DNA of 64,000 nucleotides. Source: Struthio camelus (lineage: Eukaryota; Chordata; Aves; Struthioniformes; Struthionidae). This document shows, one piece after another, positions 1-64,000 of the stretch (position 1 is the stretch's first letter; every line of letters begins with the position of its first letter). The stretch is from NCBI RefSeq assembly GCF_040807025.1, contig NC_090953.1, positions 2,231,501-2,295,500 on the forward strand. The letters run 5' to 3'. The notes under the pieces were generated by a model. It was given only the letters and a program-made list of their open reading frames with translations, had not been told where the DNA came from and searched no databases. The translations under genes and the position numbers were made by a program.

Positions 1-2870
1 TGTAGACATATTTCAAATAAATTACTGACCAACATTAGCTGCAAGGCATATCATATGTTAACCAGACCTAGCTAAGGAGGGGGGTGGTTTGAACAAAAGG
101 GAAAGAGAGTCCCTGTGACTGTTAACGCTTTAGAAGCTGCTAGCACGGCACAGTTACCTCCCCTAGCCTCGCATCAACCATCTCTAGTTTGTGACAACGC
201 AACTCTATACTGGACCTTTTTTGGGTGCTTAGAGGACAGCAGCAATTCCCTTCCTCATCAGAGCAGAGACTCAGCAGCTCTGTCCTGTGTGCGTGCGCGC
301 CCCTCAGCTTTGCGCCGAGGTGGTACGTAACAGCGCGCGCGTCCACGCTGCTGCTGAGCGGCCGTCCCGCTGCTGCTACCGCAGCGAGCCTTCCCGTCCT
401 CTAGCGAGAGCGGTTTGCCAGGAATTCAGCGCGCGCTCATCCTCCCCGCACCTTGGCACGGAGCAGCAGAGATTTATCCCCTCCTCCTACGCTGCTCCAA
501 GCCCGAGTAAACAGGCAGGGGAAGGGCTTTGCGCTGCGGAGGAGGCTGGGCACTTCTTCCTGACCTGCTGCCGCAGGCTCTGCTCGCGCCGGCCGTCTCC
601 CCGCCACCGCAGGGTGCGGGGACTCAGGGCTGGGCCCCACGCACACGCACCCGCCCCCGCGCTGGTGCCGGGGCTTTGGTTGTCAGCGCTCGGGTTCAGC
701 CCTCTGCTGAACGCAGGAGCAGGAAGGGCCTGGATGGAGGCAGACTGGAGTTGAAGGCGGCTGCAGAAAGGGCTCGTTCCTTCCCCTGGGGTCACCAGCC
801 CTGCGTCTGCCCCCAGGCTGGGCCTGCTGGCACAGCCCGTTACGGGTGAAAAATGGGCTAACATCACCGCCAGGGCGATAGCCCTGGTTCAGGGACCTGG
901 CGCTGTCCCTTGGACAGAAAGGGCCAGGCAAGCCGCATCCTGCTCCGTCAGCGCCCGTCGCACAGGGCTGCGCGCTGCCCAAACGCCAGAAACGCGGCAA
1001 AGCCCTTTCCCAGCCCTGCTCCAGTTCTCACCCGCCTGCAGCTCAGACAGATGGAGCGTGAAACCGCCCGTCCTTCAACCTCCTCCTCAAGGCAGGGGTC
1101 CCCGGAGCACGCCCGGGCGCCCGGGCCCCGCCAGGCTCTCGGCCCTGGGCTCAGCTGACGTCTGGACGAGTCGGAAGCCGCCCGCACGAGGCAGAGCCGC
1201 GGCTTTGAGAGGGTACGGGCTGCTCGGCAGCATCACGCGAAGCCACAAGCGTCACCAAGGTGGCTGGCGAGCCTGCTCCTGCTCGGGCATCCGGCACCTC
1301 CGGGATGTGGCACGGAGCCGGCAGGAGGCACCTTCCCCACCGGAGGACGGAGACCGCGCTCCCTGCTGCCAACACCAGCCGTGCACGGGGCCTCCGACTT
1401 CCCAGCGAATCCAGTAATTTTCACAACCACAACCTACAAGGAACAGCGGGTGGAGGACCTCTGCCGCGCGTGTGTGTACGTGACCCAGTGAGTCTCGCCC
1501 ATCTGCCGTCCCTTCCGGGTGGTCGCGCTGTAGTTCTTTCCTGTAGCACCGCTCGCTAATCCTCAAGTCCTCAGGTGATGGAGCTGAGCTCCTAAAACTC
1601 TTCAGCTTAATCGTTGTGATGGTTTATGTCCATAACATTTGTATTAAACCCCTGTGCAACAGAACCTCAGTGTAAAAAGAAAAAAAAGTTATTAGCAAAC
1701 CACGCAGAATAAAGACGTTTGGTAAAAGTTGTGTGACTCAAGTTACTTATTGAAGCCGTTCTGCTCTTCAGAGGGAGAGTCCTTGTCCCGCAGGATTTAA
1801 GGACCCGTATCTTAGATATGTAATTATAACAAGCCAAGAGCTGCACTCGTTAGGCTTCATGCTACGCTACAGCGGTCGTTATGGCCTCTAAATATTTTAT
1901 TCTCAGGTCTTTATTCTGTCAGTCTAATTTTATTCTGTCAGTCGCAGTCTGGCTTCGAGCACTCGCCCGCCCTGCCTGCGGACTTGCTGCCCGATGGGCG
2001 GACCCGCCGGGTTTCGGTTGGCGACCGGCGGAGCGCAGAGGCAGAGCATCCCCCCCCGCGCAGCCCTCGAAGGGACCGGAAGACGGGACCAGATACAGCT
2101 GTTTGTCGAGGCTCTTCCACAAAAGGTGGATGCTGCTACCTCTCCCGCACACCAAGCTTGAAAAAAACAACGAGGCAGCGGACACCTTGAGCATCCTCTT
2201 CCCCGAGGCCTCCGGGGAGGGAAGCGAGTCCTTCGGGGCCGCAGCAGGGGGTGGGAACGAGGACTCGCCGTCCCTGAGGACGCCCCCAACCAGATCAGTT
2301 GAATGTTAATAAACAAAAAAATAGACAACTGAGAGCATTTAAACCACCTCAAAAACCCCTTCTCAAGCCCGTTTCTAGCATCCCCAGCCCTCCGGCCCTG
2401 CCAGCGCTCGGGGACACACGTTCGACCCCTGCAGACAGCCGAGGCCGTCCCGCTCCTCGCTGCGGCACCACGGCCGGGCCGGACAAACGGCAATGTTTGG
2501 GGCCACCCTGCACCGAGCCCGGCTGGGGTGTGCAGTTAAAAAGTCATCTCGTTCTCCTGCCCAACAGCAAAACCCTTTCAAGAGGACGTAAATCCCCCTG
2601 CATCCTTCCCGAACAGCCGCCTTGGATGTCAGCAACTCCGCATTTGTCCCCAAGCGGCAGCATTTAAGCTCAGGGTGAGCCGTGCAGCGCGCTCTATTCG
2701 CGATTATCCACCCTTTTGTATTCAACCGACTCATTTCATTATCCAGCCTGGCCCCAAGGGCTGAAACAGCGTTAAACGCAGCCAGAGGAGCGCTCTCGCT
2801 GGGCTCCCTGCTCCGGGTGACAGCGTCACCGCTCAGGGTCCCCCCAGCAATCTCGCTGTTTCGGGAGAGC
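1..2870. other. Intergenic region upstream of CALML4, no gene identified
   Basis: No open reading frame here resembles a known protein, and the ORFs present are short, overlapping on both strands and driven by high GC content. AATAAA hexamers occur on the + strand at 16-21 and 1708-1713. Either could end a gene lying to the left; CLN6 is the neighbour expected from amniote gene order, but none of its coding sequence was recognised. Two GC/CpG-rich patches (about 290-1250 and 1930-2280) flank an AT-rich stretch at about 1560-1900. Confidence 0.6.
290..1250. promoter_or_regulatory. CpG-rich island without an assigned gene
   Basis: This stretch is dense in CG dinucleotides and GCGC runs, for example near 290-450, and contrasts with the AT-rich DNA that fills most of the window. 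It could be a promoter or enhancer island of an unannotated transcript, or a regulatory region of the flanking genes. No start codon with a convincing downstream splice structure was found, so only the base composition supports the call. Confidence 0.4.
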
Positions 2871-2976
2871 CCGTCTTCTAAAGCCAATACGCGTGCTCGC
2901 GGGGGCGATTAACGGCGGCGGCGGCCGCGGGAATCCAGCCCCCAGCGTGGCCTCGGCCGCGTAGCCATAGCAGCCG

Positions 2977-2988
2977 GGTATTTATGAC
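2977..2988 (+). promoter_or_regulatory. TATA-like / CDX-type element of the CALML4 promoter
   Basis: The string GGTATTTATGAC contains a TATTTAT TATA-like core. Its reverse complement contains GTCATAAA, the preferred site of caudal (CDX) homeodomain factors. It is an AT island within GC-rich DNA about 120 bases upstream of the CALML4 ATG, where a core promoter element would be expected. CDX2 is a known activator of intestinal brush-border genes, and CALML4 is a brush-border protein in mammals, so a regulatory role is plausible. Occupancy is not shown by the sequence. Confidence 0.4.
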
Positions 2989-3108
2989 AGTCCCGGCCGC
3001 GCTCCACCCGGCGCCGCGGACTTTAGCCCTTCTTCGAATAGGAAGCAGGTAGGAGGACGCACCCCATCCTGGCGGCCAGCTGCAGCGCAAGGGAAGGACC
3101 CCAGGATA

Positions 3109-3111
3109 ATG
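3109..3111 (+). CDS. CALML4: CALML4 coding exon 1 (ATG only)
   Basis: The coding part of exon 1 is just the initiator ATG, followed at once by the donor GTGAGC. An intron directly after the start codon is the classic arrangement of calmodulin genes, which supports this start. Intron 1 is 123 bases (3112-3234). Confidence 0.85.
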
Positions 3112-6100
3112 GTGAGCGAAGGGGTTTGGGTGACAGGCTGCACGTCCCCGCTCCCCTGCTACAAGTTTTAAAGCTGCTGTTGTGTCTTCTCTCTCTTTCT
3201 CCCTCTCCTTCTCTCCCCCCTTCCCACGCTACAGGCAAAATTTCTGTCCCAGGATCAAATTAACGGTATGTATAGTTTTGCTCTTTTTTAATTAAGAGCA
3301 GTTTAACACATTTACAGCTAACGGCATGTCTCTCGAAAGGGTCTCGCTCTGGGTTTCACTCCACTGCTCACCCTTCTCCTGGTCCTCGCGGTGCTCTGCG
3401 GTTTCTCTTAAGAGCCCGTCGGATGCAGTCGCTGCCCGGGGGCTGCCGGCCGAAGCACCAGGACGGGCCGGGGAGCTGGGGCGGGGGTCGCTCGCACCAC
3501 CTGCGCTCTTTAAAATCCAAAAAGCTGGATTGCACAGTGAGGCAGGCAAAAGGTTTAACTATTTACTTCCCGGCCTCTTAAAAACAACAGCTCTGGAGAA
3601 GCTAGCAGCGGCGAGATGATATTGAAGGTCAGTATTTGCGAGCGTGGAGTCCCGCAAGGTTTCGTACACGGAGCCAGCGAAGGCACGAGGAGGAAGAAGA
3701 GGGGGAGGAAGCAGGCACAGAGGCAGCCGGCCCTCGCGGGGCTCAGGGCAAGGCGCAGCCTCTTCGGGGCAGGGCTCCCCTCTCCAGCAGAAACGAGGCA
3801 GGGTTCGGTCAGCGGCCGCAGAGAACCACGGCAGAGAGCTGAAATAAGAGTATTATCGCAGCTCTGTTAATCTGCAGCGCCGCGGGGCTCGGCGGAGCCG
3901 CAGCGTTGCTTCGGGGTCAGGCGCAGCCCGGGGCCGCCGCGCCGCGGGACCGGCCGAGCCGGCTCCGGCCGCCGCGGGGCTGCAGAAACCGAAGGCTTTG
4001 GAGCGCTGTCGGGCACTGCAGCCGTTCGCCGTGGAAATAAGTAAGGGGTTGGGGAGACGAGGCTGGCGCGCCCGGGACACGGCGTCACGCATAACCCCCG
4101 CGCTCCCCGGAGCGTATCGCGCTCTCGCAGAGCGGCCAGAGCAGGCAAGACCTCGGCTCCCGCGCAAGGACTCGCTCGCGGGCCTCCGACTGCCCGGCCC
4201 CGCTGGGCTCTCCGTGGCCACGGGCCACCTTGGCTCCTATCAACAGTGGGACAGAGGGCCAAGGACTTCTAAAGGTCATCCATTTCTTCGCCCTGCCTTG
4301 AGACGAGACCGTTCACACGCACGCACGCTATTCTGGAATAGCGCATGCCTTTTCCCTGCAGTGCCGAGCGCACGTCCTCCGCCCCCGCGACTAGGGCCCC
4401 TCGCGTTCCCCCGTGCAGTAACGCACTCGGTGAAGGAGGAGGGATATTTAGGGAAGTCTCCTGTCCAGCAGCGGTCGGTCCTTGCTGACGCTGTGGGTGG
4501 CGAGTGTTTGCCACGCGGTGCAATGCCGTGGGCGTGCAAAGGCAGCGCCCGGCACAGGGCGGTTCGGCTCGTGCCTGCCGTAAGGGCTCACAAGTCTTGC
4601 TGAATCTCTTCTTCCCTCCAGACATAGTGCGAGAATCCAGCCCCATGGTCAAGAGTAAATGGACGAGGGGGGAAGGAAGGTGATCAAACCAAAGAAAGGC
4701 CGATTATTTCGTTCCTAGGATGCTCTGCAGACAGAGAACCCCCGTCCAGCCAACCCTGCAGGTTAGCACCGAGCACAAGGCGAGGAGCCGGCCCCTGCAG
4801 AGAGCTCAGTGGGAAGGGAGGATGAGAGATTACAGCGTTATCTAGGTCAGCCGCAACCCTTAATTATTCATTTAAAAACTGTGAAGTAGGTATTCCAGCA
4901 GGGAGAGCGCAAGGCGAGGAGCCAGGCTGGGATCACAGGGGCGAGGGAGGAGCACAGGGGTGAAAGTCAAACACCAGAAGGGGCCGCGGAGGCAGCAGCC
5001 GAGGCTCATCTGCAAAAATCACGCAGCTGGCAGTCTCAGACTCCACCAAAGCTAGATTTTCAGTTCTTCTGTCTTTTATTAGAATCCAACTGCGCATCTG
5101 CACGGCAGCAGGCTCAGGCGGAGACGAGTGCCCGGCGCTGCCGGGACGATGGCAGTGACCGGACTAGTCCCTCCGCCAGGGCACAGCTAATCTCTTTAAC
5201 TCCAGTTTAAACGCTCCCATACACCACTCTACTCCTCCTCCGACAGTGCCCATACGCACAGACCCCACATTTGGGACGCCAACTGGGGTGTGCATGGTGG
5301 CAAGCCCCTTTCCACCACGCGGTGCCCAGCAGAGCTAGCTCCTCCCTGGCGGTCCATCCCGGTTCATCCTCACGGTTAGGTCAGGCACTGGACAGAAACC
5401 CTCAAGTCTTCCTCATTGCAACTTAAAGCCTGTTACATCACGTCCCACCCATCATGAAGGCAGAGAAAATTACTTTCAAGTCTTACGTATTTGAACAACC
5501 TGGCTCCACCTTCAGACTTTCTTCGTTAGACTGAAAGACCTCAATTAGCTCAGTTATTCTCAGGTCCAGACTTCTAATTACCCTTGGTCCTTTCTCTGGG
5601 TCCTCCCCCACTGCCCATCATCTTTCCTGAAATAAGACACCCCCGGAGGGACACCATATCCCAGCTGGAACCCTACCAGCCCTGTCTGACCAGCCAATTG
5701 TGGGAGAAGCGTCACTTGTAGAGCAATGTAACCACTACATGGCATAACACACAGTTTTGGCTTTTAATTAGAGTTCAAGGAATGTTTTTCCCTGTACGAT
5801 AAGAAACAAAAAGGCAAGATAAAAGCCACTGACCTGATCGTTGTGATGCGGTGCCTGGGAGCCAGCCCAACGCCAGGGGAGGTCCAGAAACACCTTCACT
5901 TGCACAAAATCGGTGAGTAAAGCACGGCTGTAGTGCATTAATGAAACATATGGGGTTATGGTTGGAGCTTAGCCCCAGAAAGCGGGTCTAAATTTTTCAA
6001 AGAGGATGAGCAACCTAGAGTCAGCTATTTGGCCTTGGCAGGTTTTTGTTAAAACTCCACTTTTCTGTGGTCGGGAGTCTGTGCGCAAAGCAAATGATGC

Positions 6101-9100
6101 TGGCTAGAGTCTAGATCGATGATTTGGTCTCAGGTGAAAAAGCCCAGGCAATACAGCATAGCCAAGAGCAGCCACCAAAACCTGGTCCAACGTGCAAGAT
6201 GGTGAACACAGTCAGTCAAGCACATTGCTTAAAATAGCGCCGTTAAAACAAACAAACAAACAAAAAAAAGCAGCCTCAAGACAGGCGCGGGGAGGCATCC
6301 TGCAGCTGCTCAAGGGAACCATGCAGTATAGATTATGAGTTTCTGAGACTGGGACACTGTCCAGTCCAACCAGAGGTAGAAGAGATCAGAAAGATATTAA
6401 TCTGCAAATACATATAAATGTACTCAAAGTGGAGCACAAAGATCGAAGAAGAACCATGAGATAAGGCGCGTTGGATTAAAGGTGAGGGAAACGGAGCTTG
6501 CAGAGCGCAAGTCTAGCAAAGCTCTGGACAAGTTTTCAGGCCTGGAGAAAGCCCGAGGGGCGACCTCAAATGCAGTCTGGTCACTCCACGGCCCCTTGCT
6601 CCGTTCTGCCCATGCACATAGCTACGCTAGATGGCCATTTTTCATTCTTTTGATACACACCAGACAAGACGAGGGCTCGCTCTAAATTCTGGCTGCCCTT
6701 GCCGTTTGCCACGAACCCTAAACAACCAGCTCTGTTAATCCTGCAGTGCCACAGGCACCCAAGGGTATGACCTGGAGAAGCTCCTTCCGTTGCAAGTGCG
6801 GAGAGTGACGCTCCGCAGCGCTGGCAAGGCAGAGGCCAAGAGCAGTCTGCAAACCTCAAAGGAAAACCCGGCCGATTTGCACGTACCACAGGGTGCCATG
6901 CAACAGGCAGGACAGTGCAATGGTCTTAAATGCAGGGCCTCAATGAGAGGCGGAAACCAGACAGATCCCCTCTGGTCCAAACCGTGCCGGGCAGACAAGG
7001 AAGAGGTGCCCCAGGGAGGGAAGCCGTGGAGGGGAGCAGGGAACGGTGAGGGCAGGATCCAAACTACGATGCTGCCACGTCCATAAGGAACCTGCTGTTA
7101 CTTTTCCAGACAGAAACGCAGAACTGGATTTTTCCACTTTTCTGAATATAATGTACAGGCAAATGAAGCAGGAGGAACCCGAAAAGGAAATCCTCACGGC
7201 CTTGTCCATGATAGACAGGCAGAAGAAAGGGTTTATCACCGTTTCAGAACTGAGAGCCAAGCTTACAAGACTAGGAGAAAAGCTCTCCGAGGAAGAAGGT
7301 ACAGTTTCGCAGCAGACGTGCCAAATACTCATCTTCTACTTCTCTCTTCTCTGATTTTCCACCTTAGGTGGGTCTGGGAGCAGAAAGGCACCTAGCTGGG
7401 AAAAAGCAAATCATCCGTGCTAGCAAAATTCAGGGCTGCAGCATCTTGGGGAAGGGCTAAGCCAGCTGCCAAGTAACTAAGAGAGCTTTTCCCTTTTTCG
7501 AGTTGCTTCCCGAGTGACATTTTTTCTGCTCAGAGATGACTCCCTATTTTTACCAAGTATCTATGGCACGAAGGGCCTTCTGAAAGCGGCCGTGTCCTCA
7601 GCTCTAGAGATGCTTGAAGAAATACACAGGGGAACTGGCAGCTTCCCAAGGACACCACTGTGGTTAGCTCTGTGGCAGAGCAGCTTGAAAGCGGCAGAGT
7701 GGGACTTTTAAAATCAGGAGTAAAAAATAAAAACACAACACAACCACCACCATCACCTCAAAAACCCACCACTGTCCGGTTTGTCAGAAATTTGCCCAAG
7801 GGGCTCAATTGGAGGGAATTTCCAGGAAGCTGAAAATAATCAGAACCCGATTTTGGCCTAGCCAGTTTATATACGTACATAAACAGTTTTTTAAATGCAT
7901 GCTATACTTTCAGGATTTCATAGGATGAGCCAGGGAGCCTAGACCTGAGGGAAGTCAGCCGTGCCGTGCCGTTTCTCAGATCGCGCAATTCCCTATCAAG
8001 CCCAGATGTGCTAAGGGCTCCTGTCGCTTCCTTGCTCAGAAACGCCTCAGCCACACACTTTGCGTTCGGCTCTTTGCAGGTTCGCACAGAGCTCTCGCCC
8101 CTTCTACCACGTGGCGGAGCGGAGGCTTTGGAGCTTCAAAATTATTCGGTCTCTGCCAAAGATGGAGCATTAGTAAAACTTATCAGACGTCTGATATGGT
8201 CCAGCAGTGAGTTTTACCAGGGTTCTGGAGTTTGTACAGAGCCCGTTAGGCTCCAAAAGGGCACAAGAACTGTCTTTGCTAACATCAGCGTTTACACGAG
8301 ATCAGGACTGCCAGGCCTTGCTCTATCGCCCCCACTGGCTAAGTCTTCTTTATGGGTGATATACCAATAAGGCAGGTCATCTGAGCATTTTCCTCAACTA
8401 TTTAACTGGAGTAACAGTTTGCACAGCTATTTACATCTGAAAACACTTGCAGAGCTATTGTAAGAGCTGAAAACATAGTGAAGCCATGGAGACATTAGCC
8501 CTAATTAAAGGCGTCCTAGCAAGAACTGCTATTACGCTTGGGGGCGAGACAACATTCCCCATCATCCTGCAAGAGGACAGGTGGCTTACACACCAACTCA
8601 TAACCAGGCCCTGCACATGCTAAGGCAGCAAGCCATGTTTCTTCTCAACTAGAAAGTCCCCCTTTGGCTTGACACAATGAACTCTAGCTTGCTAAGCTGC
8701 TATAAATATTTGATGCCAGAACAGACTCAATTTCATTAGCATCTGCGATTGTTCAGTAACTACTGGCACGTACCTTCATTTACGGTGGTTCCAGAAAAGC
8801 CTTCACTTCACTTTAATTTAATGTACTTTTACCAAATGAGAAACAACACATTTTTCTTCTGGGTTATATTTTTAATTGTTCTGGGAAGAATTAATTATTT
8901 TTGAATTTATGCCCTTGGAAGTATACGATTACCATCAGGATATGCACATTTGAAAGCAGGATTAGATCTCTTGAAAACAAAGGATTGTTACTTACCTTAC
9001 AGGCCCAGCAGCTCTGCAAGGCGTTCTCACCATAGCACTTCCCTTACCCCACTCGGAAACCAGGTCCTTCCAGCAGCAGCGGCCACCGGGGATGCGCTGC

Positions 9101-10920
9101 CTCTTTTACATACCGATACCTGTGTGCAAACACAGAGGTGCAGAGGGAAAAACAGTATCTTGGCCAACACCCTATCAAGAGCAGAGAGAAAGCAGGTGAT
9201 GCTGCCCATAGAGACTTTCCATACAGAACTATTTACAGTAAAATAACCTTTTATTTTTCCCCTTCCTCCTCCCCCACCTTCCCCCAGGATTTCACAACTG
9301 GCAACTGCAAAGCTGTTATTTTGTGCTCAAATATGGGTACTAGGAGTCTTATTTACACCACCCATGGCTCTTTCAGCCTGAACAGCTGTTCTGGCAACCT
9401 CAGCCGAGTTGTTGGCTAGTAAAAACATAGGCCAGCCTCCACAGAGCTGCCCTCACACGCTTCAGGGTTGGGTCGCTCTCCTGGCAGGCAGAGGAGAGCA
9501 CGCGGGAAGGCCAGGTGGCTCCAGCCCGGACAGGAGCGATATGCAGAGGACTCAATTAGCACGTGGAAGATGGGAGAGGAGTCTAATTCAGGGGATTGGA
9601 TGGGATTCCTCTCAGATTTTTTTGTGCCTCTTGTTTTGGTCTGCAGATAGGTGTGACCTGCAGTTATTCCCACTTGTCAAGGAAGCTCTGTGCTGTTGGT
9701 GGCCTCATAGCCACCTGAGATCCATCTGTTTCAGTCTGCTCACGGGCTCTGAACACCTAGAAGGCACAACACTAAAGTACTGAGCATATGATAAATGCAG
9801 GTCCGCAACCCAAGGGCTTCCTTGCAGGGCAGGCTGCCCAGCCTGGCCCTCTCTCCAGCCATGATATTGTTCGTAGGCAGTTGGCCCAAACCATCGAAAA
9901 TGGCACCACACCGGTGAAACCTGACACACAGGACCCAACATTAGCAAGCATGCAAGCAAAAAACACTCTTCTGGACTGTACTAGATACCGTATCAGAAGA
10001 ATTGTTACCCAAAACACTACCAAACACAAGCTCCTGGGATTCTCTTAGATTTGTCTGAGCACCCACCCCGCTATATGTGATGGGTAAATAAGCAAGAGAA
10101 TTCTCCTCCTCCTCTCCTGTGTAGGATATGGCACCTAATTCCCAGTGGCAACTTCATTCAGCAACAGTTAATACTGCTTTTCCATGTGTTACTTATGTAC
10201 TTCTATTTTATTGACATTTATTATTTGGGAAGGGGAAAATACCAAACTATGAATTTTAATAGCTTAGCCTGTACAGAAGAGAACATTTTAAGTTAGGTGA
10301 GTGATGTCACTGCCAAGGCATCCCCAAAGCTGGAATGAAAAGCATCGCTGCACTCACGTGGCAATTTGTACAGTTACCACTTCTTCAGAAGTGTATTTCA
10401 GCGAGAGCCTTAAGAGCCACAGCTGAGAAGGTATTCTTTGCTTTCAAACACCAAAGACCTGCCTATGCTAAAAGGGACGCTGGAATCCTTAGGGTCACAG
10501 TGCAAACCGACCTGACCTTGGGTACAATCTGTCAATCAGCATTAACTCCAGCACCTTCACCAGCACTACACTTACCAGCAGTCAAAGGGGAGGCCATCTC
10601 TGCTCCAAACTGTTTCATTAGAGTTTAAAGTTGAAATCAAAATTAGAGTGCTAATTGATGCTAGTTTAAAAATGCGATCTGGGTGGTTCATCCAACTGGA
10701 AGTTACAGCTCCTGATAGAAGTTTGAAAACCCAAATCTCATACTACTGTTACTTAAAAGATCACAACACTCCTGATACATGTCAAACCAAAATTATCTTT
10801 ATATTTTCTCTCTTACTTTCAGTGGATGACCTGCTAAAAGAAGCCAAAATTGGACCAAATGGAACAATAAAATATGAAGAATTTGTCCGCACCATTAGTC
10901 TTCCTGCAGCCGACTACTAA
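3109..10920 (+). CDS. CALML4: Calmodulin-like protein 4 (five coding exons)
   Basis: Exons 3109-3111, 3235-3265, 5772-5912, 7110-7298 and 10823-10920 join with GT-AG introns and matching phases into 153 codons plus TAA. The protein has four EF-hand units with loops at residues 21-32, 57-68, 94-105 and 130-141. Conserved stretches include AKFLSQDQIN near the N terminus, MRCLGASPTPGEVQ at 37-50 and ELDFSTFL at 63-70, which identify CALML4 rather than calmodulin. All four loops lack key acidic ligands (for example Lys at positions 3 and 5 of loop 1, Lys at position 1 of loops 2 and 4), so canonical calcium binding is unlikely, as known for the family. In mammals CALML4 is a light chain of MYO7B in the intermicrovillar adhesion complex of the brush border, and associates with MYO7A in hair cells. 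The start is in good Kozak context (A at -3, G at +4 after splicing). PIAS1 is convergent downstream. Confidence 0.95.
3235..3265 (+). CDS. CALML4: CALML4 coding exon 2
   Basis: This 31-base exon encodes AKFLSQDQIN plus the first base of Glu12. It is preceded by a strong pyrimidine tract ending in ACAG and followed by GTATGT. Exon 2 of calmodulin genes is also 31 bases, so the ancestral structure is retained. Confidence 0.93.
3266..5771 (+). other. CALML4 intron 2
   Basis: The intron is 2506 bases. The first third is CpG-rich. It contains an HNF1-like palindrome at 4859-4871 and an antisense CR1 LINE remnant at about 5385-5700. No further exon or RNA gene was recognised. Confidence 0.85.
5385..5700 (-). 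mobile_element. CR1-like LINE 3'-end remnant, antisense in CALML4 intron 2
   Basis: Several blocks in order match the antisense of avian CR1 elements from memory of the family. These are a TCATTGCAACTTAAAGCC block near 5415, a TTAGACTGAA...CTCAATTAGCTCAG block near 5527, CCTTTCTCTGGGTCCTCC near 5590 and CATATCCCAGCTGGAACC near 5655. On the minus strand these correspond to the end of the reverse transcriptase ORF of CR1. The copy is heavily diverged and 5' truncated, as is usual for CR1. Exact ends are uncertain. Confidence 0.6.
5772..5912 (+). CDS. CALML4: CALML4 coding exon 3 (EF-hand 1)
   Basis: This 141-base exon encodes residues 12-58 and the first base of Asp59, running from the E-helix of EF-hand 1 through the conserved MRCLGASPTP segment to LHKI. 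The acceptor is TTTTAATTAG and the donor GTGAGT. It is too short for its own long ORF and was found by reading for the expected protein between exons 2 and 4. A CR1 remnant ends a few dozen bases upstream of the acceptor. Confidence 0.93.
5913..7109 (+). other. CALML4 intron 3
   Basis: The intron is 1197 bases. It includes a short CAAA-type simple repeat near 6249-6268. A possible faint CR1-tail similarity near 6340-6360 is too weak to call. No gene was found. Confidence 0.85.
7110..7298 (+). CDS. CALML4: CALML4 coding exon 4 (EF-hands 2-3)
   Basis: This 189-base exon runs from the rest of Asp59 to the first base of Val122. It encodes the end of EF-hand 2 (ELDFSTFL), the central linker (MKQEEPEKEIL) and EF-hand 3 (loop DRQKKGFITVSE). 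The acceptor is CTTTTCCAG and the donor GTACAG. It is longer than the corresponding 107-base calmodulin exon, so the downstream intron sits at a different place. Confidence 0.95.
7299..10822 (+). other. CALML4 intron 4
   Basis: The intron is 3524 bases. It has unremarkable composition apart from pyrimidine-rich and AT-rich patches near 8780-8900 and 9240-9290. The ORFs inside it have no recognisable similarity and no splice-compatible continuation of CALML4. Confidence 0.85.
10823..10920 (+). CDS. CALML4: CALML4 coding exon 5 (EF-hand 4, stop)
   Basis: This 98-base exon follows a TTACTTTCAG acceptor. It encodes VDDLLKEAKIGPNGTIKYEE and the C-terminal helix, ending in AADY and a TAA stop at 10918-10920. 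The degenerate fourth loop keeps Gly at position 6 and Glu at position 12 but lacks Asp at positions 1 and 3. Confidence 0.95.
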
Positions 10921-11165
10921 AATTCAAAGCAAGAGACCTGATGAGGGATCTGATGACAACAGGACCTGAAACTTTGATTTCAACTTTTCCTAGTCACTGT
11001 TTAGACTCAGGAATCACTATTTGCCTTTAAGAATCCATACTCTGCCTTGAGTTTAGCTTACACAAACCCATTCCAGAAAACTCCTACCCCACTTCCAGAA
11101 AAACATTGCCACTTAGAAAATGTGAGCTCTCAGTCATTTAAATAAACTGAATGTAGCATTCCCTT
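10921..11165 (+). other. CALML4 3' UTR (predicted)
   Basis: The sequence runs from the TAA stop to shortly after the AATAAA hexamer at 11141-11146. A GT-rich stretch just beyond (about 11163-11180) fits the downstream element of a cleavage site, so transcripts probably end near 11160. Confidence 0.6.
11141..11146 (+). terminator. CALML4 polyadenylation signal AATAAA
   Basis: This canonical hexamer lies 221 bases after the stop codon. A TTGTGT-type element follows within about 20-30 bases. It is the first AATAAA downstream of the stop. Confidence 0.65.
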
Positions 11166-11179
11166 GTGTATAACGTGTC

Positions 11180-13750
11180 ACGCTTACAAAACAACTGTTC
11201 TTTCAAAAGTGCATTTAAGTCCACAGATCACAGCATAAATTATGACTTATAGTTAATGTTGCACAGTGACTGCATTCCAAAAAGTCAACAAAAAATCATA
11301 ACCATTTGCTATTTCCACACACCGGAGCCTGGGTGCAGTTCTTCGTGTGTCAAAAAATTCCTCGGGAGGCTCGATTATGTCCTGATGGTGGCAAGTTTAG
11401 CGTAACTGCACAGGTCTCCAGCATTGCTGGCATCTCTGATACAGATCCTGTAACGTAGCTCCCAATCACATGTGGCTCTGTCGCAAAGTTGTCAAGATAC
11501 CAGCGCCACTTGAAGGGTGACCACATCCTTTTCACTACTCAGAGGGGCCGGAGACAAGCAGTCCGGATTTTTCCGACTACACCAAGACTGAGTTTAGAGT
11601 AAACTGGAAGGACAACTCCTGCTCTCAAAGCATAGGAACTCGGATCACTGTTTCATATGTTGGAGGAATGAAAGAGGATGAGGAATAAGCTTTCTCTGTA
11701 TCTCTACTTTGACACATTATTTATTTCGCAAGATGCAATATCCTGCAGTGTCCAGTCTCCATGTAGTTAAGCTGCCACTGAACTCCGAGGCAACACTTTG
11801 AAAAACGCAGCGCTTGGCAAATGCATCTGTCACCAGGTACTGGGCTATCTGCCCAGAACACGCTCCCAAAGACAGCCAGGCAGGGAATAGCAGCGGCTGG
11901 GAAAATTCAGCTGCTTTGCAACAGAAAAAAGGCTGTCTCTCTTGACTTTAAACTGATTAAAACCAAACTGCCCCAAAACAGTAGGTTTTAACCTTATTCT
12001 AACTATGGCATGCTAGTCTTCCTTAAGGTCCACACGCTGGCATGCAAAATTGAGGACAACATACTGCCGATCTCCTCCGCTGGCAAATGGAAATTTTCAG
12101 AGACCATCTTAGCACAACAACAGAACTAACATCAACCTCTTAAAGAGCATTAGTAGACCGCACATTCCTGCCAGGTCCACTGCTATTTCTACCCAAGGGA
12201 GCCCCCTTTCCTCCATCCTTCTCCCCATCCATCCAGATCTCTCCCTCCTTTTATTAATTCTGAATCTTTATCCCTGAAGCAACTAATTCACCCCTCTTCG
12301 CTCTGTTTGTGAAACGGCCAACAATTAAATCATTACAGACACAGCAAACCCAGCACGTTTATCCCCCACTGAGGTATGCAGTGACAGCACGAACACAGCA
12401 GACTCGGGTTTCTGCTAACACCATCACACATGGCTGCAACACTTGAAAACAACCATGACTAACCAGCACATGAACTTGGTTAGAAAATGAAAATAATAGT
12501 ACAGGAAATCTTTTTAACCCTTCCAAATCAGTAATGATATCTCTATGAAGCTGAAATGGGTATTATTCTCATGGAAAATTATTACATGAGGAGAAAAGAA
12601 GTACAAGAGGGTATGTGACTTGCTGAACGCTGTGCAAGAATGGAAGGACTTGAGACAAGTGGCAGTTTTGTGCCTAACTTCCCTTGATTCGGAGCCAAGC
12701 TGAACTTTCTGCAGCTCTCACAAGACATGAGTTTTGAGCTAACCCAATAAGCTCAAACTCAAATCCTCACACACCAAGTATCTATACAAAGGTCTGCTGA
12801 ACAGCAAAGGACTGCGATTCAAGGGGAAATGAACTTTGCTAGATGTAAGAGTGGCATAACATCTACAGCACCCCTCAACTTCTTACATTAGCTCTTCCTA
12901 TTCTGGGGGAGGGAAATCCTTTGTTTCTCTGGAAGGCAGAGTTACAAGCAGTTTGACACTCAGCTAACACTCCAGGAAAAACAGAATACAGTGAAAGAGA
13001 GAGGGTTCACTAGAAAACCAAGAACTGGTTCCAACTAGCAGCAAAAGATACTATTTCCCTGGCCATTCTGTTGCCACTATTCACAGTTAATCTCAACATT
13101 ATGGACAAAAAAGAAAAAAGAAATTAAAAAAAACCCCACAAAACACACCCTGCCTTTAGGGAGGATCTTTGTGCACTAGCACCTTGTGGAGGTATGCCTG
13201 CAGCTTGAAGGTGGAAAGGTTTCTGCCTACCAGAGCTGAAAGGCTGTTCCAGACCTTAGCTATACAAGTCCTGGGGATGAAGGGGAGCAAAAACTTCTGT
13301 TGCTCTGAGAGTGAGTGCAATTAGTTTATGAAACAAGGAGTTAATTTAGAAACATTTGTTTCCAATAGGCATCAATAGCCATATTACAAATGATCCAATA
13401 CACAGTTTAATTCTTCCCCACTGACCAGAGCAGTTGATTAACAAATCCTTTCAGCTGCAGACAACATAAAAGCTTGTACGTCATGGGGATTGATCAGCTC
13501 AAAATCACTTTGGACTACTCCAGAATGCATCTGTATCATAACCGGCTGTTACTACCCGCTCTGGTTGGGTAAACATTACCCAAATAAAAACTAGCAAAAG
13601 GAACAGTACACTTCACATACTCACAAAACAAAGCATCATTGTTAGAGCTTAGAGGCACAAGTGTGAAACACTCCATGCTGCAAAACATTTGGCAGCAAAG
13701 CATTCCTGCTCAAAAGGGTCCCTTGCAACTCTCAGTTCACAGAACCCTTC
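11180..13750. other. Gene-free stretch between CALML4 and PIAS1 3' ends
   Basis: I found no recognisable exon. A 61-codon minus-strand ORF at 11350-11535 was read and matches nothing I know. The rest is AT-rich DNA, with a pyrimidine-rich patch at about 12180-12260. Part of it could belong to extended 3' UTRs of either gene. Confidence 0.5.
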
Positions 13751-13757
13751 CCCCCCC

Positions 13758-13759
<2 letters not shown>

Positions 13760-13794
<35 letters not shown>

Positions 13795-13822
13795 AACACA
13801 ACATAACTGAATGCTTTTTATT
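13760..13822 (-). terminator. Candidate distal PIAS1 poly(A) site with a 31-base A-tract
   Basis: On the minus strand an AATAAA hexamer (complement of 13817-13822) is followed 26 bases later by an uninterrupted run of 31 A (T at 13760-13790) and then a G-rich stretch. The spacing is that of an mRNA 3' end. It may be the distal PIAS1 cleavage site beside a genomic A-run, or the tail of an old retroposed transcript. Other AATAAA hexamers lie closer to the stop, for example the complement of 17212-17217. Confidence 0.35.
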
Positions 13823-15599
13823 ACATCTAAAGATTTCTACATAAACAAGTAACATTCAATAGGTAAACCATTTTTTCCAATGCATATAATAAATATTTTC
13901 ACTTGGTACTTTTATACAAACTGACATTGGTCTACTATACATTTTTAAAAGCCATTTATGGGTTTGGCATGCCATATGGAAACTAAGAGAAAGTTTTAAG
14001 GCAATGAATGACAGATTTAAATTCATGGAATTAATGGTAATTTTAATATTCTGCTTATATACATTTTCCCTTTGTTAATTAAAACAATTAACAGCAGCAC
14101 TTTCGGGGACCACCAGCAATTTTCCCTTGTTAGAAATCTAAGCTCTGTTAAAAAAAAAAAAAAAAAAAAAAGAGAGAGAGAAAGAAACAGTTACACTGAT
14201 AAAACAAAATCCTTTCTGGATATATTTAAAATGTGCTTAAAACCCTGAAATGTTAAACTGCAACGAAGACTTAATTTTCAAGATGTTCTCCTCACAGTCC
14301 TTAGCTCTGCATTAGGAGGCAGTTCCAAGACAGTTCAATGAAAATCTATCAGTCATCCCATCCTTGAAAGGCTTATTGAACCCTTGCCACGGAGAGGAAT
14401 GGGCACGCCTGGAATTGCTATCATGTCTATAATTATGGAAGTACTACAAAGTTTGTAATGCACAGTATAGGTTATAGTTTAGCATGGTTTTTCTTCTTTT
14501 AAAAGATGCACCAATAATGCCCACAAGAGTGATTCAAAGCCACTTCCACCCTGCTATGCAAACAACAGCTATTTACTCATATTTGTGTGTATATATACAT
14601 ACACACATACAGTACTATACATAATACAGAGACACACGTGCACACACACACCCACCCCCTCCAGTGGAAGAATTTGAGGACAAGAAAGGTTAACCCCTAG
14701 TCTAAGGATTACATAAAGTTTGTAATCTACAGAGAATTTAGCAGGACTGCAAGCCAGCCAAACACCGGATTACTGTACTGCATCTTGAATAATATGCAAA
14801 CAAACAGAGATTTAGTTTTGGATTTACATTTGCAGGGAACTTCCAGCGAACTCAGACTGAGACTTCTACCAGGTAACGTTAACTGTGGTCAGAGGCACAG
14901 AGAGTTATCAACTATAAAGAACATCTTAGTATGAAATATGAATACTCACAAAGCATATGGAATTAATACCACAAAGGAGGATCTAGGAGCATTTCCGTCC
15001 CTTCTTTGTAGGGCAACGAGGTTAAAAAATAACAAAGGTGAACTGAAAAGCCTTCCTTCCCTTCAGGGTCACTTGTGAGGAAGCGGGAGACATCATCAGT
15101 TGACCTCACTTTCCAAAAGCTAAAGACGTGTAAAGGATGCCAGATTTTCTGTTACCACTCACTTGCTATATTTAATTTCATATGTGAACTAATAAGATTT
15201 TAATACCACTGTCAAAACTGACACAAACAGCTTTTCAGCTCATCTTTAACAATACGGTCAATGGAAAGGTTGCCACAATCGTTGGTAAAATAGCCACAAG
15301 CTCTCCAGAATTTCTCTCCGAAGCGTTTCAGAAGCTGGGGACACGCATGCTCCCAGGTACACTGACGGCAATCTGGGAGAAGCAAAGTTACTCCAGATTT
15401 ACAAACGGATTTACAAGCGTATGCTCTGAAGTTACCCAGTTAGCATTCATGACTAAAATGTATGAGATATATTCCTAATGTAGGCTTAATCACTTCAAAA
15501 TCAGACTGAGTTTAAAAAATAAGTATTTCCCATTTTCTATCCTTTTATTTATTTTTTTTAACTGACATTTAATAAATTATAAAATTGGTGTATGGTGAA

Positions 15600-15621
15600 A
15601 TATATATATATATATATATAT
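15600..15621. repeat. (TA)n microsatellite
   Basis: This is a short uninterrupted TA dinucleotide run in the predicted PIAS1 3' UTR/flank. Confidence 0.85.
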
Positions 15622-16336
15622 CAGCCAGATATGTATGAAATACACATGCATGGGAAAAACTATTTAACTCACTTTTAACTCACACACACAGATCTATAAA
15701 TACATATATACACACACATATACATATAAACACAAACATTTGTTTTCAAAATTCAAGTCAACTATTTAGTGGCAGAGTGATGCTGTAAAAACACTAAAAA
15801 CAATTTTGATGCCACATATTCATGTGAACCTTTCAAATAACCATACAACTGATCATACAGCAATACCTAATGCTACTTGGATAAAGTTTTTTTTTCTTTT
15901 GTTCTTTTTTTTCTTTTTTTTTAAATCAATGCAAGATTTCGAGACAACTTCATAGGCAAAAGGTGGCCCTTGTCAATGCTCAAAGCTACTAGCTGCAATC
16001 AATAGTTTGGACATTAGATATTCAGACAAGAATCTGCTAATTTTTGTATTCCTTACTATCTTTCCTGATAAACTTGTTACCTGCACTTTCAACCAGTTAA
16101 AAAAATATTTTTCACACCAGAGGAAATATTTACTCTCTGACATGGACTTTGGGACACAAGAGAATCACTTCCTTCCCTCCCCCTACTCTTACTTTAAAGA
16201 ATCTCCTGAAAAAATGCATTCCAGCTATTTACACATTTCACTCTTTAACAAGAACGGATCAGCCCAAATGACCCACCAGTTCTATTAAAAAAAAAAAAAA
16301 AAAAAAAAAGATTTTCCTATGTCATGCACAACTTTC

Positions 16337-16341
16337 AAAAA

Positions 16342-16394
<53 letters not shown>
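16337..16394. repeat. A-run followed by a (GA)22 microsatellite
   Basis: Fourteen A are followed by an uninterrupted GA dinucleotide repeat at 16351-16394. On the PIAS1 sense strand this reads (CT)n followed by a T-run, a polypyrimidine tract within the likely 3' UTR. A shorter A-run/GA arrangement lies near 14150-14185. Confidence 0.9.
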
Positions 16395-16396
<2 letters not shown>

Positions 16397-17403
16397 ACCA
16401 GGGAGCAAGTATGGCTCTAAGTTCAACATAAGCATACTGAAAAACAGGAAAAATCAATCAAAATAATTAGAAGACCAAAAAGAGGAAACTGGATTTGAAA
16501 CCCATTACCCTAAGAGACTTCAGTACATAGAGATTCATCTCAGTGCAAGGGCTCTGCTAGGGTTTTTTTATTGGGTTGGTTTTGGTTTAAGAGACTCACA
16601 TTGAACACTTAATATTAACTTAGCTTTGATGAACGTGAAGTCAGAAGATGGCGTACCAAGACCAATATCAGCTGCACAAACCATGCAATAGTGCGTTGGT
16701 ATTCATATTTTCTTCCTTTTGTTGACAAGTTCATTTTTAAGCAGAAATTTGATCTACTGCAACTAAAAGTAGGTTTCTCCAGACAGAATAAGGTAGGCCT
16801 CAATTCAATAGGCCACTTATCTACGCATGGCTAACTTTAAAGCACAAGCAGTTCCACAGATTTAAAATTGACACATGCTTAATATTTTGCTGATTAGGAT
16901 CCTAAGTTATTTTAATAGGATTTCATAGTAAGTTACTAGAAACAAAAACCTACAGTCAAACGTGTCAATGCTTTTATTTGGGGCTAGATTCTATAAAAAT
17001 TCTCTCTTGTCCCGCTAAGTGCAGCCAAACAATTGCTCAGCCTGAGATTTTATTGAGTCTGGCCCGCAAGAATAATTGGTGCACTAATGAGTTTACAACA
17101 TGCTTGATTAAAGCATGGAATTCAAAAAAAAAAGAAAAAAAAAAGAAAAAAATCACTCCTGAAAGGCTATGTCCTGCAAGCAGAGGGAATGCTGGGGAAC
17201 AGTGGGTAAGGTTTATTCCACTTTAAGCATAAGAAAATCTGCACTAAAAATGGGATGGGGGAATTAAATTCCACCACCAAAGGTAAATGTCTCCAAGAGG
17301 AGAAAAAAACCTCCTACAACTTAGAACTTTAAAAGTTCAGTTCCTTTCCCATTTATGTTACACTGTGAAGAAAATAATGCCATTTGTGTCCACACTAAGG
17401 AAA

Positions 17404-17419
17404 GGGGGGGGGGGGGGGG
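17404..17419. repeat. G16 homopolymer
   Basis: Sixteen consecutive G are followed by an A/G-rich tract. On the PIAS1 sense strand this is a C-run within the likely 3' UTR. Its length is a common site of sequencing error. Confidence 0.85.
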
Positions 17420-17732
17420 AGAAAAAAGAAAAGAAAAGAAAAGTAACTCACATGACAAATGCACAGGTGTAAAATCTTCAGCGTCCATAAAAGTGAACTG
17501 AAGTTCCTTTTTTGTTTTTGTTATTTTTTGTTTTGTGATTTTTTTTGTTATTTTTACCAGTGAGGCCATCTTAGGTTTATATACAAAAGTAAAACTGAAA
17601 ATATAGTTTTGTTCTCTGTACACGTAAATTTTTTTCCCTAAAAAAGGAAAAAAAACTTGTCTATGTTTCTAAACATAATAAGGTAAAACCAAGCACAAAG
17701 ATCTTCTCTGACAAGTTCGTTTACTCCAGAAA

Positions 17733-18029
17733 TCAGTCCAATGAAATAATGTCTGGTATGATACCAAAGATAGACGCCGTGTCCGTGCTGCTTCTACTTG
17801 CAACTGGATGACCATGATTCTCTCGCAGGCTGTTGGAGGAAACAAGACTGCTGTTACTGCCACTATTGCTACCATTTGTGGCTGGCAGGGTACTGCTTCC
17901 TCCTGCATTTAGCTGATCGAGAAACATCTGAGATGAAGTGTATGGGAAAAAACGAGAGTGTAAGAGTTCTTGATCATCTGATGCAGAAACTGCCGCAGCT
18001 GCAGCAGCAAGAAGGGAGGTGTTGTAATG
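17733..18029 (-). CDS. PIAS1: PIAS1 exon 14 coding part (C terminus)
   Basis: This exon has 297 coding bases: 98 residues (554-651) and a TGA stop at 17733-17735. It contains a run of six Ala, a Ser/Asn-rich region and the conserved end [18 protein letters not shown]. The acceptor tract is unusually pure C (seven C before AG). Confidence 0.96.
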   Translation of the reverse strand, partial: HYNTSLLAAAAAAVSASDDQELLHSRFFPYTSSQMFLDQLNAGGSSTLPATNGSNSGSNSSLVSSNSLRENHGHPVASRSSTDTASIFGIIPDIISLD

Positions 18030-21000
18030 CTGGGGGGGGAAAAACAACATTTTCAAGTTACATTTCAGACACCATAGTTTTTCTTCAGACCAGCACAAAA
18101 ATATATTTGTAAACTAAAGCTCTGTCAGCTTCTGGAGTTCACACCAGCTTGTCTACTCAACCTTTCTGTAAAGTAAGAGGATCGATGTAGTGAACTTTTA
18201 CCTCTGCAGCCCCTGATTTCTGAAGCCAAAAGAAACTGGAAATATTGGTATTAGTAAGAGCAAACACTAGAAAAGCAACAATATTGCAAGACACCCAAAC
18301 GCCAAGAAACAGTAAGCAGCAGCACTTTTTTACCTCTTCAAAAAAATTCCTTCGTGGAAAAATTCCCCAAAATTCAAAGAAACATTTTCTCATCCCTCTC
18401 CTCCGCTCAAAAGTCACAGACAACCACAGCTGGTGAAACTATGTGCTCATCACTGTTGGTGAAGGAAAGCACACTTCTGTGAAAAACGCATTTAGAAATA
18501 GCATGCTTAGTCCCATCAGGGACAAGCAAGGGCTGTTCCAAGTTATACTCTTTGAAGGACAGCCCCAAAAGGCAAGTACTTTAGCTACCAAGAACCAGAT
18601 TTGTCTCTGCAGTTTCGTTTTGATATCATTTCTGTCCACTATCGTGAGACATCCATGCAGGCTACTCAGCCTGGTTCTCTGATGTATATGCATCGGTATA
18701 ATTATGCTATATCAGTGCAGCATCAGACTTCTACATTACTTGCTTCAGAATAATTTCCATGCTTATGACTTACTGAATATCAAGATAGCTTTTCTCAACC
18801 CAAATTCTACCACAGAGACTCTGGTCTTAACTGTCACCTGAGAGTATCCCTCTGCATTCAGTGCAGTTCTCCTACTTGAGACTGAGGAACGCACACGAAT
18901 GGACAAAGGGCATGCAAGCCATCCCAGTCCCCTTCTCTCCTCAGAGGCACAGGAGGAAAAGTGATCAAGTGGGAGAGCTTAACAACCTAGATTCCCTTTG
19001 AGAATGACCTGTGCAGTTCCCAAAACTGGAGAAGCCAGTACCTACCAAACTGGCCCACTTCAGTAATCACTTACAAAAAGGTGAGAAGCATGGTATGAAC
19101 AGGCACTTACTGAGGCCAAGAAGAAACTCTGCTGGGAAACCAGACTGGCCAGGACCAAGTTTTCATCTTCTTTGCAGCCTCAGAAAAAAAAGAGAGCTGC
19201 CTCTGACTCTCAGAATTGTCAAGAGGACTAGAAAGAGTCCCAGTGGTGGGGCCCAGCGCTGTCAGATGACCAAAGGTCAGAGCTCAGGTCTGAAAAACTA
19301 AGGAGCTGGCTGGTGGACCTTCAGCTATGGCAAAGGGTTGCTCCCCTTTGCAAGGCAACAGCTGACTGAGTCCAACCCTGGGAAATAAAGTGTTTATCTT
19401 CTGTTATGCCCTCATCCTACACCCATATTTAGATGATCTGCACGTTGGGTCACAGTTTCTATGTGCACGAAATAAAGCTGCAGCCTGCATTTACACCTTT
19501 ATCATAGGTCCATTCCTTCCTCGCCTATACATCCAAGCCATTAAGTCTTTCTCAAAAAAGAATTTCTGCCCTATGATTTGATTTTCCTCAACTTACCTGA
19601 TTGTCTCCTGACAGGAAAGGGAAGAAGTCTAATCCTGTAAAGAGCCAAAGGAAAAAGTTAAACTTTCAAAACAATCAAGCACCTCCCCATTTTTCCACCA
19701 TTTATTTTGCAATAAAAATCAATTTAACCAGCATAATTCTGATGACACTTCAGATTCTCTTCACTTGCTGGATTCTCTCCCTTGCAAGAGAGAACAACCT
19801 TTTAAAACACTAAGACACTGAGTTAAACTTTTTTTTTTTTAAATCACGATCTTAGCTTCTGTGTATATCAAACAACACTTTGCATTGCTGCATTGTCAAA
19901 GAGTTGCACATTTAAATCCTTTTGTAGTAGTCACTATTGTGCAGGGAGCAGTGCTTACAAAAAAGAACAGCCAGAAGTTTACCTTGCAAGTCGTAAGGCA
20001 TAGGCGTCATATGGAATGGATGCCTGTAGTCTTGGATAAGTGATGTATTGATGTAGCTTGTATCGACAGCAGGAAGACTTGGTGTTCTTGACACAGGAGA
20101 TGCTTGATGGGGTAAATTTAGAATGCTGGAAGAAACAACCATTTGTTACAAGCATAAAAAACAGTCTTGGCTTTAATGCCGAAAAACAGCATTTGAAGAT
20201 TCACTGTTACTGGCCCATGGAGGGTATGCCCATTTGTCAAATTTAACACAAAGTCATCCTCCCCATACACAAGATGAACTACGTGACAGGTGCAAAACCA
20301 CTCCCCTACTAAATTTCAAAGCTTCACTAGAAAGCATCAAGATGCTACAGCACCTCAGAGAGCATTGTAGAGACCAAAGAGAGCAATGAGCATCGTGTTT
20401 CCTAAGCTTTGTCCTCACGACATTTTATCACAAAAGTTAAGTGACTCAGTCTGCGACAGTGCTGCACAGAAGATGTCAGCCCAAACAGTTAAAGTTTAGC
20501 AAAATTATAAGCAAAGAAAAAGAAAACCATCCCAAACAATAGAAACTGATGGCTCTCAGTATAAATGGTATTGGGATCTCTGCTACAATTACACTACAAA
20601 CACTCTTAAGCGAGGACAAGACAATCCTGAAGGAGTTTTATACAAAAAATAGTTAAAAATCCACAGAACACTACAACAGTTATTTCCACATGCTCTACAA
20701 CACAATCAGCAACGTAAGACAGCCAGAAAGGTCTTGAAGAGTTTCAAGTGATCACTGAGTAGTTTACATCACCAGAGTAGTAATCAGTTCAACAAGAGGA
20801 TCCCCTTGGTTTAGCCTCAGTTTTCATCCCTGCATGTTTATGTAAACAGTGTGCTATTAACAGCTTGGCTACTTATGTGCAATCAGGTTATTCTGGCATT
20901 CTTATTACTATGCTACTGGCAAAACTCCTGCACTCCCACACCACACCCAAGTATGTTTCTCATCACTCTCCCTTCCTATATGCTGTTTCTGTATTTCTCT

Positions 21001-24000
21001 GTGGAAGAAAAACATTTCCAAATCCACAAAAATACACAAAAAGATACCACTTCTGGCATCGCTTTGTACTTCTTTTCACAAAACCCACTTACAAAACTGT
21101 TTATATAGTATTACACATTCAACAACCCCAAAAGTCACTTTTGAAAAGCAATAAAAACATAGTCAGCTTTCTCTACATGTTGTATACATTTTATATATTA
21201 TGTAACATATTTTTGTATTCCACCTTTTCGTGCCTTGCAAGCTGAGATCAAACCCGTTTGCTATAACCCATACTATATTGCGATGTACTCTGAACACAGA
21301 ACTTCCCAGATACAATTTCTTTTGAAATTTATCAGTACTCTCCCTTGTGAATATATTCTCTCTGCATTGGATTGTGTGGTTTTTTTTCCTCACCCCTTAT
21401 TATTTAACGGTGATGCTGGAGATATGGAAGGACAGCTTCTCTTTGCAGATGGTTCCTCTTCCTCTTCATCTGATGAGCTATCTATGGTTAAATCAATCAC
21501 TTCTACTTTCTTATTTTTATTGGATTGTTGGTGAGAAGACACCTGATGTTCCAAGGAAGAGCTTATGCATCCTATATAAAGTAAGTCAACATTATAAGCT
21601 ATAGCATACAACACTAGAATCATCATAACATCACAGCTTACTATATGCCTTCATAAACAAAGCTTATAATTCAGAACAAAAGACAACAACATTACATAAC
21701 ATTGCTAATAACCTTAAAAGCACAATAAACCCCAAACAGGCATTGCTCAAACTCTCTCTCTTGTATAAAAAAGAACTGATCAAAAGCTACAAAAAGCAAC
21801 ATGCAAAAATGAGCATCTTGCATCAGAGTTAAAGGAATCTCAATACTTAAAACAGTTCAATAGCATAACATTCAGTCCAAAACATGCACTTACCATCAAC
21901 TCCATTGTAAGATGTAGTTACTTCCTGCACTTCCTTTTTTGATCTCATAGGTGCCCACGATCCATCCTCCTTAAACTGAATTTCATCACAATCTGTACAA
22001 TACTTCAGGATTTCCATGAACAATCTGTCAACCAAAAATCTTTAGCATCAGTCCTCAGAAAAACCTCAACTCATTTTTCCAATATCTTTACTATTAGTCA
22101 ATGTAAGTTTAAACTACAGCGCTGAAAAAGACTCAAGTGAGAAGTTTTGCTATACTCCCCCTCCTCATCTGTTCCCTTAATACCAAGGGTCACTGAAAAA
22201 TGTAAATGTTATCTAAAATAAAAACCTGCATATTCACTTAAAAGAGGTACAGATGTGGAATCATCTGGATCTTATGACACAAAACGTCCCACTTCCCAAA
22301 ACGAATGAACAACGAACACGAAAAATCCCTTATTTACCCACGTTTATCTGACAATATTTAACTGAAGAAGGAAGCCCATATTCTAAAGGGGTCAATACAT
22401 TTGAGCATACCAAGACAAGTAATTCCTGAAATCTCTCTCTCTTGTCTCCCTTTTTTTAAATAAAAACTTCCTAATAAAAGCCACGTATGGCAACCTAAAC
22501 TCACAGCCTCTCCTCCTAGCCGTTTCTCCTAAGACTTCTAAGATCCTGGCACCACATCACTCCCAGTGAGAACTGCAGCTTTTGACCAAGACTTTCCTGC
22601 ACAGAACCACATGAATAGAGCTTTAAATTAGTGAGAAAGCTCACTCTTTCACAGATTGAAAGATTTTCTAAAAATAACTTTCTCTATGGAATGCTTTAAT
22701 TTTATCACCTAATCTCTGATAGTCACACCTGGCAACACAAGAAGAAATAAGAACAATACATTGTTTTGACTATTACCACTGTTAGTCTTTACTATTATTG
22801 ACTGACACCTCAAACAAGCAACTCCATTGTTCTTTGATCCCAAGCAGAGGACTTGTAAATCTAGGGGTCCATGAATCTAAAGTAGCCTGTGTAACCCCTG
22901 AGCGTCTCCGCAAGAGCTTTTCACAGGAGATTAAAGAGAATTCCAACAAAAATCTTATGCTTCACTGGCAGGTCACGAAAATGAAGCGCATATTCATTAA
23001 AAAAAAAAAGGCTCGATGATTTATGGGGAGTGGGGTGTTTTTGGAATTCTGGCTTTTTGAGTAAAACATTCTCTACTTGTTCTCCTCCTTTATCAAGTTT
23101 TGGAACGAAGGTTCCTATCTAAGAAAGTAAAATGTAAATCCAGGAATTCATACTTGGCATTTCTTCATAGAGACCAATACTAGCTTTTTAAATGTTCTGC
23201 AGGTAGGCAGTACCAGGGAATCAATCTCTCTGTCGCTTCCTATATATAGCGACTCCCCAAGTGTGAAATCGTACATGAAATTCAAAACGCATCTGAGGGA
23301 TAGCAGTATTTATTTGATCTAACACAAGCATCTGCTATAAACTACATCCGATTTGTGCAGTAGTTCTCAGGGTGGGGGAGGTGGGGAGAAAACGTTCCCT
23401 CTTCCCCCTAAGAAAACTATTTTAGGGAAGATAGCACGAAAGTTTACCTGGGATTAGAAGGAATACCTTTAATTATTATTAACTTCAACAACTGGAGACC
23501 ACCACAATCCTTCTAGACTACTGAATGAACATGCACCTGGATTAGGAGTTTTTCTGTCAACAAGACATCTCATATCCAGATAATCAAGATTTTAGAGGTA
23601 CGTTCTGTATTTTCTACTGCACAGAAACAGTAAGCAGAAAGTGTAAATAATGTCCATCATTTGATTCAAACATTACTTACCCATCAATAATAAGATGCTC
23701 ATAGGGAGCCTTCTTGTCACAGACAGGGCAAACCCAAGTTGGTTTCTTTTCATTCATTTGAATATACAAAGTGGCATCAAAACATTGCAGGTGTGAACAA
23801 GTCAGGGCCCTACACGGTATAGTTAGCCGCATTTTACCAAGCTTTAAAAGAAAAAAAAAAATTGCATCATCTTGGTATTAATTTAAACAGGGCTTTTGTG
23901 TCTGAAAAGAAATAGAGACAGGTTGAGTTCTACTCAAGAACGAACTAACACAAAACTAAGTTTAGATTAAAAGATACATCATATATACCGCTCCATCCTT

Positions 24001-27000
24001 CCTCGTTTGTAATTTGATCACAGCATCAACCAAAAAAAAAAAAGTTAACAAAAGTCACATTTTGACTACATCTGATAAGGGAAACAGAAGACTACATCCC
24101 TCGTACTCCTGTACCCAAAGCAAGTCCTCTGGCCTCCTATTACACACCTGTGTTCTGGGCTAACCATGAGAAAAAAAAAAAATCTTCTCCTTTGTTAGTA
24201 TTTCAGAAGCTGATAAACACAGTTCAGCCCTTTCCTATCACTTACACTAATGTAAGTGTGTATTCAAGCTACTGTCCATATTTCAGTCATCAGAGCGTTG
24301 CTGGAACTAGTTACTTGATTAACTTTACACTCACAGAAGCAAGCACATAGAAATGCACTTGCAAGATTACAGCTCATTGCCTGATGTGTTTGTTTCTCTA
24401 ACTCCATTATTTTCCCTGCTTTTTCCAAGGGACTGTCAGGAAGTAACTACTCAAGAAAAAAAAAATCACACTTGTTAACTAGTAAGAAACTATGCTATTC
24501 TCCTTTTGGTATATAGTTATGAGGTACCCTGAAATTCTGCTGCTTCTTTTTTGGGCAAAATACAAAGAGTTGGCTCTCCCCTACCATACATTATATCCTT
24601 TTGACCTTATAAAGAGTCTTCCAACATTACTGGAAGATGACACAGGAGGAAAAGGAGTTCTAGGACAAGCTTTCAGACAGGGCCCATCCTTTCCTTCACA
24701 TTTACAGCATGTCTAAGACCGCAGGGTTTGGCAGGCCAGCACAAAGCACCTTTAACACAAACTGTATACAGACTAATATGGACTTTAATACAAAAAGCAC
24801 GCGAGTGCTTAAGCAGAGCAGACAAACACAGGACAGCTACATGCAGCAGGTGTTTGAACTAAATTCAACATAGCAATATCTTGATTTGGATTAGATAGCT
24901 CAATCCCATCCCAGACCATAAAGCACTAACACGTGATTATGTTGACTACAAATTTGATTTTGACAGTCAAAAGAAATTTCATATTAATCTGCAATAAGTA
25001 TGTTTCCTTTCCTCAAAGGACAAGCAGATTTCTTCTGGCTAAGACCTTATGTTGCAGTTCAGAAGGGAGGTTAACTGACAGCACTGAACGTAAAAAGCAG
25101 GAGACTTCTAAACAAGAGTTTTCCCTCATGGCGGGCGGAAAAAAAAGCTTTATTAAGAACAATTTATACCAAGTATTTTGAAGGGGTTTTTTTCAAGTTA
25201 CATATATTTGACCAAAACCTACATGATGACTTCATCTGAGAACCTTCAGCCAATCTAACAGGATAACAGGAGGAACCGTTTTTAGCATGGCTTAAGCAAG
25301 CAACATGGTCACGCATGCTGATTGCTAGCAATACAAGACGGGTGCCACAGGATGGCACTCAATCTCGCAGTATCAGAAAACTAAAAACAATATCCAGAAC
25401 AAAGGCTCTGCTCGCAGTCCACCACTTCCTCCATGATGCTTTCTGCATCCCCCCCCACCATAAGCAGAAACCCCGTCACCCCGGTCTCAGCCAATTCAGC
25501 CGCACTACGGCATCGCGTGCCTTTCCCTTCCCGGCTGTCGGCCGCTGTCAGGAAACCGGCCGCCAGATGGGAGAGGAGCGGGACCTCCCCCAGGGCCCCC
25601 GCGGCGTGGTGGAGATCAGACCAGACGGCAGGAGGTGCTCTCGGCGCCATGTGTTTGGCAACCCCTCCTTCCCCCCCAAATCCATGACCAAGCACATTAT
25701 TTCTGCCACATAATCAACCCCCAGCAAAGCGAGGCCCCCTCATCCACGGCTGTTATGAATTCCTAGCTCCCAGATGGCAGGTCAATGGCTCATTTGTCTT
25801 TTGGGCACAATAAGAGTCTCCCAGCTCAGCCAGGATCAAGAGTAAGGTACCGGAGGCAAAACTTGGATGCTTATATAGGATGCAAAATAAAAATAACAAG
25901 GGTCAGAAACATGCTGCAGGAAGAACATACATACCCCGTCTCCCGAGTAAAAAAGCACATTTAAACCTGAAACAGTTTCACAAGCTTTCAGTACAGAAAC
26001 TGTGCCTACAATTTCTAAGGAGCAGTTGGATTTAACAGGACCTGTACACACACAGAGAGAAACGGCACACATAGCGTTAACAAGTTCATGTCTCCTTTCC
26101 CATTTTTGGCATTGAACATCCTGGATCAGCTCTGCCATACTGGCCAAGCTGTGTCAAAGCGGACAAAGGAAAAGGGTATAAAAGAAGGGATGCACCCAAC
26201 TTTCGGAGAACAGTGTTTCCCAACACTGCTACTGTTTGGATTCCTGCCTTTTGTTGGCCAAAGAAACACTGCACTACTTTCTTTGACAAGCTTATTAAAC
26301 ATAGCTATCTTTTCAAGTTAAGAGAATGCACCCAAAAAAGGAGTTAAGAATTTGTAAACAAAACTGCAAGCCTACAGTAAAATGTTAGTTTTGCAATTTT
26401 TGTTCAGCAAAGTGCTTTGTCCAGCTGCAGAGCCTGAGGATTTATTTTTAATTGAAAAAAACATGCATTCAAGTATCTTCCTGAAATGTATCTTCACTCC
26501 AGCATGTTTGCCTGCTGAATCTTAGGCAGATTCAGCCAATAGTTAAACACAGCTTTTTCTCATACCTACATGGTCTCTGAGGGAGAGCCGGCCTCTACGA
26601 GCTAAAAAAAGCTCAGCGGCAATCCAAAACACATTCAGAGGAAGCTATCTCACTGCACTTTTTTTGATGACAAAATAAAGGTTATAAAGTCTAAACCTGC
26701 CACCTTAGCCAGCTATGCAATTCCATTTATTCTACTGAAGTATATACCTGAGACAGAATCACACCCATCGTGAGTGAGACTGGAGGAAGAGCATCCTCAC
26801 ATCAGTAGGGCAGAAGATGCATTATACTTGAATTTCTGGTTCTGCTGTTGGAGACCAAATATTCATATGTACTTTCAAAGCCTACGCTGTCCAAACACTC
26901 AAGCATTTGAAATTAAGCAAAAAATATTTCTAAAAAAAAATCTCCCTCAGATGTGTACAAATTAGCAAGTGAAAATATGGAGCTTATAATAAAATTACAT

Positions 27001-30000
27001 TCAGAACTGAGGACAGAACCATGCTAGTAAATCTCCATCACTAACTTCCTACCTAAAGGACAGTTTGGAAGGTGCGGTCCCTGTCCCAAAAAGCTTTTGC
27101 AATGGTGGATTATTCTACGAGCTACAGTGAAACCAGACAGCATCAAATGCTGAAAGTATTGAGGGGGAAATAATAATAATACAAATCAGTCAAGTGTGCA
27201 TATTTTGTAGATATTACTCAAAGGACATAGAAACAAATATGCTCAAAATAATCTGTAGAGTGTTCTGTGCACCTATCAGAAAAAAAACTAATTTAAGAGG
27301 AAAACCTGAAAAAAAAAAAAAAGGCAGGACTTCAGAAGAGCTACATCCAAAGGTTAGATTGGTATTTCATTTTTATCACTGACAAAGCTTTGAGAAAACA
27401 AAATAATTTGACATCTTTAAGTGTTTGTAAACTTCCAATCCTAAAAACAGTCTTCTGCAATATCTTCCTGCTCTAGCATTAGCTCATCTGAACCAGTCAA
27501 CTAGGAAAAAGATGCATCTAAAAGCACAGCTGAACAACTTTTATTGATGAGGGACACGACTAGGAAAAAAAATGAAGTATTGTGTCAGAAAATTCAGATG
27601 GAATTATTTCCATGGATCATGGAAAGAAACATAACTCCCTTAACCAATAGTTTTGACAAACCAAGTATTGAATTAAACATCTATAACTCCAGAAGATACA
27701 CAAGGATTAGTTTAAAATAAGGAATTAATACCTATGCACTTTTAAATTCTTACAGTCATTTAATTCCTACTAATGAATTCCTATATTTTTCTGCATTGGA
27801 ATCTAATTAATTTTAAGTGGTAGGAACATTGTGCCTAGAGACTAAAAAAAAAAAAAACCCACAGTAACAAGACTCTCATTGTACTTTCTAGAATAATGAA
27901 GTACTAATAGCACCACAAGAATTCAACTATAACAACTCAGCAAAATAAGCTGCCAAGTGTTGACCTGGAATACTTCAGTATTTCAAAGCTGCATAACTCC
28001 TGATGCAAGACAGACTAACAGATTTATAAGATTATAGATTATTCAGTTATGGTTTTAAAGATCAGGATTTCATCTTTTTTTTTTAAATGTAGTTCCTATA
28101 TCTTCCTTATAAATGAATAACTTCCTTACAAATGCATTACTACTTACAGTTAGCATCAATACTGATGTAGAGAAAGTCAACAAAGATTGAAGATCACAAA
28201 GATACCACATTTAAAGATTTACAATAATCTGAGAAGCGTATGTACTTTTATAAAAAAGAAACAGTAATGTCACCTGTATGTTTTGCAAAATGGAGTTTTC
28301 ATATTTAAAAGTTTCTCTCCACATTGCTGGAATTTAAGTAGATATTTAATAACTTGAAAAATAAACTTCTATTTTACCAGAACACAGTCAGTTTTTTTTC
28401 TTTAGGTTTCAAAACTGAAAGTTTCTTGTCAAGCTTGAGCTGATTGAGCCAAATCAGGAAACAGATGTATCCTTAATCTCGACAGAGGTTAAAAAGTTAC
28501 ACTGTAATAAAGGCACTATGTCAATCAATACAGAGAGCAAGTATTCTGAAGCAGTGTGAAATTTAAAAAAAGAGCACAAACAGATCAGGAGTGCACGTAA
28601 TACTAATACTGTGCAGTTCTGTCAGTGATACTATAAAACCCAGTATAAACTAGTGCTTATTCCTGTATCTACCTGGTTAACAGCAAATTAACAGGTCAAG
28701 ATACAATCAGCCTCGGCAACTTCCACATTCAAAGGATCTGCATCTTGCATGCTGCTCGTCAGATAGAGGAGGGTTCATGCCCAGTTGCACCGATTTGAGC
28801 AACTTCTCTCAGTCCAAATTTGGCAACAATTCTGTTTGAACATCCTCCAGAACACTGCTTCATTTTTAATCTAAGACTATAAAATGCTCCAAGTGTATAC
28901 AAGCATATAATCAACTTCAGTTAAAAGATCTTCAATTCTTTGGCTCCAGACACCAACTTAAGAGGTATTTTTAGTAGACAGATTCACCTACCTTACTGCT
29001 GAGAGTGCTTTTATCACAACCAAGCACCAAGGACCCAAGCTGCACAGACACTCACATGATCTAGTGACAGATTTAAATGTACGCTTACATATAATTTTGA
29101 ATAGCTTTTTCAAGTTAATGGAATACTCATCTGCTCGGGAGCAAGTCACGTGCTTAAGCACACTGTTAGATAACTTCGGCACCAGATCCTATCCCCAAAG
29201 TTAACACGTAAGTAAACCCAAGCTAACATCTACTGAAAACTTGTCCCAGAACAGGCACGCTTCTATCAGAATCAGCTTTGAGAGAACTAAAAATACTTAC
29301 TGGACAAAGAAGAGAAACTCTTAAGCTTGTTGTTGCTATTTCACTATCTGGATCTGCAGTCAGTTTCTCTTTGACTGTTATTTGAAAGAAGAAAACATAA
29401 ATTTTATAGTTAATTTACGACACAAATTGGATGTTAGAGAAGTAAAGCAAGCCTAAAACTATATGCGTTAAACTGTTTGCCAGGTCTACTGGAAGCAAGT
29501 AGTAATAAGTAGTTTCACACTCCCACAGTAAGCATGTAATCTAAGCAATCTTTACTTTCTAGGAAGATCATAAATTACAACATTTAAGTAAGCTAGAAGT
29601 AGGAAAAGCTCTTCTTAAACCAAGATCCTTTGAAAAATTATTTATACAAAGATGACTCTTTTCATATACATGCAACTACATACTTGAAAGTTATTTAAAA
29701 TCTGTCAGAAAGATCGGCCATATTAACTTGTCCATTATTAACTTCAGGCACTTTAAAAAAAAAACAAAAAAACTAATATTAACATGTTAGTAACCTTCAC
29801 ATGGACAGGCACTTCTGTAAAATCTCTGAAACACTCAAACATTCCAGTCATTTAAAATTGAAAAAACTAACCGGGAAATAGGAAAGTAAGAGAGGTACCC
29901 TGACAAAATTAGAGCTTTAAAGCACTGCAGTGAAATACAAACACTACAGAAGACTTTCATCCCCACCCATCCTCGATTTTTGTCCATAAAGACTGCTCTA

Positions 30001-33000
30001 CAAGCAGTCATTGTTAAAACGAACAAGTCACTTCCACATTCTAGCTGCTCTATGAACGCTAAATACACCCTTATTGTTACCTTGTATACAAAGAGAAGGA
30101 GCCACCTGGAAACTCCTCTCTAGATTTTTGTGTATTGAAATCATCCCATCAGGTTAATGCAACACAATTTAATACACTGGCTTTGCAGCACTGCCTTTAT
30201 TAGTGAGCTAATTTCTTCCCTTCCGCAGAAGGCCCTGTACAGTGTACAATACACATTATCTGAGCATCTCCCAATTAGACATTAAAGAGTACGACCAACA
30301 GCTGTCAGGTGTTTGTTTTTTCATCCTCTCCCTGGAAAAGAAACGCATGCAGCAGTGTTTGCTTGGATTTTGATTACATAAACTTACACCAATGTGTACT
30401 TGTCAGGGAAACAACAAAGAAGCAAACCTTGCACTTAGACTTGGGGGAGGGGAGGTACCAAGCTAGACTGTCTCTCCAGGAGCTTGCTCCACTAGACTGT
30501 GCCAAAGGAACAACCGAAAAAAAAAAAAGCGGTGATGAAGACCTTCCTCCAGCGTGTCAGTACTGCAGTTCAATATCAGCCATTTGGCTTGGCTTGTTCA
30601 AGGCACTGAATTATCAGTTAACTGTATAAATATCGTTGCTCTGTTTAAAGAGAAACAACCAGCAGAACTGAACTGAAAGAGACTCTCTCGCATTTTTCCC
30701 TTCACAGTGTCAACAGGGTTCCTGGACTAGCTCCTAATACAAACAAAGGCCTCCGAGGCTCTGAATTTCAGCTGAATACAAAGAACAGCACTATCAGATT
30801 CTCAAAACCCAGAGAATTGTAGGAAGTCCAAACCTCGGTTAGTACAGTGCTATTTCAAATCTCCTTTCACAAAAGCTTTTTTTTCCCTTTTTGGCTAACA
30901 AGGACTTCAGACATACTTAGTGCTCGAGAGTGATCAGGATTCCGAATCCCTTTGGCTCGCAACCTCTGCAGTAAAACCGTGGAGGACAGCTGCTTTACGA
31001 GGTAGACTGCCATGGAGTAGTTCTGCAAAACAGAACAAAGATCAAAACAAAACTCAAACTGTGTCAATCAAAATATCGTTTATTTTATACAATGCTTATG
31101 CAATTTATGTGATTACAGGGCCTTGTGTCTCTACAGTAATTATAAGATGTTAAATGGCAAAGTTCTCAGACTAGAGAAAATCCACCATGTTTTAGCAAGG
31201 GCACAGGGCTGGAGTTTTAGAGACGTGACAAAAGTGACAGGCTTCCCTGAGACTAAATCTAACTGCAAAAGCAGCTCTTCCTTCTGCTATTACAACATTA
31301 GGACACTTCTGCAAGTTTTGTATTTAACTTGGGGCATGTGGCCTACAGGCCATTTTAAAAGGGTGATTTTACATAAATAATGTTAGATCCTGTTGTTGTG
31401 CTGATACGTTTAAGGGAAGCTGTCAGGGCAAATTTGATCAAAACTTTTCATAAAGCTTCCCCCTCCCCCCCCCCCCAAAATATGAAAATCAACCGTGGTG
31501 TCTCTTCAAAAGCAGTAATTAAAAAGATGCATCCTCTGCAGTATTCCCTACTCAATCTGGAAGCACTATCCAACCTTCCTTTTCTTATCTTCCCGTACTG
31601 ACCATGAAATGCTAAAGCTACTTGACTGCTGAAGCTTAACAGAAATCAGAGTTAACGAGTTCAAGAGTTCAGTGGGGTCAAGATGTACTCTAGTGAATCT
31701 AGTGGGCAAGAAATTACCACTCCCAACTGCCTGTCCTTCCCGTTGCTTGAGCTTAGGCTACTTCTCCCTCTTCAGACTCAGCAGAACAGATGATGTGAAT
31801 GTTCGTTATCTGTGTCAGCAAAAAGCCAGGGATCTTCACTTCTGCCACTGCAGACGGGAATTCGGCACGCAAGCAAGCCGGACGCACGCGCACCGACCCT
31901 GCCTGCTCCCCAGCCACCACGGCAAGCTCGTGCTAGAGGGACCGAGCAGAGCTGGCAGAGTGCTCCTGCTGACATCACAAAAGGTTTTCAGATCAGTTTT
32001 AGATTTTGGAACTTCTCATTTGTCTTCTATAAAAATGTTGTCTTTCTAAAAATGTGGTATTGTACTCTGCAACCACCAGCAAACCCCCAGGAAACAAGCA
32101 GCAAGGACAAAATTTACGCTCTCACATCAGGGGGTATCAATTACCTTTCGCTACAGAGCACACATATAGCTATATTTATATGGCTAAATTTGGAACTACA
32201 TTCATACATTTTAAATTGAAAAATTTAGGGCTTCTTCTGCCCCACTCCAGCAACTCTCAAGTATGTTTCCACAAAACAAAACCACAGCCAAAAAAAAAAA
32301 AACCCATACAATTGTGACATTTACCATTCTTTATTTAGGATGCCGCCAGAACATGAAGAAGGGATTTCAGCAATTTATCTTACCATAAAAATCACACAAA
32401 TTGAAATCACATCACATTTTAAAATATTTTATTCTTAAAATGAATACTTCTCACATCGTTAAAAAACACTACTGCTTTAACTTGTTTGTTTAATGCCTCA
32501 ATTAGTATAGAAGTTAGAAAAAATGCTAATTAACATTGTGAAATTATTTACCAACAGCTTGAATCTACAAAGCTAGGAACTTGCCCAAGGCATCTTGTAC
32601 AGAAGGCTTTTGAAACAGATTGTGTAAAAACCACAATTATGACTTCAGGAAAGGTAGAGCATACCAGTTGAGACAAGCAATTGGCTCTTCAGGGAAGGGG
32701 GGATAGGGAATTCAAATTTTATACTTTACAGGCACATCCAAAAATAAAATAATTCCTCACGTTTAACTGTCAAGATCTCAAACAATCAGATTAGGAAGCA
32801 TTACTTCTCATGAGTGGGGATGTTCTGACTGGCACATCATTCTCACGACAGACACTAAGAATTTGCCACTACCTTCAGCTATGTATTATAAGTTAAAAGG
32901 TATCCAGTAGGTTTTATATAACTGAAATATCTAAGCAGCCTGAGAAAACAGCTAGTTCACTACAGCGTAGCTTAGAGACCATGCAGATTTGTGACATTTC

Positions 33001-36000
33001 TTTTCCCTAAATCCTTATCTGTATTCTAAAGCAAAAGCACAGCACTGCATTCACAGCAATAACCAGGATTCATCAATTTGTGTGCAACCACTTCCGCAAC
33101 GTAACTTAAAATAAATTTTTTTAAAATGCTTATTTCAGATACCTGCAGTTCTTGTTAGATAAAAGATGACTTTAAAAAAGAAAGTATTCAGAAATCATTT
33201 ATTCTATAACCTGAATGGAGACTCTTTCACACTTGACAAGAAATTCACTGTGACAGGGAAGGAGAGAAATAGCAGCATGATGTTTCATATATGGCTATTG
33301 GGTGCAGTTGGGCTATTAGCATTTTTCCCACTGTGGCTCAAGAACCCTGGGCTTTGTGCACAGCCAAGATCTTGGAAAAAGTTTCATCTCAGGATAATTC
33401 TCAGGACTTCAAGAAAGAGGATGGCTGCAATGACAAAGCCACAATTTTTCAAGCATGCACTGATTCTGTAATGTATATCTCGCAGTAGTTTGTCACCAGT
33501 GAGAGCCGATGCACTGATTCATGGAACAACTTGAAGTGACTTTTTGCAGGCTGTTCCAGATTTCATTAGTCCAGTGGAACACCAACAATTTTATAATCCC
33601 CTCAGACACAAAAAAAGGTTCTAAAAACATGACTTCTTTAACATTAGGTATATGGATGTTTGTGAGAACAAAATATGAAACAGGCAAGCTATATTTCCTG
33701 GACACTACTGAGTTGCTATGCTTTGCTGTCTACTTTTCCAGGGTTAAGCAACACCAGTTTGTACAGAACGTCACACGTTAGTAGGTCAGTTAAAAGTTGA
33801 ATCCAAGATAAGGTTTGCCAAGCCTCAAAATCGGGAAAATCTTGAAGTCTAAAGTTAAACAAAAACTCCTTATATAAAGTTTCTTGAACCTACTATCTGG
33901 GCCCTCAATGAGTCACAAAGATAGGTAGGTGGGCGGGGGGATGAAGAGGGAGAGGTCACACTACGAAAAAATTTGAGGGCTACTGATCCAGGGAAGCGTG
34001 CCGTATCTGCCCGGCGTAAAGTAACAGAGAAATGCAACCAAAAGAAGGAACAGCCTATTGCTAAACCATGAAGTATTTTCTGCACAATTAAACTTGCTTA
34101 TCGGTCAAGTCTTTCAAACATATGCCAAAACAGAAATTAATAAGCTTAGGCAGCATTATGTACCAAATAAAGTGACTTACTCTTCCAATTTCTGCAGTCC
34201 ACGAAACGACGATTGTGTTTGGTACCGTCGTAGATAATCTGACGAGTGAGGTAATGTTGATTGGTCGGCTAGGTCGCTTTGGTTCAACACCATTTTTGGT
34301 TGGTGGAAGATAGCCCTAGAAATGAAATCATTTATTTTAACTCAAAACAAGGAGGAAAAAAAGAAAAGAGAGAGAGAGTGCTCTTGCCTTCTCTCTCCCC
34401 TCCCCCAGAAATCCTGCCCCTATAAAAGCTCTGTGTTCCACCTGAACCAGGCTCTCTCCAATTTAAAAATATACATGACAGACAGCACAATACCAGCTAT
34501 TTCACAAGTCCTTTTCCTTACACAACATCCTAACCCCGCCTGCTGGAACATCAGGGGTGCCTTTGTCACCTCCTCGCCTTTCTCTGCTGGCAGTATTCCT
34601 AGCCAAGCTGCCTGGCTAAAAACACCCAAGCTAACCCTGTGCAGCGCCCCAGTACTGTAAGTCAGTGTCTCTCTTTTGTCCTGTTGGTCAGTGACGGTCT
34701 TCTCCCCGCACACATGACCTCCAAAACAGGGTGCCATTTCAGCCAGATTCACCAGATGTTTCTAGAACATAAAAGTTTACTCTCACTCTGTTAGAAAATT
34801 AATCTTCCAGCTCTATTGGCTGGTCTCATGAGAAACAATTTACTTAACTGTCTTTTTCATTCATCCAGCCACCTCCATTCAAACCCTTCAAAATGTGAAA
34901 ACAAAGGTTAGGATGAATGCTCAGGCACACTTCTGGCAGATAGCTCATAACAATGTTACCCAGTCATATAAATCCAAATTATATCTTACTTACTGGAAGG
35001 CTGCATGGTTTCCCATTTACTTTCACACACAGATTGGGTGGGAAGTGATCTTCTTGTGGACAACTGGTCTCTGATAAACAAAACCTGAAAGCAAAGAGCT
35101 TCCGTCACCTTTCATTTGTAAAATGTCTTGGAGACCACCCATTCCTAGAGGGAAGCTTTCTCAAAAGAGCTGTGAGACCACACCAAATCTTGCTAAACAC
35201 AGTCCTCAAATTAGCTGTATGGCTCAATAAGCAGGAAATCCCCCCAAAATTAAAAGGTGTGGGTTAAGGGGGCCATAGGTTCCTCTTCAGGTTTCTCAAA
35301 TTCCTCAGGCTGGGTCTGTCTAACAGCAGAACCGTTCAAGCAGGCAGGTTCCTGCTACACCAGATAGACCATTCTGCTTCTTTCCCCCTACTCCTCCTGC
35401 CTGACCCCTTCTTGGTTGTTCACAAACAACAATACATGCCGTCTGTTCAACTATCCCTCCTCCGAACATCCATAAGCCAGCCAGCTACAGTATCAAACCC
35501 TATGTCAGGCCCTTTACTTCAGTTCAGACAGTTTCCGACAATGCTATTTCAAAGGTTTATTTGCTACTGGAGCCAAAATAAGACACACCCTCCCTTGCAC
35601 TATGAAGTGCTGATAGGCCCAACACTGCAGACAATGGGCTTTCAAAGGACAGACCTAAAGGACCTTCTCAAATCCACTGGATTTCTTCCAGGGACCTGCC
35701 CTAGGCGCTCAAACATACCATCATATCAGGGTATAGCTAGTCAACGCAGCTGAGCCTAACAGGCCGCTGCCCTCAAAAAGGGGAGTTACCTTCTGTCCTT
35801 GTTTTCTCTCCTTCCTTCCCTTTCCCTTCTGTTCACCTGACCCCGCACTAAGCCAATTTAACTTGCTGATCAGCAGAAGTTAACCTGATAAACGAGACCC
35901 GAAAGCACTTGCTTTCTGTCTGCAGAGTTAACAACTCACCATGTAGTTGTGCAAACACCAGAATCGGTGCAAGAGAGGAGTGAGATAGCGCAGCCAGAAG

Positions 36001-39000
36001 CAGAGGGATGGAAGGCAAGACAGCCATTTCTGACAAGGGCAAGCTGCAAAGTCAGCTCTACTGTAAGGTCTGCTCAAATCCTTACAGAGAATTACAGGGA
36101 TATACAGGATTTAATCAGCTTCCGATAAGTTTGTCAAAACCTCTAAATAACCAACAGGTTAAGACTAAACCTGGTGATTCGCAAAATCTTGCCTCCCGTT
36201 CCTAGCAGGAAAGTAGACCTTGGGTTGCCACGCCCAGCAAATACAGCGTTTGGCATCTCTGTTAGGAAAAACAACCCTTCCTGCACATGGGGTCTGAAGG
36301 CCAGGACACCTGGAATCTGACAGATTTGGGGTTAAAGAAAGGAGCATACGCACAATCTAAAACAATGAATTGAAGAAAATCAGTTGGTTATAGCATGCAG
36401 TACATGCATTTTTCTGACATGCCAGATATCAAGCCATCAGGAGCCTCAGGAAAGCTGCATATAACAAAGACAAGCAGTTAAGTCTGCCCTTTCCAAAACA
36501 GCCAGTAGCTGAAATCTCCCACAACAAACTTTTCTCAAGATAACAGAAAGCAGGATGAGACTATCTTCCACAAAGGTAAGATAGACTTGCTGAGCAGCAT
36601 ATATTTGATATTTTACGTTTCCAAAATATTTGGAAACGGCAGCATCAAGAATAGGCCATATGAATGCATACCTTAGCTGGACCTGTACAAGAATAGGCCA
36701 TATGAATGCATACCTTAGCTGGACCTGTACTGTGAAGTCACATTTGGTCCCAGAAATATCCCTGGCAAAGACAAAACACAGGTTAAGATGTGTTATTTAT
36801 ATAGTAGGATCATTAATGCTTTCTCAGAGTTTGCTATAAGTTGATCCGTGTGTGCGTGCGCGCGTGCGTGTGCGTGCGAACCTTTTTGCATACCACGCTT
36901 TCCTTCCCCCGGTCAGTCAAACCACCACCCTTAAGACACATTAAAAAATATATACATTTTATTTTTCAGAGTAAACAATTCAATTACATTCTCATCTCAC
37001 CTCTACCATTCTCTTCTTTTGGTATACTGTAAAGAAAATTCTGATGGGTCACTAGGTACATCTTTAAACTAAGTAAATATAGAACTCAGCCAATTCCTGT
37101 GTTAACAGTGACAAAGGGCTGCAAGGAGGAGAGTTATGTTATTTGTACAGCAGGTAGTACAAAAGAAGCCTGTCCGCTCTTCACTGGGCAGTGGTTATTA
37201 ATTCTCTCTTCCTTGTTCTTTCCCTTTCCATCACCTCACATACAAAAGAGAAAAGAATTGTCCAAAAGAGTATTCTCTGAGGCACTATGCACTCTTCTGT
37301 GTACTTTAAGATCACATTTTAAAGTAAAAGTTACAGTAAGCCCATTCTTTTGGGGGGTTTAAATATTGTACTATCAACAAAACTCACTTACATTGAACTG
37401 CTGATTTGCTGCACCTGTTGGGGTGTAAGTGCAAACGCAAAGCAAGTTTCTCGAAATCGCTGACTATTATCTGATGCTAGAAGAAAACAAGAATATCATT
37501 TTTAAAAACAACAAACAGAATAAATCGAAACTAACCTTTCCATTGAAGTGTCTATACACGTATATACATATACATAAAAATAATTTAATAGCAAGAACAA
37601 CTGTATGACACATTTCTGTAAACAATTTCAAAGCCAACAAGAAATGTGCTATTTAAAGCCTTTTGTAAATAAAAATAAAATAAACAAGCTATATATTTAT
37701 ATATAAACTATATATTTAAAAAGTGATAGAGAAAACAGCAAAGAGGAGACAACTCAGCTCAAGACTTTCTATCAGTCACGGTAACTTAACTGTAGATAAG
37801 TCTTTGATATTAAATAAAAAAAAGCATTTAGGGAACCTCATCAACAAGGAAATGAAAAAAAAGTTAACACACAAGATCGTGGATTAGCCTGCAAAAGCTA
37901 ACAGAGTGACTGAGAAGTACAATATATACAACTCCTCTAGGTGCTTCAAGAAGAGAATCTTTTATAGAGTTAAATGCAACAAGTATATAGCATACAAGCA
38001 TCTCATGAAATATGCACAACTTAAATAAGAAATCTGGGTTTAAGGTCCTTCAACTCTGTGCTACAGAGCTCTGTAACAGAACAAACCATACTTAACAATT
38101 AACGCACCTGCTGAAAACCAAAGAACATTAAACATCTCCAATGACTATGTTGTGTATTAAACGGTCAATAAGTTTATCATTTTTTGTTTTACTATAATAC
38201 ATTTCCCAACTCAATCTTGAGTGACAGATGAGTGAGTACTTTGGGGTGACACTTCAGATACTTTGTTAAAAAGCACCACGTGGTAGGTCAGAACCAACCA
38301 CAGAATAGACATTGACTTAGTATAAATATCAACAGCGGCAAACTCACAAAATTACATTACATTACCTTGTATGTTAATGCTACAAGACCTGTAAATTTTA
38401 TTGCATGCAACAGCGATAGGTAGTTCATTTGTTAGTTACTGTGCGGAGCAATTACCGCAGTCAAAATACACCAAGAACAGCCACTGTGTGATCTGCAATA
38501 CGTTTTTCATTATTCAGACCTGTGGGCACACCACTACTAAAACTATGTGGGCAAGAATAAACAACCTTCATTGAAAAACAGCTTTTGCAAAAATACTGGC
38601 AGCAGTAAATATTTTTAAAAGACTTAAATTTTCTGGAGTATTGTTTATGTTCATGTACTTTCATTTTCTTTCCCATCATTTCCTATACAATTATCATAAT
38701 GGGTATACCCTGAGCGTTTCCCAAAATACACAAACGGGAACTAAAATACATTTATTAATAAAATGTTCCACTGTAATGGAACATGTTTAGTTTAATGTTT
38801 AGTTAAGACACTCAGGCCTACAGGATCCACCAGCTATTTTGGTTTTAATAAATTCTCAATTTATTTTCTCAAGGAAAAACATGCAAGTCTTAAGATGACA
38901 GAATATGACTATAATATGACAATGTAAGAATTTGCAGGAAGTATAAACACAATGTTTACAATAAGCAATGAAAATCTTTTATAATATTTGTGTGCACGTA

Positions 39001-42000
39001 TTTTACAGCTATCGTTGGCTGTAAATGACAAGGTCAGTATTATATATTGTAATCGACAAAAGAGAAATTAACTGACCAAGTTAAACAATCCCTTGCATGT
39101 CAGACCATTAAATTAAAGTTATTATTTCACATTTTTGCATGTTTAAAGGTGACCTGAACCTTTGCTTTTATTTTCCTGCCATGAATTGATTGCTTTACCT
39201 TAGCAATTTCAATTCTGCTTTTACTAGAGAAGTTCTGGAAAGTCTCGGGAACGTTTGTTGTGAACTGCAACATCTTTAATCGTAGGACAAGGCCGTTGAA
39301 TGTTTAACACAAGCTACCTTCATTTAGGACTTAAATCACTCAAAGAAGTTAAACAGCAGTTAACAACAACAAAAATCTAAAACCAAGTCTCCCAAGTCAT
39401 CTTTGCCCCTTGCAGCTGCTCAACATTTTGCCTGCTTGGGTTTTGCAGCGTTCCCAGTTTAGAGGTAGACTCAAACAGCTAATACGCACTTCGTGTGGTG
39501 CTAGAAGAAGGGAGGAACAAAATAACTGACCAAAGCAGCAAGAGATCCTAAAACTCAGTTCCCCTCTTCTTTACCGGCTGATATTAATCCAAAACTTATT
39601 TTTGCTACTTAACAATTCGTGACCTTGGAAAACGAGTCTCAGGTTTCTCCATTCAATTTCATCGTGCTTTTGACATCGGCCAAATTAAAGCATTACACAT
39701 CAGAATGGCAGAAAATGCAGAAGTATACACTTCAGTGCTGACATGGAAGCCTCCAGAATTCAAGTTTTCTTCAAGAGCTGTATTTCTAGCACTTTCAAGA
39801 GCTGTATTTCTAGCACTTTCACATGACATTAAATATCCTCTGCTTGAACGAAACATTTTAGCAGCAGAAACAGCCACTTCAGACTCTTTTAAAAAAAAAA
39901 AAAGAAAAATCACACAAAAAGCATTAATAAGAACTGGGTCCTGCACAGTCAATGAATTCATTCTTACCTAGAATTCACCTAAACTGAAAGAGGTGAGCAG
40001 GAAGGCTGCGGTGGGGTTTTTGCTCGTTTGTTTTCAAATATTGTCAATTTAACTCAAAGAACAAAAATTGAAGGCCTCCATCATTTCTTCTTATGCTTGG
40101 CTATTAACGTCTTATGCACTCATCTTAATAACTGTAAGCAAAAGTCTATGAGCTGATAGATCAATGGTCCCCAGTGATCAGAGATGTACTTTATCACAGG
40201 CTGCTTGATCTCCTCTTAACTGCAGAACAGCATTAATATACACAGGCAGTGTTTTCAATACACTGCTTTTGTGTACAAGCAATCATTGTGATTATCCTTG
40301 GCAGCACTGCCAAATTGCAAAGAAGGAACAACTTGTTAATTAGAGAAAGATGATCCAGCAGCCAATCTTAAAAAGACTTCAAAACTCTTGACATATTGAG
40401 CAGTAAAGAAAGAGGGGGGGAAAAAGATGTACCAGCACACTCAAGAAGCCACATTACTCAGAATTGTGCATAACTAAAAGATAGCTACAGCGAGACTCTC
40501 GAGCTAGTATTAGGATGCAATTCTGCCTCTTGGAAGCCAACCTGAAAAAGAGCAAATTTAAACACAAACTGCACAATTCAGTGTGCGCTACCATAAGCAT
40601 GTCTAACCTTTACAAACAGACATATTTCAGCCAATTATAAATAAAGCATTTGAGTCTTTACATTCAGCATGATATTAAGAAAAGACAAGAACAAGCTACA
40701 CGAGCACCACACAGAACCAGTTTAACACACACACAACAAGCTGTAAAACAGGCCGTGACCAACAGGGGAAATACCAGGCTACCACGGTGAAGAACACGGT
40801 AAGTTTTACAAGGGCTGTCTGTAGCGGTTACCAGCATTGCTTCCATCTCCTAGCTCACAGTTAAGTTTCGGCAATTGCTACTCTGCTCGCAACACCCCAG
40901 CGACGGCTTCCCACCCGACTGCTCCGCCAGGAGCCAGCCCCGGACGGAGGGACACCAAAATCCACCCTCCAGCTGCTGAAAAACCAGAGACAGCCAATTC
41001 AAGCAGAGGTCAGTAAAACATGGAAAGGAAAGCGAATAGCTCCATAAAGACTCTATTTACCATACTTTAAAAACAACCACCAATTTAGGCTGCTACTCAT
41101 GCCCTTTCGCAAAACAAAGCTGGGGGCTTGTGGCCCTTCTGGGGTCAGAAGGGAAGCTGCTTGCTGGTCCGGGGGCTCGTCTAGGAGGGACGGGGAAACA
41201 CAGCAGGGCAGATCGGACCATCAGAACAAAAACATTGGATGGGAAGATGGGAGATGAGAAATGTTTTCTGTGGAGATCCAAAAAGAAGTTTCTGGCTTTT
41301 TCTGATCTTCTTATACATTTTCTCACTATCTTTTTATTCTCATGCATGTTATTTCTAGATGTACTTACCCAACAAATGATGCAAAACATGTTGCTAAATG
41401 AGCTCATTTAGCAGCTTTCCATTGAAGACTAGGCTTCCAAAAGCTCATCTATGAGCATACAAACTCCCCTGCCTCTAAAAATTTCAGATTTCGCAAGGAA
41501 GAGCCAGTGGAAGTTTGAAATTTAAGAGCGTACAAAAGCTAACTGATTTGTACTAATTCATCTGGTATTTCTGCTGGGTCTAGAAGCACCAAATAGATCC
41601 TGGTAAGTGAAACACGTAGTCCGCTTTTAAAGATCTGGAACATGCTTAAAACCAGAATTATGCATGTATATAATTTTACACTAGAAAAATCATTTTGATG
41701 GCTAGAGATGGCAGCCATGCCCTGCAAACAATCATTATTATTTAACAAAGGGTAGGCAAAAATAGATCTCCAGCTGAAAACCGAGCAGATTAAAACAGAG
41801 CATATAATCTAATAAAGATGGGATCTAGCCAGGACAACAGAATTAATGTGAACATTCATATGAAAGTTGCCAAGATCATTTTTCCACAACTATGAATTAT
41901 TAAATTTTATACCCTTCTCTTTAGCATTCTCTGAATGGTACAGAGCTTGGAGGATTAGTTAGAAGTGGTCTATAAACCACTTTGCAATCAGAAAGATATT

Positions 42001-44890
42001 TGAGAACTATACAATGCACAAGTGTCTTTATTGTTATTTACATATAAAGAACAAAGGCTCAGTAATTTCAAAACATCACTAATTAGAAGTATCACTTTAT
42101 CTTGTTGCTAAAAAGTTACCTGAATAATTCAAATATCTGAAAGGGTAGATTTTTCAAGTGTCTAGTAAAAATCTTTCCACATAGACTTGTTTAGCTAAAT
42201 GGATGTCAACAAAAGCAGTTTCAGACAAGCCACGTACAAATCCTCTTGTCCTATGGGAGTGTCACTGGTTTTTGGGGGAGGCTGGGGGTGCTCGCGGGTG
42301 CAGTGGGAGTATTTACTTGGTCTTCATTCATCCAAGCTAGACCCAGGAAAAGGAATGAACAAAATCTGACTTTCTTGTAAATATATGTGCACGCTTATTA
42401 AAAACTGGCACAAGTTCACTTCAGCTTCCTCTGCAGGTTCCTAACATTAGTGCAACACACTAAAAAGCATGAAATGTTGCAGAAATGCTACAGAGTGGAG
42501 TCTTTTCTTCAAAGCTGTTATTCTTACCAGTTCACCCATCACCACAGTGTCCTGAATTATTTCATGTTTTGCTCATTCAAACTAATGATCCAAATAGCAT
42601 ATAGGATAGGCATATATTAAATGAGAGTAAGCCAATCATGCTTTGCTGGTTGTAAATTTTAATAAACATTTTTCATGAGTAATAAGTTTGCAAAATTTGA
42701 GCAAAAACAGTCTTAATACATTAGATTATCATTTACAGGCACAAAATATTTAAACTCTATGCATGTGTATGGATATATTTCATATGTATATATGCACACA
42801 CATATACATTTTCTACTGATTCTGTTCTTTATTTTAAAAAATCCTACAGCACTAGAGTGAGGGGGGGGGGGGGGAAAAAAGAAAAAAAGAATGCAGCTTG
42901 AGTGGCTGAATTTTCTACGGCTCTAAAAATATTCTCTTCCACCTCACCAGTACCCATGGCTAAAAATAGTCGCACAATCTTTCTGCAGTAAAATATCTCT
43001 CGCTGACTTGAGAAACAGCTAGTCTTTAAATTTCCATTCAAGAAGAGATACCTTAAAATCTTTAATGAATCTGCTACTATCATATTGCTGAGATTGTGGG
43101 ATGCTTCCTAAGGCAACTGCAGCTGAACGTCGTATTGCCAATATACTAAGGTTAATCTTTCCCATCTTTCATCGCAAAGGACAACTTATTAAATAGTTCT
43201 AATGCAGAAATTTACTTTGACTAATACTAAACTTACTTTTTATACTGCAACAATTACCTTAGCTCAGGACAAGAGAAAAAACCATAACTGAATTGGGCCT
43301 ACTCGCAACGATTTCTAATGACAGCATGTTTATTTCTGTAGACAGAAATATTTTAAGTAAGAGTATCAGGAACATAGCAAATTTTTGCTAAATGCTGTGA
43401 GATAAACATATGCCTAATTGCTTATTGACTAAGCTGATACAGTACATAATTTTCATCAGTTAAACTTATCAAAACGTTAACCAGAAAAACCTAAACATCA
43501 CAGAAGTTGTCACCCAACACGTAGTTAATTCTTGTATAAATATATCTTCCCCAAATGGGTAAGATGCCTCATTTTGTTACGACAGAGCCATTTTGCTCTT
43601 TATTCTTTTAAACAGCAGAAGGCATTATATCAATTCGTGTTTGGTCCTCTTGCAAATACCACTACTGGAAAGTTAATACACTGGTTCCAAGTCAAGACCA
43701 AAATTCTCGCATCCAGATTAAAGTACAGAAGATGTTTACCTTTTAAGAAGCTTTAATTTCAGACAGGCTTTGAATTATGTTAAATCGCAACAGAAGCCAG
43801 GGAATTCATAATACAGTACTACCACACACACAGCTCTTAATAATTTAGTTTTTCCAAGTCCTCCGGTATCAATCCAGAAACGGGTTCGTTTACACAATTA
43901 CTTTTGGAGCCAAGATTGAACACCTACATATGGCACCTTACAATAGCTGCCTACAGGCAGAAACAGAAACCAAGCTGCTCCCCTGGGGAGAATACACCTT
44001 CCCAGGACCAGCATCACCAGCCCTTTTAAAACCACCACAATTTATGAAGTTCCTGTGTAACATAGGCGTTTATACATCAGCACTTCCTCTCTACTAACCA
44101 CAACCTTTTAGCATCCCACTCCTACCATATTCTAGAATCAAGCAGCACCTCTTCAACAGCAACCCACTGCACCCCTCTGCTTCCTGCGACCCACTAAAGG
44201 CACCCAGACCACCCCATACACAGGCTGTACCCAAACCTTCCTCACAGAGCCGCGCTCTCCCCTGCGGCACAAGACAAGACCACTGCTGATCGCTACAGCT
44301 AGGTCAGAGCACATCGAAGCAGCACGCTATGCCCTGAGCACCGTCGTACGGCTGTGCAGAAACGGAGCACGTCCTGCGCAAACCAGCCGGCCGCGAGAAT
44401 TCGGCTACACCAAACGAGCGTTTAGAGCTGAGACAACTCCTACATCCCCATTTCGTTTTTGTCACTCACTGGCTGTGACATCTCGGCCATTTCACTTCAT
44501 TTCAATCACTTAGCACAATGGATGTTGCCTAATCTTAAGATTTCAAAGCACTTCAAAACTACTTGAAGGAAGCATTTCAGTAAACATACAAATCATTCTT
44601 CCCTTGACGACTGCGACCAGCTCTTAGCCACTCCCATGGGTTACTATTACACTAGACTCACAAATACACTGTACTACTGGGAAGTGACAATGTGACATTC
44701 CTAAGCTTAAGATAGTTGGAAAACTGAACTTAGGTTCTGGACAGTCTGTTGCACTTATAGCTTAAGTCACATGAACAGCTTTTACCAGTTAATACTCCGA
44801 AGTAACATGCATAGCTATAGTAGGGGTGGGAAAGGCAGGGAGTAAGGAGAAGGAATGGAGCTTATTTGCAATAGTGCCTAAATATACAAA

Positions 44891-44940
<50 letters not shown>

Positions 44941-47900
44941 AAAATAGCTTGGAAATATTCCAAGGGCTACAATTAATTCATAAATATTACAGATTTTATT
45001 ACTCTTCATGACACACTGTATAAACAGAATAGATTAACTGGAAACTCGGTGCAGTTGGACAGATATTTATGCACTCACTTGTTTAAAAAAAAGAAAAAAA
45101 AAAAAAAGGTCATGTACTACAACATTTTCAAGCAATGAATATTTCTGAAGACCTGCAGCAAGTATTAAGGGCCAACTTCAGCCTGATCATCCATGCCAGA
45201 ACTCTCTCCCGTCCCATCCTACCTCTATGGAGTAAATAACTGGTCTACCCGGGTGCTCTTCTCGCCTGCTGCCCTTCCTGGCCCCACGTTGCTCCACAGC
45301 GACTCCGCTCCTCCGCTCTGCTCAAGGCGGGGGAATATCACTGGGCTGGGCAGGGAGAGGGGAGGAAGCACAGCCCACCTTGTGCCTTCATTGCCCTGCT
45401 GGGATTTGGGGCAGACTGGAAAAATGCACCTACAGACACACAACACAGCGGAGCAGCACAGACAGGACCAACGGTTCATAGCAAGGATGCTATGACAGCA
45501 GAACCGCTTTGTAGTTTTATCACACGGAATAACGGTAGTACTCTGGTATTCATATGCTACACACCACACGTTCCCATCTACCATCTTTCTAAATTAAATC
45601 AGACCATAGCTCATAACTTATTTGTTTGCATGGTACAGAAACGTGCGTCTTCCTCAGCCTGGGTTATGCCTCTAAGCACTGCAGCAAAGTGACAGCTGAA
45701 CAATCTGGTTATACTTCCATTCGCTTAAATATCCCTTCCAAGACTGCTGCTTAGCACAGGGGGAAAAAAATTCCAAATGTAAGTACTAAAGTTAGGATCC
45801 CGAAAATTTTTCTTCGGCGTCTAAACGTGAATGACTTGGTTTTCCAGAGGCAGTAAGCCATTAGAAATCTCACAGACATCAGGACAACCTGCAACTATCC
45901 AGCACACTGCAGTACTTGATTTATTTAGACACCCAAATACGTATCCCAGAATTCAACTGTTGCCATTCAGCCTTGAAAATTTTAGCTTCTATTCCTCAGA
46001 GCACAGACAGCAGTAAAGCACTTCACACGAGCAGTACCGAAAAGCTATGCCATCCCTGTAAGCAGTATTCTGATAATAAGGCCTACAGTATTTTTAGTCT
46101 ACAACAAGTGACTAGTTTAATAAACCTAACAAGCAAATGCATCTTAAAACTGAAACAAAAAATTAAGTTCAAAATTTATGATTAGAGAACAGAGTCCCTA
46201 TAAAGTTCACTACTATGATTAGCATAACCCACACCACTCTTTTCAAAAAGTCGTCATAAAGGGAGATAAAAGGCTCTAAAGATTCCAAGTTACGGAAGAC
46301 ATCCACGTCCCAGTAGCCTTCCCAACACTTACTAAGTGCTATCAACATCTCAGTTGCGTTTGGAAATCTTAAAAAATATATATTACAATAGCACAGCTTC
46401 CTCTCTGATTACATTCAAACACTATCACTACCCCACTTTAAAGGGATACCACTCTTAAGCTTAGACTGGTTCACTGATTATTAATGGACTGCTCGCATGC
46501 TGTGAGTCAACCACATCATTTGCCATAATTCCTCCTGCTAAAGGCTTTAATTATCAAAAAGATATCCTAGTTGGAGCCTGTGAAGCAGAGTCGATGCCTA
46601 GACCCCTTTACATCAGGGCAGCCGTGTCCGAAAACGGCCATATACTGCAGCGTCCTGGAATCTGAGTGACCTCCGTTCTAAGCACCAGGAGACTGAGCAA
46701 TCTGCTACAGTGAACAGTAATAAATTATACTCCCTTTCTTGTAGCAAAAGAGCTACACAGTTGGTTAAAACTACCTCACACTTAAAAGAAACAGACTCGA
46801 GACTATGGAAAGATTCTTCTTTATATATGAATTTGAGGCATACCACATGCAAATAGAAGTTGAAGCCAAAAAAAGAAACTAAGTGCACTGCAGTTCTAGT
46901 TCAGTTACAGCACATGAGCAGAAGAGAGCTAATATTTCATCTTACTCTTGCACAATTAAAAGCTGTAGAACCGGAAGTCAGAAAGCTCAGGCCTGTGTTG
47001 AGCATACAGTGTTTTGTTGAACTTCCTCCCACAAAGTGCATTTAGAAAAACAACAAACAGAGAGTAAAAAGCATTACTTTCATATAAACCATGAGGGCGA
47101 TTACATAGAGCAATAGATCAGCTTACTGATATATGAAAGGGAGAAGTACTTGCCAAGCAAAACTTCTAAAGTTTCCAAACTAGATTGCCAAGTGTAACGT
47201 TTAATAGTTGTAACTTGAACTGCAGTCACCCTAAAGATTTTGGTCAGATTCGTTGCAGGATCTATCCTCAAACATGCAGTATATCCAAGTAACCCTGACC
47301 AATCATGCTCAAAAAAGGAAATTTCAAGGTAAGTGTAATTAGTAAGCGTGTAATTCTCTCAACCACTTTCTTCAGGACAAGCCCCTGTGGTGAAATTCTG
47401 CATTACTGGAGAAACTCTGATAACGGAGCCCATAGATTAGGAATTAGGAAATAAAGTAAGACTTAACTAGATCAAGACAAGCCTCAGCAAAAGCATCATA
47501 ATTTTGCTTTCCCTTGACGTCGAGAACGACTTAGAGACTGGCAGGCAAGATGCAATGTTTTTTTGTTTAAGCGGTTCTCAGACTTCCCAGAAAGCCCAAT
47601 TTTTCTCTCCTCTTCCTAGAAGGCTGCAACATGTAGGTAAAAATACCGGTTCCCACAGCTCAGATCTAACTTCCAATGATCAATTGTTAAGAGCTGTTTA
47701 ATGTAAGAACAACAAATAGATTGTAGGATGAATTTCCCTACCCTGCTTAGGCAATTTTAAAAGAGTAGCTAAGCCCATGGCCTCTTTAAATTGAAAAGGA
47801 AAGTTTAATTTCCAGTTACTAACAGGTAAGCAAAGACCCGTAACCTAGTTACAATGTTTTTTGTAACAACTACATAGCTAAAGCAATTACAAATGACATA

Positions 47901-50900
47901 TGCTGTATAACAAGAAGTATTTTAAGACATTGTTTGAGTATCTAATGTCCCTTTCTCAATAAACTGGCAGAATTTTGGTGCTCAGTTAATCATCTCATAT
48001 TAGACACGTTTTGCCGCACAAAAGAGATCTTATCTCTGTGCTAGAAGTTACTTGTAGAAAATTGGCCCTAAGCTTAAAAAACAACCAGCAAGCAATGTCC
48101 ATATGCTGAAGACTGAAAATGGGAAAACATTAAGTGAAAGCTGCAGTTTTACTCAAGAAGCTAGCAAACAAACAATAATTCTATTTAAAGGAGCTTCTAC
48201 CAAAAAAAAAAAAAAACAAGCACAAAGAAGTCACATTAGTAAGGCAGCTTTCACACCCTGTTGTTAAGTTTTGCCAGTAAGGCCAAATTGGATACCATTT
48301 CTTCAAAGAAAAAAAAAAAATAGAAGAAAATACATATGTATTTTTCTATATACACACATGATCACCTCAAATCACTGCACCCCATAAGGCAGAGCCCTCT
48401 GTTCTCCATTGTGCTGCCAGAGCTCAGTACCTGGATTCATCCACCAACAGACATTGAGAACAAATACAGAGCGTTCCTAACTGACTTGTATACAAGAACA
48501 TCCGATATCGATGCTTTCTCAACTTTGCAATGCAGAAAGGCTAATAAAATATGGATCAAATTTCACAGCTCCCCTGAACATCATTTTATCACTGTTCAGA
48601 GCTACATTTTGAGGAAACAAGTGCAAGAAGGGTAACATCCATTTCCTCCTTTTGTTCTTGACATTAAAAATAATAGTTAGCAAATTTGATTTCCTTAGCT
48701 GTTATTCACATTAGCTTGTGTACTACCTACCTACGTAAAATATTCGGGTACAGAACACACGATCAAGTGCCCTGCTGTGCAACTCCCTTCCCCAAGGCTT
48801 TTTCAAATTATTGCTTTTCAAATTAATAATCACCTCTTGAAGGGGCAGAAGACTCCTGCAGGCAAGCCTCCAAACACCACCACCACCTTGACTAGGGAAA
48901 GATCAGGGGAGAATCACATCCAGAGATGTGCTTTTTCTAACTTCTCTGTAATGACCATCATATCAGAAGAATCCAATGATCCTGAAATCAATGGCACTTG
49001 CTCTTGTTCTCTCTCTCTCACACGCACCCATGTGCATTTTATCCATTCCAGGGACTATTAGCAGGTTCCACTTTAAGCAGGGAGATAATCATTCAAAATC
49101 CCAGCTCAGGTCATCAATTTGTTCTTGTAGTGGAGGGAAGGAGAGTGAAACCAGTTTTGCATCCCCCTGTGAGGAATCCGGGGAGAAAAAGCAAGCAGGA
49201 GACCCTGAAGTGCTGGCCAGATGCCAAGGAGAAGTTCAGAAGGTTTGTACTATGCATCAACCATTTGAAAACAAAGGCAGAGGACTCAGAAGTTTGACAT
49301 TTAAATGCCAAGCCCACATTGTTTGCAGCAGTGAGGAGGATATCCCAACCATTTGAGGCAAATGTTCAGCAAAACCTTCAATGTTGTTTTTAGTTAAAAC
49401 ATCAGTAACTGTATATATGGAGAAATTTAAACAAAGCTTTTTTTGCATTCTGTAATTAGAGATACAAGTCCACATTATTTACGTTTAAAACTGCTGACCT
49501 GTATGCAAAATTGCTTTAAGTTGTTTTGAAAGTGTATAAAACTGTATATCACTGGGTTTTAATCCAATGGGGTTTTTTGATTAGCATATACATTAATTAC
49601 TTAAAAATATCCTCATGACATTTGTAGTTAGCAATTTTATAATCTGCAACAACATTACTTAACCACTACCAAAAGCAACCAACACAACTGTTTCTCACAT
49701 AGACACTGAAGCTCTCTCTTCCCCAACAAGCTTAGGAAAAATAACTTTTCAGTAGTACTGCCTCAGATAAGCAAGGCAAAAAGGCAGCACAGGATGCAGA
49801 TGCAAACCAAAACACAAAACATACCCATAAGTTATTAATTTAAAGGACAGACAGTGCTTGAAAGGTACTTGGCTGGAATTTCAGCTTCTTCCATTTTCCT
49901 ACCCTGACATTCTGAGAGCCCACAAAGGGGAAAAATACCATATTGTATATAAACTCCTTAAGCAATAAGGCATGACAGAGTGTGAATTATGATCTCTTAA
50001 TTTACGACTGGTTTGTCAGGCATGAAGCTGACAGTAAAGTGTTCTTACCATTTCTAGGAATAAATGCATACTGTAACTCCTTCATTGGAATGTCTTATTG
50101 AAATTATACCATTATTTTTTGGAGTATTTATAATATAAAAGTGATTAGACACATTCTGACTACCCAGTTATCCTGCACCGCCAGCACCGCCTGGAATGCT
50201 TATTAATTAATTAGATTTTAGACTAAAGCTAAATATATATAGTATACCTCTTAAAAGAGTATCTGAACCATAAGCGACACTTCATTTTATTCCAGAGATT
50301 ATCAACTGCTCTCTCTCTCAACGTCTCAACTTTAACAGGTTAAAACAAAAAATATGCAAACAACTGTGCAGGTGATCACACTTCAGAAGTTTACAGACCG
50401 CTACTCACACGCCTCTCCTTCATCCCTGTAGCAGACTAGTCTATTAATAGAAATTACCTGCTCGTTGCTGTTTAGGAGTGTTCTCTTTCACAAAGCACAG
50501 TCTCCTCACTCACTCACCCACCATCCCTCCATATCTGCCCTTACAAATACCCTCCTCCCCCTACTAGCTATTCTCAAAGTGATTCTTTTCCAGGGTTTCA
50601 AAACAGCAGAACGTTCCAACATGCAAGCAGTCCCTCCAGAAATCTACCACACTATTGTATTTAAGAGTATTAAAAGTTAACCACACTCTTAAGTGTTATG
50701 CGGAGTCAGAGCCAGAAAAATCACACATTGTTATATAACGCTCAGTAAGCGTCAGAATATTCTCAGCAGCTACACAAGTGTTTTATAGGTTAATACAAGA
50801 GTTTAAAAGGAAAAAAAAACCAAAACAGTCAAAACAGTAGAAGAACCACAAGTGTTCCTAAACTCAGATGTTAGAACCATAAGGGATCACAGCAAATACC

Positions 50901-51759
50901 TAGTCTGACATTCTTTCACAGCACAGACAACTAGATTTCTTGGGTTTGATGGACTTAGGGTTTGGGGTTTTTTTTTAATTACATTCTTTAGTTTAACTGC
51001 CTGCTTTCAGTAGTTCATATTTTCTTTAAGTTCTCTTTTTTCCAAGGTTTAGTTTGTTTCTTGTCAAACTCACCCCTTAAACATAATGGAACTTTGAACC
51101 ATACTTAGTAGCTCAGCTAGAGCAACTAATGAGCGTTACGTAAGATGTCTCTCCATGTGTTGTAGAACAATCTGTTCCAAAAGTTACCAAAAATAGCAAT
51201 TCTCTAAACAGTGGCGTGATGCAATATTTAACCAGATAGTACACTAGCAGCTGAATTCATCCATTACTCCTAAAAAGTTTTCAAATATTGTTATTACAAC
51301 GTTTGCAGCCTTACCTAGACTTGTAGGTTTTATCAGCTCATCCAACAAGTCATAAAAAGGTAATTTCTGAAGTTTGATGTCGGGATGGACAGGGTGGAGC
51401 GCAGATGTAAGATGGGGGAGTTCCAGTTCATGTTTAGGTCCCAGAAGTGAAACGGGAAGCAATGGTGATGTTGCGGGGTGGCCATCATAGCTGAGCTGTG
51501 GAATGGTAGACGGAGACAAAGTTGCTGGCATGGAACTTGAGTGTACACTGGGGATAGATAAGTCTGCAGGCGTCATGATTTTCTGAGGGAACCTTCGCCT
51601 ATAGAGTTCTTTGATTTTCATTTGTACAGCGGGACTGCAGCCAGCCTTTAATAAATGCAGTGCTTTTGTGAGAAGTTCGTGTTTTCGTCCGTGCTTGTTC
51701 CTCCCCGCGTAACCCAGAAGTACTTGCAGTTCAGAAACTCTAAGGCTCATAACCATTTG
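17733..51759 (-). CDS. PIAS1: E3 SUMO-protein ligase PIAS1 (exons 2-14; exon 1 outside window)
   Basis: Thirteen exons on the minus strand join in phase. They encode residues 9-651, assuming the missing exon 1 gives 8 codons as in other vertebrates; the total then equals the usual 651. The SAP DNA-binding domain is at about 11-45 with LxxLL (LQVLL) at 19-23. The PINIT motif is at 249-253. The SP-RING spans about 320-400 with Cys351, His353, Cys374 and Cys377 in the spacing seen in yeast Siz1. The SUMO-interacting motif VIDLTI is at 458-463, followed by SSSDEEEEE. The C terminus is Ser-rich and ends PDIISLD. PIAS1 joins Ubc9~SUMO to nuclear substrates and restrains STAT1 and NF-kB. CALML4 is convergent. 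The odd feature is a 42-bp duplication at the exon 4 donor. The start codon and promoter are not in the window. Confidence 0.97.
19597..19634 (-). CDS. PIAS1: PIAS1 exon 13 (38 bases)
   Basis: This very short exon encodes [12 protein letters not shown] (542-553), completing Gly541 at its start. The acceptor is TTTACAG and the donor GTAAGT. It is too short to appear as an ORF but is needed to keep phase between exons 12 and 14. Confidence 0.93.
19983..20125 (-). CDS. PIAS1: PIAS1 exon 12
   Basis: This 143-base exon encodes residues 494-540, [18 protein letters not shown] through MPYDLQ, plus one base. It is the proline/serine-rich tail, with no folded domain visible. The acceptor is TTCTTCCAG and the donor GTAAAC. 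Confidence 0.95.
21394..21571 (-). CDS. PIAS1: PIAS1 exon 11 (SUMO-interacting motif)
   Basis: This 178-base exon encodes residues 435-492. It contains the SIM VIDLTI at 458-463 followed by [10 protein letters not shown], an acidic/serine stretch of the kind phosphorylated by CK2 to strengthen SUMO binding. The acceptor is TTATATAG and the donor GTGAGG. Confidence 0.96.
21894..22024 (-). CDS. PIAS1: PIAS1 exon 10
   Basis: This 131-base exon encodes residues 391-433, [20 protein letters not shown] through SYNGVD, plus one base. It is the C-terminal part of the SP-RING module (SP-CTD). The acceptor is GTTGACAG and the donor GTAAGT. Confidence 0.96.
22025..23680 (-). other. PIAS1 intron 9
   Basis: The intron is 1656 bases of AT-rich sequence. 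I recognised nothing in it beyond ordinary low complexity. Confidence 0.85.
23681..23841 (-). CDS. PIAS1: PIAS1 exon 9 (SP-RING core)
   Basis: This 161-base exon encodes residues 337-389 and two bases of Gly390. It carries [12 protein letters not shown] with Cys351 and His353, and WVCPVC with Cys374 and Cys377, the zinc ligands of the SP-RING that recruits Ubc9. Cys351 is the residue whose mutation abolishes ligase activity in human PIAS1. The acceptor is TTTTAAAG and the donor GTAAGT. Confidence 0.97.
23842..29300 (-). other. PIAS1 intron 8
   Basis: The intron is 5459 bases and AT-rich, with one clear exception: a CpG-rich patch at about 25440-25740, listed separately. No exon was recognised. 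Confidence 0.85.
25440..25740. promoter_or_regulatory. Isolated CpG-rich patch in PIAS1 intron 8
   Basis: GC content and CG dinucleotides rise sharply here against AT-rich surroundings, with overlapping ORFs on both strands as GC-rich DNA tends to give. It lies upstream, in PIAS1 orientation, of the SP-RING exon. It could be an internal promoter, an enhancer, or an old GC-rich insertion. No motif fixes its role. Confidence 0.35.
29301..29374 (-). CDS. PIAS1: PIAS1 exon 8
   Basis: This 74-base exon completes Ile312 and encodes [20 protein letters not shown] through LLCP (313-336), the lead-in to the SP-RING. The acceptor is AATAACAG and the donor GTAAGT. Confidence 0.95.
29375..34180 (-). other. 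PIAS1 introns 6 and 7
   Basis: Intron 7 is 29375-30916 and intron 6 is 31023-34180. Both are AT-rich. A small CpG-rich patch lies at about 31855-31960 in intron 6, and a C-run near 31463-31476. No gene was identified. Confidence 0.85.
30917..31022 (-). CDS. PIAS1: PIAS1 exon 7
   Basis: This 106-base exon encodes residues 277-311, [18 protein letters not shown] through DHSRAL, plus one base of Ile312. The acceptor is TTTTGCAG and the donor GTATGT. It forms the end of the PINIT domain. Confidence 0.96.
34181..34315 (-). CDS. PIAS1: PIAS1 exon 6 (PINIT motif)
   Basis: This 135-base, phase-0 exon encodes residues 232-276, from [20 protein letters not shown] through SWTAEIGR. It includes the defining PINIT motif at 249-253. 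The acceptor is TTTCTAG and the donor GTAAGT. Confidence 0.96.
34316..36713 (-). other. PIAS1 introns 4 and 5
   Basis: Intron 5 is 34316-34993 and intron 4 is 35085-36713. Intron 4 begins inside the 42-bp duplication. No nested gene or repeat family was recognised in the rest. Confidence 0.85.
34994..35084 (-). CDS. PIAS1: PIAS1 exon 5
   Basis: This 91-base exon completes Arg201 and encodes residues 202-231, [18 protein letters not shown] through KPCSLP, in the PINIT domain. It has VNGKP where I recall human PIAS1 having VNTKP. The acceptor is GCTTTCAG and the donor GTAAGT. Confidence 0.95.
36647..36730 (-). repeat. Perfect 42-bp tandem duplication across the PIAS1 exon 4 donor
   Basis: Copies at 36647-36688 and 36689-36730 are identical over 42 bases. 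On the minus strand each unit contains the last 17 bases of exon 4, the donor GTATGC and 25 bases of intron. The duplication thus supplies two identical donors, and a TACAG that could act as an acceptor inside the downstream copy. Perfect identity suggests a recent event, or an assembly artefact. Confidence 0.95.
36714..36761 (-). CDS. PIAS1: PIAS1 exon 4
   Basis: This 48-base exon encodes [15 protein letters not shown] (186-200) with split codons at both ends. The acceptor is TTTGCCAG and the donor GTATGC. The last 17 exon bases and the donor lie inside a perfect 42-bp tandem duplication. A second identical donor therefore exists 42 bases downstream, where the exon would end at 36672. Confidence 0.94.
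36762..37391 (-). other. PIAS1 intron 3
   Basis: The intron is 630 bases. It contains an alternating GT/GC purine-pyrimidine stretch at about 36846-36879, a potential Z-DNA-forming sequence. Nothing else was seen. Confidence 0.8.
37392..37476 (-). CDS. PIAS1: PIAS1 exon 3
   Basis: This 85-base exon encodes residues 157-184 and two bases of Met185 ([20 protein letters not shown] and following). The acceptor is TTCTAG and the donor GTAAGT. It is part of the PINIT domain. Confidence 0.95.
39771..39818. repeat. 24-bp tandem duplication
   Basis: Two perfect copies of a 24-base unit beginning TCAAGAGCTGTATTTCTAGC are adjacent at 39771-39794 and 39795-39818, inside PIAS1 intron 2. The duplication is not linked to any exon. 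Confidence 0.92.
42861..42874. repeat. G14 homopolymer
   Basis: Fourteen G are followed by an A-rich tract in PIAS1 intron 2, resembling the G16/A-rich arrangement at 17404. Confidence 0.85.
44890..44938. repeat. (TA)n microsatellite
   Basis: About 49 bases of nearly pure TA repeat, interrupted once by ACA, lie in PIAS1 intron 2. Confidence 0.9.
50870..50940 (-). mobile_element. Degenerate CR1-like 3' tail
   Basis: The stretch TTAGAACCATAAGGGATCAC followed by CCTAGTCTGACATTC resembles the antisense tail common to sauropsid CR1 elements (pattern: accataaggga...ctagtctgac). It is short and diverged, so the call rests on word similarity only. Confidence 0.4.
51315..51759 (-). CDS. PIAS1: PIAS1 exon 2 (SAP domain)
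   Basis: This 445-base exon starts CAAATGGTTATG after a TTTTAAG acceptor and ends CTAG before GTAAGG. It encodes Gln9 to Leu156 plus one base: the SAP domain with LQVLL at 19-23, a Ser/Pro-rich linker, and the start of the PINIT region ([17 protein letters not shown]). Met10 and Met12 give possible internal starts, but the usual initiator is in the missing exon 1. Confidence 0.96.
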
Positions 51760-54249
51760 CTTAAAAGAAACAAAACAAAAAATTAGTATTCAAGTTACAT
51801 CATCTTACACACTAACATCAGAATGTGGCTTAATCCTGGTGAGCATACAATTTTTAAAGGCATACCATTACTGCTCTTCTCCCACTGATGATCTGAAATA
51901 CAACATAAAACAGGACTTGTTCACACATAGATATATTGACTTTGAAAGTCTAATCAGCAATTTTTTAAAGGAATTTCTTTTGCAATAGGTAATTCAGGAC
52001 AGCAATTCTGAGGTAAAAATTTGAGACAAGGACAAGTTGCCAGTACAAGACATAAGGCTTTTAATGTACCAATGTTCTAATCACTGCTCCCCTAACACCT
52101 ACAACATTTAACAAGCTTTATGACTTCCAGCTAGAGGAATAAAAAGTTACACATTGACAATACCCAAGTCTCCAGTACTTGCACTTAAAAACTGCAGCAA
52201 CCCTTCACTCTGACACCCTACTTCACTTTCAAGTCCCTCTCTCACTTTTTGCCAGGCAGTGTAACTAATCAGTCAGCACAGGTTCAAAGGAAGGCAGAGA
52301 AGTGACTGATGTTAAAGACACTTAGAAAAATTGTAATCTGATTTTTTGCAAGTCCATATGATCATTACTGGGTTAAAGGAAACTTCTTCAGATCCAATCT
52401 CCAATATAAATTAAGCAATTTCCTTACTCATCCCTCTTCTCTCACTTCACAGCTGCTTGTCCTGTTGCGGATGGGGGAGTTGGGCTTTGCCTTCCATTAG
52501 TTACCACGTGTTTCTACACGGTCTGTCTCCCAATATGGCCTAATGAATCACACTGTAAGACATCTAGGCTGTTTCACTTCTTGAGGAACTGAGGAAACAA
52601 AACTAGGCAAAGCAGTGAAACCAGCAATCATCCGCGTGCGCTAAAGTACTTCCCCACTGGTCAAATAGCGGCCAAAAATTCAACTTAGGAGCCTAGTGTC
52701 TCTTTTAAAGCTTCTTTCAGTGCTTGACAGGGACTTTTTTTTTAACATTGCAAGGCCTGTGACATCAGCTGAAGTGATCTTTCTGTACAGTTTTGGATTC
52801 CCAAGCAGTCAAAGAAAAATAAAACGCCCCCTACCCACTACCACAACTGGTTATCTAGGACTTCTGCACAAAACCATTTAAAAAACTCTGAATATTTTAT
52901 AGTCAATTCCAAAACAAATTCAACATCATATTTGAAGCGTATATATAGGACCAACATAACCAATTAGGCATATCGAGGTTCTGCAACTTCCCAACCACTG
53001 AAAGCAGTCTAAAGATTACTCTTTTCTATTTGCTGAATATCCAAACCAGCACTTGCATTTGCAAAAATGATCTTTAAGATTAAAGAGTACAGATACTCTT
53101 ATCCTCTCCAGTTCTCCAAACTGTTTGAAATATTCAGACACATACATTACCCAAGTTATTTTACCATTAACTCTAAAACCTAAAGTGATAATATTGGAAA
53201 GTATACTACCATGCTTTAGCAAAAACCACCATAAACTCCTATCAATTCCTCAAACCTTCAGCACCTGCAGGAGATCGACAAGGGGGTATTCGCAACAAGC
53301 ATTTCCAGACACTGAAACAGATCGAGTTATTAAAAAAACCCTCAAACTATATGATTCATGTATTTAATGAAGTATGCAACCAGATCATTTTAACTAAATT
53401 TGCCACAAAATTTCTGCTCTGTTGACTGAACCACATGAATAGAACCGAAGAACCTTGTGGCAAATTTTAGATACATATTGTTGCAGAATACCACAAACAC
53501 TTTAGATTTAACACAGTTTTGCTGGCACCTTTTCTCCAAGTATCCTGAGAACCTGCTTCACACTTTCAGCTCCAGGACTGTCATGGATCTACTAACTAGA
53601 ACAGATGAGGTATTTCAGAAGGAAAGAAATGTCTTAAAAAAGTAAGGCATTTCAGTTACAATCTGAAGTGTTGACAGCTGAAAAGGAAAGTGAAACAAAT
53701 AGATCTGAAACACGGAAAAGCACTGTTTCTAATGCTTTACAAACATTCAACAGAACACGTAGTTACCGCTGAAAGGCTTATGCCTGCTACCTTCCCTGTT
53801 AACAGTCATTTCCTCAGCAGCCCAAGTCTCCTGGAGCTTCCCTGCGCTCTCGCTTTGTTACAACCCTACAGGCCCAGCTTGCAGAAAATGCAAACGAGCA
53901 AGAAATAAATGAGCTAACTGGGAAACTTCTGCTACAGGTTGGATAGTTTCCATTTTGAAGTTACATGCAAGCTAGAAATAAGTATACAAAAAACTGGGTC
54001 CATTGTGTAGCCAGACTTGTGAACCAAAATAAATAAAATTCCTCAGATTTCTCCCCTACTCTGAAAAAATTCCTTAAAAGGAAGAACGAGAAAAATTGTA
54101 TTTGCCACATTATGGGCACTGATACATCAATTAAAAATGCAGTCCTGAAAAAAGAGCAATAAAGTTTTGCTGTTTTATTACAGTCTCATATTTTACTGAC
54201 AAACCTTTCTTACCCACATAAAAAGAAGGCAATGCCTTAACCCTCCCCG

Positions 54250-54271
54250 CCACACACACACACACACACAC
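54250..54271. repeat. (CA)n microsatellite
   Basis: This is an uninterrupted CA dinucleotide run in PIAS1 intron 1. Confidence 0.9.
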
Positions 54272-55261
54272 CCCTCTACAGAGTTTTGCCAGTACCGCAT
54301 GTCAGTCAGTGCTGCGAGGAAGTAAGATCCTGACAGACAGCCATGCTGGCAAAAGTCTCTCATGTCGCTGCAATCCGAACGTCTCCCCTCCTCCAACATA
54401 TCTGTGTTTTATTTGAGGACACGACGCAGCTATACCAGCAGCGGTGCAACTGCCAGCGCAGGCGCTGTCCACGCAAGAGCCCTTGGCCCACACTGCGCTG
54501 CTGTCCTAATCTTAGGACAGGCCGTTTAATTATAGCAGGGAAAGAAATTAAGCGCTGTCAAACACAAAGTAAATGGGGGAGGGGGGGAAGCAGCAACTAT
54601 TAAATTCTTTTCTGTCACACCTCGCCTCATCACAATTCAAACGCTCTCTGACTTAGCTATACTAGCAAAGCTGAAAGGCAAAGATGCAAAAAAGCACTTT
54701 GCATGAGGAAAACTTCCTGCTTTTTTCCCTGTTGGCCGGAGCAGTAAGATCAGGGACATCAGCACGACTGCACCTTCAGCAAGCTACAGAAGCCACCATC
54801 AAAAGTTAGTCCCCAAACAACAGCAAAATAGCCCTAATGGTCTCCAGGAGGGAACCGCCCCGACCTCTGGCTGTTTATCAAAACAGGCAAAATAATTTTT
54901 TATTTCCTTTTGCATTAAAAAAAGAGCAAACATAAGGTTAGTTCAAATTATATACAGATCAAGGGCAGACTAAAGGATAGTTTGCAAGCTGCACTTACAG
55001 GTAACTAGGTGTTTAGTTACGCTTTCAAGTACCAGGAAACGTAGGCCCCTCCAAACATCACAGTAGTGTATAAGATACTGAAGTTACCTAGCCAAAAAAA
55101 GATTAAACCACTCATTACAAATAATTTTGGTGTGACAAACAAGCTGTGATTGCAAGGCTCTTTCAGATGCAACAAACGCCAGTATCAAACAAACTAGTTT
55201 GTTTTGAGGATGATGTGCATTTCGGTATGTCGTGCCATGTAGGTAACATCTTAAATATAAA

Positions 55262-55281
55262 TCTCTCTCTCTCTCTCTCTC
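55262..55281. repeat. (TC)n microsatellite
   Basis: This is an uninterrupted TC/CT dinucleotide run in PIAS1 intron 1. Confidence 0.88.
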
Positions 55282-56180
55282 CCTTTCAAAGAGAGGGCAA
55301 AGACACTAGAAAGATTGTTCAAAGAGTAGAAATAAGCTTTATAGAAACTTGACTTTTCACAGTTCCCCAGAGGATTTCTCTTTTGACTCACTGTAAAGAC
55401 CTTCATGGAGCTTAGACGGTAACTTTAATCTATAAACATAGAACTGACATTTCCTGCTGGACGACGCAACCCAAACACGTTTATCGACCAAAGTTACATT
55501 AGTCCTGAGGATTGCCTGTCTCATTATGTACGCTTCCCCTCCAACCCACAGCCCTCACCCAGGTCTCGTGACCACAGCTCACCTTCCCCAAAGCCCACAG
55601 AGGATGGTGCTGCCTGATGACAGGTGACTGGATTGTGCGCGGCAGCCAGGAGCGGCACCGAGGTGTTCCAAGAGGCCACGTTAACGTTCCACACTTCCCA
55701 AACCTGTGTCACTTCCCGCCCCACCAGATCGCATCAGCCCAACCCTTTGGTTCAGCTCGTGCTGCAGCCACGTGAGCAGGTGCATCCCCGCATTTTTTCA
55801 TTGAGGGAACACACCTCCAAAACAACCCAGCTGGAAACACGGACACTTCCTTTGTCCGCCTACTTCAAATAATCAATAAGGGGAAAAAAGCTTAAAGATG
55901 TAAAAGCATTCCAGGAGCAGCATCCAAGGGAGCTCCCTTGGCTAACACATCACGCACCTACTTCTCTCCTGTAACTATCAGTATGAAAAGATGTTCTACC
56001 TACAGCTGTCTCTTTCAACAAAATTGCTTTTTCTTAAGTAAAATTGATGTTTATCTAAATATAAGATATAAAAATTGTGTAAGCCCCCAAAACAAAAAAT
56101 AGTATCTAGCTACATTTGAGATAAGAAGGAACTAGAGCTTTGTCTAAGACTTCCACAACGGGACCACAAACCAAAAAGCG

Positions 56181-56193
56181 TCATGTGACGTCA
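56181..56193. promoter_or_regulatory. Overlapping M-box and CRE motif
   Basis: TCATGTGA (the M-box recognised by MITF/TFE factors) overlaps a full palindromic TGACGTCA cAMP-response element at 56186-56193. Both are perfect consensus matches. Their location in intron 1 of PIAS1 is compatible with an enhancer, but single motif matches can occur by chance. Confidence 0.3.
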
Positions 56194-59100
56194 GTGCACA
56201 TGCCATAGGTCTTGGCACACCAAGGTCTCTCAATAAACAAGCCTGTCAGGCTGGAGAATTGTATCCATGCCACACAACAGAATTATTTTGCTCTGTAAAT
56301 GCTACTCAGGCATTCAGAGTAACCACCTTACTAAGAACCTTACATGCTAGAGAAAAAACATCTAGAAAACAGTCACACAGCAGTCAGCGTTCACAGTCAT
56401 TTACTTTGATTCCTTCTGCATGGAAAATAAGCCCACGCTTATTTTTAAAGGATTATTTTCCACACAAGCCAAGTTATTCCACCAACAGAGGCAAGATGCC
56501 CAGGCCCAGGCAGCTTCCTGGCTAAAGAAATCCAGCCATTAGCCCAGGTTAATAGGCGAGACCCCAAAGAGGACTGCACTCACAAATTGGACCTTTTCCC
56601 ACTGTTCTATGAAGGCTGGTAGTTAAGTTTAAAAATAAATAAAATCCAAGTGTTAGTGCTTATGGATAAGAAACTGGATAATCCTGTGTAGCTGGTCTAG
56701 CTGGCATGATGCACAAAAGTATAGCTAAAAAACAACTAGATTCAGGCAGAGAACACTATTTCTGGACTGGAAAATAGGGGAAGGCTAAAAAACTGGCTTG
56801 AAGTGTAGGAGGACAAGCTGCAAGTCCCAGTGCCCAAAAAAGGATCAAATGCAGGTTATCCGCTAAGATCCAGAACCACAAATGGCGAGCCTTCACTTTT
56901 TTCTTTTTTTGAAAGGAGGGCCAGTACCTTTACCTGGGAGGTAAAAAACAGACAGTCTGTTTTCTGGGGTTTGTTTTGTTCTGTTTTGGTTGTAAACAAA
57001 TTGAGGCAATGTCCATAGGACAGCATGATGGATAATACTGCAAAATTGGTCACAAACACTAACATCACAAGATACGGTCTTCAAAGCAGTAGACTCAGCT
57101 ATCAGTGGCAACCTTAGGAGCCCCAAAAAGTAGATGAATGCTTTCTAGAAAGGGTATTTCTACATCTCCAGTAATCAGCCAAGGGATCTATCTGGAGAAT
57201 TTAACGAGTTATTTCCGGATGCTTATGATACCTAGAAGCTGTGAATAGCTCCAAAATACATTCAAAACATTCGCCAGCACAACAAGAAGCATTTGGCTAC
57301 ATACCACACCACACTTTATGCCTACAGCTATACAACAGGTTCTCCATAATTCTCCAACCATTAACGTGGAAGGAGGGGAGGAAAAAAGAAAAAAAAAAAC
57401 TGCCTCAAACACTAGTTAGAAGGTGGGAGAAGAGAGGAAAAAGGAAAAGAAGGAAAAAGCCAAATAGGGATATCAAATGGAAGGTCACCTGTATAAAATT
57501 AGGAATTTAAGGCAATAACAGTGAATTTCTTCTGTTACTAGACACCCTGTTGTGATTAGCAGCAGTTTATTAATAGTCTCTGAAGTAAAGAGCCATTCTT
57601 GGGGAAGAGAGCAAGCACTGCAGCAAGTAATTTACAAAGGCAAAGCACAAGGAAAAACTACACCTTCTGACTACGCTGCTGTGCGGTTTTGCATGCTTCA
57701 CCCAAGAAACACCCACACTGACGTGCTGCACAGCACCTTCAGCCCCAGCATCCAGACGGATCGGGCTCTAACTGCACCTCATGTTAACCACACGGACACA
57801 TTTACCACTGGCACTGTTCAAAAACTGTTTTAAAAGAGAATGCAAATGGAAATTCCCCCCTTATAAAACAAGCAGCAAATTACTAATCCAAGAATTCCAC
57901 AATGCACTTCTATAATAGGGTTTAAAAAAAAAAAATCTTCAAAATTGTTCTTTGTTTCTTACAAAAGCCAAGAGGAAGCATTAGATTAGTATGGAAATGG
58001 TCTTGAATTCATCTCAGTACACCTCCAACATCCAGCTGTAAAAATACAGGATTTTGCCGAAAGTTCTTGCATGCTATGAACAGCCTCTATAAACCATGAT
58101 ATAAAACTTCTTGAGAAGAAAGCTACACATGAGCTGCAGCTGAGATCTGTTCACGTCTCCAGAGTTACAAAGACTTAAATTCTTGGAATCCCAGACACTC
58201 TTAAGATTTGTGAAAAGAGGAGACCATGAAGGTAAAAATATTCCCTTCTCTTATGAAGCCACATTCCCTAGTCCTAAATTCTATCTGCAAGACATACAAG
58301 GAAGCTATCAAGGCTAAACTATAAAAACTGGAATCAGTCTACTGAAAATCTGCACGAGGGAGTAAAACAGCCAATTCATGGAAGCTCAAGTCCCGCTGTG
58401 ACAGGTTGTAACTTCCTGCATTTGTCTAATGCAGCCAGAACACTAAAACGTTGACATTACAGTAATTCAATATGGAAGGGAGGCAAAAGCACAGAAGAAC
58501 AGTAATAAATATGCAACATACAATAACCTCTAAGGAGGCTATTGGTTTTCACACTGAAAAACTCAGATCTCTTCTACTGTGATACGTACAATGTTTTGGC
58601 AGGCAGGGTAGCGTTAAAAGAATAGGTACAAACTAGTAGCAGGTACAAACATTATTTGCCTTTTATTACAAACGTAAGAAGATAGAATATTTCTTAATCA
58701 AAGCAACTCTATATTTACACAGTATATTTGTGCTCATAAAGAACACTTCACAATCATATCCTCACCAAATCTATGCATTAATCTAGCCAGCAATAAACTG
58801 TAATCAATTAAAAAATCATCAACTAAATGATTTCCATATACTGTAAATGCCAAAAATAGCCTGCATTGACCTACTGTTAGTATCTTCTGTATACATGGGC
58901 TTCTTAGGTTCAAACACGATGTTCGTGATTTTCTCTGGCTAACATACTTCTTCCCATGCTAGCAGAGAAAGTACACTTCAAAGCTTAAGAAGTCAGGTGT
59001 TATTTACTTTATCGTGTTCACAAATGATATGTTTCCTTGTTAATGATATGGTTGCATATCTTTTAGTATAAACAATATGATCCTTGAACCAATCTACCCA

Positions 59101-62100
59101 AAGAAGCTCAGCTTCAAGCAGCTTCTAACGCTACTTAACAGGAATCTCTGGCAGTGAAAAGACCCCCTAAAAATTGTAGCATTTCATTCTAAATTGACTT
59201 GTGGTCAAGAGGTCCTACAACTTGCTACCATCATCCTTTCGCATACAGTTCATACGATAACTTCACGTATATCATAACCAGGTAACTGTTCGTTGAACTT
59301 TGCTGATCAACTAGTACAAACAAGGACATTTTTCTTACATGCTACTGGCAAATGCTGCTTGCTTATATCTGTTGTGCCGGCTGCAGAATAAAACTCGATT
59401 ACCCTCAAATTTGGCAAGTTTGGTCAGAGCAATACTATTTCATACAAGAACACTAACAAAGTAGTGCCTCTGTAACAGAGAATCAGCAGACTGGGACTGC
59501 CCATGTCCCAAAACACCAGTTCAGCGCTTGAACACTTAAAACACTGATTTGGGGGCGGGAGGGATGTTCTGCTTTGTTTTAAATACAGTGGATTGCAAAC
59601 CGGAGCAGCTGAGGTACCGAACCACAATCTGCCCTGCCTTCCTGGCTGCATCAGCCCACTGCGGGAGCAGAGACGCAGGATGGAGAGCCAGGGCTTGTCC
59701 AAACCGCTACAGCCAGATTTGCTGGAGGAAGTCTGCCAGAGACTTCAGTCAATTCTAAGTTGCACTTGATTTAAAGTCAGTCACATTTTATCTTAATCCG
59801 TAACAAAAGTTTCATCGTTCTCAAGAGATTTTATTCACTAGGTGAACTATATTACCGCTTTTGGTATTAAATAAGATTGCTGACACAGTAGTAATCTTTA
59901 TTTCAGTTCTTGGAGACTCGAATCTTTTTAGCCACACTCAAACTTAATTGCGCCTTGTGTATTTAGCTATGCAGATGGGAATTATTTTCACGCAGCTATC
60001 CACTAGCATAATTTTCATGACAAGTAGTTGCAAAAATACTAATTTAGACAATCTCTGGACACAAAACAATGCACCTCTGTAAAGACAAAGAGCTTATACC
60101 AGTAAGGCTAATAATGAAGACAATTATTTCAGCTATTTGGGAGAGGGTCATTGCCACACAAATTTATTTTTATTGAGAACGTCTTATCCTTAACTAAGCC
60201 TTTCAACTAGCTGACAGAAGAGCTTAACTCCTGTGCAATAAGCTTCAGTGTAGCCCAAGCACACCATAAACAGCTGTGCAAAGAACTCACTACAGACAGT
60301 ATATGTTATTACAGTCTCTCTAATGTATAATACAAAATGTCTGCATTGATATAATCAAAATACTGAATGCTGTATACGTTACCTACATTAGTCTGAAAGC
60401 TTGTCCCTTACTATTAAAAAAAAAAAATTAAAATCAAGATATCTCAACTTTGGGAAGCCATATAGGAGGACAAACACACATTTTTCTCCCCAGATGATTT
60501 TAAGTTTAAAAGAAAAAAAATGAATTATGCCTTCATATGCAATTAACACACAAAAACAATGGTTATATAAACAGTTTGACTGATTTGGGATTTATGGATA
60601 GGGAATCTACTAAATAAGAGTAACGTTAATCATAATTTTTCCAGTAGAATACTAGAGAATTAAGCTCTGGTTACTCTCTAAATATCTTAAGTATCCACCT
60701 TAAGGAAAGTAGCTTTTTAGTAGTCAATTTTAAAGGAAAGCTGAACTAAAACCTCTGCCGGATGAGAATGCACCTGGAATTCAATGAATGTGAACCCACA
60801 CTGCAACAAGGATAAAGAGAAGGCCTCCATGAGAAGCTTAAAGAACCTCTTAATAGCAACACATATAGCAATTTAAAGGTTATTCCTACATTCAGTTTTT
60901 ATGTTTGCCTGTAACAGCAAGTTAAATCTCCACTATATCAACAGACACTATTTCTTCACATTTGCTAGTCAACTTAAGCATCATTTGATTACAACAAACT
61001 ATTGCCATAATACCAATGCATGTTTTCCTCAAAGGTTTAAAAAACAAACAAACAAACACCAGACCCCCCCCATCTTTTTACTTCTGTACAGAGAACTGAA
61101 GTGATCTATTCTCCATATTCAATAAGTTATCATCACGTGTTGAAGAATTTACACATCTGTCCTTTGCAAATAAAGGTTTTACTATTTACTTAGCTTCAAA
61201 CGCGATACCTCTTTACGGTATGAAATTATACAAACAGACCAAAGCATTTTTAGATTACATGCAGATTTTTTTTTCCTTGCTTGTCCCATTTTCCTAAGCA
61301 GCAATACAGGAGACAGACTATGTCATCATTGACTACTATTACTAGCTAAAAAAGTTTTAATCAACTATCACATTAAATTTGAACACCAATTTGTAAAGTA
61401 CCGAACAGCAGGTTTAAGCTAGTGTATAACTGATTCTCCTTTCTCTTAAAAGTAACCAATTGCTGTGTTAATGCCCCAAGAGAGGGAAAACCAGAAAACA
61501 AAGTGGAGTATCCGTTCACAACTCTCTTGTGGGGGGTCTAACAAACAAACAAAGATTTAGCAAAGCAGAACGTGACAAAACTAGTCTCTTTAAAGCAACC
61601 CTTCCCACAAAGTTTCGTTCTGAAAGAAGCGCTCCCAGGCTCTGGTCAGCACACCACACAGTGTGAAAAGCGCGATTCTGGAATGGCAAGCCCCACGGCA
61701 CCAGGAGCATCCACGCGCAGAGCGAAGGAGAGAAACAGTCCTAACTGCCGGCACAGGCAAGGCCACAGCAGCTGCATAAGCCTTTGCATAGTGTTCCACT
61801 CATCATATCACCTTGTTCTTACACCATCTCATAAGATGCAAGACAACATCTGGTACTGCTTTTATCTGTAACCACATGACTATAGAAGAGGGTGGAACAA
61901 TGGTTAAAAACCCCACCCAGAACAACAGCTGAGGAAGGATGGAAGGGGGAGGGGAAAGGAGGAAGGGAAGGAGATTAAGAGACTGGGTAAAACGTCAGGT
62001 AGGGGAAATGCTCAATAATTTACCATTAAAAGATTTCCCTTTCCCAAGCCAGAAATGAAACCCAAATGAAATAAATCTGCTGACAACAAATACTTATGAA

Positions 62101-64000
62101 ATACACTGGCCAAATACCCTGTTCCTTTCTAACACTTGTCCACTGAGAATAATAATTTATTACTATTAACAATTAGTCTTAATTGTTACGGCAGAAATAC
62201 GCGATGGAGCCAAAAGTTCCCACTGTGTCAATAAGCTGAAAACAAATATGCCACCAAGCAATCATACTGACATCCATGTAGCCTTTTTTAAAAAGCTAGT
62301 CACTTTGCATGTAATTTCTTTATTTTAAAAGGTTTCCATTACAATCCTCAATTTTTTTTTTAATAAGAGGTACATAAGAAAGCCAAAGTGCACCTTTTTG
62401 TTAAATAGTCATAAAGCAGTAAGTCATAAAGATGAATCAGAAGCTTGAACAATACCAAGAATTTTTCCTTTTGTATTACTCCCTCAGAGTATCAGGCAAG
62501 ATGTACCATATAAATAAAATATCATCTCACCAGTTCTGTGAAGACTGAATAATATAGCATGAAATTGAGGGAAGCCTCAAGTTTCACACATCAACCTTCT
62601 CATAACACAGATGAGCATCAAGCTCCTCTCTGTTCTTGGGTGAAGTAATGATTTCAAGCTTGTTCCAGTAAAGTTCTATAAACCCTTCCTTTAATACAGT
62701 TTTCCATAAGCCTTCATATGGTACAGAGATCAGTGTTTTCTCCGTTCAAGTCTTCCTCTTCTTTCAAGGCAAGACACCCACTCTCTTGCCTTTCCTCTAC
62801 TAATTTCTGAAACAAAGCCATTTTTATGAAGCAGGGGAGGTGGTCCGAGTTCTTTTCATTCTGCTTGGTTAACCCTAGCCCTTCCTAGAAAAAAAAAAAA
62901 AAATAGACCTGGATGTTTGTTAACAGGACTAACGGTCCTTTCTCTGTTCTTCGACGATTAAGTATTTTCTTGTTTAAGCATCACCAGTTATCTGGGAGCC
63001 GCTCCTCTGCATTCCATCTCTTATCTATCAATTTAGTGGCCATAACAACCAGAGGACATAAGAGAGACAAGGTGGGGACAAGAGGGACAGCAATACTTTT
63101 TACTACATTTAGAGAAAGAACTTGCACGTCTGAAACTTTCAACTATTTGAGTTAGTCAGGGGAGAATTATTACCCTTTTATATTTTACAGAAGCATCTGC
63201 ACATGAATAAACTCCAATACCAGCCTAAAAGCAAAGCCAAGAGATAGCACTCACATGTTGACATGACTTCTAGCCCGAGACCAACTTCAGCAGGTTAGGA
63301 GATAACTGCATGTGAAATTCAAAGTTACTAAACACAAAGTAGTAAGATCTGAAGGAAAGCCTGAATTTCTAATGTGTTTTACTATGTTGCTGATATATCA
63401 GTCCAGAAGAAAAACCTCAGGGATCACTACGGGCAGGTCTTTGTGCAGCTACAGTCAAGTAAACAGATTTGCAGAAAACCAGTAGGCTGGATAACAGAGT
63501 ATTTTTCAGAACTGAAAGAGGAATCAAAGATGGGACTCAAGAACTATGAGCAAGACGTACAACATATCTGATCCTTTCGACACTCCAAAATGTCAAAAAA
63601 GTTTCAAAAAACATACTGTAAACCTCAGAAACAGGGACAGAGGTGGAGATGCAGGCATAAATCTGGGAACGGTTCATCAGTGGCATATGACTACCCATGC
63701 CTGTATCATAGGAGCACGTAGGGTTACATATGCAACTAGATCCAAAAGCCATCTAGTAAAATCACTCTCTCATCTATGCTAACTCATTTTATCTCTCATC
63801 AAGGTATCTGAAATACAGAGAAGCCACATAAATAGCAAAGCATTAGCAAGAAAGCTATGCTTGAACCACATGTGGCCTCCTAATAATTCAAGAGAAGTTG
63901 ATTTTTCAGACGCTGAAGAGCTTACTGTCTGTCAGAGAGAGCACAGTGGGGAATGCTAATTACAGGTATGACCTCTGTTTATATAGATTAACGTACACCA

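Follow-up and report, generated by a model that had tools for sequence, protein, structure and literature searches.

A perfect 42-bp tandem duplication spanning the exon 4 splice donor of PIAS1 in Struthio camelus and its predicted effect on splicing

Introduction

What becomes of a gene whose splice donor has been copied in place? In PIAS1 of Struthio camelus the end of exon 4 and the beginning of intron 4 stand twice in succession, and a second donor of this kind could represent a selected isoform, an error of the assembly, a newly formed intron or an ordinary small duplication with a side effect on splicing. We analysed a window of 64,000 nucleotides (the whole stretch at 2231501-2295500 of a 26.9-Mb contig) from an assembly of 1,451,902,618 bases in 262 contigs, the largest of which measures 225.6 Mb.

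Results

The gene carrying the duplication is PIAS1, located on the minus strand of the window. Comparison by tblastn with human PIAS1, the only PIAS paralogue among the probes, gave main blocks of 80.7-100% identity over exons 2, 3 and 5-14, as befits a PIAS1 orthologue, and exon 4 was represented by 15 residues identical to the probe. The few extra weak rows of this search (E 4.5 and 5.9) were dismissed as chance matches. Exact exon ends were fixed by GT and AG, and the exons are numbered on the assumption that a single coding exon precedes exon 2. Apart from the duplicated stretch the gene is intact, with 13 exons (2-14), GT-AG introns and an open frame.

TRF reported at 36646-36730 a repeat of period 42 with 2.0 copies, 100% matches and 0% indels, and a repeat search revealed two adjacent copies, arranged head-to-tail and identical at 42 of 42 positions (Table 1). 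An exact scan extended the identical run at offset 42 to 43 bases by a further matching base at 36730, which leaves the position of the breakpoint uncertain by 1 bp. The first-pass annotation had described a perfect 42-bp tandem copy across the end of exon 4 and its donor; all three methods agree with this description, and its start at 36647 instead of 36646 is explained by the same 1-bp ambiguity. Identity over 42 bases by chance is negligible. Little or no microhomology is present at the junction (1-bp ambiguity), as in duplications of the end-joining type. The window contains two distinct inverted repeats of this grade (stem of at least 10 bp, loop of at most 4 nt) that are not simple sequence, among them the one listed in Table 1; the remaining ones of the 37 rows are AT runs. 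That the listed repeat marks a fragile site linked to the breakpoint is speculation.

Table 1. Exons, donors and repeats around the duplicated end of PIAS1 exon 4 (positions in the window)
Feature	Positions	Strand	Remarks
PIAS1 exon 3	37392..37476	-	85 nt
PIAS1 exon 4, normal form	36714..36761	-	48 nt, a multiple of 3
Upstream copy of the 42-bp unit (gene orientation)	36688..36729	-	last 16 nt of exon 4 and first 26 nt of intron 4
Upstream donor AAG/GTATGC	36708..36716	-	intron starts at 36713
Possible exon extension via the downstream donor	36672..36713	-	42 nt, adds 14 residues
Downstream copy of the 42-bp unit	36646..36687	-	100% identical
Downstream donor AAG/GTATGC	36666..36674	-	intron starts at 36671
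Perfect inverted repeat	36616..36638	.	10-bp stem, 3-nt loop; 7 bp off the duplication edge
PIAS1 exon 5	34994..35084	-	91 nt, joined next by either donor

The duplication provides one exon with two donors of equal sequence and equal score, 42 nt apart, and the gene-strand sequence common to them extends from -17 to +26. Assignment of the exon ends placed the first G of the intron where the first-pass annotation had it for both donors. Scored with an approximate matrix, with sites listed from 3 bits, each donor reaches 7.95; among the 11 further PIAS1 donors of the window five score lower and six higher. The pairing of this donor sequence with U1 (-5.7 kcal/mol) is the second weakest among 12, and with U1 pairing so weak the context could have a strong influence in favour of either donor. 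Between 36780 and 36560 only one further GT exceeds 3 bits; it lies at 36741 inside exon 4 and is weaker (5.1).

Fold predictions suggest that the accessibility of the donors is similar, with the downstream one slightly more open: the mean unpaired probability of the nine donor bases over five fold windows was 0.34-0.36 for the upstream and 0.41-0.44 for the downstream donor, and the probability that all nine are open was 0.0033 against 0.0075. RNA structure as a switch was rejected, the 181-nt region having a z of -1.21 with 23 of 200 shuffles equally good. According to the first-pass annotation, nothing but position and flanking enhancers would decide which donor is chosen. For the donor sequence itself, identical from -17 to +26, this is fair; exon length (48 against 90 nt) and predicted pairing differ as well. 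The classic expectation for equal, strong donors is that the one nearer the acceptor, here the downstream one, is favoured. Since the present donors have the same sequence and only intermediate strength, normal and plus-14 transcripts would be expected to occur together.

Whichever donor is used, the spliced translation of exons 2-14 stays open up to the stop: joining at the upstream donor gave 643 residues, and joining at the downstream donor 657, of which 14 are inserted; skipping of exon 4 also keeps the frame (627 residues). Read-through to the second donor therefore proceeds in frame and without a stop, adds 14 residues and makes VQVQL appear twice, as the first-pass annotation had anticipated, and its placement of the duplicated stretch inside the PINIT domain is supported by a Pfam match of the normal form to PF14324 (E 2.1e-26, 93.4 bits against a cut-off of 27). 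With the insert the score declines slightly, to 90.8 bits, so the sequence models give no sign of damage. PINIT is described as a beta-sandwich by which Siz/PIAS ligases recognise their substrates (PMC7618375). Judged from sequence, the insert would fall within a beta-strand. The aligned PDB chains of PIAS3 (4mvt) and PIAS2 (4fo9) have no insert at the equivalent place; Hax3, the sole additional PDB row up to E 10, was discarded as spurious. The titles and abstract openings among the PIAS papers listed report no extension of PIAS1 exon 4.

The frequency of such duplications was estimated from a background sample of 18 stretches of 10 kb (180 kb on three contigs, stepped rather than random, with 65 N). 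Duplications of 15-120 bp that comprise two full copies were sought by an exact scan, low-complexity units being set aside; the sample contained two perfect non-simple ones (units of 20 and 78), and TRF added one more at 100% that is one base under two copies. The 64-kb window holds two (units of 42 and 24) against about 0.7 expected (Poisson about 0.16, calculated by hand). A count of two is thus unremarkable, and this class of duplication is not rare in the genome. Scaled up on the assumption of 160,000 coding introns, these counts suggest that before selection such duplications would span a donor in tens of cases per genome (point value 75, range 9-270 from counting error alone). Under neutral rates of 1.5-3e-9 per year, the absence of differences over 42 sites limits the age of the duplication to less than about 12-24 million years, or 19-38 million years if the 26 intronic bases alone count.

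Discussion

Our analysis revealed a duplication that gives PIAS1 two identical donors and leaves the reading frame open with either of them. We consider it most probable (about 0.75) that this is a fairly recent, small germline tandem duplication over an exon-intron junction, and that the long form is a by-product and not a selected product. By this account the 42-bp duplication copied the 3' end of exon 4, the splice donor and 26 nt of the intron, most likely when a staggered DNA break was filled in and its ends were joined, or through replication slippage. Both routes are compatible with the 1-bp ambiguity at the junction, and breaks with 3' overhangs are reported to give rise to small duplications with little microhomology (PMC8355091). 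The spliceosome could presumably use both donors: use of the upstream donor would yield the normal protein and an intron 4 longer by 42 nt, and use of the downstream donor would place a 14-residue insertion in the PINIT beta-sandwich. Most likely the allele would be neutral or mildly harmful, and the insertion form tolerated as its by-product.

The most serious competitor, which we nevertheless regard as unlikely, is that an error of assembly or polishing created the 42-bp copy. Several of the assembled mitochondrial COX1 copies are split, suggesting small indels and thus an assembly with local errors, to which the locus could also be subject; the split copies could alternatively be nuclear copies. 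Against such an error stand the chromosome-size contigs, the correct reading of the unit's coding stretch in both copies, and the comparable perfect duplications, of which one occupies an intron elsewhere in the window and two more occur in the sampled background. A DNA search of the animal's own genome with 301 bases matched one place only, at 100%, and gave no alternative haplotype or second copy of the locus in the assembly. The window is without N and the locus is found once, which makes a gap artefact unlikely. Much further down the scale we place the formation of a new mini-intron by AGGT duplication (the Rogers model), by which 42 nt would be spliced out and the normal exon restored. 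The unit does contain two AGGT motifs, TACAGGTCC and TAAGGTATG, present in both copies, and splicing out the 42 nt between the first AG/GT and that of the next copy would bring back the short exon; in other genes introns are reported to have been made by duplication of AGGT, and duplication-born introns have been described in Drosophila and potato (PMC2891723, PMC4974935). The lengths required here, 42 nt or 31 nt from the donor at 36713, fall short of the usual vertebrate minimum for introns, and the GTCCAG donor scored below the 3-bit listing limit. Removal of 31 nt, moreover, would leave a 59-nt exon with a shifted frame. On length, the weak GTCCAG site and this frameshift we rejected the mini-intron, which has hardly any chance of being correct.

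A selected, lineage-specific PIAS1 isoform, in which a regulated downstream donor changes substrate choice or nuclear retention, is a further alternative and a very improbable one. It draws on the fact that the insert is in frame, lacks a stop and doubles the beta-strand-like VQVQL motif, in a domain assigned to substrate recognition (PMC7618375). The solved chains of PIAS2 and PIAS3 that could be aligned carry no insertion here, and the class of duplication is not rare in the genome. In-frame tandem splice sites are reported to be selected against, more so in folded, ordered regions, a result that concerns spacings of 3, 6 and 9 nt only (PMC2279118), and between human and chimpanzee indels in coding sequence and splice sites are described as fewer than expected (PMC2654908). 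With regard to localisation, the PINIT of amphioxus PIAS is reported to play no part in nuclear localisation, which argues against an effect on nuclear retention, although PINIT is reported to be essential for mouse PIAS3 in this respect (PMC5719053). We likewise give very little credence to the fuller version, that the donor duplication, in a SUMO ligase of deep conservation, is fixed in one bird lineage and produces a stable, regulated isoform with a doubled PINIT strand and altered substrates.

The small germline duplication favoured here resembles several known systems. Among human segmental duplications, 27 intron modifications are reported to have resulted from repeats at exon-intron boundaries, and in most of them a transcript keeps the repeat in the exon (PMC2812944). 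Those repeats, like the PIAS1 unit, are short head-to-tail copies that a transcript can keep or splice out; they belong to primate segmental duplications and have RNA support, whereas the present case comprises two copies in a single-copy bird gene and is known from genome sequence. Splicing-altering repeats at exon boundaries are thus already known, and the PIAS1 case is ordinary in kind. Tandem alternative donors (PMC2279118, PMC2423196, PMC1779574) share with it closely spaced competing sites and an in-frame difference, but those reported lie 3-12 nt apart and arose mostly by point changes, while the PIAS1 donors are 42 nt apart and identical through duplication. The two neighbouring donors of DOK7 intron 4, which also serve one exon and between which U1 and SRSF1 decide, are 11 nt apart, of unequal strength, frame-shifting and minigene-tested, in contrast to the equal, in-frame donors of PIAS1; there, under SR-protein control, the favoured downstream donor is also the stronger one (PMC5585400). 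With regard to origin, the fill-in duplications attributed to CST/Pol alpha (PMC8355091) likewise have units of tens of bp and hardly any junction homology; they were obtained experimentally in cultured cells, whereas an origin of this kind for the PIAS1 unit is a matter of inference.

Should the allele prove real and common, PIAS1 would offer a natural experiment on donor choice. Two donors with the same sequence from -17 to +26 would compete within their native gene, and nothing but position, exon length and wider context could decide between them, a clean test of the choice between equal donors. It would also test the tolerance of a folded domain, in a regulator of essential type, to an insertion of 14 residues. 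As it stands, the duplication is a minor annotation point, and gene prediction programs may or may not take the 42 nt into the exon; we regard it as an ordinary, real-looking duplication whose interest lies in a predicted consequence for splicing.

Additional observations

A second perfect tandem duplication, with a unit of 24 bp in 2.2 copies, is present at 39770-39821 in PIAS1 intron 2, and the same intron contains a 22-bp perfect palindrome without a loop at 41392-41413. On the same contig, a perfect 78-bp tandem duplication (L024, 2883-3040) was considered as a second donor duplication and set aside, there being no evident exon. Frames resembling the exons of an EF-hand protein, possibly CALML4, lie on the plus strand at 6947-7351 and 10546-10917, tail to tail with PIAS1; the first gave a Pfam EF-hand_7 match of 22.2 bits, below the cut-off of 30, and the second matched nothing.

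Elsewhere in the assembly the mitochondrial genome of about 18.3 kb was left as head-to-tail concatemers (C84, C96 and others; L002-L008). A frame that we take to be ND5 is followed directly by one that we take to be cytochrome b, and then by tRNA-Pro and an ND6-like frame, both of which occur in the mitochondrial contigs a second time, the ND6-like one only in part. The succession of ND5, cytochrome b, tRNA-Pro and ND6 is the order characteristic of birds.
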